Assembly (NCBI RefSeq): GCF_007859075.1
Contig: NZ_VOAK01000020.1
Location: forward strand, 124,001 to 188,000
Source of the DNA: Gemmobacter aquaticus
Lineage (GTDB): Bacteria; Pseudomonadota; Alphaproteobacteria; Rhodobacterales; Rhodobacteraceae
Direction: 5' to 3'
DNA length: 64,000 bases
In this document: one piece after another, positions 1 through 64,000 of the stretch
How positions within the stretch are numbered: position 1 is the stretch's first letter
How the letters are laid out: each line of letters opens with the position of its first letter
Notes under the pieces: generated by a model
Databases searched by the model: none
What the model saw: the letters and a program-made list of their open reading frames with translations, nothing else
What the model was told of the DNA's origin: nothing
Program-made: the position numbers and the translations under genes

Positions 1-311
1 CGCTCATGCTCCAGTTGGATCATCGAGTTGAAGGCAAGCCCGGACGGCTCACGCCCGACGCGGCCCCAGAGTTGGTCGCCAAGACGCCCGAGCGCAATGG
101 CAAGCGTGAACACCTTGCTGATCGACTGGATCGAGAAGGGCGTCGTCGCCTCGCCCGCGGTAAAGGTTTGCCCATCCGCCGTGCAGACCGCCATGCCGAA
201 ATGGTCAACCGACACCCGGGCGAGTTCCGGGATATAGTCGGCGACGCGACCGCGCTCGGGCGCGGCCGCCATCTCGGCCCCGATACCGTCGAGAATCGCT
301 TGCAGGTCCAT
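1..311 (-). CDS. glsA: Glutaminase, N-terminal part (cut by window edge)
   Basis: The first 103 codons of a beta-lactamase-fold glutaminase, which hydrolyses glutamine to glutamate and ammonia. The visible part has the family's N-terminal [11 protein letters not shown] stretch, the [10 protein letters not shown] block carrying the catalytic Ser63-x-x-Lys66 pair, and the [11 protein letters not shown] block that helps form the active site. The rest of the gene lies to the left of the window. Its ATG shares one base with the TGA of hisH (TGATG), so it is very likely translated by coupling as the last visible gene of the his operon. That neighbour is unusual, because hisA is commonly found after hisH. 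The family call is secure from the motifs; whether the enzyme is complete cannot be seen. Confidence 0.85.
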
Positions 312-949
312 CAGGGGGTCCAGCGCAGGAAGTTTCCGATGATGCGCAGGCCGGTCGCCTGGGATTTCTCAGGGTGGAACTGGGTGCCCACCATATTGCC
401 CGCGCCAATGATCGCCGTGACGTCCCCGCCATAGTCGACATGGGCGAGCCGCTCCGAGGGCTTGTCCACGCGGAAAGCGTAGGAGTGGACGAAATAGGCG
501 TGGTCCCCGGTCGAGATGCCTTCAAGCACCGGGTGGGCGTTGTCGATCACCAGATCGTTCCAGCCCATGTGTGGCACTTTCAGATGTGGGTCGGTGGGGG
601 TGATACGGGTCACCTCGCCGCCGATCCAGTCGAAGCCGGGGGTGTCCTGATACTCGCGGCCCCAGGTCGCCATCATCTGCATGCCAACGCAGATGCCCAT
701 GAAGGGCCGGCCCTTCATCCGAACCGCCTCGGCAATAGCCTCGAACAGCCCGCCATATTCGCCGAGCGCGCGGCGGCAGGCGGGGAAGGCGCCATCGCCG
801 GGCAGCACGATGCGATCGGCGCGCGCCACATCCTCGGGGCGCGACGAGATGAGGATCTCGCCTCCGCCCACCTCTTGCGCCATGCGGGCAAAGGCCTTTT
901 CGGCGGAATGCAGGTTGCCGCTGTCATAATCGACGAGGACGGTCAGCAT
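311..949 (-). CDS. hisH: Imidazole glycerol phosphate synthase glutaminase subunit HisH
   Basis: A 212-residue class I glutamine amidotransferase that supplies ammonia to HisF for imidazole ring closure in histidine biosynthesis (cytoplasm, HisF-HisH heterodimer). The nucleophile elbow MGICVGMQ places the catalytic Cys at residue 87. The QFHPEKS block gives the His192/Glu194 pair that completes the triad. Length is normal for the family. It lies 58 bases after hisB on the same strand and overlaps the next gene, a glutaminase, by one base. HisF and HisA are not in the visible part. A single transcript hisB-hisH-glsA is the simplest reading. Confidence 0.96.
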
Positions 950-1007
950 GGAATGGCCTTTTTCGCTTTGGCCGCAGGCACCGGGGTGCTGCGGCTATCA
1001 GTGTCGG

Positions 1008-1595
1008 TCAGAGCGTGCCCTTGGTCGACGGGATCGCATCCGCCTTGCGCGGATCGGTCTCTACCGCCATGCGCAGCGCCCGCGCCACGGCCTTGAAGGC
1101 CGCCTCTGCGATGTGGTGGCTGTTCACCCCATGACGCAGGTCGATATGCAGCGTGATGCCGCCATGGGTGGCCAGCGCCTGAAAGAACTCGCGCACGAGC
1201 TCGGTGTCGAACGTGCCGATCTTCTGGGTCGGGAAGGGGACATTCCACACAAGGAAGGGCCGCCCCGACAGATCAAGCGCGCAATGCACCTGCGCGTCAT
1301 CCATCGGCAGGCTGCATTCGCCATAGCGGCGGATACCGCGCTTGTCGCCAAGCGCCTGTGTCAGTGCCTGTCCAAGCGCGATGCCGGTGTCCTCGACGGT
1401 GTGGTGGTCGTCAATGTGCAGGTCGCCCTTTGCGCGCAGCGTGATGTCGATCAGCGAGTGGCGGGCCAACTGGTCCATCATGTGATCAAAGAAGCCCACG
1501 CCCGATTGCATGTCATAGCGGCCGCTTCCGTCCAGATCGACGGCGATCGAGATTTCGGTCTCTGCTGTGCGGCGGGTAATTTCGGCCTTGCGCAT
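1008..1595 (-). CDS. hisB: Imidazoleglycerol-phosphate dehydratase HisB
   Basis: A 195-residue monofunctional dehydratase that converts imidazole glycerol phosphate to imidazole acetol phosphate, the sixth step of histidine synthesis. The manganese-binding histidine clusters are visible: [13 protein letters not shown] near residue 36 and DHHTVEDTG near residue 63, followed by the second set [13 protein letters not shown] and [12 protein letters not shown] in the C-terminal half. There is no histidinol-phosphatase extension of the enterobacterial kind, so this is the ordinary one-domain form. It heads the visible his operon and is followed by hisH. The next upstream features are tRNA genes read in the same direction, with a hairpin terminator between. 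Confidence 0.97.
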
Positions 1596-1684
1596 GACGC
1601 TCTCCGCTTGCGGTGTCGCGGGCGTTATAGGGCGGGCGGCGGCGCGAGGGAAGGGTTTGTGCAGCCGAGCCGGGCACTTGAGCC

Positions 1685-1717
1685 CAAAACGACGAAGGGC
1701 GGCCCGAGGGCCGCCCT
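1685..1717 (-). terminator. Rho-independent terminator after tRNA-Gly copy 3
   Basis: Read on minus, a perfect nine-base stem (1696-1704 with 1709-1717) with a four-base loop is followed by TCGTCGTTTT. It lies just after the last tRNA of the tandem group and before hisB, so it separates tRNA from his transcription. Confidence 0.75.
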
Positions 1718-1724
1718 GTTCGAC

Positions 1725-1799
1725 TGGAGCGGGCGATGAGATTCGAACTCACGACCCTAACCTTGGCAAGGTTATGCTCTACCCCTGAGCTACGCCCGC
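1725..1799 (-). tRNA. tRNA-Gly (anticodon GCC), third in transcript order
   Basis: Read on minus, a complete 75-base cloverleaf. The acceptor stem GCGGGCG pairs with CGCCCGC. The anticodon loop reads TTGCCAA, giving GCC for glycine. The T-loop is TTCGAAT and a CCA end is encoded at 1725-1727. The sequence is identical to the two upstream copies. Confidence 0.97.
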
Positions 1800-1873
1800 A
1801 CTCCGTGATGGGGCTTCTAGCGGGTGATGCGCAGCACCGCAAGGGGGATTTCGGTAGCGCGTGCGCGGGGGCC

Positions 1874-1904
1874 AGAAAAGCGAAAGGCGGCCCGAAGGCC
1901 GCCT
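1874..1904 (-). terminator. Terminator-like hairpin between tRNA-Gly copies 2 and 3
   Basis: Read on minus, an eight-base GC stem (1885-1892 with 1897-1904) is followed by TTCGCTTTTCT. It may end part of the transcripts or serve as a 3' processing signal for copy 2. Confidence 0.65.
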
Positions 1905-1912
1905 GCTTCGAT

Positions 1913-1987
1913 TGGAGCGGGCGATGAGATTCGAACTCACGACCCTAACCTTGGCAAGGTTATGCTCTACCCCTGAGCTACGCCCGC
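1913..1987 (-). tRNA. tRNA-Gly (anticodon GCC), second in transcript order
   Basis: Same 75-base sequence as the copy at 1725-1799, with acceptor, D, anticodon (GCC) and T arms all paired and an encoded CCA at 1913-1915. It lies 30 bases from the first copy and is followed by its own terminator-like hairpin. Confidence 0.97.
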
Positions 1988-2017
1988 ATCCTTGGCCTTG
2001 CGGCCGGGTATCCGAAC

Positions 2018-2092
2018 TGGAGCGGGCGATGAGATTCGAACTCACGACCCTAACCTTGGCAAGGTTATGCTCTACCCCTGAGCTACGCCCGC
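2018..2092 (-). tRNA. tRNA-Gly (anticodon GCC), first in transcript order
   Basis: Same 75-base sequence as the other two copies, with encoded CCA at 2018-2020. It is nearest the promoter at 2114-2142, so it is the first of the three to be transcribed. Confidence 0.97.
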
Positions 2093-2113
2093 GCTGCCGG
2101 TTCGGTGGAGGCG

Positions 2114-2142
2114 GATTTATGGGATCATGCCGGAGGCCGCAA
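2114..2142 (-). promoter_or_regulatory. Promoter of the tRNA-Gly group
   Basis: Read on minus, TTGCGG (2137-2142), a 17-base spacer and TAAATC (2114-2119), followed by a GC-rich stretch up to the first tRNA. This fits a housekeeping sigma-70-type promoter with the GC-rich discriminator common at stringently controlled stable-RNA genes. Confidence 0.6.
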
Positions 2143-2607
2143 GGGGAAAAAGACGGAGGTCACGCAGAAATTTGGTCGCAGGGGGCGGCAGGGCGGAATG
2201 GGGCCCTGGCGGCCCCTTGATGCCTTGAATGTGCTGGGGGGCTGGCTGGCACGTGCGAAATGGCTGGTGCTGGCGCGCGACCGGGCAGGTCTGGGTGTTC
2301 GGGGGAGAGTGGCTGGCTGGCACTGGCGAAAAGCTGGTGCTGGCTTGCTGCTTTGCGATTGGCTGCCACGTTCCTGTCAGGAAGGGGCGGCCATGTCTTC
2401 CTTGAGCAAACACTTAGGGCGCGAAAATGATAAGGTCAAGAAAAATGCAACAAAAACAAATAGTTGATAAGTTCTGTCGGGCATTGGGTGCAAAGGGAAA
2501 CTGTCAGGATCTGTAGCCCGCAACCTGGAAAGCGGGTGATTCAGACAGGAAAAGGGCGGCACGGGTTTTCCCTGCCGCCCTTGATGACACCGCAGGATCA
2601 AGCGGCG
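2143..2607. other. Intergenic stretch between tRNA promoter and pyc end
   Basis: No convincing gene. It holds an imperfect direct repeat of about 34 bases (2239-2273 and 2311-2344, both built on GGCTGGCTGGCAC...GCTGGTGCTGG), an AT-richer stretch near 2415-2465 and the pyc terminator at 2546-2582. Open frames here have no recognisable features. Confidence 0.6.
2546..2582 (-). terminator. Rho-independent terminator of pyc
   Basis: Read on minus, AAGGGCGGCA and TGCCGCCCTT form a stem followed by TTCC, 25 bases beyond the pyc stop codon. Confidence 0.8.
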
Positions 2608-5600
2608 TTATTCCAGTTCGATCAGCAGATCCTTTGCATCGATCTGCGTGCCTGCGCTCACGTGGACCAGCTTGACGGTCGCCTCGCGGTCGGCGTGCAG
2701 GCCGGTTTCCATCTTCATCGCCTCGATGGTCAGCAGCAGATCGCCCGCGCGCACCTTCTGCCCGGCCGTGACCGCGACGCTGGCGACCGATCCAGGCATC
2801 GGCGCGCCGATATGGCCGGGGTTGCCTTCCTGCGCCTTGGGTTTGGCGGCGGTCTTGGCCTTGACGGCACGGTTTGCAACGCGGATCACGCGCGGCTGGC
2901 CGTTCAGCTCGAAAAACACCTTCACGTCGCCGTCGTCGCCGGTTTCGCCCACGGCCTGCAGGCGGATCTCAAGCGTCTTGCCGGGATCGATCTCGGAGGT
3001 GATCTCCTCGCCCGGTTCCATCCCGTAGAAGAAGGTCCGTGTCGGCAAGGTGCGCACCGGGCCATAAAGGCGGTGGCGACCCATGTAGTCGAGGAAGACC
3101 TTGGGATACATCAGGTAGCCGTTCAGGTCCTCGTCATCGACGGTGAACCCGTTCAGTTCGGCCGACAGCTTCGCGCGCGTCGCCTCAAGGTCCACCGGGG
3201 CCATGCCGAGGCCGGGGCGGGTGGTCTGCGGCTTTTCGCCTTTCAGCACCTTCTTCTGGATCCCGGCGGGCCAGCCGCCATGGGGTTGGCCGAGATTGCC
3301 CTTCATCATGTCAACGACCGAGTCCGGGAAGGCGACGTCAACGCTTGGGTCTTCGACCTGCGCGCGGGTAAGGCCTTGCGCCACCATCATCAGCGCCATG
3401 TCGCCCACCACCTTGGACGAGGGCGTCACCTTCACGATGTCGCCGAACATCTGGTTCGCATCGGCATAGGCCTGCGCAACCTCGGGCCAGCGTTCTTCCA
3501 GACCCAGCGAGCGGGCCTGCGCCTTGAGGTTGGTGAACTGCCCGCCGGGCATTTCGTGCAGATAGACCTCGGAGGCGGGGGCCGGGATGCCGCTTTCAAA
3601 GGCGGAATACTGGGCGCGCACATGTTCCCAGTAGTTGGAGATCTCGCGAATAGCGGCAATGTCGAGCCCGGTGTCGCGTTCGGTATGGCGCAGCGCCTCG
3701 ACGATCGAGCCAAGACAGGGCTGAGAGGTGCCGCCCGAGAACGCGTCCATGGCCGCATCGACTGCATCGACACCCGCGTCGCAGGCCGCAAGCACAGTTG
3801 CCGCCGCAGCGCCGCTTGTGTCATGGGTGTGGAAGTGGATGGGCAGGCCCACCTCTTGCCGCAGCGTCTTGATCAGCACTCGGGCGGCGGCGGGCTTCAG
3901 AAGCCCGGCCATATCCTTCAGGCCCAGCACATGCGCGCCGGCGCCCTTCAGCTCCTTGGCCATGCCGACGTAGTATTTCAGATCATACTTGGCGCGGTTC
4001 GGGTCAAGCAGATCGCCGGTGTAGCAGATCGTGCCTTCGCAGACCTTGTTCGCCTCGATCACCGCGTCCATCGCGACGCGCATGTTGTCGACCCAGTTCA
4101 GGCTGTCGAAGACGCGGAACACATCAACCCCGGTCGCAGCGGCCTGTTTGACGAAGGCCTGCACCACATTGTCGGGGTAGTTGGTATAGCCCACGCCATT
4201 GCTGGCGCGCAGCAGCATCTGGGTCATCAGGTTCGGCATGGCGGCACGCAGGTCGCGCAGGCGCTGCCAGGGGCATTCCTGAAGGAAGCGGTAGGCCACG
4301 TCGAAGGTCGCGCCACCCCAGCATTCAACGCTGAACAACTGGGGCAGGTTCGCGGCATAGGCTGGTGCCACGCGGATCATGTCGATCGACCGCATCCGGG
4401 TGGCAAGCAAGCTCTGGTGGCCGTCGCGCATGGTTGTGTCGGTGATCAGCACCTTGGTCTGCGCGCGCATCCAGTCGGCGACGGCCTGCGGCCCCTTCTG
4501 TTCCAGAAGATTGCGCGTGCCCATCGCAGGATCGGACTTGGCGGCTGGCGGACGCGGCGCCCGCACCTCGGCCGCAGGGCGCGGACGGCCCGCAGTCTCG
4601 GGGTGCCCGTTCACGGTGATGTCGGCGATATAGGTCAAGATCTTCGTCGCCCGGTCCTTGCGCTTCTTGAAGGCAAAGAGGTCAGGCGTCGTGTCGATGA
4701 ACTTGGTCGTGTAGGTGTCATCAAGGAAGGTCGGGTGGCGCAGCAGGTTGATGACGAAATCGATGTTGGTCGATACGCCTCGGATGCGGAACTCGCGCAG
4801 TGCCCGGATCATCCGGTTGATCGCCAGATCGGGCGTCTGCGCCCAGGCCGTGACCTTGACCAGCAGCGAGTCGTAATAGCGCGTGATGACTGCGCCGGCA
4901 TAGGCAGTGCCGCCATCCAGACGGATGCCGTTGCCAGTGGCCGAACGATAGGCGGTGATCCGACCGTAGTCGGGAATGAAGTTGTTCTGCGGGTCTTCCG
5001 TCGTCACCCGGCACTGCAGCGCATGGCCCATCAGGCGCACGCCCTCCTGGCTGGCAACGCCCGTCGCTTCGGCCAGTGTCTTGCCCTCGGCGATCAGGAT
5101 CTGGGCCTGCACGATGTCAATGCCGGTCACCTGTTCGGTGACGGTATGTTCCACCTGCACGCGGGGGTTCACCTCGATGAAGTAGAACTTGCCCTCGTCC
5201 ATATCCATCAGGAATTCGACTGTGCCGGCACATTCATAGTTCACATGCTGGCAGATGCGCTTGCCCAACTCGCAGATCTCGGCGCGTTGCGCGTCGGTCA
5301 GGTAGGGGGCGGGGGCGCGCTCGACGACCTTCTGGTTGCGGCGCTGCACGGTGCAGTCGCGCTCATAAAGGTGATAGATCGTGCCGTGCTTGTCGCCGAG
5401 GATCTGCACCTCGACGTGGCGGGCGCGCAGGATCATCTTTTCCAGATAGCCCTCGCCATTGCCGAAGGCGGCCTCGGCCTCGCGCCGACCCTCCAGCACC
5501 TTGGCCTCAAGCTCTTCGGGGGTGTTGATCGGGCGCATGCCGCGACCGCCGCCGCCCCAGCTTGCCTTGAGCATCAGGGGGTAGCCGATCTCGGCGGCCT

Positions 5601-6048
5601 CTTTGCGGATCGCGTCAAAGTCGGTGCCCAGTACCTCGGTCGCGGGGATGACCGGAACGCCCGCCTGAATCGCGACCCGCCGGGCGCTTGCCTTGTCGCC
5701 AAGAGCGCGCATCGTCTCGGCCTTGGGGCCGATGAAGGTGATGCCCGCCTGTTCGCAAGCCTCTACAAAATCAGGATTTTCAGACAGAAGCCCATAGCCT
5801 GGATGGATCGCATCGGCGCCCGACAGCTTGGCCACGCGGATGATTTCGGGGATCGAGAGATAGGCGCCAACCGGCGAGAGGCCCTCACCGATCAGATAGG
5901 CCTCGTCCGCCTTGAAGCGGTGCAGCGAAAGCTTGTCTTCCTCGGCATAGACGGCAACCGTCTTCTTGCCCATCTCGTTTGCCGCGCGCATCACGCGGAT
6001 CGCGATCTCGCCACGGTTGGCAATCAGAATCTTGCGGAATTCGGTCAT
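2608..6048 (-). CDS. pyc: Pyruvate carboxylase
   Basis: A 1146-residue single-chain biotin enzyme that carboxylates pyruvate to oxaloacetate, the main anaplerotic reaction (cytoplasm, tetramer). Domain order: biotin carboxylase, residues about 4-450, with the glycine-rich SWGGGGRGM ATP loop and EVNPRVQVEHTVTE; carboxyltransferase, about 535-800, starting at DTTMRDGHQSLLATR and containing the FHTHDTSG metal-site block; a conserved linker domain; and a C-terminal biotinyl domain with EAMKMETG, where Lys1112 is the biotin attachment site. Full length for the family. The upstream region (6049-6295) carries several palindromes suited to regulator binding. The gene is monocistronic, with its own terminator. 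Confidence 0.98.
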   Translation of the reverse strand: MTEFRKILIANRGEIAIRVMRAANEMGKKTVAVYAEEDKLSLHRFKADEAYLIGEGLSPVGAYLSIPEIIRVAKLSGADAIHPGYGLLSENPDFVEACEQAGITFIGPKAETMRALGDKASARRVAIQAGVPVIPATEVLGTDFDAIRKEAAEIGYPLMLKASWGGGGRGMRPINTPEELEAKVLEGRREAEAAFGNGEGYLEKMILRARHVEVQILGDKHGTIYHLYERDCTVQRRNQKVVERAPAPYLTDAQRAEICELGKRICQHVNYECAGTVEFLMDMDEGKFYFIEVNPRVQVEHTVTEQVTGIDIVQAQILIAEGKTLAEATGVASQEGVRLMGHALQCRVTTEDPQNNFIPDYGRITAYRSATGNGIRLDGGTAYAGAVITRYYDSLLVKVTAWAQTPDLAINRMIRALREFRIRGVSTNIDFVINLLRHPTFLDDTYTTKFIDTTPDLFAFKKRKDRATKILTYIADITVNGHPETAGRPRPAAEVRAPRPPAAKSDPAMGTRNLLEQKGPQAVADWMRAQTKVLITDTTMRDGHQSLLATRMRSIDMIRVAPAYAANLPQLFSVECWGGATFDVAYRFLQECPWQRLRDLRAAMPNLMTQMLLRASNGVGYTNYPDNVVQAFVKQAAATGVDVFRVFDSLNWVDNMRVAMDAVIEANKVCEGTICYTGDLLDPNRAKYDLKYYVGMAKELKGAGAHVLGLKDMAGLLKPAAARVLIKTLRQEVGLPIHFHTHDTSGAAAATVLAACDAGVDAVDAAMDAFSGGTSQPCLGSIVEALRHTERDTGLDIAAIREISNYWEHVRAQYSAFESGIPAPASEVYLHEMPGGQFTNLKAQARSLGLEERWPEVAQAYADANQMFGDIVKVTPSSKVVGDMALMMVAQGLTRAQVEDPSVDVAFPDSVVDMMKGNLGQPHGGWPAGIQKKVLKGEKPQTTRPGLGMAPVDLEATRAKLSAELNGFTVDDEDLNGYLMYPKVFLDYMGRHRLYGPVRTLPTRTFFYGMEPGEEITSEIDPGKTLEIRLQAVGETGDDGDVKVFFELNGQPRVIRVANRAVKAKTAAKPKAQEGNPGHIGAPMPGSVASVAVTAGQKVRAGDLLLTIEAMKMETGLHADREATVKLVHVSAGTQIDAKDLLIELE

Positions 6049-6140
6049 CGTTCCCCTCCGATGTCAGCACCGCACCAGCCGGCGCCGGGGTCACTCTAGG
6101 GGTGCTGCGATGCAGCGCAAGGGCGGTATACGACAATTCT

Positions 6141-6174
6141 GCAAAGCTTTGCGAAATATTCAGCGCAATTTCGC
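6141..6174. promoter_or_regulatory. Palindromes with TTTGC/GCAAA half-sites upstream of pyc
   Basis: GCAAAGCTTTGC at 6141-6152 is a perfect 12-base palindrome. It is followed by an inverted repeat GCGAAAT...ATTTCGC (6151-6157 and 6168-6174). TTTGCAAA-like half-sites are the type bound by short-chain acyl-CoA regulators such as PccR/RamB; the match is imperfect, so the identity of the protein is inference. Confidence 0.45.
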
Positions 6175-6206
6175 AACTGCAAACCATACGATCACGGCGC
6201 TCATTG

Positions 6207-6218
6207 GTTAGCGCTAAC
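6207..6218. promoter_or_regulatory. LacI-family-type operator upstream of pyc
   Basis: GTTAGCGCTAAC is a perfect 12-base palindrome with the central CG typical of LacI-family operators. It lies 159 bases from the pyc start. CceR, a LacI-type regulator of central carbon metabolism in Rhodobacter, is a plausible candidate by inference. Confidence 0.55.
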
Positions 6219-6239
6219 ATTCAGCAATCGGCAAGATTG

Positions 6240-6254
6240 GAACATTCAAGGAAC
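6240..6254 (+). promoter_or_regulatory. LexA box of the uvrD/pcrA gene
   Basis: GAAC-ATTCAAG-GAAC is the exact complement form of the alphaproteobacterial SOS box GTTC-N7-GTTC. It lies 42 bases before the helicase start codon, where it would cover the promoter. It implies DNA-damage induction of the helicase. Confidence 0.75.
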
Positions 6255-6295
6255 GCAGCCTTTCCAAGGCGGAACGGAGCGACTATTCTGCCCCT

Positions 6296-8713
6296 ATGAG
6301 CGGATTTGATGAATCAGAGGCCTTCGAGGCCGCAGTTCCCCTGTCGCAGCGTGCCATGGCGGCGCGGCCGATGCCGTATCTGGATGATCTGAACCCGGCA
6401 CAGCGGGCCGCTGTTCTGGCGCTGGATGGCCCGGTGCTGATGCTGGCGGGCGCAGGGACCGGCAAGACCAAGGCGCTGACAAGCCGGATCGTGCATCTTC
6501 TGGCCACTGGCAAGGCACGCCCGAACGAAATCCTCGCCGTGACCTTTACCAACAAGGCCGCGCGCGAGATGAAGGAGCGGGTGGCGCGACTGCTGGGGCA
6601 GGTGGAGGGGATGCCCTGGATGGGCACCTTCCATTCGATCAGCGTCAAGATCCTGCGCCGGCATGCCGAGCTGGTGGGGCTGAAGTCGAACTTCACCATC
6701 CTTGATACAGACGATCAGCTGCGCCTGCTGAAGCAGCTGATCATCGCTGCCAACATGGATGAAAAGCGCTGGCCCGCGCGGGCGCTGGCGGGGCTGATCG
6801 ACCACTGGAAGAACCGCGCCTGGACGCCAGCCAAAGTGCCCTCGTCAGAGGCGGGGGGCTTCAATAACCGCGGGACCGAGCTTTACGAGCAGTATCAGGA
6901 ACGTCTGCGCACGCTGAACGCCTGCGATTTCGGCGACCTGCTCATGCATTGCGTCACGATCTTTCAGGCGCACCCGGATGTGCTGGAGCAGTATCAGCGC
7001 TGGCTGCGCTACATCATGGTGGATGAGTATCAGGATACCAACGTCGCGCAGTATCTTTGGTTGCGCCTGCTGGCGCAGGGGCATCGCAACATCTGTTGCG
7101 TGGGCGATGACGATCAGTCGATCTATGGCTGGCGTGGCGCCGAGGTGGGCAACATCCTGCGGTTCGAAAAGGACTTTCCGGGCGCGCAGGTTATCCGGCT
7201 GGAACAGAACTACCGATCGACCGAACATATCCTTGCCGCAGCCTCAGGCGTGATCGCGGCCAATGCCGGCCGGCTTGGCAAGACGCTGTGGACCGAGGCG
7301 AAAGGCGGAGAGAAGCTGCGTCTGATCGGCCATTGGGATGGCGAGGAAGAGGCGCGCTGGATCGGGGACGAGATCGAGGCGCTTCAACGCGGCGGTCGGC
7401 GCGATCCGGTCAGCCTGAACGCGCAAGCGATCCTCGTGCGCGCCAGCCACCAGATGCGCGCCTTCGAGGACCGGTTCCTGACAATCGGCTTGCCCTATCG
7501 CGTCGTAGGCGGCCCGAGGTTCTATGAACGTCTCGAGATCCGCGATGCTATGGCCTATTTCCGGCTGGCGGTCAGCCCCGACGATGATCTGGCCTTCGAG
7601 CGTGTGGTGAATACGCCCAAGCGCGGCCTTGGCGACAAGGCCCAGCAGGATATCCAGCGCACCGCCCGCGCAAGCGGGGTCAGCCTTCTGGAAGGCGCGC
7701 GCGAACTGGTGGTCTCGGGCGGAATCGGCGGCAAGGGGGCAGGGCAGTTGCGTGCCTTTGTCGAGGGGGTCGATCGCTGGCATGCGGCGATCCTGAACGC
7801 CCGCCCGCAGCTTGCCGATGCGGTGATCGAGCCCATGTTGCCCGAGACGCCGCCCCATGCCGATCTGTCGCATGTGCGCCTGGCCGAAGTGATCCTTGAG
7901 GAATCGGGTTATGTCTCGATGTGGCAGAACGACAAGACGCCCGAGGCTGCGGGGCGGCTGGAGAACCTGAAGGAACTGGTCAAGGCGCTGGAGCAGTTCG
8001 ACAGCCTGCAGGGTTTTCTGGAGCACGTCGCGCTGATCATGGACAATGACACCGAGGATGCGACCGAAAAGGTCACCATCATGACGCTGCACGCTGCCAA
8101 GGGGTTGGAGTTTCCGGTGGTCTTTCTCCCGGGCTGGGAGGACGGGCTGTTCCCGAGCCAGCGCAGCATGGATGAAAGCGGTCAGAAGGGGCTCGAGGAA
8201 GAGCGGCGGCTCGCCTATGTCGGGATCACGCGAGCCGAGCGGCTGTGCACGATTAGCTTTGCCGCCAACCGTCGGGTCTATGGTCAATGGCAGAGCCAAC
8301 TGCCGTCGCGGTTCATTGACGAGTTGCCCGCGCGGGATGTGGATGTTCTGACCCCACCCGGACTTTACGGCGGCGGCTTCGGCGCCGCGGCGGGTTTGGG
8401 GGGCGGGTCACAGATTGAGGAGCGCGCGACGCGGGCCGATGTCTATAACTCTCCCGGATGGCGGCGGATGCAGGATCGAAGCGCCAGCCGTCCCATCGCC
8501 GCGCCGAAGGAGGGCCGCAGCTCGGTCATCGACCTTGCGGCCGTGTCACGCTTTGCCGAGGGCGACCGGGTCTTCCACCAGAAATTTGGCTATGGGACGG
8601 TGATGGCGATCGAGGGTGACAAGCTCGATATCGCCTTTGACAAGGCCGGTACGAAGAAAGTGGTCGCGGGCTTTGTGACCGAGGCGCAATCCGCCGATGA
8701 TGTGCCCTTTTAA
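6296..8713 (+). CDS. uvrD: ATP-dependent DNA helicase UvrD/PcrA
   Basis: An 805-residue superfamily 1 helicase, 3'-5', used in nucleotide excision and mismatch repair and for removing proteins from DNA. The Walker A GAGTGKT ends at Thr59. Motif Ia TFTNKAAREM, motif II VDEYQDT, motif III GDDDQSIYGWRGA, motif IV EQNYRST, motif V MTLHAAKGLEFP and motif VI VGITRAER all follow in order. The C-terminal 50 residues form the Tudor-like module (KFGYGTVMAIEGDKLDIAFD) that in UvrD/PcrA contacts RNA polymerase. The LexA box at 6240-6254 places it under SOS control. It is divergent from pyc. UvrD and PcrA cannot be told apart by sequence alone in this group. Confidence 0.96.
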   Translation: MSGFDESEAFEAAVPLSQRAMAARPMPYLDDLNPAQRAAVLALDGPVLMLAGAGTGKTKALTSRIVHLLATGKARPNEILAVTFTNKAAREMKERVARLLGQVEGMPWMGTFHSISVKILRRHAELVGLKSNFTILDTDDQLRLLKQLIIAANMDEKRWPARALAGLIDHWKNRAWTPAKVPSSEAGGFNNRGTELYEQYQERLRTLNACDFGDLLMHCVTIFQAHPDVLEQYQRWLRYIMVDEYQDTNVAQYLWLRLLAQGHRNICCVGDDDQSIYGWRGAEVGNILRFEKDFPGAQVIRLEQNYRSTEHILAAASGVIAANAGRLGKTLWTEAKGGEKLRLIGHWDGEEEARWIGDEIEALQRGGRRDPVSLNAQAILVRASHQMRAFEDRFLTIGLPYRVVGGPRFYERLEIRDAMAYFRLAVSPDDDLAFERVVNTPKRGLGDKAQQDIQRTARASGVSLLEGARELVVSGGIGGKGAGQLRAFVEGVDRWHAAILNARPQLADAVIEPMLPETPPHADLSHVRLAEVILEESGYVSMWQNDKTPEAAGRLENLKELVKALEQFDSLQGFLEHVALIMDNDTEDATEKVTIMTLHAAKGLEFPVVFLPGWEDGLFPSQRSMDESGQKGLEEERRLAYVGITRAERLCTISFAANRRVYGQWQSQLPSRFIDELPARDVDVLTPPGLYGGGFGAAAGLGGGSQIEERATRADVYNSPGWRRMQDRSASRPIAAPKEGRSSVIDLAAVSRFAEGDRVFHQKFGYGTVMAIEGDKLDIAFDKAGTKKVVAGFVTEAQSADDVPF

Positions 8714-8740
8714 TCTGGCGAAGGCGGGGGCTGTCTGCCC

Positions 8741-8775
8741 CCGCACCCCCGAGGATATTTAGGAAAAGAAGAAGG
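8741..8775. repeat. Conserved 3'-end repeat between convergent genes
   Basis: The stretch around GAGGATATTTAGGAAAAG lies between the convergent uvrD and benE stops. It resembles, as a diverged member, the 3'-end element found at 20455-20475 and twice at 40504-40600. Such A/T islands after GC-rich stems act as transcription ends. Confidence 0.4.
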
Positions 8776-8785
8776 TGCGGGCGGC

Positions 8786-9931
8786 TTATCTGGGTCTCAG
8801 CCGTTCGAGCAGCTGGAACAGGATTCCGGCCATCAGGCCCCAGAAGGGGGCGCCGATGCCAAGCGCGGGCGTGCCGGATGCAGTGACTGACAGGGTGATT
8901 GCGGCGGCGAACCGGGTCTCAGGCACGGCAAAAGCCCCGGCTGCGGCGCCCATGAAGGGACCAAGCAGCGCAAGCGCCACGATGGAGGCCATCAGTTCGG
9001 GGGGCAGGGCGCCAAGAAGGGCAAGGATCAGCGGGCTGAGGAGGCCCAGCAGGACCCAGACTGCGGCGTAGACCAATCCCACCACCCAGCGACGGCTGCG
9101 ATCGGGGTGCACGTCATCGCCCAGGCAGATCGCGGCAGTGATCGCCGCCATCGAGATCGTATGCGCGCCGAAAAGACCAATCACTGCCGAAATGCCCCCT
9201 GTCACTGCAAGACCTGCGCGCACCGGTGGCTCGTACCCGGCAGCACGGATCGTGGCGAAGCCGGGCAGGTTCTGAGAGGCCATGGTCACGAGGTAGAGCG
9301 GAAGAGCCAGGCCCACCAGCGCAGATGGGTTGAGCCCCGGCATGATGAAGGTCAGCGCGGGCGTTGGCAGTCGCAGATCCGGCAGGCTGGCGATCCCTAG
9401 CGTGAAGACGGCAACAAGCCCGCAGCCAAGCGCGGCAAGAACCGCCATTGCCGGATTGCGCAACCGAACCACGGCAAAGACCGCGATGACGGGCAGGATC
9501 AGGACCGGGCTGGCCACAGTCGCGGCGGGCAATTTGAGGCAGAAGGGGAGAAGTACCCCCGCCAGCATGCCTGCCGCTATTCCGTCCGGGATCAACGCAA
9601 CTGCCCGGCCCAGAGGTTTCAGTGCCCCGGTCAGCGCGATCATCAGGCCGGTGACGACAAAGGCGCCAACGGCATCTGGCATGCTGATCCCCTCGGTCGC
9701 GGCGATCAGGGCGGCGCCTGGTGTCGACCAGGCCAGCACGATCGGGACCTTTGACTGCCAGCTGAGGAAAGCCGAGCCCACCGCCTTTCCCAGACAGATC
9801 GCCAGAACCCAGCTTGCCGTCTGCGCTGCACTGGCGCCAAGCGCTGCTGCGGCCGCCAGCACGAGCGCGATGGTGGAGCCATATCCAACCAGCGCGGCAA
9901 CGAGGGCGGCGGAAATCAATGAGGCAGGCAT
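8786..9931 (-). CDS. BenE-family benzoate/H+ symporter-like permease
   Basis: A 381-residue inner-membrane protein with about eleven to twelve hydrophobic helices and the BenE-family blocks GKAVGSAFLSWQSKVPIVLAWSTPGAALI near the N-terminus and GLFGAHTISMAAITAAICLG in the middle. Family members import benzoate with protons, but many are of unknown substrate, and no aromatic catabolism genes flank this one. The frame stays open further upstream into the CcsR hairpin array, giving a spurious Pro/Ser-rich extension, so the ATG at 9929-9931 (MPASLISAALVA) is chosen. It is convergent with uvrD and lies just downstream of the sRNA array, on the same strand but behind its terminator. Confidence 0.85.
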   Translation of the reverse strand: MPASLISAALVAALVGYGSTIALVLAAAAALGASAAQTASWVLAICLGKAVGSAFLSWQSKVPIVLAWSTPGAALIAATEGISMPDAVGAFVVTGLMIALTGALKPLGRAVALIPDGIAAGMLAGVLLPFCLKLPAATVASPVLILPVIAVFAVVRLRNPAMAVLAALGCGLVAVFTLGIASLPDLRLPTPALTFIMPGLNPSALVGLALPLYLVTMASQNLPGFATIRAAGYEPPVRAGLAVTGGISAVIGLFGAHTISMAAITAAICLGDDVHPDRSRRWVVGLVYAAVWVLLGLLSPLILALLGALPPELMASIVALALLGPFMGAAAGAFAVPETRFAAAITLSVTASGTPALGIGAPFWGLMAGILFQLLERLRPR

Positions 9932-10035
9932 CGGGCGCTCCGGCGGTCGTGGTCGGGGTAGTCGGGGTCGGGCGACCTTGGCCTTGGCGCAGTCGGGATG
10001 CAAGGGGGCGGCAAACGCTGGCCCCAAAACGGAAA

Positions 10036-10107
10036 ACGGCGACGCCCAGGGAGGAGGAGGGGCGCCGCCGTTCCGAAATCGGCTGCCCAGGGAGGAGGAG
10101 GGGCAGC
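10036..10107 (-). ncRNA. CcsR-type sRNA unit 5 (hairpins 2 and 1) ending in a terminator
   Basis: Two hairpins with CCUCCUCCC loops on the minus-strand RNA. Hairpin 2 (10082-10107) has a seven-pair stem. Hairpin 1 (10036-10071) pairs CGCCC (10043-10047) with 10060-10064, then a G-U (10042/10065), then six more pairs. Hairpin 1 is followed on minus by TTTCCGTTTT, so it doubles as the rho-independent terminator of the array. Loop motif positions on plus are 10049-10057 and 10090-10098. In Rhodobacter sphaeroides, CcsR RNAs with two such loops are stress-induced and lower C1 and pyruvate dehydrogenase gene expression; the equivalence here is inference from structure and neighbourhood. Confidence 0.85.
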
Positions 10108-10123
10108 GTTTCTGTCGCGGCGC

Positions 10124-10181
10124 CTCCAGGGAGGAGGAGGGAGACACCGCATTTATCCAGGCCCAGGGAGGAGGAGGGGCC
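10124..10181 (-). ncRNA. CcsR-type sRNA unit 4 (hairpins 4 and 3)
   Basis: Hairpin 4 (10160-10181) has a five-pair GGCCC stem. Hairpin 3 (10124-10143) has only four pairs and is the weakest of the ten. Both loops carry CCUCCUCCC on minus (plus positions 10166-10174 and 10129-10137). A perfect 14-base palindrome, CCAAGGATCCTTGG (10180-10193), abuts hairpin 4. Unlike units 1-3, no separate third hairpin is seen before the next unit. Confidence 0.8.
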
Positions 10182-10194
10182 AAGGATCCTTGGT

Positions 10195-10284
10195 GGGCCA
10201 CCAGGCCCGAAGAAGAAGCGGCGACCCCAGGGAGGAGGAGGGGGCCGCCGCAGAACCCAGGCCCAGGGAGGAGGTAGGGCCGGG
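10195..10284 (-). ncRNA. CcsR-type sRNA unit 3 (hairpins 6 and 5, plus short third stem)
   Basis: Hairpin 6 (10260-10281, extendable to 10256-10284) and hairpin 5 (10218-10251: four pairs, one G-U, six pairs) lie four to eight bases apart. Both loops carry CCUCCUCCC on minus (plus 10266-10274 and 10230-10238). A motif-free stem GGGCC-ACCA-GGCCC (10195-10208) follows, after TTCTTCTTC on minus. The second hairpin is the stronger one, as in units 1, 2 and 5. Confidence 0.85.
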
Positions 10285-10292
10285 ATCCGAAT

Positions 10293-10386
10293 GGGGCCGT
10301 TCAGCCCCGAATAAGTTGCGACGATCCCAGGGAGGAGGAGTGGGGACCGCCGCTGCGTCCGACCCAAGGGAGGAGGAGTGGGTCGG
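10293..10386 (-). ncRNA. CcsR-type sRNA unit 2 (hairpins 8 and 7, plus short third stem)
   Basis: Hairpin 8 (10359-10386) has a perfect eight-pair stem around a 12-base loop. Hairpin 7 (10318-10353) has a long stem with two G-U pairs and one bulge. Loop motifs lie at plus 10368-10376 and 10330-10338. A motif-free hairpin, GGGGC and GCCCC (10293-10308), follows downstream on minus. Confidence 0.87.
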
Positions 10387-10394
10387 GCATTTCA

Positions 10395-10483
10395 GGAAGC
10401 CTTGGCTTCCGTATTTGGACGGCGACACCTGGGAGGAGGAGCGGTGTCGCCGATCATGCACTGGCCCTGGGAGGAGATGGGCC
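10395..10483 (-). ncRNA. CcsR-type sRNA unit 1 (hairpins 10 and 9, plus short third stem)
   Basis: The first unit after the DUF1127 stop codon, only 11 bases away. Hairpin 10 (10463-10483) has a five-pair stem and a loop with one changed base (UCUCCUCCC). Hairpin 9 (10421-10451) has a perfect nine-pair stem GGCGACACC/GGTGTCGCC and a loop with the exact CCUCCUCCC motif (plus 10431-10439). A motif-free hairpin GGAAGCC/GGCTTCC (10395-10410) closes the unit. Confidence 0.87.
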
Positions 10484-10493
10484 GCGCAGAAAC

Positions 10494-10709
10494 TTACTTG
10501 CCGTAGGCGGCCTCATAGGCCAGCGCCACGATCATCGAGCGGTGGATCCCGAGATCCGCCAGCTCCGCATCATTCAGCGCGCTCAGTTCACGCACCGTCT
10601 GCTTGAAGATGGCGCGCTGCGCCATCGCTTTCTTCACGCCGCCCACCAGCGCGACGATTTGCTCGCCGAACCCGGCCTGAGCAACGCGAGAGGTGTTCAC
10701 GAAAGCCAT
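10494..10709 (-). CDS. DUF1127 small protein, CcaF1-like
   Basis: A 71-residue basic protein ending in the DUF1127 (YjiS-like) core: [20 protein letters not shown], with the invariant L-x-D-x-E-L-x-D-[LI]-G-[IL]-x-R pattern at about residues 42-56. In Rhodobacter sphaeroides the DUF1127 protein CcaF1 (RSP_6037) is co-transcribed with the CcsR sRNAs, binds RNA and aids sRNA maturation. The same order is seen here, with the first CCUCCUCCC hairpin 11 bases after the stop. The frame is open upstream, but ATG 10707-10709 has an AAGGA site about ten bases before it and gives the family's usual MAFVNTSR start. Role as an RNA-binding maturation factor is inferred from the homologue and context. Confidence 0.88.
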
Positions 10710-10971
10710 TTCATCAGTCCTTGCATACTGCGCTTGGGCGGGGGTGCTTTCTTTGCGTCCTCGTCTTCTGCGCCGATGGGATGAAGATGGGGGAATTTCT
10801 GCACCTGCACAATCCAAGAATGCTGCATTGCCGATATGCGGATGTTGCATGGCTGACGACGCCTTGGCGATGGCTTGTCAGGCGGTCTGCGTGAAATTTG
10901 ATCGCCTGGAAAACCAGTCTTGCCCTTTCTGCCGCGCTGAACGAGTCTGGCCCGGAAATTCGGAGATCGAC

Positions 10972-12042
10972 ATGGAAATCACGCGGGAAACTGTTCTCAA
11001 AGCGCTTTCGGACGTGACGCTTCCGGACGGCGGAACGCTGGTTTCGCGCGATTTGATTCGTGCGTTGCGGGTTGAACCCGGTCTGGTCAGCTTTGTGATA
11101 GAGGCGGAATCGCCCGAAATGGCGCGCCAGCTAGCCCCGGTCCAAGAGAGAGCTGAGGCGATTTTGAGGGGGCTTGCCGGTGTCGACCGCGTGCAGGTCG
11201 TCATGACGGCCCATGGACCGGCAGCAAAACCGGCCCCCAGTCTCAAGGTTGGCGGCCATCCCACACCGCATCAGGGTGGGCCGAAACGGGTAAGCGGGAT
11301 TGACCGGATTGTCGCCATCGGCTCGGGCAAGGGCGGGGTGGGCAAGTCCACCGTCTCGTCCAATCTGGCGGTGGCGCTGGCCCGGCAGGGGCGGCGCGTC
11401 GGCCTTCTTGATGCCGATATCCACGGGCCGAGCCAGCCACGCATGATGGGGGTGAACCGCCGCCCGGCGAGCCCTGATGGCAAGACCATCATCCCGCTGC
11501 AGGCTCATGGTGTTACCGTGATGTCGATTGGTTTCATGCTGAAAGAGGATGAGGCTGTCATCTGGCGCGGTCCGATGCTGATGGGCGCGCTGCAGCAGTT
11601 GATCGAACAGGTGCAATGGGGCGAGCTTGACATCCTTCTGATCGATCTTCCGCCGGGTACGGGGGACATCCAGCTGACGCTGAGCCAGCGGTTCGCGCTG
11701 ACCGGCGCGGTCGTGGTCAGCACACCGCAGGATGTGGCCCTGATCGATGCGCGCAAGGCGCTCGACATGTTCCACAGGCTGAAGGTGCCGGTTCTGGGTC
11801 TGATTGAGAACATGTCCACCTTCGTCTGCCCGAACTGCGGACATGAGTCGCATCTATTTGGTCATGGTGGCGTGGCGGACGAGGCCGCGCGACAGGGCGC
11901 CCCCTTCCTGGGCGAGTTGCCGCTGGACCTGGATACCCGTCTTGCGGGGGACGCGGGCACCCCGATTGCTGCCGGGGACGGGCCCATGGCCGAGGCCTAT
12001 GCCCGCCTTGCCCGGCGGCTGATCGACGGCGGCATGGCCTGA
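10972..12042 (+). CDS. mrp: Mrp/ApbC/NBP35-family iron-sulfur carrier ATPase
   Basis: A 356-residue P-loop ATPase that carries and delivers Fe-S clusters to apoproteins. The N-terminal MIP18/DUF59-like domain (residues 1-85) is followed by a deviant Walker [11 protein letters not shown] (118-127), the [14 protein letters not shown] block and a [11 protein letters not shown] Walker B. The cluster-binding motif C286-P-N-C289 lies in the C-terminal part. The frame is open to 10693, but ATG 10972 ([12 protein letters not shown]) matches the family's N-terminus. It is divergent from the DUF1127/CcsR transcript, with 262 bases between the two starts, so the promoters may influence each other. Function is by family. 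Confidence 0.93.
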
Positions 12043-12092
12043 CGGGTGGCCCGGCCCGCCGCGGCGGGGCAACAGGGCGCAAATCGATCTCA

Positions 12093-12117
12093 TGGAATCT
12101 GATGGAACGGGGTGGTC
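12093..12117 (+). promoter_or_regulatory. MraZ-type box group 1
   Basis: TGGAA, five bases, TGGAA, five bases, TGGTC. MraZ is known to bind tandem TGGGN boxes separated by five bases. This is a diverged copy of that pattern. Confidence 0.45.
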
Positions 12118-12168
12118 TGCCTGGCGTTCACGGCGAATCATGCGCCAGTGATTTGCCGTGATTGGCCA

Positions 12169-12183
12169 TGGGATTTGATGGAA
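12169..12183 (+). promoter_or_regulatory. MraZ-type box group 2
   Basis: TGGGA, five bases, TGGAA, in the forward orientation. It is part of one arm of the long inverted repeat shared with group 3. Confidence 0.5.
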
Positions 12184-12409
12184 CAACCCGGATTTCATGG
12201 CGTTTCAGGCTGTTGCCTGCGGATTTCGTGCCGGGCCGCGGGAATTTCTGGACCAAGCCGCCTTAAGGTCTCACTTCTACATTTAGTGGCTCACGGGTTC
12301 GTGTTCTGCCATAAATTGCGGATCGACGAGGCGGGCGCGGCCCTATAGCTTGTGTTTGGCAGTTCTTGGGGCCTGAATCCCGGACGATCTCCCGAAGAAA
12401 ACCGTTGCG

Positions 12410-12434
12410 TCCCATCAAATCCCATGGCATCCCT
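12410..12434 (-). promoter_or_regulatory. MraZ-type box group 3 (best match)
   Basis: Read on minus: AGGGA, five bases, TGGGA, five bases, TGGGA. Three boxes at ten-base period are the classic MraZ operator arrangement. The site is about 295 bases before the mraZ start. Confidence 0.65.
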
Positions 12435-12728
12435 TAACTACCGGATGGCGGTGGGAAGTGAAAACACGGGGCGACCAAGACCCCTCAGGCGATAAAGCAG
12501 GTTTCATACAGGCCCCACAAACCATCCCAATGACGACCGGCGCGCGGGCGAGCAGACATCTCCCCCAGGTGGCACGCGCAAGCCGGGCCGGCCCAGCGAT
12601 GGGACAGTTGGCGGATCGAGCAGTGGCAGCCGCTCGGTCCGCCTTTTCATTCTGGTCGGCAACTTCCTTTTGGTCGCGCGCAGGTGGGGCGTGGGGCACG
12701 AAATTTGGCCAGGCGGGGACAGCGGGTC

Positions 12729-13250
12729 GTGTCGGAGGCATTCAGAGGCGAATTCAACCAGAAGGTTGACGCAAAGGCGCGGGTATCCATCCCGGCGCCC
12801 TTTCGCCGTGTGCTGGAGGCCGGTGACCCATCCTGTGAGGGCGGGCGCCCGAAGTTTGTCATGGTTTATGGTCGCCCCAATGGCGCCTTTGTCGAATGCT
12901 ACACCATTGCCGGCATGAAGCGGCTTGAGGCGCGCATCCGTCAGATGGCGGCTGGCACACGTGAACGGCGGCTTCTTGAGCGCAACTTCGTCACGCTTTC
13001 GCAACTGGTAGAAGTCGATGACGATGGCCGGATCGTTCTGCCGCCCAAGGGGCGTGAGAAGATCGGCCTTGCCCCAGAGATCATGAAGGACGGTGCCGAG
13101 GCGATCTTCGCCGGGACGCTGGATACCTTTCAGATATGGCACCGCGCGGCCTATGAAGCCGAGCTTGCGACCGACGAGGACGCCGATCTCGATTTCCTGG
13201 CAGATGGCGCCGATCTTCTGTCGCTGCTTCCCCCAGAAACCGAGAGGTGA
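12729..13250 (+). CDS. mraZ: Transcriptional regulator MraZ
   Basis: A 173-residue SpoVT/AbrB-like DNA-binding protein that represses its own dcw cluster by binding tandem TGGGN boxes. The first MraZ repeat is FRGEFNQKVDAKARVSIPAPFRR (residues 5-27) and the second is VEVDDDGRIVLPPKGRE near residue 97. The GTG at 12729 is chosen because SEAFRGEFNQKVD matches family N-termini, and a GGCGGGGA ribosome site lies about ten bases upstream. An in-frame ATG at 12684 would add 15 unconserved residues. It heads the cluster and is followed three bases later by rsmH. Boxes in the long upstream region fit autoregulation. Confidence 0.92.
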   Translation: MSEAFRGEFNQKVDAKARVSIPAPFRRVLEAGDPSCEGGRPKFVMVYGRPNGAFVECYTIAGMKRLEARIRQMAAGTRERRLLERNFVTLSQLVEVDDDGRIVLPPKGREKIGLAPEIMKDGAEAIFAGTLDTFQIWHRAAYEAELATDEDADLDFLADGADLLSLLPPETER

Positions 13251-13253
13251 GCC

Positions 13254-14234
13254 GTGGAGACGCGTGCACCGCACATTCCGGTGCTTCTGCGGCCGCTCAT
13301 CGAGGTGTGCGCCCCGATATCGGGGCGCTGGCTGGATGGCACCTTCGGGGCAGGGGGCTATGCGCGCGGCCTGCTTGAGGCGGGTGCCGCCGAGGTAACC
13401 GGCGTTGATCGTGATCCGCTGGCCCTGCAGATGGCGGCGGCTTGGGCGGGCGCTTACGGCGACCGGCTGAAGCTGGTTGCGGGCACCTTCTCGCATCTTG
13501 ATGACTATGCGCAGGATCTGGATGGGGTCGTGCTGGATCTGGGCGTGTCGTCCATGCAGCTCGATCAGCCCGAGCGCGGCTTTTCCTTCCAGAAGGATGG
13601 CCCGCTCGACATGCGGATGAGCCAGGAAGGCCGCTCCGCCGCCGATCTGGTGAACGAGACAGAAGAGTCGGTTCTGGCTGACATCCTTTATCTTTATGGC
13701 GAAGAGCGTGCCTCTCGTCGGATCGCGCGCGCGATTGTCGAGGCGCGCAAGACGGGCCCGATCACCACAACGCTGCAATTGGCTGAGATCGTCTCGCGCT
13801 GCCTGCCGCGCCCCAAGCCCGGCCAGAGCCACCCGGCGACGCGCAGCTTTCAGGCAATCCGCATCGCGGTGAATGCCGAGTTTGACGAATTGGCTGCCGG
13901 TCTGGCTGCGGCAGAGCGTGCGTTGAAGCCCGGCGGGAAGCTTGCGGTCGTGACCTTTCACAGTCTGGAGGACCGCATCGTGAAGCGGTTTTTCCAGACA
14001 CGCAGTACCGAACAGCAGGGCAACCGCTATGCCCCGGCGCAAACCGGGCCGGCGCCCAGTTTCACCATGCTGACAAAGCGTGCCGTGGGGCCGGACGACC
14101 AGGAAATGGCTGAAAATCCGCGGGCGCGCTCGGCCAAGCTGCGGGTTGGTCTGCGCAATGATGCGCCTGCCCACAAACTCGATCTTGCGGCGCTGGATGT
14201 GCCGCTGCTGCGTCAGAAAGGGGGACGTCGCTGA
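13254..14234 (+). CDS. rsmH: 16S rRNA (cytosine1402-N4)-methyltransferase RsmH
   Basis: A 326-residue SAM-dependent methyltransferase that N4-methylates C1402 in the ribosomal P site. Visible family blocks are [15 protein letters not shown] at the start, [14 protein letters not shown] (SAM motif I, about residues 27-40), [23 protein letters not shown], and near the end [16 protein letters not shown]. It begins with GTG three bases after the mraZ stop, and its TGA overlaps the ATG of ftsL (ATGA-type junction), so translation is coupled along the cluster. Length is normal. Confidence 0.97.
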
Positions 14235-14599
14235 TGCGTGCGCTTGTCTATCTGCTGACCTTTGCCTCGGTGATCGGCCTTGGATTCTGGGCCTATACCG
14301 AGAACTACGCCACGCAGCAGGCCTTGAAGGATGTCGCACGCCTGAATGCTGAAATCGCCGATCTGCGCGAGGCGCTGTCGATCCAGCGGGCCGAATGGGC
14401 CTATCTGAATCGCCCCGACCGCCTGCGCGAGCTTGCCACCATCAACTTTGACCGCCTGCGCCTGTTGCCGCTGGAGCCTGAGCAGTTCGGCGTGGCAAGC
14501 CAGGTCGTCTATCCGATGCCCACAGTGGTCATGCCCGATTTGCAGATGCCGGTCGACGTCTCGGGCATCGAGCCGCTTGACGAGGTGCAATCCCCATGA
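14234..14599 (+). CDS. ftsL: Cell division protein FtsL
   Basis: A 121-residue bitopic membrane protein of the divisome. One transmembrane helix lies at about residues 2-21 (ALVYLLTFASVIGLGFWAYT), followed by a heptad-rich periplasmic coiled coil (about 28-60) that pairs with FtsB and FtsQ. The alphaproteobacterial FtsL hallmark LNRPDRLRELA lies near residue 60. The FtsL/B/Q complex activates FtsW-FtsI septal synthesis. It overlaps rsmH by one base and ftsI by four bases (ATGA), as expected for a coupled operon. The family is weakly conserved in sequence, but size, topology and position make the call safe. Confidence 0.92.
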   Translation: MRALVYLLTFASVIGLGFWAYTENYATQQALKDVARLNAEIADLREALSIQRAEWAYLNRPDRLRELATINFDRLRLLPLEPEQFGVASQVVYPMPTVVMPDLQMPVDVSGIEPLDEVQSP

Positions 14600-16389
14600 C
14601 CCGCACGCCCCTGCGCCCGCTTGCACGCATCCTGTCGGCCCGCGACGCGGGCGAGAACCCCGACCATATCGAGCGCGAGAATATCCGCGCCCGGCACGAG
14701 GTCGTGCGCGAGAAATCCCGCCGCCGGGCCGAGGGGCGCCTGTTGTTTCTCGGGCTGGCCTTCCTTGCGTCCTTTGGTCTGATCGGTGCGCGCATGGGTC
14801 TTCTTGCCGCGTCCGAGCCGATGGAGCCGCGCTCGGCCGCGCCCGGTGCTGCGATCCTTGCGCAACGGGCCGACATCACCGACCGCAATGGCCGCGTGCT
14901 TGCCACCAACCTTGTGACCCACGCGCTTTATGCCCAGCCCAAGGACATGGTTGATCCCGCGCGCGTCGCGCGCGAACTGGCCGCGATCTTCCCCGATCTC
15001 AAGGAAGATGATCTGAAGCGCCGGCTGACGGATGGCCGCAGTTTCCTCTGGATCAAGAAGAAGCTTTCGCCCGAACAAATGCAAAAGGTGCATGAGATCG
15101 GTGACCCCGGCCTTTTGTTCGGCCCGCGCGAGATGCGGCTTTATCCGAATGGCAAGCTTGCTGCCCATATCCTCGGGGGCGCCAGCTTCGGTGCCGAGGG
15201 CGTGAACAGCGCCGAGGTGATCGGCACCGCCGGTATCGAAAAGCTGCTGGATGCACGTCTGCGTGACCCCGCACAGACGGCAGAGCCGCTGGCCCTGTCG
15301 ATCGACCTGACCTTGCAGGCGACGGTGACCGAGGTGCTGGACGCCGGCATGAAGATGATGAACGCCAAAGGTGCAGCGGCGATCCTGATGGATGTGCGCA
15401 CCGGCGAAGTGCTGAGCCTTGTCTCGTTGCCTGATTTCGACCCCAATGATCGCCCCAACCCGTTGGTGAAGGGCGATCCCGCTGACAGCCCGCTCTTCAA
15501 TCGCGCGGTGCAGGGCGTCTATGAACTTGGATCGACCTTCAAGATCTTTGCCGCCGCGCAGGCGATGGAGTTGGGGCTGGTCAACCCCGATACGCTGGTT
15601 GACGCCAATGCGCCGATGGTCTGGGGCAAGCACCGGATCAAGGAGTTCCAGGGCAAGAACTATGGCCCGAAACTCTCGGTGTCGGACGTGATCGCCAAAA
15701 GCTCCAACGTGGGCACCGCGCATATCGCGCTGATGATCGGCGGGTTGCGGCAGCAGGCCTTCCTCAAGTCGCTGGGCTTCTTTGAACCCTCTCCGCTGGA
15801 GATGGTCGAGGCGCGCAGTTCAAAGCCGCTGATTCCGGCCAAGTGGCCCGATATCGTGACGATTACCGCCTCATACGGCCATGGGATGAGCGCAAGCCCG
15901 ATGCATCTGGCCTCTGCCTACGCGACAATTGCCAATGGTGGTGTCGCCGTAACACCCACCCTGCTGCGTCGTTCGAGCCTGCCGGATGGCACGCGGCTTC
16001 TGTCCGAACGGGTTGCCGCGGATGCGGTCGCCATGCTGCGCGGGGTGGTGGATCATGGAACTGCATCTTATGCGCGTATTCCGGGGTATCCGGTGGCGGG
16101 CAAGACCGGCACGGCCGACAAGCCAAAGCGCACCGGCGGGTATTACAAGGACAAGGTGGTGAACACATTCGCCTCGATGTTCCCGGCCTCGGACCCGCGT
16201 TATGTGCTGGTCGTGACGCTGGATGAGCCGGTCGATACCTCGGGCACAGAGCCGCGTCGCACGGCTGGCTACACCGCCGTACCCGTCGCTGCCGAGGTCA
16301 TTCGCCGCACTGCCCCCCTGATGGGATTGCGTCCCGAGATTGAACTTGCCCAGCCCAATGAGGTAACAGCCGTCAGTCAGAACAACTGA
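14596..16389 (+). CDS. ftsI: Septal peptidoglycan transpeptidase FtsI (PBP3)
   Basis: A 597-residue class B penicillin-binding protein that cross-links septal peptidoglycan in the periplasm with its partner FtsW. A basic cytoplasmic tail of about 48 residues precedes the single transmembrane helix (about 49-72). The dimerisation domain follows, with the ITDRNGRVLATN block. The transpeptidase domain carries the catalytic S313-T-F-K316 motif, SSN (KSSNVGTAH) and K503-T-G-T506. All three active-site motifs are intact. It overlaps ftsL by four bases and is followed 29 bases later by murE. Confidence 0.97.
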   Translation: MTRTPLRPLARILSARDAGENPDHIERENIRARHEVVREKSRRRAEGRLLFLGLAFLASFGLIGARMGLLAASEPMEPRSAAPGAAILAQRADITDRNGRVLATNLVTHALYAQPKDMVDPARVARELAAIFPDLKEDDLKRRLTDGRSFLWIKKKLSPEQMQKVHEIGDPGLLFGPREMRLYPNGKLAAHILGGASFGAEGVNSAEVIGTAGIEKLLDARLRDPAQTAEPLALSIDLTLQATVTEVLDAGMKMMNAKGAAAILMDVRTGEVLSLVSLPDFDPNDRPNPLVKGDPADSPLFNRAVQGVYELGSTFKIFAAAQAMELGLVNPDTLVDANAPMVWGKHRIKEFQGKNYGPKLSVSDVIAKSSNVGTAHIALMIGGLRQQAFLKSLGFFEPSPLEMVEARSSKPLIPAKWPDIVTITASYGHGMSASPMHLASAYATIANGGVAVTPTLLRRSSLPDGTRLLSERVAADAVAMLRGVVDHGTASYARIPGYPVAGKTGTADKPKRTGGYYKDKVVNTFASMFPASDPRYVLVVTLDEPVDTSGTEPRRTAGYTAVPVAAEVIRRTAPLMGLRPEIELAQPNEVTAVSQNN

Positions 16390-16418
16390 ATGCGGCCCGA
16401 TGGCCAAGGTAGGACAAG

Positions 16419-17894
16419 ATGGCGGAGCGGGTTGCGACCCTCGCACAACTGGGGCTGACGGCCAAGGCCGGGCGCGAGGCGCGGATCACGGGCCTTGCCG
16501 TTGACAGCCGGGCTGTGCGGCCGGGATACCTGTTTGCGGCGCTGGCGGGCAGCAAGTCCCACGGGGCTGACTACATCCCCTCTGTCCTGTCACAGGGTGC
16601 TGTCGCGATCCTGACGGATGCAGAAGGCGCGCGCCGCGCGGGTGATCTGCCTGAAAGTGTCGCCCTGATCGTGGCCGAAGAGCCGCGCGCGGCGCTTGCA
16701 ATGGCGGCCTCGCTCTGGTTCGGGGCGCAGCCGCAGACCATGGTCGCCGTCACGGGCACCAACGGCAAGACCAGTGTGGCGACCTTTGCCCGCCAGATAT
16801 GGGTTGCGCTTGGGCATGCCGCGATCAACATCGGCACCACCGGTGTAGAAGGGGCATGGGCCGCGCCGTCTGCCCACACCACGCCCGATCCGATCACATT
16901 GCACGCGATGTTGGCTGATGCAGCCGCGGCGGGCGTTACCCATGCGGCGATGGAGGCATCCTCGCACGGGCTTGATCAGTTCCGGCTGGACGGTGTGCGG
17001 CTGCGTGCGGCGGGCTTCACCAACTTCACACAGGATCACCTCGATTATCACGGCACGTTCGAGGCCTATTTTGCCGCCAAGGCAGGGCTCTTTGACCGGG
17101 TTCTGCCGCCCGAGGCGGCGGCGGTCATCAACATGAATGATCCCAAGGGCGCCGAAATGGCCCGGATTGCAGAGGCCCACGGGCAGCGTCTGATTACGGT
17201 TGGTCATGACGCGGGCTGCGATCTGCAGATCGCGGGGCAGCGGTTCGACGCGACAGGACAGGACGTGCGCTACCTGTGGCAGGGCAAACCGCGGCAGGTA
17301 CGTCTTGATCTCATCGGCGGTTTCCAGGCGGAGAATGTCGCCATGGCCGCAGGGCTTGTGATCGGTGCCGGGGCTGCGCCCGCCGATGTCTTCCGGGTCT
17401 TGCCGCAACTCTCGGGCGTGCGCGGTCGGATGCAACTGGCCGCGACCCGCAGCAACGGGGCTTCCGTCTTTGTTGACTACGCCCATACGCCCGACGCCAT
17501 TGCCACCGCACTGAAAGCCCTCCGCCCGCATGTGATGGGGCGCCTGATCGTCGTTTTCGGCGCGGGCGGCGACCGAGATCGCACCAAGCGCCCGCTGATG
17601 GGCGCAGCCGCGCGCGAACATGCGGATGTTCTATTTGTGACAGACGACAACCCCAGATCCGAGGATCCGGCCGCCATTCGTGCAGAAATTATGCAAGCCT
17701 GCCCGGACGCGAACGAGGTGGGTGACCGGGCCGAGGCGATCCTGCGCGGCGTCGATGCGCTGCAACCGGGGGACGCATTGCTGGTTGCCGGCAAAGGGCA
17801 TGAAAGCGGGCAGATCATCAAGGGAGATGTCTTCCCGTTCGATGATGTAGAGCAGGCCTCGATCGCCGTGGCGGCATTGGATGGGGTGATCTGA
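16419..17894 (+). CDS. murE: UDP-MurNAc-tripeptide synthetase MurE (meso-DAP adding)
   Basis: A 491-residue Mur ligase that adds the third amino acid to UDP-MurNAc-L-Ala-D-Glu. The ATP loop is TGTNGKTSVATFA (about residues 110-122), followed by the Mur central block TNFTQDHLDYHGTF. The DDNPRSEDP motif in the C-terminal domain is the signature for meso-diaminopimelate rather than lysine specificity. A frame-sharing base links its stop to the ATG of murF (TGATG). Full length for the family and cytoplasmic. Confidence 0.97.
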   Translation: MAERVATLAQLGLTAKAGREARITGLAVDSRAVRPGYLFAALAGSKSHGADYIPSVLSQGAVAILTDAEGARRAGDLPESVALIVAEEPRAALAMAASLWFGAQPQTMVAVTGTNGKTSVATFARQIWVALGHAAINIGTTGVEGAWAAPSAHTTPDPITLHAMLADAAAAGVTHAAMEASSHGLDQFRLDGVRLRAAGFTNFTQDHLDYHGTFEAYFAAKAGLFDRVLPPEAAAVINMNDPKGAEMARIAEAHGQRLITVGHDAGCDLQIAGQRFDATGQDVRYLWQGKPRQVRLDLIGGFQAENVAMAAGLVIGAGAAPADVFRVLPQLSGVRGRMQLAATRSNGASVFVDYAHTPDAIATALKALRPHVMGRLIVVFGAGGDRDRTKRPLMGAAAREHADVLFVTDDNPRSEDPAAIRAEIMQACPDANEVGDRAEAILRGVDALQPGDALLVAGKGHESGQIIKGDVFPFDDVEQASIAVAALDGVI

Positions 17895-19333
17895 TGGCAC
17901 TCTGGACCTCGACCGAGGCAGTAAAGGCAACCGGCGGCACCTCAGCGGTAGGCTGGAGCGCTGAAGGCGTGTCGATCGATACCCGCGCCCTGCGCCCCGG
18001 CGATCTGTTCGTGGCGCTGAAAGATGTGCGCGATGGCCATGACTTCGTGGCGCAGGCGCTGGAAAAGGGGGCGGCGGCTGCGCTGGTCAGCCGTATTCCC
18101 GATGGTGTCGCGCCCGATGCGCCGTTGCTCGTTGTGCCCGATGTCCTGCAAGGGCTGGAGGCGCTTGGCCGTGCCGCGCGGGCACGCACCGGGGCGCGGG
18201 TGATTGGCGTCACCGGATCGGTCGGAAAGACCTCGACCAAAGAGATGCTGCGCGCCACTTTGACAGGGCAGGGCCGGGTCCATGCCGCAGAGGCCAGCTA
18301 CAACAACCACTGGGGCGTGCCGCTGACCCTCGCACGCATGCCAGCCGATACCGACTTTGCCGTGATCGAGATCGGCATGAACCACCCCGGCGAGATCGCG
18401 CCACTGGCCCGGATGGCTGACCTTGACGTGGCAGTGATCACCACGGTCGCACCCGCGCATCTCTTTTCCTTCGACAGTCTTGATGGCATTGCGGTCGAGA
18501 AAGCCTCGATCCTTGACGGTCTGCGCAAGGGCGGCACCGCCGTCCTGCCGGAAGGGTTGCCGGTGTCGCACATCCTTCTGGCCAAGGCTGCAGCAAACAA
18601 CGTGCCTGCCGTGACCTTTGCGGCGCAGGGGGCAGACTGGCACATCGCTTCGGCCCAATGGGGGGAAGAGGCGAGTGCGGTTCAGGCGGCCACCCCGAAG
18701 GGGCCGCGTCTCTTCCGCGTGCAATCTCCGGGTCGTCACTTTGCGGTCAACGCCTTGGCGGTTCTGGCAGTGGCCGAGGCGCTTGGTCTTGATCCTGCGC
18801 TTTCGGCGCAGGGCCTGGGTCGCTGGGTGCCACCCGCCGGGCGGGGCCAGCGCGAGCGCATCGTGACCGACCTGATCGACGATACCGGGTTTGACCTTAT
18901 CGACGACGCCTTCAATGCGAACCCGGCCTCGATGGCGGCGAGCCTTGATGTGCTCTCGATCCTCAACCCCAAGGACAACATCGGACGCATCCAGAAAGGG
19001 CGGCGCATCGCCATCCTCGGCGATATGCTGGAACTGGGCGAAACCGAACTTGCCCTGCATGCGGCCATTGCCGAGCATCCCGCGATGGCGAGCCTCGCCA
19101 TTGTGCATTGCGTGGGTCCCCGCATGAAGGCACTTCACGACGCGCTTCCCAAGGCGCGCCGTGGCGAATGGGTCGAAACCGCCGCCGAGCTTTTGCCCCG
19201 CGTGGCAAGCCTTGTCGATGCCGGCGATGTGGTGCTGGTGAAGGGATCGAAGGGCATCAAGGTCAGCCTGCTGGTCGATGCGCTGAGAAAACTGGGGCGC
19301 GCCCGCCCCCAAGAAACCGAAGGGGCAGAGTAA
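17894..19333 (+). CDS. murF: UDP-MurNAc-tripeptide--D-Ala-D-Ala ligase MurF
   Basis: A 479-residue Mur ligase that adds the D-Ala-D-Ala dipeptide and so completes the UDP-MurNAc-pentapeptide. The ATP-binding loop [13 protein letters not shown] lies near residue 103, followed by [23 protein letters not shown] and the C-terminal [16 protein letters not shown] block typical of MurF. The D-Ala-D-Ala substrate comes from Ddl, encoded further along the same cluster. It overlaps murE and mraY by one base each. Confidence 0.97.
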
Positions 19334-20415
19334 TGCTTTATATCCTGACACAGTTCTCGGACGGCGGAGACCTGTTCAACCTGTTCAGATACATCACCTT
19401 TCGGGCCGGGGCGGCCTTTTTCACCGCACTGATCTTCGGCTTTCTGTTTGGCAGGCCGCTGATCAACTTCCTGCGTCGCAAGCAGGGCAAAGGACAGCCG
19501 ATCCGCGATGATGGTCCGGCCTCGCACCTGTCCAAGGCGGGTACGCCCACGATGGGGGGGCTTTTGATCCTGTCGGCGCTTCTGGTGTCAACCCTGGCCT
19601 GGGCTCGGCTCGACAACCCCTATGTCTGGATCGTGCTTCTTGTGACGATCGGCTTTGGCCTGATCGGCTTTGCCGATGACTATGCCAAGGTGACCAAGCA
19701 GAACACCAAGGGCGTGTCGGGGCGCGTGCGCATGGGGCTGGGGCTGCTGATTGCCGCACTCGCCGCGTTTTCCGCCGCAAGCTTCCACCCCGATCCGCTG
19801 ACCAACCAACTGGCACTGCCGCTGTTCAAGGATGCGCTTGTCAACCTGGGCTGGTTCTTCGTGCCCTTCGGCATGATCGTCATCGTCGGTGCCGCCAATG
19901 CGGTGAACCTGACCGACGGTCTGGACGGGCTGGCCATCATGCCGGTGATGATCGCCGCCGCCACGCTGGGCGCCATTGCCTATGTGGTCGGCAACTTCAA
20001 CTTCACCGAATATCTGGGTGTGCATTTCGTGCCGGGCACGGGGGAGCTGCTGATCTTCACCGCAGCCCTCGTCGGCGGTGGTCTGGGCTTCCTGTGGTAC
20101 AACGCCCCGCCGGCTGCGGTGTTCATGGGGGATACCGGCAGCCTTGCCCTTGGTGGCGCCCTTGGGGCCATCGCGGTCTGCACCAAGCACGAGATCGTGC
20201 TGGCCATCGTCGGCGGCCTCTTCGTGGTCGAGGCGCTAAGCGTGATCATCCAGGTTGCCTATTTCAAGCGCACCGGTCGCCGGGTCTTTCTGATGGCGCC
20301 CATCCACCACCATTTCGAGAAGAAGGGCTGGGCCGAGCCGCAGATCGTGATCCGCTTCTGGATCATCTCGCTGATCCTCGCACTGATCGGGCTCGCCACG
20401 CTGAAAGTGCGTTGA
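19333..20415 (+). CDS. mraY: Phospho-MurNAc-pentapeptide transferase MraY
   Basis: A 360-residue polytopic inner-membrane enzyme with about ten helices that transfers phospho-MurNAc-pentapeptide to undecaprenyl phosphate, giving lipid I. Catalytic and binding blocks are visible: [21 protein letters not shown], and the histidine-rich [12 protein letters not shown] loop. The upstream frame is open to 19108, but the ATG sharing a base with the murF TAA (TAATG at 19331-19335) gives the family N-terminus [10 protein letters not shown]. It is the last gene before the inverted murD. Confidence 0.97.
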
Positions 20416-20419
20416 AACG

Positions 20420-20450
20420 CAAAAGGCCCCCGCGGGGGCCTCTTCAATTC
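20420..20450. terminator. Bidirectional terminator between mraY and murD
   Basis: AGGCCCCCGCGGGGGCCT (20424-20441) is a perfect 18-base palindrome. On minus it is followed by TTTTGCG, on plus by CTTCAATTC. It fits termination of both convergent transcripts, best for murD. Confidence 0.7.
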
Positions 20451-20454
20451 GGGC

Positions 20455-20475
20455 TTCCTCTTGGCCCCAATACCC
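20455..20475. repeat. Dispersed 3'-end element, copy A
   Basis: TTCCTCTTGGC, five variable bases, then ATACCC. The same pattern occurs twice, in inverted orientation, at 40506-40527 and 40578-40598. All copies lie between convergent genes. Confidence 0.55.
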
Positions 20476-20514
20476 TGGGGGAGCCGCCCGGCGGGCGGCG
20501 GAGGCAAAGCCCCC

Positions 20515-21915
20515 TTACCCGATCTCCGCCTTCACCCGCGCAGTGAAATCCTCGCCCCGCTTCTCGAAGTTCGGATACTGGTCAAAGCTCGCGGCAGCAG
20601 GGGCCAGCAGGACAACCTCGCCCGGCTGCGCCTCGGCGGCGGCACGGGCGACAGCGCGTTCCATCGTCTCGCAGATCTCATGCGGGGTCTCTCCGATCTG
20701 AAGCGCGAAGTCGCGGGCCGAAAAGCCGATCAGATAGGCTTTCACAACGGAACCCAGATGCGGCTCCAGCGCGGCGATGCCGCCGTCCTTGCCCATCCCG
20801 CCCGCGATCCAGCGAATTTTCGGGAAGGCCTGCAAGGCTTTGGCCGCTGCATCGACGTTCGTGGCCTTTGAATCGTTCACGAAACGCACGCCATTACGCT
20901 CGCCCACCAACTGGCTGCGATGGGGAAGGCCTGCAAAGCTGTGGAACGCGCCCTCGATCAGCTTGGGGGCGATCCCAAGCGCGCGGGTCGCCGCATAGGC
21001 CGCGCATGCGTTCTGGTGGTTATGGGCGCCGGGCAAGCCTGTCACCTCGCGCAGGTCGATGCTGGCCACCTGTTTGCCCTTGCGCCACTCCGCAAGGAAC
21101 CCCTTGCGCGCAAAGACCGACCAGCCGAACCCCTCAAGCTTGCTGCCAGAAGAGATGCGGATCACGCGGTCATCCTGCGGCCCCTGCGCCAGTTGCCCAG
21201 CCATGAACCGGCCCTCAAGCTCATCGACGCCGACGATGCAGCGATCCGGGCCACCTTCGGCAAAGAGTCGGCGTTTGGCTGCAAAGTAGCCGCCCATGCC
21301 GTTGTGACGATCTAGATGGTCGGGCGAGAGGTTGGTGAAGACCGCCACATCGGGTGTCAACGCGCGGGCAAGATCGGTCTGATAGCTGGACAGTTCCAGC
21401 ACCACCACCTCGCCGTCGGACGCAGGGTCAATGTCCAGCACGCCGCGCCCGATATTGCCGGCCATTTGCGTGGGGCGACCGGCGACCTTCAGGATATGGT
21501 GGATCAGCGCGGTGGTCGTCGATTTTCCGTTGGAACCCGTGATGCAGACCACTTTGGGCATGGCGTCGAAGCCGTCCCAGTCCTTCGTCGCGAAGCTGCG
21601 GAAGAAAAGGCCGATGTCATTGTCCACCGGCACACCAAGCTCCAGCGCGCGGGCGATCACCTTGTTGGGCGCGGGGTAGAGATGCGGAATACCGGGCGAT
21701 GTGACCAGACAGGCGACCCCGTCAAACGCGCCGTGGCGCATCAGGTCAGTGCAGGCAAAACCCTCAGCCTCGGCCTTGGCGCGTGCCTCGGGGCTGTCGT
21801 CCCACAAAAGCGGCTCGGCACCCCCGGCCTTCAGGGCGCGCGCCGTTGCAAGGCCTGATCGGCCAAGTCCCAGCACGGCCACTTTCTGTCCCTGATACCC
21901 CTGCACCGGAATCAT
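20515..21915 (-). CDS. murD: UDP-MurNAc-L-Ala--D-Glu ligase MurD, inverted in the cluster
   Basis: A 466-residue Mur ligase that adds D-glutamate to UDP-MurNAc-L-alanine. The N-terminal [17 protein letters not shown] block binds UDP, the ATP loop is [16 protein letters not shown] (about residues 126-141), and [10 protein letters not shown] and [19 protein letters not shown] mark the central and C-terminal domains. The enzyme appears complete. What is odd is its orientation: it sits between mraY and ftsW, its usual place, but on the opposite strand, so it needs its own promoter in 21916-22106 and is convergent with mraY. Confidence 0.96.
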
Positions 21916-22106
21916 CTGTCATCCCCGACTTTATTTGCGGCGGCAGAATGGGCGAGGGGGACGGGCGGCGCAAGGTCGCGCAATGCAGCACGCGGGTCGC
22001 CTTCCCACATTCCCCGCTGGCTTTGTGAAAGAATTGCCGCTAGTGTTTTTCTCAAAGGCCGGGGTCACACCGGCAAGAGGCAAGCAGGCGTATTCAGGCG
22101 GTTCCC

Positions 22107-23273
22107 ATGACTGAGATGGTCTATGGCTCGATGCCCCGCAGGGTATCAGAGCCGGTTCTTCCCAAATGGTGGCGCACCATTGACAAATGGTCGCTCGGGG
22201 CGGTTCTGGCATTGTTCGGCATCGGCATCCTTTTGGGCCTTGCGGCCTCGGTGCCCTTGGCCGAGCGTAACTCGCTTGATCCCTATCACTATGTGATCCG
22301 TCAGGGGTTCTTCGGCGGGATGGCGCTGGCTGTCATGCTGGGGGCCTCGATGCTGCCGCCCGAGGCCGTCCGGCGCGTGGGGATCCTCGGATTTGCGCTG
22401 TCGTTTTTGGCGCTGGCCCTGCTGCCCTTCCTTGGCACCGACTTTGGCAAGGGTGCCGTGCGCTGGTATTCGCTGGGCTTTGCCTCGTTCCAGCCGTCCG
22501 AGTTCTTGAAGCCCGGCTTCATCATCGTTTGCGCATGGATGATGGCGGCCGCACAAGAGATCAACGGCCCGCCCGGCAAGCTGATCTCGTTCATGATCGC
22601 GGTCACCGTGGTATTTCTGCTGGCAATCCAGCCGGACTTTGGCCAGTCGATGCTGATCGTCTTTGGCTGGTGCGTCGTCTACTTCGTGGCCGGTGCCCCC
22701 ATGACGCTGATCGCCGCCATCATCGCTGCTGTGGGCGGTGTCGGTTTCCTGCTCTACGGCATGTCCGAACACCTTGCGCGCCGGATCGATGGTTTCCTTG
22801 CTGCCGAGGTCGACCCGCGCTCGCAGCTTGGCTACGCGACCAACGCCATTCAGGAGGGCGGGTTCTTCGGCGTGGGCGTCGGCGCGGGGCAGGTGAAGTG
22901 GACACTGCCTGATGCGCATACCGACTTCATCATCGCCGTCGCGGCCGAGGAATACGGCCTCGTTCTGGTGCTGATCATCCTTGCGCTCTACGGCTGTGTC
23001 GTCGTGCGGTCGATGTTCCGTCTGATGAAAGAGCGCGACCCGTTTGTCCGTCTGGCGGGGGCTGGGCTTGCCTGCATCTTTGGCGTGCAGGCCATGATCA
23101 ACATGGGCGTTGCGGTTCGGCTTTTGCCCGCCAAGGGCATGACCCTTCCTTTCGTCAGCTACGGCGGGTCATCGGTGATCGCGGCCGGGCTGACCGTCGG
23201 CATGTTGCTGGCGCTGACACGCTCGCGCCCGCAGGGCGAACTTGAGGACATCATGTTCCGGCGGGGCCGGTGA
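22107..23273 (+). CDS. ftsW: Septal peptidoglycan glycosyltransferase FtsW
   Basis: A 388-residue SEDS-family membrane protein with ten predicted helices that polymerises lipid II at the septum in complex with FtsI. Visible SEDS blocks are [36 protein letters not shown], the large periplasmic loop with [15 protein letters not shown], and the C-terminal [25 protein letters not shown]. It restarts the plus-strand part of the dcw cluster, so a promoter must lie in the 191 bases shared with murD. Its stop overlaps the first possible start of murG. Confidence 0.96.
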
Positions 23274-23275
23274 CC

Positions 23276-24378
23276 ATGGCTGGGTCGGCGCCGCTTCTGC
23301 TGATCGCGGCCGGGGGCACCGGCGGGCACATGTTCCCCGCGCAGGCGCTGGCCGAGGCGATGATCGCGCGCGGCTGGCGGGTGAAGCTTTCGACCGATGC
23401 CCGTGGTGCGCGCTACGCCGGTGGTTTCCCCAAAGAGGTTCCGGTCGAAGAGGTGTCCTCCGCCACCTTTGCCCGCGGAGGGCTGGCCGCGAAAGCCGCC
23501 GTGCCGCTTCGCATCGCGGGTGGGGTCATGTCGGCGGCCATGGCGATGCGGCGCGACAGGCCGACGGTGGTGGTGGGCTTTGGCGGCTACCCCTCGATTC
23601 CGGCGTTGGCGGCGGCAACGCTTCTGCGGCTGCCCCGGATGATCCATGAACAGAACGGTGTGCTGGGCCGGGTGAACCAGATCTTCGCGCCGCGCGTGAA
23701 CGCAGTCGCCTGCGGCACCTGGCCCACCACGCTGCCCGAAGGTGTCGAGGGGATCCATACCGGCAACCCGGTGCGGCAGGCGGTGCTGGACCGCGCAGCC
23801 GCCCCCTATATCCCGCCCGGCGACTATCCGATGAGCCTTGTGGTGATCGGCGGCAGCCAGGGCGCGCGCATCCTATCGGACGTGGTGCCTGCTGCCGTGG
23901 CGCTGCTGCCCGAGGGGATCCGCGCCAACCTGCGTGTCGCCCATCAGGCGCGGGCCGAGGATCTGGACCGCGTGATTGCGGCCTATGACGCCGCCGGGAT
24001 CGACGCCGATGTGCAGCCCTTCTTCACCGATATCCCGCGCCGTCTGTCCGAGGCGCAGCTTGTCGTCTCGCGTTCGGGCGCCTCGTCGATCGCCGACATC
24101 TCGGTCATCGGGCGGCCATCGATCCTGATCCCCTTCGCGGCCGCCACCGCCGACCACCAGACGGCCAACGCCCGTGGGCTGGTTCAGGCCGATGCGGCGG
24201 TGCTGATCCCGGAATCCGCCCTTGACCCTGCCGCGCTTGCGGCGCAAATGGCCGCCGTGCTGTCAAACCCGCAGGCTGCGGGTGCCATGGCCACCAATGC
24301 CCTTGCGCAGGGCCGCCCCGACGCCACCGGGCATCTGGTCGATCTGGTCCTGCGCCTTGCCGAAAAAAGAGTGACACG

Positions 24379-24382
<4 letters not shown>
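23276..24382 (+). CDS. murG: UDP-GlcNAc:lipid I GlcNAc transferase MurG
   Basis: A 368-residue GT-B glycosyltransferase on the inner face of the membrane that converts lipid I to lipid II. The N-terminal loop [18 protein letters not shown], the [11 protein letters not shown] block, the second G-loop [10 protein letters not shown] and the donor-site region [11 protein letters not shown]...[14 protein letters not shown] are all present. ATG 23276 is chosen. A GTG at 23270, overlapping the ftsW TGA, would add two residues (MT) and is equally possible. It overlaps murC by four bases. Confidence 0.96.
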
Positions 24383-25800
<1,418 letters not shown>

Positions 25801-25837
25801 TGCTGCGGGGCCTGGTCCGCGTCAGGGCAGGTGGCTG

Positions 25838-26068
25838 ATGCTCTCTTTGGCGTTCGTCTGCTTCTGGGTGGTTCTGGCGAGCCTGATCATGCTGCTTCCG
25901 CGCCGGTTTCACTGGCGCGGGGCATATGTCCTTGCCGCGACGGGCGTGCCGCTTCTGGGCTGGGTCACCTATGAGAACGGGCCGTTCTGGGGTCTTCTGT
26001 GCCTGCTGGCGGGGGCATCCGTCCTGCGCTGGCCACTGATCCGGCTGGCACAGCGCGTCCGGCGTTAG
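25838..26068 (+). CDS. DUF2484 small membrane protein
   Basis: A 76-residue protein with two to three hydrophobic helices (about residues 4-20, 29-46 and 48-63) and a basic C-terminus. It matches the DUF2484 family, which I know from Rhodobacterales cell-wall clusters, where it lies between murC and murB as here. No function is known. Its fixed place suggests a minor role in envelope growth, but this is inference only. It starts 37 bases after the murC stop. Confidence 0.75.
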   Translation: MLSLAFVCFWVVLASLIMLLPRRFHWRGAYVLAATGVPLLGWVTYENGPFWGLLCLLAGASVLRWPLIRLAQRVRR

Positions 26069-26125
26069 GGCAAGGGCGCCAAGGCGCGGCTTGAACGCGG
26101 ACGCGTCCCGCTTTACCAAGGCGCC

Positions 26126-27052
26126 ATGACCACGCTTCCCCCTGTTCGCGGCACGTTGACGCCGCATCGCCCGCTTGCGGATCTGACCTGGCTTCGTGTC
26201 GGGGGGCCGGCCGATTGGCTGTTCCAGCCCGCCGATGAGCAGGATCTGGCCGCGTTTCTGGCAGGGCTGGACCCGTCCGTTCCGGTGTTTCCCATGGGCG
26301 TCGGTTCGAACCTGATCGTGCGCGATGGGGGCATTCGCGCGGTTGTGATCCGGCTTGGCCGGGGATTCAACGGGATCGAGGTGCGGGGAGAACGGGTCAT
26401 CGCCGGCGCCGCAGCACTGGATGCCCATGTCGCCCGGCGCGCGGCCGAGGCGGGACGCGACCTTACTTTCCTGCGCACCATTCCCGGCTCGATCGGCGGG
26501 GCCGTGCGGATGAATGCGGGCTGCTACGGACATTATGTTGCGGATTTCCTTGAGGAAATCCGAATTGTTACGCGACAGGGAGAGGTCGCGGTTCTGCCCG
26601 CATCCGCGTTGAACCTGCGCTATCGGCAGTCTGAACTTCCCGAGGGCGCTGTTGTGGTCTCGGCCACCTTCCGTGCGCCCGAGGGCGATCCGGCTGAACT
26701 TGTGGCGCGGATGGAGGATCAGCTTGCAAAGCGCGACGCAAGCCAGCCCACCAAAGACCGCTCGGCAGGGTCGACCTTCCGCAATCCGCTGGGGCGAAGC
26801 TCGACCGGCAAGGCGGATGACACCGATGAGCTGAAGGCCTGGAAGGTCATTGACGACGCCGGTATGCGCGGCGCCCGCATCGGCGGCGCTCAGATGAGCG
26901 AGAAGCACTCGAACTTCCTGATCAACGCCGGTGGAGCAACCGCCGCCGATCTGGAAAATCTGGGCGAGGAAGTGCGAAAAAGGGTTTTCCAACACAGCGG
27001 TATCACGCTAGAGTGGGAAATCATGCGGGTCGGCGAACCGACCGCAAAATAA
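26126..27052 (+). CDS. murB: UDP-N-acetylenolpyruvoylglucosamine reductase MurB
   Basis: A 308-residue FAD enzyme that reduces UDP-GlcNAc-enolpyruvate to UDP-MurNAc with NADPH. The flavin-binding blocks [26 protein letters not shown] and [17 protein letters not shown] are visible. The C-terminal part has SAGSTFRNP and [16 protein letters not shown], typical of the type II (no Tyr-loop) MurB. It lies 39 bases before ddl. Confidence 0.96.
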
Positions 27053-27091
27053 CGAATAATATCGGGGCACAAGACCCCGTAGAGGCAGTAG

Positions 27092-28015
27092 ATGGCGGGC
27101 AAGTCGGGCAGGACGGGCTCCCGTGTGGCGGTTTTGATGGGTGGGCTTTCCGCAGAGCGGGAAGTATCGCTTGTGTCTGGGCGCGAATGCGCAAACGCCC
27201 TTCGGGAAGCCGGATATGAGGTGATCGAGGTCGATGCCGGCCACGACCTCGTCGCGCGTTTGCTGGACATCAAGCCCGAAGTGGTTTTCAACGCCCTGCA
27301 CGGTCGCTGGGGTGAGGATGGCTGCGTTCAGGGCATCCTCGAATGGCTGCGCATCCCCTATACCCATTCGGGTGTTCTGGCCTCGGCTCTGGCGATGGAC
27401 AAGCAGCGCTCGAAGGAGGTCTTCCGCGCGGCTGGCCTGCCGGTGCTGCAAAGCGTGATCGTGCCTCGGGATGAGGCGCGCGCGCGCCATGTACTGCCGC
27501 CGCCCTATGTCGTGAAACCCAATAACGAAGGCTCGTCGGTCGGCGTCTATCTGGTGCATGAGGCGGCCAACAGCCCGCCGCAGCTGGCCGACACTATGCC
27601 CGCGCAGGTGATGGTCGAAACCTACGCCCCCGGACGAGAGCTGACATGCGCGGTGATGGGGGATCGCCCGCTGGCGGTGACCGATATCATCACGACGGGC
27701 TGGTATGACTATGATGCCAAGTACAAGGCCGGTGGCTCGCGCCATGAGGTGCCCGCCAATCTGCCGGCTGAGATCACGCAAGCCTGCCTCGACTACGCGC
27801 GGCGTGCCCATCAGGCGCTCGGCTGCCGGGGTTTGAGCCGGACCGATTTCCGCTGGGACGAGACGCGTGGCCTGAACGGTCTGATCCTGCTTGAGACGAA
27901 CACCCAGCCGGGCATGACGCCGACCTCGCTTGCACCCGAGCAGGCCGCGCATTGCGGGATCAGCTTTCCCGAGCTCTGCCACTGGATCGTGGAGGATGCG
28001 TCATGCGACCGCTGA
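27092..28015 (+). CDS. ddl: D-alanine--D-alanine ligase
   Basis: A 307-residue ATP-grasp ligase that makes the D-Ala-D-Ala substrate of MurF. Family blocks: [20 protein letters not shown] at the N-terminus, [33 protein letters not shown] in the ATP-grasp region, and [20 protein letters not shown], with the metal-binding Glu and Asn, near the end. Its 3' end overlaps ftsQ by 13 bases in another frame, a tighter junction than elsewhere in the cluster. Confidence 0.96.
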
Positions 28016-28968
28016 CCGCAGACCGACGCTATCCGCAACATGCCGCGCGCGCGCCGCAGGCCGAGGCCGTGGCGCAGGCGGCCCATCCGCGCCCACCGCA
28101 GCCGCATGTCCGGCGCGATCCGGCGCCGACGCGCATGGCCTATCGCATGCAGCGTCTTTGGCTGACGCCCTTCTTCCGCGTTTGCGTGCGCGTCGGTCTG
28201 CCCGCCTTCGTTCTGTCCTTCGGCACGCTGCTCTGGCTTTCCGACGACGCGCGCCGTGCGGCGCTGTTGGCGCAGGTCGACAGCGTGCGCGAGGCGGTGG
28301 AGAGCCGGCCAGAGTTCCGCGTTTCGGTCCTGCAGGTTACAGGAGCCTCGCCTGCGCTCGATTCCGCGATCCGCAAGCTGCTTGCGCTGAACCTGCCGAT
28401 CTCCAGCTTTGACATCGACCTCGAGGGTGCGCGCAGCCGGATCGGCCAGCTCGATGCCGTGGCGCAGGTGGAAATGCAGGTCATGAGCGGTGGCATCCTT
28501 GAGGTGCGCGTTGTCGAACGCGAGCCCCGGCTGATCTGGCGCCAGGGGGACGAGCTGGATCTGCTGGATGAGACCGGTCGCCGCGTGGCGCGCGTTCTGA
28601 CGCGGGCCGACCGGCCTGACCTTCCGGTGATCACGGGCGAGGGGGCGAATCTGGCGACCGCCGAGGCACTGGAAATCATGGACGCCGCCGAGCCGGTGGT
28701 GGATCGCGTCCGCGGGCTGGTGCGTGTCAGCGACCGCCGTTGGGATCTGGTGCTTGACCGCGACCAGCGCATCCTGCTGCCCGCGCATGATCCCGTCCGC
28801 GCGCTTGAGCGCCTGTTGGCGCTCGACAAGGCCGAAGACCTTTTGAATCGCGACATTCTTTCCGTGGACCTGCGCAACCCGCACCGATCCACCCTTCGAC
28901 TTGCCCCGAACGCCCTGCGCGAGTTGCGTCGCGCCCAGGGTATCGAGACTGTGGAGAACGCACTGTGA
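28003..28968 (+). CDS. ftsQ: Cell division protein FtsQ
   Basis: A 321-residue bitopic divisome protein. A Pro/Arg-rich cytoplasmic part of about 60 residues precedes one transmembrane helix (about 62-82), then the POTRA domain ([24 protein letters not shown]) and the beta domain (VEVQM..., [23 protein letters not shown]). FtsQ bridges FtsB/FtsL to the rest of the divisome. ATG 28003, inside the ddl end, is used. An in-frame ATG at 27952 would lie deeper inside ddl and adds 17 unlikely residues. The gene overlaps ftsA by four bases. Confidence 0.92.
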
Positions 28969-30299
28969 CCGATCTCTATCAATCCCAACGTGCCATGCGG
29001 AACATGCGCCGCGCCGCCATGCAGCGGGGCGTTGTCGCGATCCTCGATATCGGCTCCAGCAAGATTGCCTGTCTGGTGCTGCGCTTCGACGGGCCTGAAC
29101 GCCGCCGCGATTCCGACGGTGTGGGTTCGATGGCCGGCCAGTCGCAGTTCCGTATCATCGGGGCGGCAACCACGCGGTCGCGCGGCGTGTCCTTTGGCGA
29201 AATCCATGTGATGACCGAAACCGAACGCGCGATCCGCACTGCCGTTCAGGCCGCGCAAAAGATGGCCAATGTGCGCGTGGACCACGTCATCGCCTGCTTC
29301 TCGGGTGCGGAGCCGCGCAGCTATGGGCTGGCAGGCGATATCGAGCTGGCAGACAGCGTGGTGACGGAACAGGACGTCGCGCGGGTACTTGCCGCCTGCG
29401 ACATGCCCGATATCGGGCAGGCGCGCGAGGTGCTGCATGCCCAGCCCGTAAACTTTGCGCTCGACCACCGGTCGGGGCTTGGCGATCCCCGTGGGCAGAT
29501 CGGCAACCGCCTGGCCTGCGACATGCATCTTCTGTCGGTCGAGGCCTCGGTGGTGCAGAACCTGTTCTACTGCATCAAGCGCTGTGATCTGGAACTGGCC
29601 GGCATTGCCTCATCCGCCTATGTCTCGGGTATCTCCAGCCTGGTCGAGGATGAGCAGGAGCTGGGTGCTGCCTGCATCGATATGGGTGGCGGGGCGACCG
29701 GCATCTCGATCTTCATCAAGAAGCACATGATCTATGCCGACAGCGTGCGGATGGGGGGTGACCATATCACCGCCGATATCGCCAAGGGTCTGCATATTCC
29801 GATGAACGTGGCCGAACGGATCAAGACCAAGCATGGTGGCGTGCACGCGACCAGCAAGGATGACCGCGACATGATCGAGATCGGCGGCGATAGCGGCGAC
29901 TGGGAAAAGGACCGCCGTCAGGTCAGCCGGACCGAGTTGATCGGGATCATGCGGCCGCGCGTCGAGGAAATCCTTGAAGAGGCGCGCGCCCGGCTGGACG
30001 CGGCGGGCTTCGATCACCTGCCCAGCCAGCAGATCGTGCTGACGGGCGGGGGCAGCCAGCTGATGGGTCTCGATGGGCTCGCAACCCGGATTCTGGGGCA
30101 GCGGGTGCGCCTTGGCCGTCCGTTGCGCATTCAGGGGCTGCCGCAGGCGGTAACGGGGCCGGCGTTTTCGTCCGCCGTCGGGCTTTGCCTCTTTGCGACG
30201 CATCCGCAGGACGAGTGGTGGGATTTTGACATCCCGACCGAGAAGTATCCGGCGCGGTCGCTGCGCAGGGCCATCAAATGGTTCCGCGACAACTGGTAG
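28965..30299 (+). CDS. ftsA: Cell division protein FtsA
   Basis: A 444-residue actin-like ATPase that anchors FtsZ to the membrane and recruits later divisome proteins. Actin-fold blocks are visible: VVAILDIGSSKIACLVLRF (phosphate 1), the SHS2 insert with RGVSFGEIHVMTETERAIR, AACIDMGGGATGISIF (phosphate 2), and VLTGGGSQLMGL (adenosine). The C-terminal amphipathic membrane anchor is RSLRRAIKWFRDNW. It starts with GTG overlapping the ftsQ stop. A 218-base gap with its own promoter potential separates it from ftsZ. Confidence 0.96.
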   Translation: MTDLYQSQRAMRNMRRAAMQRGVVAILDIGSSKIACLVLRFDGPERRRDSDGVGSMAGQSQFRIIGAATTRSRGVSFGEIHVMTETERAIRTAVQAAQKMANVRVDHVIACFSGAEPRSYGLAGDIELADSVVTEQDVARVLAACDMPDIGQAREVLHAQPVNFALDHRSGLGDPRGQIGNRLACDMHLLSVEASVVQNLFYCIKRCDLELAGIASSAYVSGISSLVEDEQELGAACIDMGGGATGISIFIKKHMIYADSVRMGGDHITADIAKGLHIPMNVAERIKTKHGGVHATSKDDRDMIEIGGDSGDWEKDRRQVSRTELIGIMRPRVEEILEEARARLDAAGFDHLPSQQIVLTGGGSQLMGLDGLATRILGQRVRLGRPLRIQGLPQAVTGPAFSSAVGLCLFATHPQDEWWDFDIPTEKYPARSLRRAIKWFRDNW

Positions 30300-30517
30300 T
30301 CCCAACATCCTGCGGTAGAGGCGAAATCCCGCTTACGCGGTTGGCGTGATCCCCCATATTTTGTGGGGTGAAAGCGTTTTTTTCGTGACGTTCCCGACGA
30401 CTGTGGATAGAATTGCGGATAAACCAGAAGTGCGCCGATTGGGACAGATGTGCGCAACATTCTGGAAATGAACGAAAAGCACTGGCGGCCACATATATAA
30501 ACGCAGGCGGATTGGCG
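30300..30517 (+). promoter_or_regulatory. ftsA-ftsZ intergenic region, probable ftsZ promoter
   Basis: 218 bases with no gene. It contains a small dyad, CCCCCATATTTTGTGGGG (30352-30369), followed a few bases on by a run of seven T (30377-30383), which could end part of the ftsQA transcripts. The AT-richer stretch beyond it probably holds the ftsZ promoter, but no exact -35/-10 pair can be assigned. Confidence 0.45.
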
Positions 30518-32155
30518 ATGACACTGAATCTGATGATGACCTCCCAGAACCCGGATCTGAAGCCGCGCATCACCGTTTTCGGTGTCGGCGGGGCGGGCGG
30601 CAATGCCGTCAACAACATGATCGACAAGAGCCTTGAGGGGGTCGAGTTCGTTGTTGCCAATACCGACGCGCAGGCGCTGCAGCAGTCGAAGGCCGGCAGC
30701 CGCATCCAGATGGGCCCGAAAGTCACCGAAGGTCTGGGCGCGGGCGCGCGCCCCTCGGTTGGTGCCGCCGCCGCTGAAGAGACCATAGAGGCCATCGTGG
30801 ATCATCTCGCCGGCGCGCACATGTGCTTCATCACCGCCGGCATGGGCGGTGGCACCGGCACCGGTGCGGCCCCTATCATCGCGCAGGCCGCACGTGAACT
30901 GGGTGTGCTGACCGTCGGCGTCGTGACCAAGCCCTTCCAGTTCGAGGGCAACAAGCGCATGCGGCAGGCGGATGAGGGGATCGAGGCCCTTCAGAAGGTG
31001 GTCGACACGCTGATCATCATTCCGAACCAGAACCTGTTCCGCCTCGCGAACGAGCGCACGACCTTTACCGAGGCCTTCGCCATGGCCGACGACGTGCTGT
31101 ATCAGGGCGTGAAGGGGGTCACCGACCTGATGGTACGTCCGGGCCTGATCAACCTCGACTTTGCCGACGTTCGCTCGGTCATGGATGAGATGGGCAAGGC
31201 GATGATGGGCACGGGCGAGGCGACCGGCGAGGATCGCGCGCGTCAGGCGGCCGAGAAGGCGATTGCCAACCCGCTGCTCGACGAGATCTCGCTGACCGGC
31301 GCCAAGGGCGTACTGATCAACATCACCGGCGGCTACGACCTGACGCTGTTCGAGCTGGATGAGGCGGCAAACCTGATCCGCGAAAAGGTGGACCCCGACG
31401 CGAACATCATCGTGGGCTCGACCCTCGATCCGTCGATGGAAGGCGCGCTGCGCGTATCGGTCGTGGCGACCGGCATCGATGCCTCTGCCGCCAACCGCGC
31501 CGAAACCCCGAGCCGCCGTCCGATGGGCAGCGCCGCACCGACGTTCAACGCAGCCCCCGAAGTGAAGCCCGAGCCGGTTCGTCAGGCCGCTCCGGCGCCG
31601 CAGCCGGTTGTTGCCCCCGAACCGCAGCCGGCCCCGACGCTGTTTGATGCACCGCCCGTGCAGCAGCCTGCCCCTGTGCAGCAACCCGCCGCCTTCATGC
31701 CGGTCGATGAGGTCGAAGATCTGATCGATGACATGCCGCCTCCGGCTTATCGCCCGCAAACCCCGGCGGCCCCGGTCGTGCGCAGCTTTGCCGCCCATGA
31801 CGAGGATGCCGCGGCCTTTGTCGCGCCGCGTCCGCGCCCGAGCGGCCAGCCCTCGCCCGAAGCACTTGCCCGCCTGCAGGCGGCCGTCAGCAAGAACCCG
31901 GCCACCGCGCAACGCCCGCAACCGGCTGCGCAGCGTGCCGCCCAGCCCGCGGCGCCTCAGGCCGCCCGCCCGGCCGAAAAGTCGCGTTTCGGCATCGGCT
32001 CGCTGATCAACCGCATGGCCGGACATTCGGCCGAAGCAGAGCGTCCGGCACCGCGTCAGCAGCCGCAGGTCACCTCGTATGACGACGAGCAGGACATGTC
32101 GGCAGACCAGGAACGGATCGAGATTCCCGCTTTCCTGCGGCGTCAGGCGAACTGA
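30518..32155 (+). CDS. ftsZ: Cell division GTPase FtsZ with long C-terminal linker
   Basis: A 545-residue tubulin-like GTPase that forms the Z ring. GTP-binding [13 protein letters not shown] (residues 22-34), the tubulin signature [10 protein letters not shown] (110-119) and the catalytic T7 loop [15 protein letters not shown] are intact. After the globular core (about 320 residues) comes an unusually long Pro/Ala/Gln-rich linker of about 200 residues, as in other Rhodobacterales. It ends in the conserved tail [12 protein letters not shown] that binds FtsA and other partners. ATG 30518 ([12 protein letters not shown]) is chosen over the upstream open frame. A terminator follows at 32188. Confidence 0.96.
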
Positions 32156-32187
32156 AGGACGTTACGTCAAGGTAACATTGTTCTGGA

Positions 32188-32218
32188 AAAAGGCTCGCGA
32201 AGGCGGGCCTTTTTCTAT
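32188..32218 (+). terminator. Rho-independent terminator of ftsZ
   Basis: AAAGGCTCGC and GCGGGCCTTT form a ten-pair stem (one G-U) with loop GAAG, followed by TT. It closes the dcw transcript 33 bases after the ftsZ stop. Confidence 0.85.
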
Positions 32219-32392
32219 TTGTTTCCAGCATATTGCGGTGCGGTTGGCGGGATTCTGCGGGCCTGACGTCTGACTGTTACATCCGGTTACAAAGAGTGAG
32301 TTGTTCAGAAAGGCCACGCGAATTACCTAAACTGCACGGCGAAAGTCCTGTGGATATCTCGTCGGTTGGTAAGAACATCCAAGGGGATGAAC

Positions 32393-33313
32393 GTGCAGAA
32401 TACCTTGAAATCCGCTGCGGTCTTTGACGGACTCGGCCTGCACTCGGGGGAACCCGTGCGCATGACCGTGCGTCCTGCCCCGGTCGATTCCGGGGTCTGG
32501 TTCCGTCGTACCGACCTGACCGAAGGCAACCCGATGATCCCGGCCCGCTGGGATGCGGTTGTGCCCTCGAAGCTGTGCACCCTGATCGCGAATGAATCGG
32601 GCGCTTCGGTTTCGACCATTGAACATATCATGGCCGCGCTGGCAGGCTGCGCCATCCACAACGCGCTGATCGAAATTGATGGGCCGGAAGTGCCAATCCT
32701 TGATGGTTCGGCCGTGGCCTTTGTCGAACGCTTTCTTCAGGTCGGCATCGCCCCGCAGGGCGAGCCCGTGCGCGCAATCCGCGTCCTGAAATCCGTCGAG
32801 GTGCGCGAAGGCGATGCCGTCGCCCGGCTGGAACCCTCGGACAACCTCGAGATCGACTTCCGCATCGACTTTGCCGAGGCGGGAATCGGTCGGCAGGAAA
32901 AGCACCTCTCGATGGCGAATGGCGCGTTTGTGCGCGAGTTGAGCGATTGTCGTACCTTCTGTCTGCAGGCAGATGTTAACCGGATGCGCGCAAGCGGTCT
33001 GGCCCTCGGCGGCACGCTGGAAAATGCTGTGGTTTTTGACGATGGCGAAGTGCTGAGCCCCGGTGGCCTGCGTCATCGCGACGAGCCTGTGCGCCACAAG
33101 ATGCTTGACGCGCTTGGCGATCTTTCGCTGGCCGGCGGGCCGATCCTGGGTCGTTACACGGGTATCCGCGCCGGTCATGCGCTGACGAACCGCCTGCTTC
33201 GGGCGCTGTTTGCCGATCCGACGGCCTGGGCACCGGTGGAATGCGGCAATAGCGCCGGCCGTAAATTGCCGGGCATGGGCGTTCATCCGGGCGATCTGCC
33301 GATTCACGCCTGA
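32393..33313 (+). CDS. lpxC: UDP-3-O-acyl-N-acetylglucosamine deacetylase LpxC
   Basis: A 306-residue zinc amidase that carries out the committed step of lipid A synthesis. Metal and catalytic blocks are visible: STIEHIMAALAG (first zinc His), HKMLDALGDL (second His and zinc Asp) and GHALTNRLLRAL. The start is decided by the ribosome site: AAGGGG (32381-32386) is six bases before GTG 32393 but directly touches the in-frame ATG 32387, so GTG is preferred; ATG would add two residues (MN). It follows ftsZ, as in many Gram-negatives, from its own promoter. Confidence 0.94.
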   Translation: MQNTLKSAAVFDGLGLHSGEPVRMTVRPAPVDSGVWFRRTDLTEGNPMIPARWDAVVPSKLCTLIANESGASVSTIEHIMAALAGCAIHNALIEIDGPEVPILDGSAVAFVERFLQVGIAPQGEPVRAIRVLKSVEVREGDAVARLEPSDNLEIDFRIDFAEAGIGRQEKHLSMANGAFVRELSDCRTFCLQADVNRMRASGLALGGTLENAVVFDDGEVLSPGGLRHRDEPVRHKMLDALGDLSLAGGPILGRYTGIRAGHALTNRLLRALFADPTAWAPVECGNSAGRKLPGMGVHPGDLPIHA

Positions 33314-33450
33314 ACGGTGCGCCAACGCACGGAAAGGCGTTTTGCACCGCCGATTTTTCTGTGCTAGGACAAGCCAAACAGCTCTGACCGCTAGGCGGCG
33401 GGCGGGTACTTGCGGGCATGTTCCGCGGGCCGGGATCTGACGAGGCAGTA

Positions 33451-34308
33451 GTGCGAAAGATGACGGGTGGAACTTCGGGCGCGGGTCTCCTTGCGGGAAT
33501 TCTGCTTTCTGCCGTTCTTGCTGGGTGCAGTGGTGGCGGTGGTCAGTCCAAGGAACCCCCGCTTGAGACCTTGAGCGCGCAGCAGATCTACGATCGCGGC
33601 GAATACACGCTTGAAGAAGAGAACGACCCAACCAAGGCGATCCGCTATTTCACCGAGGTGGAGCGGCTTTATCCTTATTCCGATTGGGCGCGCCGCGCCC
33701 TGATCATGCAGGCCTTCACCTATCACAAGTCGAAAGAGTACGAGGATGCGCGTCAGGCAGCGCAGCGATTCCTTGACTATTATCCGGGTGATGAGGACGC
33801 GGCCTATGCAAAGTACCTGCTTGCGCTCTCCTACTACGACCAGATCGACGAGGTTGGGCGCGATCAAGGACTGACTTTCCAGGCGCTTCAGGCTCTGCGC
33901 GAGGTCATCGAGGAATACCCTGACAGCGAATATGCCCGCTCGGCCATCCTGAAGTTCGACCTCGCCTTTGACCATCTGGCGGCGAAAGAGATGGAGATCG
34001 GGCGGTACTACCTGAAGCGTGGCAACTACGCGGCCTCGATAAACCGCTTCCGCACCGTGGTGCAGGACTTCCAGACCACGACCCACACCGCCGAGGCGCT
34101 GCACCGTCTGGTTGAAGCCTATCTTGCGCTTGGCCTGACCAACGAGGCGCAGACCGCAGGCGCGATTCTGGGCTATAACTACCAGTCCAGCCCGTTCTAT
34201 CAGGACAGCTACAAGCTGCTGACCAGCCGTGGGCTTGAGCCCAAGGCGGCGGGCGACAGCTGGCTTGCCGGTGTGTATCGGCAAACCGTCAAGGGCGAAT
34301 GGCTGTAA
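33451..34308 (+). CDS. bamD: Outer membrane assembly lipoprotein BamD
   Basis: A 285-residue lipoprotein of the BAM complex that inserts beta-barrel proteins in the outer membrane. A signal peptide ends in the lipobox LSAVLAGC, making the Cys the lipidated N-terminus of the mature protein. Five TPR-like helical pairs follow (AQQIYDRGEYTLEEENDPTKA, AIRYFTEVERLYPYS, DARQAAQRFLDYYPG and so on). GTG 33451 is chosen because GAGG lies five bases upstream; ATG 33460 is the alternative and ATG 33418 is less likely. Downstream is recN, 36 bases on, a pairing common in alphaproteobacteria. Confidence 0.93.
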   Translation: MRKMTGGTSGAGLLAGILLSAVLAGCSGGGGQSKEPPLETLSAQQIYDRGEYTLEEENDPTKAIRYFTEVERLYPYSDWARRALIMQAFTYHKSKEYEDARQAAQRFLDYYPGDEDAAYAKYLLALSYYDQIDEVGRDQGLTFQALQALREVIEEYPDSEYARSAILKFDLAFDHLAAKEMEIGRYYLKRGNYAASINRFRTVVQDFQTTTHTAEALHRLVEAYLALGLTNEAQTAGAILGYNYQSSPFYQDSYKLLTSRGLEPKAAGDSWLAGVYRQTVKGEWL

Positions 34309-34344
34309 GGTCGGGCAGGGCGCTCTGCCCTGAAAGGTGAGTGG

Positions 34345-35988
34345 ATGCTGCGCGCGCTCGATATCCGCGACATGCTGATCATCGACCGGCTCTCGCTGGC
34401 GTTTCAGCCGGGCCTGAATGTGCTGACCGGCGAAACCGGGGCTGGCAAGTCGATCCTGCTGGATTCGCTGGGCTTTGTTCTGGGATGGCGCGGCCGTGCC
34501 GAGCTTGTGCGCGCGGGTGCGACACAGGGCGAGGTGGTCGCGGCGTTTGATCTGCCTGCCGGGCACGCCGCCCATGACGTTCTGGCAGAGGCGGGGATCG
34601 AGGTCGAAGACGAGCTGATCTTGCGGCGCGTGAACTATGCGGACGGACGCAAGACTGCTTGGGTGAACGATCGCCGCGTCTCGGGCGAGGTGCTGCGGGC
34701 CTTGTCGGAGACGCTGGTCGAATTGCACGGTCAGCATGACGACCGGGGCCTTTTGAATCCGCGCGGACATCGCGCCCTGCTGGATGCCTTTGCCGGGCTG
34801 GATCTTGGCCCCACGCGTGATGCCTGGTCTGCGCTTGGTCAGGCGCGGCGCGCGCTGGCCGAGGCCGAGGCTGCGTTTCAGGCGGTAAAGGCCGAGGAGG
34901 ATTTCCTGCGCCACGCGGTGTCCGAGCTGGACAAGCTAAACCCTGAGCCGGGCGAGGAGGCTGTCCTGGATGCCCGCCGCCGGGCGATGCAGGCCAGCGA
35001 AAAAATCCGCGCCGATGTCTCGCGCGCTCATGCCGAGATATCAGAGCAAGGTGCCGAGGCGGTTCTTCTCGATGCACTGCGTCGGCTTGAAGGCGCGGGA
35101 GACCGCGCAGGTGGGGCTCTTGAAGCCCCGATTGCAGCGCTCGGCCGGGCATTGGCAGAGCTGGCCGATGCGCAGGCGGGTGTCGAGTCCTGTCTGAGCG
35201 CACTCGATTTCGACCCGTCTGAGCTTGAGGTGCTGGAGGAGCGGCTTTTCGCGATCCGTGCGCTGGCCCGCAAGCATGGCGTCCTGCCGGATGATCTGGG
35301 CACGCTTGCGCATGAGCTGCGTGCCCGGCTTGAGGCGCTGGACGGTGGCGAGCGCAACCTTGCCCAGTTGCGCCGCGCCGTGGTGCTGGCAGAGACGGGG
35401 TATTCCGAGGCAGCAACCGCGCTTTCTGCGGCAAGGAAGGCGGCGGCGAAGCGCCTCGATTCTGCGATGGCGGCAGAACTGGCACCCCTGCGGATGGAGC
35501 GCGCGGTTTTCACGACCGAGTTCGAAACCTCCGAGCCCGGACCGGGTGGGGTGGATGCGGTAACCTTCACAGTCGCAACCAACCCCGGCGCGCCGGCGGG
35601 GCCGCTTAACCGCATCGCCTCGGGTGGTGAACTGAGCCGGTTTCTTTTGGCGCTGAAGGTCTGTCTGACGGGTGACACGCCCGGCGTCACGATGATCTTC
35701 GACGAGATTGACCGCGGTGTCGGCGGTGCCACGGCGGACGCTGTCGGGCGCAGGCTCAAGGCGCTGGCGGGTCAGGCGCAGGTGCTGGTTGTGACGCACA
35801 GCCCGCAGGTGGCAGCGCTTGGCGCGCATCATTGGCGTGTCGAGAAACGCGTGCAGGATGGCATGACCACCACCACAGTGATCCCGCTGGAACCGGGCGA
35901 CCGTGTCGAGGAAATCGGGCGCATGCTGTCGGGCGATACGGTGTCTGATGCGGCGCGGGCGGCGGCGCGGTCGCTGCTCGATGCCTGA
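34345..35988 (+). CDS. recN: DNA repair ATPase RecN
   Basis: A 547-residue SMC-like protein for double-strand break repair. Walker A GETGAGKS lies at residues 29-36, with the ABC half-domain completed at the C-terminus by the signature ASGGELSRFLLALK and Walker B MIFDEIDRGVGGATA. The middle third is a Glu/Ala/Leu-rich antiparallel coiled coil, shorter than in SMC. No LexA box is seen in front of it, unlike the uvrD gene here. It appears to share the bamD transcript; a GGGCAG/CTGCCC hairpin lies in the 36-base gap. Confidence 0.95.
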   Translation: MLRALDIRDMLIIDRLSLAFQPGLNVLTGETGAGKSILLDSLGFVLGWRGRAELVRAGATQGEVVAAFDLPAGHAAHDVLAEAGIEVEDELILRRVNYADGRKTAWVNDRRVSGEVLRALSETLVELHGQHDDRGLLNPRGHRALLDAFAGLDLGPTRDAWSALGQARRALAEAEAAFQAVKAEEDFLRHAVSELDKLNPEPGEEAVLDARRRAMQASEKIRADVSRAHAEISEQGAEAVLLDALRRLEGAGDRAGGALEAPIAALGRALAELADAQAGVESCLSALDFDPSELEVLEERLFAIRALARKHGVLPDDLGTLAHELRARLEALDGGERNLAQLRRAVVLAETGYSEAATALSAARKAAAKRLDSAMAAELAPLRMERAVFTTEFETSEPGPGGVDAVTFTVATNPGAPAGPLNRIASGGELSRFLLALKVCLTGDTPGVTMIFDEIDRGVGGATADAVGRRLKALAGQAQVLVVTHSPQVAALGAHHWRVEKRVQDGMTTTTVIPLEPGDRVEEIGRMLSGDTVSDAARAAARSLLDA

Positions 35989-36095
35989 TGCTGCGTTGCA
36001 GCAGGCGCAAGGCGGCACGGCGCGAATGGTCGTTGTTGCGGAAGTTCTGCTGACCTAAATTCCTTGGCAGGGAGGGCAACCACAAGAGGTTTGCC

Positions 36096-36257
36096 ATGCT
36101 GAAACAAGTTTCGCGCATCATCCGCGCTTTCCACGTCCCGACGATCGAGGAACTGGAACGCGACTATCTGAACCACTCTGCCTCGCGCTACGATCTTGAA
36201 ATGCGCCAGCGTGAAGTGGACGGCGGGCTGTTCCGTCGCCCTGCACGCTACTACTGA
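36096..36257 (+). CDS. Small DUF3563-like protein
   Basis: A 53-residue charged protein, MLKQVSRIIRAF at the start, then PTIEELERDYLNHSASRYDL and EMRQREVDGGLFRR. The pattern of an aromatic/hydrophobic N-terminus followed by E-x-x-Y-L-x-x-[AS]-x-x-x-x-D-L-E-x-R-x-R-x-[IV]-[DE] fits the DUF3563 family of unknown function. GAGG lies eight bases before the ATG. Its stop codon lies inside the last codons of the convergent flavoprotein gene (seven-base tail-to-tail overlap), so the two coding ends share sequence. Confidence 0.6.
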   Translation: MLKQVSRIIRAFHVPTIEELERDYLNHSASRYDLEMRQREVDGGLFRRPARYY

Positions 36258-37612
36258 GGCACCAGCTTGCCGGGGTTCAGGATGTTCAGCGGGTCCAGCG
36301 CGCGTTTGACCGCCCCCATGACCGCCCATCCTGCCCCGTGCTCTGCCTGCATATAGGGCAGTTTACCGATACCGATGCCGTGCTCGCCCGTGACCGTGCC
36401 ACCAAGGCGCAGGGCGCGCTCGGCCATTCGGGCCGCAAGGCGCTGCGCCTCGGTTGCCTCAGCGGCATTGCCGCGTTCGATCAGCAAGATGGCGTGGAAG
36501 TTCCCGTCACCGACATGGCCAAGGATCGGGCCGGGAATGGAACTCGCGGCGATATCGGCGCGAGTTTCCTCGACCGCCTCGGCCAGCCGTGAGATCGGCA
36601 CACAGACATCGGTGACGATCGCCGTCGCGCCGGGGCGTGAGGCGATACAGGCCGGGTAGGCGTTGTGCCGCATCTTCCACAGTGCGTTTCGGTCTTCGGC
36701 ACGCTCCGCCCAGCGGAACCCGCTGCAATGGTGGCCGTCTGCAATGTCGCCAAAGCGTTCGGCTTGCTCGGCCACGCCAGCGGCAGAGCCGTGGAATTCG
36801 ACCAGCAGATATGGCGCTTCGGTCAGCGATTGCCCCGAATAGGCGTTGCATGCCGCGACGGCCGAAGGGTCCAGAAACTCGATCCGCGCCATGGGTTTAC
36901 CGGACTGGATCGTTTCGATCACGCAGTCCACGGCTTCTGACATGGTCGGAAAGGCGCAAACGGCAGCCGAGATTGCCTCGGGCTGGCCCTGCAGGCGCAG
37001 GGTGAGTTCGGTGATCAGACCGAGCGTGCCCTCAGATCCGACCATCAGCCCCGTCAGGTCATAGCCCGCCGCAGATTTTGGCGCGGCCGACCCTGTCCGG
37101 ATGACCGTGCCATCGGCCAGAACCACCTCAAGCGCCAGAACGGCATCGCGCATGGTGCCGTAGCGCACCGCCGTTGTGCCCGAAGCCCGCGTGGCAGCCA
37201 TTCCGCCGAGGCTTGCATTGGCACCGGGATCGACCGGGAAGAACAGACCCGTCGCCCGTAACTCGGTATTCAGCGCCTCGCGCGTGATGCCGGGCTGAAC
37301 CCGTGCCAGCATGTCCTCTGGGCGCACCTCAAGCACTTGGTCCATGCGGGCAAAATTGACCGTGATACCGCCGCGCAGCGCAAGGGCATGCCCTTCCAGC
37401 GAGGTGCCGGCGCCCCAGCCGACCACCGGAATACGGTTGGCATGGGCAACCCTCAGAATGGCTGAGACCTCGGCCGTGGTCTCTGGGAAGGCCACCGCAT
37501 CGGGAAGCCCTGCCAGGACGTGGGTCTCGCTTTGGGCGTGCTGCTCACGCAGCGCCTGAGCGGTCGTGAAGCGATCGCCCATAAGGGCGCGGAGTTCGTC
37601 AAAGCCTGTCAT
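36251..37612 (-). CDS. FAD-linked D-lactate dehydrogenase (cytochrome)-type oxidase
   Basis: A 453-residue flavoprotein of the VAO/PCMH fold (FAD_binding_4 plus FAD-oxidase_C). The FAD blocks VVGWGAGTSLEGHAL (about residues 63-77), VDPGANASLGGMAATRASGT and GSEGTLGLITELTLRL are visible. The C-terminal HVGDGNFH (366-373) and TGEHGIGIGK (408-417) blocks hold the metal and substrate residues found in D-lactate and D-2-hydroxyacid dehydrogenases. It closely resembles LDHD/Dld; glycolate oxidase GlcD or D-2-hydroxyglutarate dehydrogenase are alternatives. No signal peptide. The gene stands alone, 30 bases before the DUF1638 operon reads in. Confidence 0.82.
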   Translation of the reverse strand: MTGFDELRALMGDRFTTAQALREQHAQSETHVLAGLPDAVAFPETTAEVSAILRVAHANRIPVVGWGAGTSLEGHALALRGGITVNFARMDQVLEVRPEDMLARVQPGITREALNTELRATGLFFPVDPGANASLGGMAATRASGTTAVRYGTMRDAVLALEVVLADGTVIRTGSAAPKSAAGYDLTGLMVGSEGTLGLITELTLRLQGQPEAISAAVCAFPTMSEAVDCVIETIQSGKPMARIEFLDPSAVAACNAYSGQSLTEAPYLLVEFHGSAAGVAEQAERFGDIADGHHCSGFRWAERAEDRNALWKMRHNAYPACIASRPGATAIVTDVCVPISRLAEAVEETRADIAASSIPGPILGHVGDGNFHAILLIERGNAAEATEAQRLAARMAERALRLGGTVTGEHGIGIGKLPYMQAEHGAGWAVMGAVKRALDPLNILNPGKLVPQ

Positions 37613-37642
37613 GCCGTCAGGGTAGGGGACTGGGGCGCTGCG

Positions 37643-38284
37643 TCAAGATCCGCCGATCCGGTCAATCGCGACCGCCAGATCGCCATATCCTGTAAAGCGC
37701 CGCTCATAGGCAAGGCCAAGGCGTTCGGCCGCGTCGCGCGCCTTGGCGTCAAGGGCAGGGTCGTCCGTCTGCGCCTGATAGACGAGCTTGGTGTAATTGC
37801 CGAACATCATCGGGATCAGTTCGGGGTGCCGGTCAAACCCCATCGGACGCCAGACAAAGGCGTCAAACTGCCGGGTCAAGAAATCCGTCAGGTAGAAGGC
37901 GGTTATTTCGCCTTCGGCGATGCGGGCGAAGCGGTCATTGCCTTCAAAAAACGAATAACAATGGGGTCCTTCCAGCATCTCTACGCCCAATTCCTTGCAC
38001 TTTTCCTGCAATTGGCCGCCCGTGCCGCAATCGGCATAGAGAACAAACACTTTCTCGTAGCCCTTGGCGTCACCAACGGCCTTCTCAACGGCTGCGGGAA
38101 TACGGTCGGGCCAGAGATGCAGGTTCGCCGGCAGGCATTGCAGATCCAGATGATTCCAGCCGCCAGAACGCTTTATGGCCAGAACCTCATGTGCCAGTGC
38201 GCCGCAGGCAATCAGAAGGACGCGGCCCCGCGCGGACGGGGCGAGGCCTGCTTCGGTCAATGCAGTGTCGTCGGGAAGCCTCAT
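37643..38284 (-). CDS. DUF1638 protein, methionine-synthase accessory
   Basis: A 213-residue cytoplasmic protein of the DUF1638 family, with LLIACGALAHEVLAI near the start, FVLYADCGTGGQL and GPHCYSFFEGNDRF in the middle. Conserved cysteines (in CGALA, DCGTGG and HCYSF) suggest metal or cofactor binding. In Phaeobacter, genetic data tie a DUF1638 protein to the split B12-dependent methionine synthase, as far as I recall. It overlaps the upstream small gene by four bases and belongs to the operon of the corrinoid protein. Function here is inference from the neighbourhood. Confidence 0.8.
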   Translation of the reverse strand: MRLPDDTALTEAGLAPSARGRVLLIACGALAHEVLAIKRSGGWNHLDLQCLPANLHLWPDRIPAAVEKAVGDAKGYEKVFVLYADCGTGGQLQEKCKELGVEMLEGPHCYSFFEGNDRFARIAEGEITAFYLTDFLTRQFDAFVWRPMGFDRHPELIPMMFGNYTKLVYQAQTDDPALDAKARDAAERLGLAYERRFTGYGDLAVAIDRIGGS

Positions 38285-38430
38285 GCTTTCAGCCTTATCA
38301 GTAGGGCGGCGAGCAGCGCCACCTGCGCCACGGCCGCCAGCGGCAGGCCAAAGGCCGTGACCAGCCAGATCGTCAGCGCGGCATCGGCGATGACTGCGGC
38401 GATCAACAGGGCGAAGACCTTTGGCGGCAT
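38281..38430 (-). CDS. Small two-helix membrane protein
   Basis: A 49-residue hydrophobic protein, MPPKVFALLIAAVIADAALT then a second helix ending LLAALLIRLKA. It overlaps the DUF1638 start by four bases (ATGA) and follows the corrinoid gene, so it is clearly part of this operon. No family recognised. Similar tiny membrane genes accompany DUF1638 in related genomes, by memory. The frame is open upstream, but ATG 38430 is the only start close to the hydrophobic part. Confidence 0.6.
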   Translation of the reverse strand: MPPKVFALLIAAVIADAALTIWLVTAFGLPLAAVAQVALLAALLIRLKA

Positions 38431-38543
38431 AGGCGGGTTCCGTCTGGCTACAAGATGAATGTGGGCAGGCGGGGCGCGTTCGGCAAGCGTCCAAAGAAAA
38501 AGGCCCCGGATCGCTCCGGGGCCATGCATCGAGATGCGCAACC

Positions 38544-39236
38544 TCAGAGTTGGTTGTGCTTGCGTGCGACCATCGCCTTGGCGGTTTCCACCGCAACGGC
38601 GGCGTCGCGGCAATAGGCGTCAGCGCCGATGGCCTTGCCGAACTCTTCGTTCAGCGGCGCGCCGCCGACCAGAACGATATAGTCCTCGCGCATGCCCTTT
38701 TCCTTCAGCGTGTCGATCACGACCTTCATGTAGGGCATGGTCGTGGTCAGCAGGGCAGACATGCCCAGAATATCGGGCTTTTCGGTTTCCAGCGCCTCGA
38801 TGTATTTCTCGACCGCGTTGTTGATGCCAAGGTCGATGACCTCAAACCCGGCGCCTTCCATCATCATGCCGACGAGGTTCTTGCCGATGTCGTGGATGTC
38901 GCCCTTGACGGTGCCGATCACCATCTTGCCCATGCGCGGCGCGCCGGTTTCGGCGAGCAGCGGCTTGAGGATGGCCATGCCGGCCTTCATGGCGTTGGCG
39001 GCCAGCAGAACCTCGGGCACGAACAGGATGCCGTCACGGAAATCCGCACCGACAATGGTCATGCCGGCAACGAGCGCCTTGGTCAGCACATCGTAGGGGG
39101 TCCATCCCCGTTCCAGCAGGATTTGAACGCCTTCCTCGATCTCTTCCTTCAGACCGTCGTAAAGGTCGTCATGCATCTGAAGGACGAGTTCCTCGTCGTT
39201 CAGTTCGGACAGGATGATATCGTCTTCGTCGGCCAT
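38544..39236 (-). CDS. Corrinoid (B12-binding) methyl carrier protein
   Basis: A 230-residue cobalamin-binding protein with an N-terminal helical cap (about residues 15-95, the B12-binding_2 domain) and a Rossmann B12 domain. The base-off/His-on motif is K-G-D113-I-H115-D-I-G118, with His115 as the lower cobalt ligand, followed by MSALLTTTMPYMK and VGGAPLN. Such proteins carry the methyl group between methyltransferases (MtbC/MttC type, or the central part of MetH). The homocysteine methyltransferase gene nearby, and the DUF1638 gene, suggest a split methionine synthase. ATG 39236 gives the standard start; the longer frame is not conserved. Confidence 0.9.
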   Translation of the reverse strand: MADEDDIILSELNDEELVLQMHDDLYDGLKEEIEEGVQILLERGWTPYDVLTKALVAGMTIVGADFRDGILFVPEVLLAANAMKAGMAILKPLLAETGAPRMGKMVIGTVKGDIHDIGKNLVGMMMEGAGFEVIDLGINNAVEKYIEALETEKPDILGMSALLTTTMPYMKVVIDTLKEKGMREDYIVLVGGAPLNEEFGKAIGADAYCRDAAVAVETAKAMVARKHNQL

Positions 39237-39364
39237 CTGGCGGCTCCTGCGGGATGTGTATGTCCGTTCAATGCGCCGATTGCGACGCAACGACTTTTCG
39301 CTTTGCGACATGGCCGCAGGCAAAGGCGACAGTCAAGGCCCAAGCCGAGAGGGACTTGCCGTTT

Positions 39365-39379
39365 GTTCATGAAAAGTTC
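39365..39379 (+). promoter_or_regulatory. LexA box of the radical SAM gene
   Basis: GTTC-ATGAAAA-GTTC is a perfect alphaproteobacterial SOS box (GTTC-N7-GTTC), ending two bases before the first possible ATG (39382). A third GTTC follows at 39384-39387. Confidence 0.75.
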
Positions 39380-39381
39380 TA

Positions 39382-40476
39382 ATGTTCATTATGAGGAAGG
39401 AAACCGCATTACGCCCGGAGCTTCGGGTAAAGGCACGGGGGGCGCTGGACAACGCAACCGGGCGCTTTGAACGTGAGCATCGCATCGCGGAGGATGACGG
39501 CTGGGACCTGCCCGAGGATGAGCGGCTGTTGCGCACCGAGGTGCGGCTCGAGGCGCCCCGAACCGCGATCAGCTACAATCGCTCGCCCGATCTGCCGTTT
39601 GACCGCAGCGTGAACCCCTATCGGGGCTGCGAGCATGGCTGCGTCTATTGCTTTGCGCGCCCGACACATGCCTGGCTGAACCTCTCGCCCGGTCTCGACT
39701 TTGAGACGCGGCTGATTGCCCGGCCTGGCATCGGTGCGGTTCTGGCGCAAGAGATTGGCCGGCGGTCCTACAAGGTGGCCCCGATCGCCATTGGCACAAA
39801 TACCGATCCCTACCAGCCCTGCGAGGCGGATCACCGCGTGATGCGTGAGGTTCTGCAGGTGCTGCATGACTGGAACCATCCTGTTGCGATCACAACCAAG
39901 GGGGCGCTTGTCGAACGCGACATTGACCTGATCGCCCCGATGGCTGCGGCGGGATTGGTGCGTGTGGGGATATCGGTCACCACGCTGGATGCAGGCCTCT
40001 CTCGCGCAATGGAGCCGCGTTGCCCGTCGCCGCAACGTCGGCTGCAGGTGATCCGGCGTCTGTCGGATGTGGGCGTGCCTGTGCGTGTGATGATCGCGCC
40101 GGTGATACCGGGGCTGACAGATCATGAGCTTGAGCCGATCCTTGCTGCGGCCCGCGCTGCGGGCGCAGTGGCGGCAAGCTGGATCATGCTGCGTCTGCCG
40201 CTGGAGGTCGCGCCGATGATGAAGGACTGGCTTGAGACGCGCCTGCCTGGGCGCGCGGCCAAGGTGATGGCCCGTATCCGAGAGGTCCACGGCGGGCGCG
40301 ACTATGACCCGGAATGGGGGCGTCGCATGCGGGGCGAGGGGCTCTGGTCGGACCTGATCGCGCAACGCTTTGACAAGGCCTGCACGCGCGAGGGGCTGAC
40401 GATAAGGCAGCCACCCTTGCGCACGGATCTTTTCGCGCGGCCCGTGCAGGCCGGGGACCAGCTTTCACTATTCTAG
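39382..40476 (+). CDS. PA0069-family radical SAM protein
   Basis: A 364-residue radical SAM enzyme of the SplB-like COG1533 group. The iron-sulfur motif is C83-E-H-G-C87-V-Y-C90, followed by FARPTHAWL, PIAIGTNTDPYQPCE and VAITTKGALVERD, as in the PA0069/Rv2578c families. Substrate unknown; spore photoproduct-like DNA repair has been suggested for relatives. The LexA box directly upstream supports a DNA-damage role. Because the box ends at 39379, the mRNA must start almost at the ATG; ATG 39391 is an alternative start and the message could be leaderless. It is divergent from the corrinoid operon. Confidence 0.85.
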   Translation: MFIMRKETALRPELRVKARGALDNATGRFEREHRIAEDDGWDLPEDERLLRTEVRLEAPRTAISYNRSPDLPFDRSVNPYRGCEHGCVYCFARPTHAWLNLSPGLDFETRLIARPGIGAVLAQEIGRRSYKVAPIAIGTNTDPYQPCEADHRVMREVLQVLHDWNHPVAITTKGALVERDIDLIAPMAAAGLVRVGISVTTLDAGLSRAMEPRCPSPQRRLQVIRRLSDVGVPVRVMIAPVIPGLTDHELEPILAAARAAGAVAASWIMLRLPLEVAPMMKDWLETRLPGRAAKVMARIREVHGGRDYDPEWGRRMRGEGLWSDLIAQRFDKACTREGLTIRQPPLRTDLFARPVQAGDQLSLF

Positions 40477-40503
40477 GCGCAGCGCGGGGCACGTCCGCAG
40501 GAT

Positions 40504-40600
40504 TTGGGTATTTTTTGCCAAGAGGAAGCGGATGACCTGCGCCACCAAAGAGGGAATGGGGGGCGCCGCTCTCCCCATTCCTCTTGGCCTAGATACCCAA
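40504..40600. repeat. Inverted pair of dispersed 3'-end elements
   Basis: Two copies of TTCCTCTTGGC-N5-ATACCC face each other (minus at 40506-40527, plus at 40578-40598), with outer arms TTGGGTA and TACCCAA. They lie between the convergent radical SAM and bmt genes and can fold into a long hairpin, so they are a likely two-way terminator. A third copy is at 20455-20475. Confidence 0.65.
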
Positions 40601-40603
40601 GTC

Positions 40604-41626
40604 TTAACGCGCCCGACGGCGCTCGCGGCGTGGTGCGCCGTGATCGTGGCCGCATCCCGGACCAGTGCCATCCGAGGCCGAGGAGAAGGCGCCGAGCTTG
40701 GCCGAGATATCGTCCAGCGTAGGGCGCGGTCCTTTGGGGCGGCTTTCCAGAGCGGCGCGCATGGCCTTCAGATGCTCGGGCATGGTCCCGCAGCAGCCAC
40801 CGATGATCCGCACCCCTGCATCGCGCGCAAGGACTGCGTACTCAGCCATCAGTTCGGGCGTGCCGTCATAGTGGATGGCACCGTCCTGATAGCGCGGGAT
40901 TCCAGCATTGCCCTTGGCGATCACCGGGCGCTCGCTGCCTTGGGCAAAGAAGCCCAGAACGGTGCGCAAAAGATCAGATGCGCCCACGCCACAGTTCGCA
41001 CCAAAGGCAATCGGCGGGTTCGGCAGCTTTTCGACAAGCGTCGCCAGATCCGAGGACGTCACACCCATCATGGTGCGCCCGGCGGTATCAAAGCTCATGG
41101 TGCCGCACCAGGGCATGCCGGCAAGCGCTGCGGCCTCGGCTGCGGCGCGGAACTCTTCGGGGGCCGAGATCGTTTCGACCCACAGCACATCAGCGCCGCC
41201 TTCCTTCAAGCCTTCGGCCTGTTCGTGGAAGATCTCGACTGCCAGCTCGTGTGTCAACGCGCCCATGGGCGCCATGATCTCGCCCGTAGGCCCCACCGAT
41301 CCGGCAACAACAACGGTGCGCCCGGATGCGTCGGCGATCTCGCGCCCAAGCGCCGCGCCGATCCGGTTCAGCTCGCGCACGCGACCTTGGGCGTTGTGCA
41401 GCTTCAGCCGCGCCGAGTTGCCGCCGAAGGTATTGGTGAGGAAGATGTCCGACCCGGCCTCGACCGCGCCGCGATAAAGGGTGCGGATGTTGTCGGGCCT
41501 GTCGGTGTTCCAGAATTCGGGCGGCTCACCCGACTCCAGTCCCATGTTGAACAGGTTGGTGCCGGTGGCGCCATCGGCCATCAGCCATTCGCGGCTGGCC
41601 AGAAGTTTAGAAAGGGCGTCGGTCAT
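40604..41626 (-). CDS. bmt: Homocysteine S-methyltransferase (Bmt / MetH-N type)
   Basis: A 340-residue TIM-barrel methyltransferase that moves a methyl group to homocysteine, giving methionine. Zinc ligands are visible as C212 in GANCG and C278-C279 in GGCCGT. The N-terminal LMADGATGTNLFNMGLE and LTNTFGGNSARL blocks match the homocysteine domain of MetH and betaine-homocysteine methyltransferases. A Gly/His/Arg tail (GPGCGHDHGAP then Arg-rich) closes the protein. With the nearby corrinoid protein and DUF1638 it may act as the homocysteine module of a split methionine synthase; glycine betaine as methyl donor is the alternative. Structured leader upstream. Confidence 0.85.
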   Translation of the reverse strand: MTDALSKLLASREWLMADGATGTNLFNMGLESGEPPEFWNTDRPDNIRTLYRGAVEAGSDIFLTNTFGGNSARLKLHNAQGRVRELNRIGAALGREIADASGRTVVVAGSVGPTGEIMAPMGALTHELAVEIFHEQAEGLKEGGADVLWVETISAPEEFRAAAEAAALAGMPWCGTMSFDTAGRTMMGVTSSDLATLVEKLPNPPIAFGANCGVGASDLLRTVLGFFAQGSERPVIAKGNAGIPRYQDGAIHYDGTPELMAEYAVLARDAGVRIIGGCCGTMPEHLKAMRAALESRPKGPRPTLDDISAKLGAFSSASDGTGPGCGHDHGAPRRERRRAR

Positions 41627-41646
41627 GGGGCCTCGCAGATTTAGGG

Positions 41647-41707
41647 CCGCACCGGGGGTGCGGATGCCATTTGCCTTCCTGTGCCATGTAGGCACGCTTG
41701 AGGCAAA
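41647..41707 (-). promoter_or_regulatory. Folded leader of bmt
   Basis: Read on minus, a nested hairpin TTTGCCT...GTGCC...GGCAC...AGGCAAA (41670-41707) is followed by CCGCACC/GGTGCGG (41647-41663), ending 21 bases before the ATG, with GCGAGG between. I could not match it to a SAM or SAH riboswitch consensus. A regulatory leader is possible. Confidence 0.4.
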
Positions 41708-41753
41708 TTCATAATCTTCATGATCATCCTGAACCCGGTCGATGCAACGAACG

Positions 41754-41786
41754 AAAAAGGGCCACCCCTGAAAGGGACGGCCCTGC
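41754..41786 (-). terminator. Rho-independent terminator of the ATPase inhibitor gene
   Basis: Read on minus, GGGCCGTCCC and GGGGTGGCCC form a ten-pair stem (two G-U) with loop TTTCA, followed by TTTTTCG. Confidence 0.8.
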
Positions 41787-41806
41787 AATTCAGCGGTTTT
41801 GCCCGA

Positions 41807-42121
41807 TCAGATCTCGCTCATCAGTTGCGACTTGGCAGTGTGCATCAGATCGGAGAGTTTCTTGCGGATCTCGTCCGCCGTTGCCTTGCCGTCCAGATCG
41901 GCAGCCAGCTTGCGCACCACGTCTTCCGACCCGGCTTCCTCGAAATCGGCATTCACCACGCTCAGCGCGTATTCATCCGCCTCAGCGCCCGATTTACCCA
42001 GCAGGCCCGCGGCCCAGAGACCGGCCAGCCGGTTACGGCGCGCCTCAGCCTTGAACAGCATTTCGGCATCATGGGCGAATTTGGTTTCGAACGCCTTTTC
42101 GCGATCGTCGAAGGTGGTCAT
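41807..42121 (-). CDS. F1-ATPase inhibitor, zeta subunit (DUF1476)
   Basis: A 104-residue all-helical protein of the DUF1476 family. In Paracoccus the zeta protein inserts its N-terminus into the F1 sector and blocks ATP hydrolysis, acting as a one-way ratchet for ATP synthase. The inhibitory N-terminus MTTFDDREKAFETKFAHD and the core FKAEARRNRLAGLWAAGLLG are conserved; the C-terminal helices hold the regulatory nucleotide-binding part. ATG 42121 is chosen because it gives this exact family N-terminus; the open frame before it is not conserved. Monocistronic with a strong terminator, divergent from purC. Confidence 0.9.
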   Translation of the reverse strand: MTTFDDREKAFETKFAHDAEMLFKAEARRNRLAGLWAAGLLGKSGAEADEYALSVVNADFEEAGSEDVVRKLAADLDGKATADEIRKKLSDLMHTAKSQLMSEI

Positions 42122-42319
42122 GGCAAGGCCCCCATTTTGGTTCCGAACGGCGCGGAACGGGTTCGTCTGTCTCTTCATATGCCCGCCCCGGCCTTTCGCC
42201 GCAAGGGCCGAAGGGGCGCAGTTGGCGCTAAACCTTGCGGGCAGGCGGGGGTTGGACTATAGCCCGGCCCAAAGGATGGACGCCCTGGCGCCCGTCCGTT
42301 CCGCGATTCGGGAAATTTC

Positions 42320-43081
42320 ATGGCACGTCGCAAGAAGGTTTACGAGGGTAAGGCTAAGATCCTTTACGAAGGACCAGAGCCGGGGACCCTGATCCAGTAC
42401 TTCAAGGACGATGCGATTCCTGCCGTGAACCAGCCTTCGGCCGCAGTCGAGGGGAAGGGCGTTCTGAACAACCGCCTCAGCGAGTTCTTCATGTCGGGCC
42501 TGAATGGCATCGGTGTGCCCACGCATTTCATTCGGCGCCTGAACATGCGCGAACAGCTGGTTCGCATGTGCGAGATGGTCCCGCTTGAGGTGGTCGTGCG
42601 CAATTTCGCGGCTGGTGGGCTGTCGAAGCGGTTGGGAATCCCCGAAGGCATGGGGCTACCGCGCCCGATCGTCGAATACTATTACAAGGATGAAAAGCTG
42701 GGCAATCCGATGGTCTCGGAAGAGCACATCGTGGCCTTTGGCTGGGCCAACCAGCAGGATCTCGATGATATCGTCGCACTTGCCTTGCGCGTGAACGATT
42801 TCATGTCGGGCGTGATGATGGGCGTGGGTGTCCGTCTGATGGACTTCCGCCTTGAGGTCGGCCGCATCTGGGAGGGCGATTTCATGCGCCTGATCGTTGC
42901 TGACGAGATCAGCCCGGACAGCTGCCGCCTCTGGGATCTGCGCGGCCTGGAGGCCCCGGACCGTGAAGGCCAGCAGCGAGAGCCCGGCCCCCTGAACGAC
43001 GTCTACACCGAACTGGCGCGGCGCCTTGGCGTGCTGCCCTCGAATGTCACCCACACCCTCAAGCCCACCCTGATCAACTGA
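42320..43081 (+). CDS. purC: Phosphoribosylaminoimidazole-succinocarboxamide synthase PurC
   Basis: A 253-residue SAICAR synthetase that joins CAIR and aspartate in purine synthesis. Family blocks: YEGKAKILYEGPEPGTLIQYFKDD with the ATP-binding lysines near the start, NRLSEFFMSGLN, PLEVVVRNFAAGG, and VADEISPDSCRLWD near residue 196. Full length. It starts a short operon with purS 13 bases later, the usual alphaproteobacterial order purC-purS-purQ. Confidence 0.97.
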   Translation: MARRKKVYEGKAKILYEGPEPGTLIQYFKDDAIPAVNQPSAAVEGKGVLNNRLSEFFMSGLNGIGVPTHFIRRLNMREQLVRMCEMVPLEVVVRNFAAGGLSKRLGIPEGMGLPRPIVEYYYKDEKLGNPMVSEEHIVAFGWANQQDLDDIVALALRVNDFMSGVMMGVGVRLMDFRLEVGRIWEGDFMRLIVADEISPDSCRLWDLRGLEAPDREGQQREPGPLNDVYTELARRLGVLPSNVTHTLKPTLIN

Positions 43082-43094
43082 AAGGCCTGTCCCC

Positions 43095-43334
43095 ATGAAA
43101 GCGCGTGTCACCGTCATGCTGAAGACCGGAGTGCTTGATGTGCAGGGCGAGGCTGTGCGCCGCGCGCTTGGCACCCTTGGCTTCGAAGGGGTCGAAGCCG
43201 TGCGTCAGGGCAAGGTCATCGAGCTTGACCTGGCTGCAACCGACAAGGCGGCGGCCGAGGCCGAGGTGAAGGCCATGTGTGAAAAGTTGCTGGCCAACAC
43301 CGTGATCGAGAAATACTCGGTCGAAATCGCCTGA
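43095..43334 (+). CDS. purS: Phosphoribosylformylglycinamidine synthase, PurS subunit
   Basis: A 79-residue subunit that bridges PurL and PurQ in the three-part FGAM synthase. [20 protein letters not shown] and [17 protein letters not shown] are the typical PurS blocks. It presence predicts a small PurL elsewhere, since purL is not in the window. A strong hairpin terminator follows before purQ. Confidence 0.95.
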
Positions 43335-43355
43335 GGGCCACGCCCCTGTAGTTCT

Positions 43356-43388
43356 GCAAAGCCGCCGGCATGCCCCGGCGGCTTTTGC
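43356..43388 (+). terminator. Strong hairpin terminator between purS and purQ
   Basis: GCAAAGCCGCCGG and CCGGCGGCTTTTGC form a long stem with a short CATGC loop; the 3' arm contains TTTT. It separates two genes that work in one complex, so it may set their ratio or split the transcripts. Confidence 0.7.
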
Positions 43389-43545
43389 GTCATCAGTGCC
43401 TGCACAGAACCACCTCTGCCATTTCCCCTTGGATCAAATACCCGGCAACCTCTGTCAACCGGCGCGCCGATGGTGGTTTTTCTCTGGCAGCCGCAGGTCG
43501 ATTGCGCTATGGCGCTGCCATCCCGGACAGAGCGAGAGAGACCCG

Positions 43546-44214
43546 ATGAAAGCCGCCGTCATCACCTTCCCCGGATCCAACTGCGACCGCGATCTGGCAG
43601 TAGCCTTTGAACGGGCAGGGGCGGATGTCGTCCGCGTCTGGCACAAGGACAGCGCGCTGCCTGCGGGCGTTGATGTGGTGGGTGTTCCGGGCGGGTTCTC
43701 GTTCGGCGATTACCTGCGCTGCGGCGCCATTGCCGCGCAATCGCCGATCGCGGCGGCGGTCAAGGCGCATGCGGATCGGGGCGGCTATGTCATCGGCATC
43801 TGCAATGGCTTTCAGGTGCTGACCGAGATGCGCCTGCTGCCCGGCGCGCTGATGCGCAATGCGGGCCTCAAGTTCATCTGCAAGACGGTGGAGCTTGAGG
43901 TGGCGACGACCGCCTCTGACTTCACCTCGGGCTATACGATGGGCCAGCACATCCGCGTGCCGGTCGCCCATCACGACGGCAACTATGCGGTCGATGCCGA
44001 GACGCTTGCCCGGATCAAGGCCGAGGATCGCATCGCCTTCCGCTATGCCGACAACCCCAACGGCTCTATGGCCGATATCGCGGGCGTGCTGTCGGAGAAC
44101 CGCCGCGTCCTTGGCATGATGCCGCACCCTGAGCGGGTGGTGGACGCAGGCCATGGCGGCACCGACGGGATGGCGCTTTTTTCCAGCCTGATCGGCAAGA
44201 TGGCGCTGGCCTGA
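43546..44214 (+). CDS. purQ: Phosphoribosylformylglycinamidine synthase, PurQ subunit
   Basis: A 222-residue class I glutamine amidotransferase that feeds ammonia to Pur[11 protein letters not shown] at the start is typical of PurQ, the nucleophile Cys86 sits in VIGICNGFQ, and the His/Glu pair lies in [11 protein letters not shown] 43546 has an AGCGAGAGAG purine stretch before it; the upstream frame is open but not conserved and contains the purS terminator region. PurL is expected elsewhere in the genome. Confidence 0.96.
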
Positions 44215-44262
44215 GCACAGCAAGGCTTGAGGCTGCCTGACGCCTCGGCCTAAACTGTGCCA

Positions 44263-46074
44263 ATGCTGGATACGACCACATCTTCCGGGCCTGAGCCGCG
44301 CGAACCGGGCATCTCCTGGCGGGTGAAGCTTGTCGTGGCGCTGCTGATCCTTCTGGCGACGGGCGTTGTTCTGGTGACCAACCGCTGGCTGTCCGAGCGG
44401 TTTACAGAGGTCACGCGCAACAGGGCCGAACTGCGGCTCGCGCTCTATTCTGGCAACATGATCTCCGAATTGCAGCGCACCTCGGTTGTGCCGCTGCTGT
44501 TGGCGCGCGACCCCGAACTGATCGGCGCGCTGGAGCGGCGCGACTTTTCGATGACCTCGGCGCGGCTGATCTCGTTTCAGGCAGAGATCGGCGCGGCCTC
44601 GATCGTGCTTCTGGATGCCGAGGGCCGGGTGGTTGGCGCCACGAACCGCAACCAGCTTGGGGAGAGCTTTCGCAACTCGCCCAGTTTCATCGATGCGCAG
44701 CGGGTGAATGATACGGTCTTCACCGTCGCCTCGCGTGAGACGGCGGGGTTTGACTTCACCTATTCACGCGCGATCCGGGTGGAAGGGCAGGTCGTGGGCG
44801 TGATCGTCGTCGCGGTCGATCTGATGAAGTATGAACGCGCATGGGCCGGCCTCCAGGACGCGGTCCTTGTCACCGATACCGAGGGCACGGTTCTGTTGGC
44901 GACCGAGCCGCGCTGGCGTGGCTTGCCCGTCGATCAGGCGCTTGAGGCGCGCGATGCGCCCTCGGCCATTCGCCGGGCGTTGCAAGGGGCTGCCGACTGG
45001 GCGCAAGAGCCGCCCGATGCCTATGTCTCGGGCGAGGCGGTAATGAAGACCGAAACCCGCGTCGCGTTTCGCGGCTGGCGAATGGTCACCTTCACGGCCT
45101 TCGATTCGGTGCGCGAGCGCGTGAATGGCGTGCTTGCGCTTGAAATCATGGGTTTTGCGATCCTGCTCGCTGTGACCTTTTACATGCTCTCGCGCCGGGC
45201 CTGGTCGCAAAGCGTGACCTTCCAGCGCGAAAGCGCGGAACTGCGGATGCTGAACGCCCGTCTGCAACGCGAAATCGCCGAGCGCGAGAAGGTGCAAAAG
45301 AACCTTGAGGTTGCCGAGTTGACGCTGGCGCAATCGTCAAAACTCGCGGCCTTGGGCGAGATGTCGGCGGCGGTCAGCCATGAGCTGAACCAGCCGCTTG
45401 CCGCGATGAAGACCTATCTGGCGGGCGCCCGCCTTTTATTGCAACGCAAGCGCCCGGAAGAGGCGCTCTCATCTTTCCAGCGGATCGATGACCTGATCGA
45501 CCGGATGGGGGCAATTACCCGTCAGCTCAAGTCCTATGCCCGCAAGGGCGGCGAGGCATTCGAGGCGCTGGATATGCGCAACTCGGTCTCGGCTGCGCTT
45601 TCGATGATGGAGCCGCAGTTGAAGGCACGGGTCGTGCGCATCACCCGCACCTTGCCGCGAACGCCGGTCATGGTCATGGCAGACCGTATCCGTCTGGAGC
45701 AGGTCATCATCAACCTGTTGCGCAATGCCCTTGATGCAACCAAGGATTCGCCGCGTCCGCAGATTGATCTGATGCTTTCGGCGGGCGAGACCGCCACGCT
45801 GACCGTGCGGGACAACGGGCATGGCATCAAGGATCTCGAGAACCTGTTCGAACCTTTCTACACAACCAAGAAACCCGGCGAGGGGGTTGGCCTTGGCCTT
45901 GCCATCTCGACCGGCATCGTGACCGACCTTGGCGGACGGCTGACCGCGCGAAATGCGGAAGGCGGGGGGGCTGTATTCGAAATACAGCTTCCCATATTGG
46001 GACCAGTGACGGACTCTCCGGCGAAGGCCCCAACGAAGGCCCCAACCACGGCCCCCGTCAAGGCAGCAGAATGA
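44263..46074 (+). CDS. dctB: DctB-like sensor histidine kinase
   Basis: A 603-residue membrane kinase. The first helix (about residues 24-42) and second helix (about 290-312) bracket a long periplasmic sensor with a double PAS-like (dCACHE) layout, as in C4-dicarboxylate sensors. The dimerisation domain has SAAVSHELNQPLAAMKTY, with phospho-acceptor His373. The ATPase part has NLLRNALDATKD (N box), DNGHGIKDLENLFEPFYTTK and GVGLGLAIS (G boxes), all intact. Paired with the regulator six bases downstream. Dicarboxylate sensing is inferred from family; no dctPQM genes are visible. ATG 44263 is chosen; GTG 44257 is two codons earlier. Confidence 0.85.
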   Translation: MLDTTTSSGPEPREPGISWRVKLVVALLILLATGVVLVTNRWLSERFTEVTRNRAELRLALYSGNMISELQRTSVVPLLLARDPELIGALERRDFSMTSARLISFQAEIGAASIVLLDAEGRVVGATNRNQLGESFRNSPSFIDAQRVNDTVFTVASRETAGFDFTYSRAIRVEGQVVGVIVVAVDLMKYERAWAGLQDAVLVTDTEGTVLLATEPRWRGLPVDQALEARDAPSAIRRALQGAADWAQEPPDAYVSGEAVMKTETRVAFRGWRMVTFTAFDSVRERVNGVLALEIMGFAILLAVTFYMLSRRAWSQSVTFQRESAELRMLNARLQREIAEREKVQKNLEVAELTLAQSSKLAALGEMSAAVSHELNQPLAAMKTYLAGARLLLQRKRPEEALSSFQRIDDLIDRMGAITRQLKSYARKGGEAFEALDMRNSVSAALSMMEPQLKARVVRITRTLPRTPVMVMADRIRLEQVIINLLRNALDATKDSPRPQIDLMLSAGETATLTVRDNGHGIKDLENLFEPFYTTKKPGEGVGLGLAISTGIVTDLGGRLTARNAEGGGAVFEIQLPILGPVTDSPAKAPTKAPTTAPVKAAE

Positions 46075-46081
46075 GGACCAA

Positions 46082-47407
46082 ATGGCCCGCACCATGAAAG
46101 TCGCCATCGTCGATGACGAGGCGGATATGCGCCAATCGATCAGCCAATGGCTGGCCCTGTCAGGCTTTGACACCGAGACCTACGGCAGCGCCGAAGAGGC
46201 GCTATCGGTGATCGGCCCGGACTTTCCCGGCGTGATCGTCAGTGACATCCGCATGCCGGGGATGGACGGGATGGCGTTCCTCAAGCGTCTGATGGGCATG
46301 GATTCGGCCTTGCCGGTCATCATGATCACCGGCCATGGCGACGTGCCCATGGCGGTTGAGGCCATGCGCCTTGGCGCCTTTGATTTTCTGGAGAAGCCCT
46401 TCAACCCCGACCGGATGACAGAGCTTGCCAAGCGCGCGACGCAGGCTCGTCGGATGACGCTGGACAACCGTGCCCTGCGCAAAGAGCTGTCCGACGGCAC
46501 AACGATCATGAAAAAGCTGATCGGCTCCAGCCCGGCGATGGAGCGGCTGCGCGAGGATATTCTCGATCTGGGGCAGGCCGACAGTCACGTCCTGATTGAC
46601 GGCGAGACCGGCACCGGCAAGACGCTGGTGGCCCATGCCCTGCATGCGGTGGGTCCGCGCGGATCGAAGAAGTTCGTGACGATCAGCTGTGCAGCGTGGT
46701 CCGAGGATCAGTTGTCAGCCAAGCTTTTCGGCCCTACCGAGGACGGCGTTCCCCTGATCGAAGAGGCCCGCGGCGGCACGCTCTGTCTTGAGGATATCGA
46801 GAGCCTGAGCCACGCCCTGCAGTCACGCCTGCTGACGGTGATCAACGAACAGGGCAGCCCGCCGGAAACCCGGATCATCGCGATCTGCAACCAGCATGCC
46901 CCCGACACCACGCTGGAGGATATTCTGCGTCCTGACCTGTTCTACCGGTTGGGCGCGATGACCATCGTGCTGCCACCCCTGCGGACGCGCGGCGAGGATA
47001 TCCTGACGCTCTTCACCCGGTTGTCAGAGCAATTTGCCGAGGAATACGGCTGCGACGCCCCGGCCCTGACTGCGCAAGAGGCCGCGCAACTGCTGCAGGC
47101 CCCCTGGCCCGGCAACGTGCGCCAGTTGGTGAATATTGCTGAACGCGCCGTTTTGCAGAACCGCCGCGGGTCAGGTTCGATTGCATCACTTCTGATGGCC
47201 GATAACGAAGCATCGGGACCTGCGCTGACGACCGAAGGCAAGCCCTTGAAGGAATATGTGGATGCCTTTGAGCGGATGCTGATCGACAACACCATGCGCC
47301 GTCATAAGGGTAGCATCGTCGCTGTGATGGAAGAGCTGTGCCTGCCGCGCCGGACGCTGAACGAGAAGATGGCGAAGTACAGCCTCCAACGCTCGGACTA
47401 TACCTGA
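46082..47407 (+). CDS. dctD: DctD-like response regulator without the GAFTGA loop
   Basis: A 441-residue NtrC-family regulator. The receiver domain carries the phospho-acceptor Asp55 (VIVSDIRMPGMDG). The AAA+ domain has Walker A GETGTGKT (174-181) but, where sigma-54 activators have ELFGHE-x-GAFTGA, this protein reads KLFGPTEDGVPLIEEARGG (214 onward): the GAFTGA loop is missing and about a dozen residues are gone. Walker B is LCLEDIE instead of LFLDEIG. The C-terminal Fis-type helix-turn-helix (KGSIVAVMEELCLPRRTLNE) is intact. It therefore probably does not open sigma-54 complexes and may act like the GAFTGA-less Rhodobacter NtrC on sigma-70 polymerase. Confidence 0.85.
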   Translation: MARTMKVAIVDDEADMRQSISQWLALSGFDTETYGSAEEALSVIGPDFPGVIVSDIRMPGMDGMAFLKRLMGMDSALPVIMITGHGDVPMAVEAMRLGAFDFLEKPFNPDRMTELAKRATQARRMTLDNRALRKELSDGTTIMKKLIGSSPAMERLREDILDLGQADSHVLIDGETGTGKTLVAHALHAVGPRGSKKFVTISCAAWSEDQLSAKLFGPTEDGVPLIEEARGGTLCLEDIESLSHALQSRLLTVINEQGSPPETRIIAICNQHAPDTTLEDILRPDLFYRLGAMTIVLPPLRTRGEDILTLFTRLSEQFAEEYGCDAPALTAQEAAQLLQAPWPGNVRQLVNIAERAVLQNRRGSGSIASLLMADNEASGPALTTEGKPLKEYVDAFERMLIDNTMRRHKGSIVAVMEELCLPRRTLNEKMAKYSLQRSDYT

Positions 47408-47445
47408 CGCTGGTGAGGGCGGCGTCCTTGCCGCCCTCCAATCCC

Positions 47446-48255
47446 TCAGAAGATGAAGTCCGCTGCGTTGATATCCGACAGATCCGCGCCACGCAGCAGG
47501 ATCGTCTCTCCATCTGACCGGATCCTGACCCCTGCCTCGACCTCAATGATCGTCAGATCCGCAAAGCGATCGTCCGTGGTGCGGATCAGAATACGGTCGA
47601 TGCCGTTCTGAAAATCGGTGACAAGGTCGTTCCCTGATCCTTCGCGCAGTACGAACGTGTCTCGTCCAAGTCCTCCGATCAGCGTGTCGGCGCCGCGCCC
47701 ACCATTGAGGGTGTCTGCGCCATCGCCGCCCGACAATCTGTCGTCACCGTCGAAGGAGGATAGCTTGTCCCGCCCTGCATCGCCTTTAAGCTGGTTCGAC
47801 CCGGCGGTGCCATCGATGGCAAAGCCAAAGCGCAACGTGAATTCAGATCCATACGGCGCGCGCACAGCATCCATGTTCAGAAACAGGCTGTCACGGTCAA
47901 ACCGGATGGATGAACGATCAAGGTTGAACGTGTTAAGCCCGGCGACGATATCAACGGCATGCAGGGAGATCCTGTTCGTCTCGTCGGCGAGTTTGGCGAA
48001 ATTGATCTTGTAGCCGTTGAACCCGTCGCCCGGGGCATCTGCATAGCCACCCGAGCCGTGCAATGCGTATGTCAGATCAGAGCCCGAGAAATCGAAGGTC
48101 GCATGGACGAGCAGTTTGCCGGGTAACGCGAAGTCTGCAATATCGTCGATCTCGACCTGTTCGGGGTCGATCGTCGCAATGACCTGGGACGAAGCCGGTG
48201 TCTTGAGGTCGGGGTAGGCAACGCGAACCGTGACTTTGCTGTTGTCGAGAACCAT
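47446..48255 (-). CDS. RTX-type calcium-binding secreted protein
   Basis: A 269-residue protein. Residues about 1-145 form an unrecognised beta-rich domain. From about 148 it has RTX nonapeptide repeats (GSNQLKGDAGRDKLSSFDGD, DRLSGGDGADTLNGGRGADT) that bind calcium once outside the cell. The C-terminal module NDLVTDFQNGIDRILI and the final DINAADFIF, hydrophobic and acidic, are typical type I secretion ends. A very similar NGIDR module and -DDFII end occur in the RTX protein at 56710. No signal peptide and no type I exporter genes are seen nearby. Confidence 0.82.
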   Translation of the reverse strand: MVLDNSKVTVRVAYPDLKTPASSQVIATIDPEQVEIDDIADFALPGKLLVHATFDFSGSDLTYALHGSGGYADAPGDGFNGYKINFAKLADETNRISLHAVDIVAGLNTFNLDRSSIRFDRDSLFLNMDAVRAPYGSEFTLRFGFAIDGTAGSNQLKGDAGRDKLSSFDGDDRLSGGDGADTLNGGRGADTLIGGLGRDTFVLREGSGNDLVTDFQNGIDRILIRTTDDRFADLTIIEVEAGVRIRSDGETILLRGADLSDINAADFIF

Positions 48256-48737
48256 GAATCGTCTCCCGCTATTGCATGATGAAATTGATTTTCCGCTTCA
48301 TCACGATAGATGGGCAGCAGAATTTTCCCATTGTCTTTTTAGACAGGCTCACCGTAATGTCATGGAACGTGGGGAGTTCCGTCATGAACGCGATCCCCAC
48401 GTTCACAGTTTTGCTGCTGTCGGCGTGGTCCGGGCTACAGGTCCGGGTGCGCATGGCCTCGCAGATTTCGCTGGCCGAAAGGCCGATTGTTTGCCCGATC
48501 GCATGTTGAATGCGTCGGCCTGACCAGATTGGGCGCTTTTGCGCCCGGGAATACGAACCGCGATGAACCGCGCGATTGATGACTTGAGATCCGACAGGGG
48601 GCCCGTGCGTCCCCCTGCGATCCATGCATTGCGCAGCCTCGCCCGAACAAGTCGCCATCCGCTTGACCAGACCCTGACCGGTGCCTCCCCTGGGGGAGTG
48701 CCGTCACACTGGCCATGCGCAGGCGCAATGGAACACC
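48256..48737. other. Intergenic region upstream of rne
   Basis: About 480 bases with no recognisable gene. It contains a short hairpin TGTCT-TTTT-AGACA near 48328-48342, an AT-rich stretch before 48360, and a strong GC hairpin CAGGGGG/CCCCCTG near 48594-48617. A structured leader on the rne message would fit the known autoregulation of RNase E through its 5' UTR; this is inference. Confidence 0.45.
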
Positions 48738-51485
48738 ATGGCAAAGAAAATGCTCATCGACGCCACCCACGCGGAAGAAACCCGCGTTGTGGTGGTGGAT
48801 GGAAACAAGGTCGAGGAATTCGACTTTGAGACCGTAAACAAGCGTCAGCTTCAGGGAAATATCTACCTCGCAAAGGTGACACGGGTCGAACCCTCGCTGC
48901 AGGCGGCCTTCGTCGACTACGGCGGGAACCGGCACGGCTTTCTGGCTTTTGCCGAGATCCATCCCGACTATTACCAGATCCCCGTCGCCGACCGCAAAGC
49001 GCTGCTCGAGGAAGAGCGTGCGCTGGCGCGCGCCGAGGATGAGGAAGACGCCCGCCCGCAGCGCGGTCGTCGTGACCGTGGGGGAGAGCGCCCCGCCCCC
49101 GCCCCCGCGGTGGTCGAGGTTGAGGATGCCGTTGTCGTGGCTGAGGTGCCCGCCGAAGCGCCTGCGGCCGAGCCTGCCGCAGATGCACCGGTCGCGCCGC
49201 GCGCGATCGCCGGCATGGACGTGATCGATCTGGGCGAAGAAAACGGCGATGAGCCGCTTCTGGTGCAGCGCAACGAATCGCGCGCCGCCGTTGCTTCGGA
49301 GCGTGACGAGCAGGCCTATGCCGCTGTCGACCACGCTTCGGAGATCGACGACGAGATCGAATCGATCGCCGAAGAGGACGTCGCCGAGGAGATCCAACAG
49401 CCGCGCAAGCCGCGCCATCGCCGCTACAAGATCCAGGAAGTGATCAAGGTGCGCCAGATCATGCTGGTGCAGGTGGTCAAGGAAGAGCGTGGCAACAAGG
49501 GCGCCGCGCTGACGACCTATCTGTCGCTGGCAGGGCGCTACTGCGTGCTCATGCCCAACACGGCGCGTGGTGGCGGCATCAGCCGTAAGATCACCCAGGC
49601 TGCCGATCGCAAGAAGCTGAAAGAAATCGCTTCCGAGATGGAGGTGCCGGAAGGTGCGGGTCTGATCATCCGGACCGCAGGTGCCAAACGCACCAAGCAG
49701 GAAATCCGCCGCGACTATGAATACCTCATGCGGCTGTGGGAAGAGATCCGCGAGCTTACGCTGAAATCGATCGCCCCGGCGCCGATCTATGAAGAGGGCA
49801 ACCTTATCAAGCGCGTGATCCGCGATCTCTACTCGCGCGAGATTGACGAGGTTCTGGTCGAAGGCGAGGCGGGCTACCGTACCGCCAAGGACTTCATGCG
49901 CATGATCATGCCCAACCACGCCCGCGTGGTGCAGCGTTACGCGGGCGATATGCCGCTGTTTGCGCGCTATCAGGTCGAAACCTACCTCGCCGGCATGTTC
50001 AACCCGGTCGTGCAGCTGAAGTCAGGAGGCTACATCGTCATCGGCGTGACCGAGGCGCTGGTGGCCATCGACGTGAACTCGGGCCGCGCCACCAAGGAAG
50101 GCTCGATCGAGGAAACCGCGCTCAAGACCAACCTTGAGGCCGCCGAGGAGATTGCCCGCCAGTTGCGCCTGCGCGACCTTGCCGGGCTGATCGTCATCGA
50201 CTTCATCGACATGGAAGAGCGGCGCAACAACTCGGCCGTCGAGAAGCGCCTGAAGGACAAGCTGAAAACCGACCGCGCGCGGATTCAGGTGGGCCGCATC
50301 TCTGGCTTCGGCCTGATGGAGATGAGCCGCCAGCGCCTGCGTCCGGGCATGCTGGAATCGACGACACAGCCTTGCCCCCACTGCCATGGCACGGGCCTTA
50401 TCCGCTCGGACGACAGCCTTGCGCTGACGATCCTGCGCGCGCTTGAGGAAGAGGGCACGCGGAAGCGGTCGAAAGAGGTGCTGCTGAAGGCGCCGGTCGC
50501 GGTGATCAACTATCTGATCAACCACAAGCGTGAGCATATCGCGCTGATCGAGGCACGCTATGGCATGGCGGTGCGGCTTGAGGCCGACCCGCATCTGGTT
50601 TCGCCCGATTTCTCGATCGAGAAGTTCAAGACGGCGACCCGTGTTGTGCCCGAGGCCTCGAGCGTGATTTCCGGCAGCGCCGCCTTTATGGGCGCCCCCG
50701 TCGATGAGGACGAGGACGATCCTGAACTGCCGCTGGATGACGAGGACGAGGTCGAGGAAGTTGTCGCCGAGGCCCGGCCCGAACCCGCTGCGGCCGAGGC
50801 TGCTGGGAACGGCAGCAAGAAAAAGCGCCGCCGTCGTCCGCGCCGCCGTGGTGGCAAGGGCAAGGACGGGGTCGAAGGCCAGGGCGCCGCATCGTCAGAT
50901 GAGGATGCCGAGGGCGATGACGCCGAGGGTGATGAGGCCGTCGCCGACGTCGTGACAGAGGCTGAAGCCGCCGCTGTCAGCGAAGTGGCCGCGGAGGCCA
51001 CGGCAGACGCCGCAGAGGTTGTCGCCCCGGTTGAGGCTGAGGCGGTCGAAAAGCCTGCCAAGTCCGCTCGCGGATCGGCACGCAAGCCGGCAGCCAAATC
51101 GACCCGGTCGCGCGCGGCGAAAGCGGCGGCTCCGGCAGCCGAGGCGGAAGAGGCCCCGGCTGAGGCGCCCGCCGCAGCGGCGGAAGAGCCCGTGGCCAAG
51201 CCCAAGCGCAGCCGTGCCAAGCCGAAAGCAAAGCCAGCAGCCGAGGTTGCCCCGAACGCAACCCTTGCCCCGGACGCAACCCCAGAGGCTGTGGCCGCGC
51301 CGGAAACCATGGCTCTGGTGCCTGTCGCCGAGGTCGCCGTTGACCTGCCGCCACTTCAGCCGGACGTGTCTGAAGCTCCGTTGGCAGAGGCCCTAAGCCC
51401 CGATCCTCAGGCAAACGAACCCGCCGCTGACGACGCCGACGACAACCGGCCGCGTCGCAAGGGCTGGTGGTCGCTGGGCCGCTGA
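48738..51485 (+). CDS. rne: Ribonuclease E with a large insert in the S1 domain
   Basis: A 915-residue endoribonuclease that starts mRNA decay and processes rRNA and sRNA. The S1 domain begins MAKKMLIDATHAEETRVVVV and is split by an acidic, Pro/Ala-rich insert of about 145 residues (about 95-240), as is usual in alphaproteobacteria. The catalytic region carries GYIVIGVTEALVAIDVNSGRAT with the metal Asp, and LIVIDFIDM. The zinc-link CPHCHGTG (TTQPCPHCHGTGLI) is intact. The C-terminal 250 residues are Ala/Glu/Pro-rich and basic (KKKRRRRPRRRG), a scaffold for the degradosome and RNA. ATG 48738 gives the family N-terminus. Confidence 0.95.
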   Translation: MAKKMLIDATHAEETRVVVVDGNKVEEFDFETVNKRQLQGNIYLAKVTRVEPSLQAAFVDYGGNRHGFLAFAEIHPDYYQIPVADRKALLEEERALARAEDEEDARPQRGRRDRGGERPAPAPAVVEVEDAVVVAEVPAEAPAAEPAADAPVAPRAIAGMDVIDLGEENGDEPLLVQRNESRAAVASERDEQAYAAVDHASEIDDEIESIAEEDVAEEIQQPRKPRHRRYKIQEVIKVRQIMLVQVVKEERGNKGAALTTYLSLAGRYCVLMPNTARGGGISRKITQAADRKKLKEIASEMEVPEGAGLIIRTAGAKRTKQEIRRDYEYLMRLWEEIRELTLKSIAPAPIYEEGNLIKRVIRDLYSREIDEVLVEGEAGYRTAKDFMRMIMPNHARVVQRYAGDMPLFARYQVETYLAGMFNPVVQLKSGGYIVIGVTEALVAIDVNSGRATKEGSIEETALKTNLEAAEEIARQLRLRDLAGLIVIDFIDMEERRNNSAVEKRLKDKLKTDRARIQVGRISGFGLMEMSRQRLRPGMLESTTQPCPHCHGTGLIRSDDSLALTILRALEEEGTRKRSKEVLLKAPVAVINYLINHKREHIALIEARYGMAVRLEADPHLVSPDFSIEKFKTATRVVPEASSVISGSAAFMGAPVDEDEDDPELPLDDEDEVEEVVAEARPEPAAAEAAGNGSKKKRRRRPRRRGGKGKDGVEGQGAASSDEDAEGDDAEGDEAVADVVTEAEAAAVSEVAAEATADAAEVVAPVEAEAVEKPAKSARGSARKPAAKSTRSRAAKAAAPAAEAEEAPAEAPAAAAEEPVAKPKRSRAKPKAKPAAEVAPNATLAPDATPEAVAAPETMALVPVAEVAVDLPPLQPDVSEAPLAEALSPDPQANEPAADDADDNRPRRKGWWSLGR

Positions 51486-51490
51486 ACATT

Positions 51491-51521
51491 GAAACGCCGG
51501 GCGACCAGCCCGGCGTTTTCA
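51491..51521. terminator. Terminator between rne and tusA
   Basis: AACGCCGGGC and GCCCGGCGTT form a ten-pair stem with loop GACCA, followed by TTCATTTG on plus. It can serve both convergent genes; it touches the tusA stop. Confidence 0.8.
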
Positions 51522-51746
51522 TTTGCGGCGAATGAAATAGGCGGTTGCTGCACCGATGGGTTCGCTGCCGATATATTCATGCCCGGACTGTCCGCAAAAA
51601 TGTGGCAGATCGACTGCGGCCATGCCATCAGTCGCCCGCAGCCTAAGTACCGATCCGGCAGGCAATCCGAGCAGGCGCTTGCGCGCGCGAAGAACGGGAA
51701 GGGGGCAGAGCAACCCCTCGCAATCCAGATCGACGTCGAAATCCAT
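51519..51746 (-). CDS. tusA: TusA-family sulfur carrier protein
   Basis: A 75-residue SirA/YedF/TusA-like protein. The hallmark LDCEGLLCPLPVLRARKRL is present, with the sulfur-carrying Cys14 in C-P-L-P. Such proteins pass persulfide sulfur for tRNA thiolation or molybdenum cofactor. The C-terminal half (RATDGMAAVDLPHFCGQSGH) holds a second cysteine, which is common in YedF-like forms. It is convergent with rne. Confidence 0.88.
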   Translation of the reverse strand: MDFDVDLDCEGLLCPLPVLRARKRLLGLPAGSVLRLRATDGMAAVDLPHFCGQSGHEYIGSEPIGAATAYFIRRK

Positions 51747-51890
51747 GGCATGTTCCTTTGGCCCGGATCTCATAGCGCAGGCCGGATCGCCTGCGCCAGA
51801 CGAAACCGGTGACGGGGATGTGACGTGCTGCCGCGTGACGTCAGGCCTGCGATGCGCTATCTCCGCATCAGGCGCCGCGAAGGGATTGGC

Positions 51891-52646
51891 ATGATCGAGT
51901 TCGACCTGTTTGCCGCGGGACTTCCCGTATCGATGGCTGTGGCCGCGCTGGCTGGCATCCTGTCATTCCTGAGCCCCTGCGTCCTGCCCATCGTGCCGCC
52001 CTATCTGGCCTATATGGGCGGGATCTCGATGCCCGAGATGCGCGAGGACAGTCAGGCGGCCCGCCAGCGCATCCTGCTGCCCGCGCTGTTCTTCGTGTTG
52101 GGTCTTTCGACGGTCTTTCTGTTCCTGGGCTTCACCGCCTCGGCCTTTGGCGCGTTCTTTTTGACCAATCAGGTGCTGTTCAGCCGCATCTCGGGCGCGG
52201 CGGTCATCGTCATGGGGCTGCATTTCCTCGGGATCATCCGCATTCCGTTTCTCGACCGTGAGGCCCGGCTCGATGCGGGGGATCAGGGCGGGTCGACCTT
52301 TGGCGCCTATGTTCTGGGCCTTGCCTTCGCCTTTGGCTGGACCCCTTGTATCGGCCCGCAACTGGGGGCGATCCTGTCGATGGCGGCGAGCGAGGCCAAT
52401 GTCTCGCGCGGGACGCTGCTTCTGGCCTGCTATGCGGTAGGTCTGGGTCTGCCGTTCCTGTTGGCCGCGCTTTTCATCGAGCGGTCGATCAGCGTGATGT
52501 CCAGGCTGAAGCGTCACATGAAGCTGATCGAGCGGAGCATGGGTGTGCTTCTGATCCTTGTCGGTCTGGCGCTTGTGACAGGTGCCTTGTCAGAGTTTTC
52601 GTTCTTCCTGCTGGAAACCTTCCCGGTCCTGGGAACGCTGGGTTAG
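51891..52646 (+). CDS. ccdA: Cytochrome c biogenesis thiol transporter CcdA
   Basis: A 251-residue, six-helix membrane protein that passes electrons from cytoplasmic thioredoxin to periplasmic thiol reductants for haem attachment to c-type cytochromes. The two redox cysteines are visible in LSPCVLPIVPPYLAYMGG (about residue 27) and GWTPCIGPQLGAILS (about 150). This short form lacks the periplasmic domains of DsbD. ATG 51891 (MIEFDLFAAG) is chosen. The next gene starts 11 bases after its stop. Confidence 0.92.
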   Translation: MIEFDLFAAGLPVSMAVAALAGILSFLSPCVLPIVPPYLAYMGGISMPEMREDSQAARQRILLPALFFVLGLSTVFLFLGFTASAFGAFFLTNQVLFSRISGAAVIVMGLHFLGIIRIPFLDREARLDAGDQGGSTFGAYVLGLAFAFGWTPCIGPQLGAILSMAASEANVSRGTLLLACYAVGLGLPFLLAALFIERSISVMSRLKRHMKLIERSMGVLLILVGLALVTGALSEFSFFLLETFPVLGTLG

Positions 52647-52656
52647 GTCGGCGGGG

Positions 52657-53871
52657 ATGGCGGGACCGATCTTCCGGCGTCAGGTCTTTTATGTGCCGGG
52701 GTATGATCCGTTTCATCCGCGCCGCTACCGCGAGCTTTACCGCAAAGAAGGCGCGTTGCAGGCGCAGCTTTCGGGCTATCGGATCACGCAACAGGCTGTC
52801 GCGGGGGGAGAGGGCTGGCGCGTCGAGGCCCAGATCGAGGGCCGTGACGTTCAGACCGATGTCCGCGTTCTGGTCTGGTCTGATATCGTGCAGGCCTCGA
52901 TGGGGGCGTCAATTCCGGCCACCTATCTGCAGATGCTGCGCACGATCTGGGCGTATCTGGGCACGGGTGTCCTGTTTCGGCTGATGCGTCTGCGCAAGGG
53001 GCCGATCATTGCGGCACTTTATCCGGTGGCGGCGCTGATGGCCGAAGCATTTGCGGCGCTCTTGCTGGGGTGCGCGGTCTGGTGGCTGGCGCAGGGGGTT
53101 CTGGAAGGCGTGCAGGCCACGGTCGTCGGTCTGACGGGCGCGGCCTTGGCCATTGCCTGCACCTTGCGCTGGTTTCAGAAGCACGACAACCGGATCTACG
53201 CCTATTACCTGATGCATGACTTTGCCCATTCCGCGCAGGCGGGCGGGCGCTATTCACCGGCGATGGAAGAGCGGCTGACCCGGTTTCGCCACGACATTGC
53301 CGAGGCACTACGGCACCCCTGCGACGAGGTTCTGATCGTGGGCCACTCCTCGGGGGCGCATCTTGCGGTCTCGGCTCTGGCCGACCTCTTGCGCGCGGGC
53401 GAGCCGGTCGGCGGTCCGGCGCTTTCGCTTCTGACCCTGGGGCAGGTGGTGCCCATGGTCAGCTTCCTGCCCGATGCCGGGCGTCTGCGGGCGGATCTGC
53501 GGTTCCTGTCGGAATCCGATGCCGTAGTCTGGGTCGATGTCACGGCACCGGGGGATGGCTGCGCCTTTGCCCTCTGCGATCCGGTCAAGGTGTCGGGCGT
53601 GGCGACCAGCAGGCAGCGCTGGCCGCTGGTCTTTTCGGCGGCCTTCAGTCAGACTCTGCGGCCCGAGACCTGGGCAAAGCTGCGCCGTCGGTATTTCCGG
53701 CTGCATTTCCAGTATCTCTGCGCCTTTGACAATCTGCCGGGCAGCACCTGGGATTATGATTACTTTCGTATAACCGCCGGGCCGCAAACGCTTGGCCAGC
53801 GCTATGCCGACCGCCCGCCGTCGCGCAGCCGGATCGAGCGCGCGGCAAGCGGGCATACGTCATTGTCGTGA
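52657..53871 (+). CDS. Membrane-embedded alpha/beta-hydrolase-like protein
   Basis: A 404-residue protein. It begins FYVPGYDPFHPRRYRELY (residues 11-28), has two hydrophobic helices at about 117-140 and 150-171, then IVGHSSGAHLAVSAL (227-241), where Ser231 sits in the G-x-S-x-G nucleophile elbow of an alpha/beta hydrolase. The hydrophobic pair interrupts the hydrolase fold after its first strand, an unusual layout that would place the enzyme on the cytoplasmic face of the membrane. It seems to share a transcript with ccdA. No substrate can be suggested. Confidence 0.7.
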   Translation: MAGPIFRRQVFYVPGYDPFHPRRYRELYRKEGALQAQLSGYRITQQAVAGGEGWRVEAQIEGRDVQTDVRVLVWSDIVQASMGASIPATYLQMLRTIWAYLGTGVLFRLMRLRKGPIIAALYPVAALMAEAFAALLLGCAVWWLAQGVLEGVQATVVGLTGAALAIACTLRWFQKHDNRIYAYYLMHDFAHSAQAGGRYSPAMEERLTRFRHDIAEALRHPCDEVLIVGHSSGAHLAVSALADLLRAGEPVGGPALSLLTLGQVVPMVSFLPDAGRLRADLRFLSESDAVVWVDVTAPGDGCAFALCDPVKVSGVATSRQRWPLVFSAAFSQTLRPETWAKLRRRYFRLHFQYLCAFDNLPGSTWDYDYFRITAGPQTLGQRYADRPPSRSRIERAASGHTSLS

Positions 53872-53881
53872 TGTCGCTGCC

Positions 53882-55261
53882 TTAGCCGCGCCATGCTGCA
53901 CTGCGTGGGGGTGCATCCTCGGCCTGCCGCTCCAGACGGAGCGTGGCTTCAAGCCCGGTTGTGCCGTTACGCAGCAGCAGGTCGCCCCCTGCGGCCTCGG
54001 CAATATCGGCAACGATCGCCAGACCGATGCCCTGACCGTCGCCCGCTTCGTCAAGCCGGGTGCCCCGCTGGGTCAGGCGTGCCAGCGCCGAGGCCGGCAC
54101 ACCCGGACCGTCATCGCCAATGGTCAGATCGATCCATTTGGCAGAGGCAACAGCCCGGATGCTGACGGTGCTTTCGGCATGACGGACAGCATTTTCGACC
54201 AAGGCGCCAATGGCCTCTGTCAGATCGTCAGGGTCGATGCGGATCGAGAGCCCCGATGGAATGTCGATCCGCCAGAGGATCGCAGCGCCGGCGGGCGTGC
54301 GACGCAGCACCTCGACCACCCGCGCGACCACGGGCTGCGGATCGGCCTGTGCGGTGGCGCGGCCCGACTGAATGCGCGCGCGGGCCAGTTCGCGGTCGAC
54401 CGACCGCTGCATGGTGGCAGTGATTGCCTCTATACTGTCGGCAATCTCGGGGTCGCCCAGTTCGCGTACTTGCGCGGCATCGCCCAGCAGGGCCTGAAGC
54501 GGGGTCTTCAGGCCATGTGCCAGATCAGCGGCGCGATGGCGCGCGCGCGCAAGCTCTTTGTCGCGGGCGTCCAGCAGTTGATCGATCTCTCCGGCAAGAG
54601 GCAGAACCTCGCGCGGCAGGTCATCGCCGATCCGCGGGCGCCGCCCCGATCGCAGTGCCGCGACGCGCCCGCTGACTTCGGTCAAGGGGCGCAGGCCGAC
54701 AGTGATCTGGGCCCATGATGCCCCGACGAGCAAGACACCGAGCAGCCCAAGGAACGGCAGGATGCCGGATAGAAAGCCGCGCCTCGCGGTTTCGAGTGCC
54801 CTGCGGTCAGTTGCGACGATGACGCGGAGGGCAACCGGATCGGGACCACCGCCCACGGCGAGCCATTGTTCCAGCGCAAGCAGGGGCTCATCCTTGGGAC
54901 CAGTCAGGTCAAGAACGCGGGTCGTGCCCGGCGGCAGGGTCGTGACCGCCGGAAACGCGAAATCCCATAGCGACCGCGACCTGCCCACCTCATCGCCAAG
55001 GGTAATCTGCCAGTAGTGACCCGAGAATGGCTGATCATAAAGCGGATCGCCCTGTGTCGCGCGGAAGGTGGGACCATTCGCCCCGCCCGGGTCGATCATC
55101 GCCACCACCGACAGCGCCCGCGCCTCAAGATCGGCGACGGCGACGCGCTGGACATGGCGGTCAAAGAGGTACGTCAGCCCCAGAACCGAAAGCGCCAGTG
55201 CGACAAGGATCGCCACCGCCCCGATCAGGCCGAGCCGCCATCGCAGCGACTGCGCCCTCAT
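53882..55261 (-). CDS. Sensor histidine kinase of the PepSY-linked two-component system
   Basis: A 459-residue membrane kinase. Helices at about residues 11-33 and 163-186 bracket a periplasmic sensor of about 130 residues, followed by HAMP, the dimerisation domain with phospho-acceptor His249 (DLAHGLKTP), and an ATPase domain with ALVENAVRHAE, GDDGPGVP and GQGIGLAIVADIAEAAGG. The layout is that of PhoQ/PmrB-like kinases. It overlaps the regulator gene by four bases and ends ten bases from the convergent hydrolase gene. Signal unknown; the PepSY proteins next to it suggest an envelope or cation signal. Confidence 0.9.
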   Translation of the reverse strand: MRAQSLRWRLGLIGAVAILVALALSVLGLTYLFDRHVQRVAVADLEARALSVVAMIDPGGANGPTFRATQGDPLYDQPFSGHYWQITLGDEVGRSRSLWDFAFPAVTTLPPGTTRVLDLTGPKDEPLLALEQWLAVGGGPDPVALRVIVATDRRALETARRGFLSGILPFLGLLGVLLVGASWAQITVGLRPLTEVSGRVAALRSGRRPRIGDDLPREVLPLAGEIDQLLDARDKELARARHRAADLAHGLKTPLQALLGDAAQVRELGDPEIADSIEAITATMQRSVDRELARARIQSGRATAQADPQPVVARVVEVLRRTPAGAAILWRIDIPSGLSIRIDPDDLTEAIGALVENAVRHAESTVSIRAVASAKWIDLTIGDDGPGVPASALARLTQRGTRLDEAGDGQGIGLAIVADIAEAAGGDLLLRNGTTGLEATLRLERQAEDAPPRSAAWRG

Positions 55262-55920
55262 GCAGCACCTTCGAGGAAGTAGCCAAAGCCACGGCGCGTG
55301 CCGATGATGCCGGGCCCCAGCTTGCGCCTGAGCCGCGCGATGATCGCCTCCAGCGCATTGGCCTCTTTGCTGTCGTCGTCACCATAGAGATGCTCCAGCA
55401 ACTCCGTCGGCGCGACGACGCGGTCGTGATGCAGGGCGAGATAGGCAACGAGCCGGAATTCAAGCGGGGTCAGGTTGACCGGCACGCCCCGACAAGCCAC
55501 GCTCATCCGATTAAGGTCGACCGACAGATCACCCACCGCCTGCTGCGCCGCGGCCCGCCCACCGGCGCGGCGCACAAGGGCACGGGCGCGGGCCAGAAGC
55601 TCTTCCATGCGGAAGGGTTTGGGCAAATAGTCATCGGCGCCCGCGTCAATCCCCTCGACCCGTTCCTTCCAGGAACCGCGGGCCGTCAAAATCAGCACGG
55701 GAACTTCGACGCCCTCTTCCCGCCACCGTTTGAGAATGGTCAGCCCATCCAGACGCGGCAGGCCCAGATCGAGCACGATCAGGTCATAGCCCTCGGTCCC
55801 CCCCTGGAACCAGGCCTGCTCGCCATCGGCGGCCTGTTCAACGCGGAAGCCTGCAGATTGCAGCGCACGGGCGAGGTCGGCGGCGATCCGTGGGTCATCT
55901 TCGACGACAAGGGCGCGCAT
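55258..55920 (-). CDS. OmpR-family response regulator
   Basis: A 220-residue two-domain regulator. The receiver has the acidic pocket (VVEDD), phospho-acceptor Asp51 (LIVLDLGLP) and the conserved Lys in YLPKPFRMEEL. The winged-helix domain has VNLTPLEFRLVAYLALHHDRVV and EANALEAIIARLRRKLG. Its ATG shares one base with the TGA of the upstream PepSY gene (TGATG), and it overlaps the kinase. The direct repeats CCTGAC at 11-base spacing upstream (56257-56273) are a likely target. The system resembles PhoP/PmrA-type regulators. Confidence 0.93.
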   Translation of the reverse strand: MRALVVEDDPRIAADLARALQSAGFRVEQAADGEQAWFQGGTEGYDLIVLDLGLPRLDGLTILKRWREEGVEVPVLILTARGSWKERVEGIDAGADDYLPKPFRMEELLARARALVRRAGGRAAAQQAVGDLSVDLNRMSVACRGVPVNLTPLEFRLVAYLALHHDRVVAPTELLEHLYGDDDSKEANALEAIIARLRRKLGPGIIGTRRGFGYFLEGAA

Positions 55921-56234
55921 CAGTCGTCGTCTTCCTCCTCAAAATCAATGACCTCGCCTGTGCGGGCATCCAGATCCACCTCGATCAGCCGGCCATCCGG
56001 CGTCACGACATCCACCTCATAGACCCGGATGCCGTCGCTGAATTCAAGCTCTACCTCGGTCACGCGGCCGGGATGGGTTGTCTGCACCTTTTTCAGGATC
56101 TCTGCCAGCGGAAGGATCTCGCCTCGGGCGACGGCATCTTCGGCGATCTCGAAATCGGGAAGCGCGGGCTCTTGCCCGCCGACGGCAAGCGGGAAGGTGG
56201 CAAGGAGGATGGTGAGGAGGGCGATCGGTTTCAT
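55920..56234 (-). CDS. Secreted PepSY-domain protein, first gene of the TCS operon
   Basis: A 104-residue protein with a signal peptide (about residues 1-20, MKPIALLTILLATFPLAVGG) and a PepSY-type domain (ILKKVQTTHPGRVTEVELEF, then VYEVDVVTPDGRLIEVDLDA and TGEVIDFEEEDDD). PepSY proteins are periplasmic and often regulate proteases or sense at the envelope. It is translationally coupled to the regulator, so it may be part of the sensing circuit. ATG 56234 is chosen because it starts the signal peptide. Confidence 0.85.
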   Translation of the reverse strand: MKPIALLTILLATFPLAVGGQEPALPDFEIAEDAVARGEILPLAEILKKVQTTHPGRVTEVELEFSDGIRVYEVDVVTPDGRLIEVDLDARTGEVIDFEEEDDD

Positions 56235-56256
56235 GCGCCTGTCATAGCGTGTCGAA

Positions 56257-56273
56257 CCTGACAAATGCCTGAC
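56257..56273 (-). promoter_or_regulatory. OmpR-type direct repeat between the two PepSY genes
   Basis: CCTGAC-N5-CCTGAC: identical half-sites with an 11-base period, the spacing used by PhoP/OmpR-family dimers. A CTGTCAG half-site (inverted) lies further on at about 56290. The site lies between divergent PepSY promoters, suggesting autoregulation and activation of both genes. Confidence 0.55.
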
Positions 56274-56351
56274 GGGCGTACTCAGCCCCCTGTCAGCAAG
56301 GATGTGCAAAAAGCGATTCATCAGGAAACGCGTCATCGAAAGGACCACACC

Positions 56352-56597
56352 ATGAAGACCCTTATGATCGCCATGATCTGTGTTGGCGCGCTGACGTCCA
56401 CGACTGCGCTGGCGCAGACCCAGCCAAAGCTGTCGACGCAGATCGCGCAGCTTGAAGCCAAGGGCTATCGCGTCATCGAACTGGAGGCCAAGGCTGACTG
56501 GATTGAGGCCGAGGTCGCCTCGGCGGATGGCCAGCGCCACGAACTGGTCGTGGATGCCAAAACCGGCGAAATCCTGCGCAAGCAGGCAGATGACTGA
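56352..56597 (+). CDS. Second secreted PepSY-domain protein
   Basis: An 81-residue protein with a signal peptide MKTLMIAMICVGALTSTTALA, cleaved after about residue 21, and one PepSY domain (QIAQLEAKGYRVIELEAKAD, IEAEVASADGQRHELVVDA, TGEILRKQADD). It is divergent from the PepSY-regulator-kinase operon and shares the CCTGAC-repeat region with it, so it is a likely regulon member. ATG 56352 is the start of the signal peptide. Confidence 0.85.
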   Translation: MKTLMIAMICVGALTSTTALAQTQPKLSTQIAQLEAKGYRVIELEAKADWIEAEVASADGQRHELVVDAKTGEILRKQADD

Positions 56598-56709
56598 ACC
56601 CTGACGGGGCCCGATCGATCACTACGACTGGGCCCCGACTATCCCCATATCAAGGACAGGCCCGCAGAATGGGCTGCCATGATGATACCGAACGAAGGAG
56701 ATATGAAGA

Positions 56710-57318
56710 ATGGCGCGTAAAACCGGAAACGCAGGTCCCAATACGATCAACGGCACGTCTAGCAACGACTGGCTCTATGGCCTTGCTGGCAACGACACCC
56801 TCTTTGGTCGCGATGGAAATGATGACCTGGAGGGCGGCGACGACAATGACGAGCTGCGCGGTGGTAACGGCTCGGACGAGTTGGAGGGTGGCCGTGGCAA
56901 TGACCTGCTCTTCGGGGACGCCGGCAATGACGATCTGGAGGGTGACGCTGGTAATGACCGACTGTTCGGTGGTGCCGGCAACGACAGCCTTGAGGGCGGG
57001 ACGGGCGATGATCGGCTGAATGGCGGCATTGGGCGCGACTGGCTGGAAGGTGAGCGGGGCAATGATACACTGACCGGTGGCAAGGGCGCGGATGTCTTTG
57101 AATTCGAGCGCGGCGATGGGCGTGACCTTGTCACCGACTTTCAGAACGGGATTGACCGCCTGAAGTTCGACGATTTCAGCCGGGCACAGGTGCAGGCGGT
57201 GCTCGACAGCGCCCGGCAGTCGGGTGACGACGTGATCCTGCGTCTGTCGGCTGACACGACGGTAAGGATCGAAAACATCAACCCTTCGCAATTGACGATC
57301 GACGACTTCATTATCTGA
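56710..57318 (+). CDS. RTX calcium-binding repeat protein
   Basis: A 202-residue protein made mostly of RTX nonapeptides (G-x-[AG]-G-N-D-x-[LI]-x), running from about residue 12 to 125, about twelve repeats, which form a calcium-filled beta-roll. It has no N-terminal signal peptide, and its end (NPSQLTIDDFII) and the module RDLVTDFQNGIDRLKF match the end of the RTX protein at 47446. Secretion by a type I exporter encoded elsewhere is expected. AAGGAG lies nine bases before the ATG. Function otherwise unknown. Confidence 0.85.
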   Translation: MARKTGNAGPNTINGTSSNDWLYGLAGNDTLFGRDGNDDLEGGDDNDELRGGNGSDELEGGRGNDLLFGDAGNDDLEGDAGNDRLFGGAGNDSLEGGTGDDRLNGGIGRDWLEGERGNDTLTGGKGADVFEFERGDGRDLVTDFQNGIDRLKFDDFSRAQVQAVLDSARQSGDDVILRLSADTTVRIENINPSQLTIDDFII

Positions 57319-57390
57319 TCACGTCTCGTCTGCTTGGGGGCGGTTGGCGCATTCGCGCGGGCCGCCCCTTGCTCTTGCCCGGTTGAGCTT

Positions 57391-58215
57391 TCAGCGCGCC
57401 GCGCGGCCGGGGTGGCCTGCCTGACGCCAAAGGAAGGCGAGGATGAACGCCGCCGACAGCAGAAGGATGATCGTCGGCGCAGGCGCACTGTCGATCCAGA
57501 ACGAAAGATAGACGCCCCCCAGCATCGCCGCGAGTGTCACGCCAACCGCAACTGCCATCATGCTGCGAAACTCGCGCGTCAGCAGAAATGCGATGGCGCC
57601 CGGTGCGATCAAAAGGCCAATGGCAAGGATCAGCCCGACGGCCTTGAGCGTGGCCACAATGGTCAGCGAGATCAGCGCCAGAAGCCCGTAGTGCAGCCAG
57701 CCCACACGCAACCCGATCGTGCGGGCCTGTGCCGCATCAAAGGCATGCAGCAGCAGATCCTTCCATTTCGTCAGCAGGACCAGCGTCACGCCGAGGGCCA
57801 CGACCGCCGCTGTCCACAGATCCTCCGGACCGACACCCAGCATGTTTCCAAAGAGGATGTGATCCAGGTGCACGTCGGTTTCGATCTTGGTGTAGAGCAC
57901 CATCCCAAGGCCGAACATGCCGGAAAAGACGATGCCCATCACGGTGTCCTGCTTGATGCGGCTGTTCTCTTTCAGAAAGCCCACGGCAAGCGCGCAGAAC
58001 ATCCCGGCGGCAAAGGCCCCGACGATCAGGGGCAGGTTCAGCACATAGGCCAGAACGATGCCCGGCAAGGTGGCATGGCTGATCGCATCGCCCATCAGCG
58101 ACCAGCCCTTCAGAACCAGAAAGCAGGACAGAAGGGCGGTCGGCGGGGCAAGGAATGCCGCGACCAGAAAGGCATTCTGCATGAATGGAAACTGGAACGG
58201 AGTAAGCCAGTCCAT
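57391..58215 (-). CDS. sitD: Manganese/iron ABC transporter permease SitD
   Basis: A 274-residue ABC-3 family permease with about eight helices (FLVLKGWSLMGDAISHATLPG is the conserved N-terminal block). It pairs with the permease encoded just before it and the ATPase SitB. Its ATG shares a base with the TGA of sitC (TGATG). It is the last gene of the sitABCD operon. Substrate Mn2+ (and possibly Fe2+) follows from family and the mur gene next door. Confidence 0.92.
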   Translation of the reverse strand: MDWLTPFQFPFMQNAFLVAAFLAPPTALLSCFLVLKGWSLMGDAISHATLPGIVLAYVLNLPLIVGAFAAGMFCALAVGFLKENSRIKQDTVMGIVFSGMFGLGMVLYTKIETDVHLDHILFGNMLGVGPEDLWTAAVVALGVTLVLLTKWKDLLLHAFDAAQARTIGLRVGWLHYGLLALISLTIVATLKAVGLILAIGLLIAPGAIAFLLTREFRSMMAVAVGVTLAAMLGGVYLSFWIDSAPAPTIILLLSAAFILAFLWRQAGHPGRAAR

Positions 58216-59069
58216 CAAGCCACCTCTGCCGGTTCGGCTGCGCGGCGTCGGGCGGCAAGCATGCCATGTTTGGGCGCAAAGACGAAGGCCAGCAGGAAGA
58301 TCGCCGTTTGCAGGCAGATGATGATCCCGCCCGTTGCCCCGTCGAGGAAGTAGCTGAGATAGGCCCCGATCAGGCTGGTGCTGGCCCCGATCGCGACGGA
58401 CAAGACCAGAAGGCGCGGAAAGCGGTCGGTCAGCAGATAGGCCGTGGCGCCCGGCGTCACGACCATGGCGATGACCAGAAACGCCCCCACCGTCTGCAGC
58501 GCCGCCACGCAAGAGGCCGAGAGCAGCACGAAGAACATAAGCCGCAGCCGCTCGGGCCGCAGCCCGATGGAGCGCGCGTGGTTCTCGTCAAAGAAGGCGG
58601 CCATCAGGTCTTTCCACTTGGCCAGAAGCACCGCCATCGACACGAAGCCGATAATGGCCAGTTGCAGCGTATCGGCGGGCGAGATCGCAAGGATGTTGCC
58701 GAGAATAATCGTCTTCACATCAACCGGCGTGGGCGAGACCGAGATCATGAAGAGCCCCAACCCGAAGAACGAGGTGAAGATGATGCCGATGATCGTGTCC
58801 TCTTTCAGCCCGGTGCGCTGGTTCAGAAACAGCATCGCCCCCGCCGCCAGCCCGCCAGAGAGAAAGGCGCCAAGCGCAAAGGGCAGACCCAGCATATAGG
58901 CCCCGGCCACCCCCGGCACGATGGCATGGCTCAGCGCGTCGCCGATCAGCGACCAGCCCTTGAGCATCAGATAGGCCGACAGAAAGGCGCACACCCCGCC
59001 GACCAGCGCCGAAACCCACATCGCATTGGTCATGTAGCCATAGGCGAAAGGTTCGAGCAGAACTCTCAT
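58215..59069 (-). CDS. sitC: Manganese/iron ABC transporter permease SitC
   Basis: A 284-residue ABC-3 family permease. The block [28 protein letters not shown] is the same conserved motif as in SitD, and both are homologous. It overlaps the ATPase gene by four bases and sitD by one base. Together the two permeases form the membrane channel. Confidence 0.92.
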
Positions 59070-59947
59070 GCCTCGCCCCCCTTGGTGCGGGTGCGGTCGT
59101 CGTAAATCACCATTGGCCGCTCGTCGTCGGTCAGGATTGTGACGGCGCGCGCGTCCTCGTCATCATGCAGGTCCGGCCCGCCGAGGACGAAATGGCGCAG
59201 CACGCCGCCAAAGGCGCGCTCAAGGTTCTCGCGGGTGAAAGTGGTCGCGGTGGGGCCATAGTTCAGCACGGTTCCCTTGACGAGGACCGCCTGATCGCAG
59301 AACTCGGGCACCGATCCGAGGTTGTGGGTCGAGACCAGCATCACCCGGCCTTCGTCGCGCAACTCTTTCAAAAGCGTAATGATCGCCTCCTCGGTCTGCA
59401 CATCGACGCCGGTAAAGGGCTCGTCCAGCAGGATCACCTGCCCATCCTGCGCCAGCGCGCGGGCAAGAAACACGCGCTTCCTTTGCCCGCCCGACAATTC
59501 ACCGATCTGGCGTTTGCGATAGTCCGACATGCCGACGCGGGCGAGCGCCGCTGCGACCGCCGCGTGATCTGCGGGACGCGGAATGCGCAGAAAGCCCATG
59601 CGGCCATAGCGGCCCATCATCACCACATCCTCGACAAGGACGGGGAAGGACCAGTCCACCTCTTCTGCTTGCGGCACATAGGCCACGATCCCTTCGCGCA
59701 GGGCGGTGCGCACGTCGCGCCCCATGACCGAGATCCGGCCCGAGGCCACCGGCACAAAGCCCATGATCGCCTTGAAAAGCGTGGATTTCCCCGCGCCGTT
59801 CACGCCGACCAGTGCAGCGATGCTGCCCTTGGGTACCGCAAAACTTGCGTCGCGCAGCGCAGTCAATCCGTTGCGGTAGGTAACATTGACGCCGGCGGCG
59901 CTGATGCCCGCGCGCGTGGTGTCATCAGGGGCAAGCCGTTCGGACAT
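59066..59947 (-). CDS. sitB: Manganese/iron ABC transporter ATPase SitB
   Basis: A 293-residue ABC ATPase. Walker [14 protein letters not shown] (about residues 48-60), the Q-loop in [13 protein letters not shown], the signature [15 protein letters not shown], Walker [13 protein letters not shown] and the H-loop in [10 protein letters not shown] are all present. The C-terminal extension after about 245 is longer than in many SitB. It sits four bases after sitA. Confidence 0.94.
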
Positions 59948-59951
59948 GATC

Positions 59952-60839
59952 TCAGTTCCCGGCAGCGGCGGTCAGGCCGCGGGTCACGGTTTCGGTGGTT
60001 ACCCGCAAAAGGTCGAGATAGGTCGGCACCGGGCCTTCGGGTTCGGACAGGCTGTCGACATAGAGCACCCCGCCAAAGGCGGCGCCGGTCTCTCGGGCCA
60101 CCTGTTCGGCCGGGTCGGTGTTGACGGTGCTTTCGCAGAATACGACCGGAATTGCGTTCTCGCGCACGGTATCGATCACCCGGCGCACCTGCTGCGGCGT
60201 GCCGGTCTGATCGGCGTTGATCGGCCAGAGATAGGCCTCGCGCAGGCCAAGATCGCGGGCGAGGTAGCTGAATGCACCCTCGCATGTGACCAGCCAGCGC
60301 TTGTCCTCGGGCACGGTTGCGATGGCAGCCTGCAAGGGGGCCAGCGTATCGGCGAGCTTCGCCTTGTAGGCGGCGGCATTGGCCTTGTAGGCCTCGGCAT
60401 TTTTGGGGTCGGCCGCGACCAGGGCGGCTGCGATGTTGTCGACATAGATCTGCGCCGAGGTGGGCGACATCCAGGCATGCGGATTGGGCTTGCCCTCATA
60501 GGCGCCTTCGCGGATCGGCATGGGGTCAACCCCGTCGGACAGCGTCGCCGAGGGGACGTCGCCCAGATTTGACAGGAACTGTTCAAACCAGCGTTCAAGG
60601 TTCAGCCCGTTCCACAGGATCAGGTCTGCATCCTGCGCCGAAACCAGATCGCGCGGGGTTGGCTCATAGCCATGGATTTCTGCCCCGGGTTTCGTGACCG
60701 ACACCACCGTTGCATGCTCGCCCGCCACGTTGCGGGCCATATCTGCGATGACGGTAAAGGTCGTGACCACCTTGATTTCGTCTGCCCATGCGGGAAAGGC
60801 GGCAAGCCCGGCCAGCAGGGCAAGAAGGGACGTGCGCAT
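59952..60839 (-). CDS. sitA: Manganese/iron-binding periplasmic protein SitA
   Basis: A 295-residue cluster A-I (ZnuA/SitA-type) solute-binding protein. A signal peptide of about 19 residues (ends AFPAWA) directs it to the periplasm. Metal ligands are expected in [24 protein letters not shown], and the later [12 protein letters not shown]. No long histidine-rich loop is present, which favours Mn/Fe over Zn. ATG 60839 is chosen as the start of the signal peptide. Divergent from mur, with a Fur-like box between. Confidence 0.93.
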
Positions 60840-60864
60840 GAATCCTCCTGCATCTGTCGTATGT

Positions 60865-60883
60865 GATAATGAGAGCGATTCTC
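60865..60883. promoter_or_regulatory. Fur/Mur-type box between sitA and mur
   Basis: GATAATGAGAGCGATTCTC matches the classic 19-base Fur consensus (GATAATGATAATCATTATC) at 14 of 19 positions. It starts 26 bases from the sitA ATG and would block sitABCD when the metal-loaded repressor binds. Confidence 0.6.
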
Positions 60884-60952
60884 GATAAGTCAAGGGATCT
60901 GAGACTCATTCGCAACTTGAGCCCTGTCGATTGGCGCATTAGGATTGCTCCC

Positions 60953-61378
60953 ATGTCGGATGAATCTGATCCCATCGAAGCCGGTTTGCGCACGGAAGGT
61001 GTGCGTGTGACGCGTCAGCGTCTGGCGATCCTGCATGTCCTGCGTGAGGCGACGGACCATCCCCGCGCCGAGGATATTCTGGCGCGCGCCAAGGAGCAGG
61101 ACCCAAGTGTGTCTCAGGCGACGGTCTATCGCACGCTCTCGGTGCTGGAAAAGGCAGGCACCGTGCTGCGCAATGAATTCGACGGGGCAGGGGCGCGCTA
61201 TGAACTGGCCGAGGGTGGGCACCACGACCATCTGATCGACCTTGATACCGGCGCGGTGATCGAGTTCCATTCCGACAAAATCGAACGCCTGCAGGCCGAG
61301 ATCGCCGCCGAATTGGGCTATGAGATCGAGTGGCACCGGCTGGAGCTTTACGGCCGCAAAAGCGGCCGGCGGCGCTAA
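60953..61378 (+). CDS. mur: Fur-family manganese uptake regulator Mur
   Basis: A 141-residue Fur-type repressor. The winged helix (RVTRQRLAILHVL to VSQATVYRTLSVLEKAG, about residues 18-69) is followed by the dimer/metal domain with the GHHDHLIDLDTG histidines (90-93). It lacks the CxxC zinc pairs of E. coli Fur, as is usual in the alphaproteobacterial Mur group that responds to Mn2+. Adjacency to sitABCD and the box between them supports the Mur rather than the Fur name. ATG 60953 is chosen. Its last codon overlaps the convergent amidohydrolase stop by four bases. Confidence 0.85.
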   Translation: MSDESDPIEAGLRTEGVRVTRQRLAILHVLREATDHPRAEDILARAKEQDPSVSQATVYRTLSVLEKAGTVLRNEFDGAGARYELAEGGHHDHLIDLDTGAVIEFHSDKIERLQAEIAAELGYEIEWHRLELYGRKSGRRR

Positions 61379-62202
61379 AGCGCATAGAACGTCCGCGCCG
61401 CGCCGCTGAAGATGCGATCTTGCGCGGGGGCGGGCAGGTGAGCGAGCAGTTCGCGGCTTGCGGTCACCCAGGCATCATAGTCACTCGCCAGATTGACCAC
61501 CGGCCAGTCGCTGCCCCACATCAGGCGGTCAGGGCCAAAGGCGTCGATCACCACCCGCGCAAAGGGGCGCAGATCGTCGATATGCCAGTCGGGGCCGATC
61601 TCGGTGATCATCCCCGACAGTTTGCACCAGACATTTGGCAGCGCCGACAACCGCTGCATACCCCTGATCCAGTCCGGATCGGGGGCCTGCCGCTGGCCCA
61701 TTCGGGGTTTCGCCACATGGTCAATCACGATTGGCAGCGATGGATGCCTCAGGGCAAGGGTCTCTGTGGCCCGCAGGTGGCGGGGCTGGATCAGCGCGTC
61801 GAAACGCAGCCCAACCTGCGCCATATGCGCAAGCACCGGCGCGACCGAGGGGCGCAGGATCCAGTCGGTATCCTCGATGCCCTGCAGCATGGGCCTTAGA
61901 CCCTTCAGCCAGCGATCCTCGCGCAGCCGGTCGATGGTGCCAATGGCGTCAGGGGCTGAAAGGTCAACCCAGCCGACCACGCCTGCCACGAAGGCCTCGG
62001 TCGCCGCGATGTTCAGCAGAAACTCGGTCTCGGCCACCGAGTCGGTCGCCTGAACCAGAACGGTCTGCGCGATGCCGTGCCGTTTTAGCAGGCCGCGCAG
62101 GTCATCGGGCGCGAAGTCCCGGTTGATTGGCGCAACCGACGGATTTGGCCAGGCATAGTCGCCCCGGCCAAGTCGCCAGAAATGCTGATGGGAATCGATC
62201 AT
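61375..62202 (-). CDS. Amidohydrolase, L-fuconolactonase-like
   Basis: A 275-residue metal-dependent hydrolase of the amidohydrolase 2 family. MIDSHQHFWRLGRGDYAWPN at the start holds the H-x-H metal site; VDLSAPDA, HPSLPIVIDHVAKPRM and MWGSDWPVVNL (catalytic Asp) follow. Close relatives open L-fucono-, L-rhamnono- or 4-sulfomuconolactones. It is downstream of a GntR regulator gene and near a sugar ABC transporter, so a sugar-lactone role is likely. ATG 62202 is chosen over a start five codons upstream. Confidence 0.85.
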   Translation of the reverse strand: MIDSHQHFWRLGRGDYAWPNPSVAPINRDFAPDDLRGLLKRHGIAQTVLVQATDSVAETEFLLNIAATEAFVAGVVGWVDLSAPDAIGTIDRLREDRWLKGLRPMLQGIEDTDWILRPSVAPVLAHMAQVGLRFDALIQPRHLRATETLALRHPSLPIVIDHVAKPRMGQRQAPDPDWIRGMQRLSALPNVWCKLSGMITEIGPDWHIDDLRPFARVVIDAFGPDRLMWGSDWPVVNLASDYDAWVTASRELLAHLPAPAQDRIFSGAARTFYAL

Positions 62203-62285
62203 CCGGCAGCCTCGCATGGCGTTTGTATCTAATCATTAAAGACCTACGCGCTGGTCAACCTGCCTGTCAACTGATCCCGCCCGGT

Positions 62286-63188
62286 TCAGACCAGCCGGTT
62301 GACGCGCAAGGAGGCGAGCAGCGTCTCTTTCGACGTGGCCAGATGCTCACGCACGGCCCTTTCCGCAGCCATTGGATCGCGGGAGCGCAGCGCGTCGATG
62401 ATCGCCCTGTGTTCGCCGATGGCGGCTTCGTTCCGATGGCGCTCAAGCTGCTTGTCCCATTGGTAATGGTAGTGGAAAATCAGCGAGATGACTTTCTGGA
62501 AGTCCTCGACAAAGCGGTTCTTGACCACCCCGTTGATCGTCGCATGAAACCGTTCGTCCAGGCTTGAGAAATCGCGGAAGTCGGTCTCGATCCGGCCCAG
62601 CAGGTCAAGATGGTCGCGCTCCAGCGCGTCGAGTGCGGCCCAGATCGGATGCCCCTCGGGCAGTCCGACGACGGTGCGCGCGGCGTTCACTTCCAGAAGC
62701 AGCCGAAAGTCCGAAAGTTCTACCGCATAGTCGGCGGTAAAGCCCAGCAGGCTCCAGCCTCCGCGCGGGCGGCGCTCGACCAGCCCGAACTGGCCAAGCC
62801 CGGCCAGAAACTCTTGCAACATATGAGGTGGGACCGAAAACCGCCGTGCAAGTTGGGTCACGTTCAGCGGCGTGTCCGCGGGCACGTCGAAGCGCAAGAC
62901 CCAGTCGAGGAACCGCCCTTCAAGCTCGCGCAGTGAGATGTAGTCGTCGCGTTCCGGCACGCGATCGGCCTCGCGCGGTGTGCGCAGCAGGGTTTTTTGC
63001 CGCCCCTCCAGTTGCACCAACCCTTCTTCTGACAGCCGTTTCAGGATCGCGCGCACCACCGTACGGCTGACTTTCAGCGTCTCGGCCAGTTTCAGTTCCG
63101 ATGGCAGCGCGGCGTCAATCGCAAGGGGGGCCAGCAGGTCAAGCGTCTGGTTATATGCGCTGCGAAATCGGGTGTCGGTGCGTGCCAT
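62286..63188 (-). CDS. GntR-family regulator with two winged-helix domains and FCD
   Basis: A 300-residue regulator, longer than the normal FadR-type of about 235. The first DNA-binding domain (about residues 8-70) has LPSELKLAETLKVSRTVVRA and LSEEGLVQL. A second winged-helix-like part (about 90-148) has TPLNVTQLARRFSVPPHMLQ and GLVERRPRGGWSLLGF. The FCD ligand domain (about 150-290) carries the metal histidines in LDERFHATI, EHRAIIDAL and VREHL. It is divergent from the sugar transporter and precedes the lactonase-like gene, so it probably controls both. Confidence 0.85.
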   Translation of the reverse strand: MARTDTRFRSAYNQTLDLLAPLAIDAALPSELKLAETLKVSRTVVRAILKRLSEEGLVQLEGRQKTLLRTPREADRVPERDDYISLRELEGRFLDWVLRFDVPADTPLNVTQLARRFSVPPHMLQEFLAGLGQFGLVERRPRGGWSLLGFTADYAVELSDFRLLLEVNAARTVVGLPEGHPIWAALDALERDHLDLLGRIETDFRDFSSLDERFHATINGVVKNRFVEDFQKVISLIFHYHYQWDKQLERHRNEAAIGEHRAIIDALRSRDPMAAERAVREHLATSKETLLASLRVNRLV

Positions 63189-63370
63189 GGTCGCGGACCT
63201 GTTCTTTGTGTTGAACGCATAAAAAACAATTTACAGTGCCGCATCCGCATGTCTAGTGTTCTTTATGATAAAAGCCATAACGCGACGGGAGGCGCTGGAA
63301 TGGTTGACGCAAAGCCCTGCGGCGCCCTTCGGCGCGGCGGTCCGTTGCTGGCCGTCGAAATGAGGCCCGA
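63189..63370. promoter_or_regulatory. Divergent promoter region of gntR and the sugar ABC operon
   Basis: 182 bases. AT-rich stretches (around 63217-63237 and 63260-63280) can serve promoters in both directions. No perfect operator dyad could be assigned. A 24-codon open frame with its own ribosome site lies at 63300-63374. Confidence 0.5.
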
Positions 63371-63374
63371 ATGA
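63300..63374 (+). CDS. Possible leader peptide, coupled to the ABC ATPase gene
   Basis: A 24-residue frame ([14 protein letters not shown]...MRPE) with GGGAGG eight bases before its ATG. Its TGA overlaps the ATG of the transporter gene (ATGA). Ribosomes finishing here could restart at the transporter. No conservation data are available, so it may be chance. Confidence 0.35.
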
Positions 63375-64000
63375 CCAATGTCATCGAGATGGAGGCGATC
63401 GAGAAGCGCTTTCCGGGGGTGCATGCCCTGCGGTCGGCGCGCTTTGATTTGTGCGCGGGTGAGGTTCATGCCCTGATGGGCGAAAACGGGGCCGGCAAAT
63501 CGACACTGATGAAGATCCTGTCCGGCATCTATGCGCCCGACAGCGGCAGCATCCGCGTGAACGGCCAAGAGGTCCGCATCGACGGGCCGCGCGCGGCGCA
63601 AGGATTGGGCATAGGGATCATCCATCAGGAACTGGCGCTTATGCCTGACCTGACGGTGGCGCAGAACATCTTTATCGGCCGCGAACCGCGCAGCCGTTGG
63701 GGCGTTCTGAATGAGGCGCAGCTGAACCGCGATGCCGAGGCGATCTTCGCAGTCATGAAAGTGCCGATGGACCCGCGCGCCGAGGTGCGCAGCCTCACCA
63801 TCGCCAAGCAGCAGATGGTCGAGATCGCCAAGGCGCTGTCCTTCCGCTCTCGCATCCTCATCATGGACGAGCCCACCGCCGCGCTGAACGATGCCGAGAC
63901 GAACGAGCTTTTTGCCATCATCCGTCGCCTGAAATCCGAGGGCGTGGCCATCGTCTACATCAGCCACAAGATGGACGAGATCCGCCGCATATCGGACCGC
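63371..64000 (+). CDS. Sugar ABC transporter ATPase, N-terminal part (cut by window edge)
   Basis: The first 210 codons of a double-domain carbohydrate ABC ATPase (RbsA/MglA/XylG type), running off the right end. Walker [16 protein letters not shown] (about residues 36-50), the Q-loop in [19 protein letters not shown], the degenerate signature [16 protein letters not shown] and Walker [13 protein letters not shown] are present, as usual for the first domain of this group. Downstream permease and binding-protein genes are expected. Divergent from the GntR regulator; substrate possibly a sugar whose lactone is opened by the neighbouring lactonase-like enzyme. Confidence 0.9.

Follow-up and report, generated by a model that had tools for sequence, protein, structure and literature searches.

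The stretch of DNA analysed here (the window, 64 kb of the Gemmobacter aquaticus genome) carries on its minus strand a short DUF1127 gene followed by ten hairpins that share a loop motif, and this locus is a well-supported member of the known ccaF1–CcsR kind, also called "cuckoo" or CIN1. It lends itself well to comparative study of stress RNAs of a class that is still poorly understood. The surprise of an expanded array dissolves on comparison with relatives; what merits following is the range of array sizes across the family, a private promoter element and a set of phage-borne relatives.

The gene (10494–10709, minus strand; 71 codons plus stop) is a ccaF1 homologue that matches Pfam PF06568 with an E-value of 4.9e-11, in keeping with the initial annotation, which had placed a DUF1127 gene before the array. 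Its protein is matched in all 11 of the 11 same-genus genomes, being 62–66% identical in Gemmobacter caeruleus, G. lutimaris and G. aquatilis and only 39% identical in one (G302). CcaF1 of R. sphaeroides is likewise described as 71 amino acids long (PMC10253847).

The loop motif CCTCCTCCC is present in nine exact minus-strand copies, all in 10049–10439, against 0.89 expected in the window (none of 100 shuffles reaches nine), and a search of both strands of the 64-kb window found no further exact copy. The tenth loop, first in array order, has the variant TCTCCTCCC (10477–10469, minus strand) and begins 16 nt past the DUF1127 stop codon (10494–10496). When the minus strand from 10026 to 10493 is folded (MFE −236 kcal/mol, z −8.75, lower than all 100 shuffles), it forms ten motif hairpins and three motif-free stems, with all ten motifs in loops. 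Sequence count and fold thus agree on the ten hairpins, nine exact and one variant, that had been picked out by inspection.

The spacings between successive motifs (38, 63, 38, 64, 36, 64, 37, 39 and 41, in order) and matches to the Rfam CcsR1 model (RF02791) divide the array into units of two motif hairpins each, the ends of the individual RNAs being predictions. In the fold, unit 1 comprises hairpin 1 (10458–10487, loop UCUCCUCCC) and hairpin 2 (10416–10456, loop CCUCCUCCC, as in all later hairpins), within a CcsR1 match at 10414–10493, and is closed by a motif-free third stem at 10395–10410. Unit 2 has hairpins 3 (10354–10389) and 4 (10318–10353), a CcsR1 match at 10313–10391 and a third stem at 10293–10308; unit 3 has hairpins 5 (10253–10288) and 6 (10218–10251), a match at 10213–10288 and a third stem at 10188–10213. 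Hairpins 7 (10155–10187) and 8 (10117–10150) form unit 4 (match at 10112–10188), and hairpins 9 (10082–10107) and 10 (10030–10075) form unit 5. All lie on the minus strand. Third stems closing units 1–3 had been proposed and are seen in the fold. The proposal that pairs recur every 90–100 bases is close overall and holds for units 1–4, which recur every ~100 nt, but not for unit 5, which comes 76 nt on without a third stem between. The stems do not, as had been claimed, differ completely: the second (B) hairpins of most units have a CGGCG-type stem in common, and flank identity within the window is 0.49 between B hairpins, 0.39 between first (A) hairpins and 0.38 between A and B. Unit 5 appears to be a single additional A-type hairpin followed by a motif-bearing terminator hairpin, rather than another repeat of the three-stem arrangement; the stem of hairpin 10 runs into UUUU and it is likely that this hairpin is also an intrinsic terminator.

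A covariance-model search, which the initial annotation had put forward as a check, succeeds with one model and falls short with the other. The CcsR1 model matches units 1–4 with 62.5, 43.3, 45.3 and 43.4 bits (E 5e-15 to 2.5e-9), each below the curated cut-off of 65.3 bits, and the array is therefore filed under the wider cuckoo/CcsR kind rather than as a formal RF02791 match. The ar14 model (RF02344) matches the last three hairpins (10157–10033) with 65.9 bits, above its cut-off of 58.8. Jointly the two models span all five of the two-hairpin units that had been read from spacing. The CcsR1 cut-off is passed by L071, a locus from the same genus, with 91.4 bits and by L092 of Cereibacter johrii with 106.2 bits. 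Identification as 6C RNA or ar7 was rejected, the Rfam matches being weak and below cut-off.

That the stems are kept by compensating changes in relatives, as the initial annotation had expected, is borne out by nine same-genus arrays (the window and L069–L076, without L078 and without L077, which is truncated where its contig stops). Across these, 84.3% of cells are paired in the fold, compared with 37–48% when the partners are slid, and 33 pairs have changed on both sides, compared with 9–13 slid and 16.4 shuffled (none of 500 shuffles attains 33). A count of further pair types discriminates less well, with 79 versus 72.6 shuffled and 11 of 500 shuffles attaining 79. Individual helices behave well: that of hairpin 2 (helix 3) is paired in 94% of cells with five pairs changed on both sides, that of hairpin 6 (helix 9) in 100% with three such pairs, that of hairpin 9 (helix 14) in 95% and the third stem of unit 1 (helix 4) in 96%, whilst in the third stem of unit 3 the inner helix 11 reaches 84% and the outer helix 10 63%. 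Values for hairpin 4 (62%) and the third stem of unit 2 (50%) are low because the cross-species alignment is poor there; RNAalifold places the helix of hairpin 4 in register. Hairpin 10 is the most conserved between species, with 90% flank identity. The stems of the array are conserved by compensating changes, and the structure is real.

A conserved structure of this kind, with its most conserved hairpin running into uridines at the end, might be no more than a structured 3′ UTR that shields the DUF1127 mRNA and ends transcription. We think this very improbable: stem sequences vary while loops are fixed, Rfam sRNA models match, and the homologous RNAs are described as mature sRNAs in R. sphaeroides (PMC8625941).

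The strand of the RNA can be read from the stems themselves. Over 711 motifs from 81 loci, taking motifs closed by at least three Watson–Crick pairs, the stem positions comprise 4902 Watson–Crick pairs, 348 G–U pairs, 96 A–C pairs and 747 other mismatches, and the excess of G–U over A–C in stems read on the minus strand identifies that strand as the RNA. GGA loops are CsrA sites, and a functional plus strand, its GGGAGGAGG loops acting as decoys for a CsrA/RsmA-like protein, could appeal to a plus-strand fold that also beats its shuffles, if more weakly (z −4.08, 0 of 100). The G–U count runs against this, the gene, promoter element and terminator-like hairpin all lie on the minus strand, and the plus-strand fold breaks several hairpins; we find the idea scarcely credible.

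The initial annotation had called the array expanded, and this does not survive comparison. In a survey of 81 arrays (the window and the best 80 of 430 protein relatives, with motifs counted without a stem rule), the number of motifs ranges from 0 to 16, with a median of 9, and ten is the commonest count (23 of 81); the sole zero (L158) is a contig ending right after the gene, and some other arrays are also cut by contig ends. A second sample took the best DUF1127 match from one genome per genus and required a stem; it covers 98 of the 253 genomes with a match, these being the better-scoring ones listed and not a random draw. At least two hairpins are found in 83 of the 98, at least five in 67 and at least ten in 27, with none in 11 and 17 in the largest. 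With ten the commonest count and at least five hairpins in 67 of 98 genera, the array in the window is ordinary in size, and a record size for it was rejected. Of 295 family genomes, 77 have a triple of closely spaced motifs. No array seen exceeds the 26 motifs of L354 (G165:C1:333500-338000, minus strand), which stand behind a DUF1127 gene and of which 22 have a stem by the rule used here. That array consists of near-identical three-hairpin blocks of ~140 bp each, which points to recent tandem amplification in that genus.

For the window, a recent burst of tandem copying is ruled out by positional orthology. Among eight same-genus arrays of ten hairpins (a set that excludes the nine-hairpin L069 and the truncated L077), the best cross-species match of a hairpin keeps its place in the array in 348 of 560 comparisons, where 56 would be expected were positions exchangeable, and the units are thus older than these species. 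Array positions 4 and 6, and 5 and 7, are alike (67 and 69%), a likeness left over from an older duplication.

The layout of the array is also that of the family. The distance from one motif to the next has two peaks: of 631 such spacings, 432 fall at 30–49 nt and 187 at 60–99 nt, with 3 at 50–59 nt and 9 longer. The 185 long linkers analysed form a motif-free fold with a mean of −12.0 kcal/mol (−7.2 for mononucleotide shuffles); 174 fold better than the mean of their own shuffles by over 1 kcal/mol and 3 fold less well than it. Two-peaked spacing and folded linkers together indicate that two motif hairpins plus a spacer stem are the family layout and no oddity of the window. A terminator-like motif hairpin ends 32 of 80 arrays, by a crude rule that, judged by eye, misses some and takes doubtful ones.

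Upstream of the gene, at 10784–10812 on the minus strand, lies the promoter element TTGTGCA-N13-CCCCATCTT, a 29-nt sequence whose conservation is seen on aligning nine upstream regions from the genus; it has a −35 TTG, a CCCCATNT-type −10 and a conserved GCAGCA between them. It is called RpoH-like from the likeness of its TTG and −10 to published descriptions of RpoHI/HII promoters. With up to three mismatches, the element occurs at two places only in the 4.0-Mb genome, both before DUF1127–cuckoo loci. Upstream of 84 loci (the 81 and three paralogues), 77 sequences come within 4 of the 21 specified positions and 42 are exact, the pattern having been drawn in part from these same loci; the element is missing from the other 7 (6–7 mismatches, shuffled controls having 6 or more). 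Scanning the family with up to two mismatches gave 76 places in only 70 of 295 genomes and 2 control matches in all. For at least 56 of the 76, one of the DUF1127 matches listed follows within 300 nt downstream, and two of the 20 others (in G241 and G056) adjoin motif arrays. The element is a sequence handle for finding such loci.

The second of the two places in the genome belongs to L079 (C24:52793-53005 and downstream), with a second DUF1127 gene, a pair of CCTCCTCCC hairpins and a stem that lacks the motif and resembles a terminator; it has the same promoter element and an ar14 match of 76.3 bits. Two-hairpin paralogues are also found in L081, L082 and L085, with one hairpin in L080 and none in L083 and L084. 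In the window itself, a block upstream of the element (10821–10853, minus strand; GCCATGC...CCGCATA...GCAATGC) is conserved in the genus alignment and is a possible regulator site. Elsewhere in the window, three identical tandem tRNA genes lie at 1728–2092 on the minus strand (68.7 bits each).

What might such a locus do? In R. sphaeroides, ccaF1 is described as co-transcribed with CcsR1–4 from an RpoHI/HII promoter, the sRNAs deriving from the ccaF1 3′ UTR; a terminator at the 3′ end, maturation by RNase E and CcaF1 and turnover by PNPase are also reported (PMC10253847, PMC8307010, PMC8625941, PMC7866481). The targets of that operon include flhR. We consider it probable that the locus in the window is a stress operon of this type, in which an RpoH-type promoter drives an RNase E/CcaF1-cut tail whose loops block the ribosome-binding sites of metabolic mRNAs. 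The gene, hairpins and strand, the covariation and Rfam matches, the shared promoter element and the terminator-like last hairpin were all computed here. From the promoter at 10784–10812, one transcript would carry the DUF1127 mRNA and, as its 3′ tail, the five two-hairpin RNAs, and hairpin 10 would end it. By analogy, RNase E, aided by the DUF1127 protein, would cut the tail into CcsR-like RNAs, whose CUCCUCCUCCC-type loops may mimic the anti-Shine–Dalgarno tail of 16S rRNA, pair with purine-rich ribosome-binding sites and so keep a group of metabolic mRNAs from being translated under stress. The sigma factor, the RNase E/CcaF1 processing and the translation block are drawn from homology and the literature. 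The motif was already termed anti-Shine–Dalgarno in a 2011 rhizobial survey, which is described as proposing one family with varying hairpin number (PMC3927594), and NfeR1 is reported to silence targets via three mutually redundant loops that bear this motif (PMC10746234); the presumed anti-Shine–Dalgarno action of the loops in the window rests on such homology. Hairpin number varies widely among relatives while the loop, the promoter element and the unit layout are held, and the number of hairpins could conceivably set the dose, the suggestion of the initial annotation and a hypothesis open to array-length swaps.

An array of identical loops could instead be a protein sink, titrating an RNA-binding protein (the DUF1127 protein or Hfq) and so regulating indirectly, with pairing to ribosome-binding sites secondary. 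A motif number that varies from few to 26 around a fixed loop would suit this, and R. sphaeroides CcaF1 is reported to bind RNA and alter many RNAs, the CcsR RNAs being said to interact with Hfq. A sink, however, would need no loop that matches the anti-Shine–Dalgarno sequence, and NfeR1, described as Hfq-independent, loses target silencing when its three loops are mutated (PMC10746234). We regard it as unlikely and return to pairing with ribosome-binding sites as the preferred reading.

Only one gene of the genome has the full GGGAGGAGG before its ATG, encoding a propionate/acetate-CoA ligase (prpE), and targeting must therefore rest on shorter matches. The 167-amino-acid N-terminal part of this ligase scores below the full-length NCBIfam cut-offs. 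By eye, 10 of 11 orthologues within the genus have GGAGGAGG upstream of the start codon, the exact GGGAGGAGG being confined, among the orthologue stretches seen, to the window genome. Predicted pairing is stronger with the loop than with the 16S tail in the window genome (−20.6 versus −15.5 kcal/mol), in L274 (−21.7 versus −12.6) and in L268 (−19.0 versus −14.0), but weaker in L265 (−12.3 versus −13.9). A strong ribosome-binding site alone would give the same picture, so prpE is a lead only, a conceivable target. At least one 9-nt site of this kind is present in 264 of 295 family genomes, counted irrespective of gene and with no shared target claimed.

The newest by-product of the analysis is a set of phage-borne relatives. 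A triple-motif pattern search returned 65 viral contigs. In 40 of them, an ar14-like RNA of three hairpins occupies the same conserved position next to a phage DNA helicase (among L169–L233, including L199:5113-5233 and L203:4477-4596; many are near-identical). The two loci scanned score 81.2 (L199) and 80.5 bits (L203) with ar14, above the model's cut-off of 58.8; their helicase is PHROG 16, and the others were identified by tblastn. A Mu Gam-like or exonuclease gene lies on the other side of the RNA in 35 of the 40. In twelve aligned copies from two helicase clades (~55% identical), 360 of 360 cells are paired, with 5 pairs changed on both sides (reached by 35 of 500 shuffles) and 19 changed cells (0 of 500). 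The remaining 25 loci comprise 17 without strong stems and 8 with stems but without the helicase, two of which (L177 and L218) are low-complexity repeats. One viral contig (L187:757-1157) has two ar14 RNAs (107.8 and 109.2 bits) ~280 bp apart, without a helicase. Two blastn queries of a phage collection matched no named phage, and in five named phages of rhizobia whose helicase is related (L371–L375) the post-helicase gap lacks the motif. One narrow literature search with strict terms found no phage-borne copies, which is weak evidence of absence. If expressed, these copies would mean that bacterial viruses, too, have a use for the module. We tentatively suggest, while rating it somewhat short of an even chance, that the CCUCCUCCC hairpin is a portable anti-Shine–Dalgarno module; that tandem duplication adjusts its copy number (2 to 26 in one bacterial family), with motif-free spacer stems dividing the copies into units and a private promoter element driving them; and that temperate phages have adopted it in a three-hairpin form beside the helicase to steer host translation.

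The closest known system is CcsR1–4 behind ccaF1 (RSP_6037) of Rhodobacter/Cereibacter sphaeroides, with which the window shares a 71-amino-acid DUF1127 gene, two-hairpin CCUCCUCCC units, third stems between units and the promoter element. The comparison was made on Cereibacter johrii (L092), which we take to be a member of the R. sphaeroides group and which stood in for it. Its locus has an exact promoter element and eight motif hairpins in four pairs, as expected for the four CcsR RNAs that the initial annotation had named. The window differs in having five motif units rather than four, in lacking a third stem after unit 4 and in its terminator loop, which carries the motif; C. johrii has, by eye, a similar terminal stem with a motif-free loop. 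With rhizobial ar14/NfeR1 (RF02344), the window shares the same loop motif on adjacent hairpins. NfeR1, however, is described as having three hairpins and being transcribed from a promoter of its own (PMC10746234), whereas the ten hairpins of the window sit in the tail of a protein gene and the shared promoter element lies only upstream of that gene. The cuckoo RNA family, or CIN1, is described as having a constant CCUCCUCCC loop, free stems and short DUF1127 genes (Reinkensmeier and Giegerich 2015). Cuckoo RNAs are quoted as having 2–4 hairpins each, whereas the window has ten, which we read as five two-hairpin RNAs; as in that family, CCUCCUCCC lies in unpaired loops on variable stems, with a short DUF1127 gene on the same strand directly upstream.
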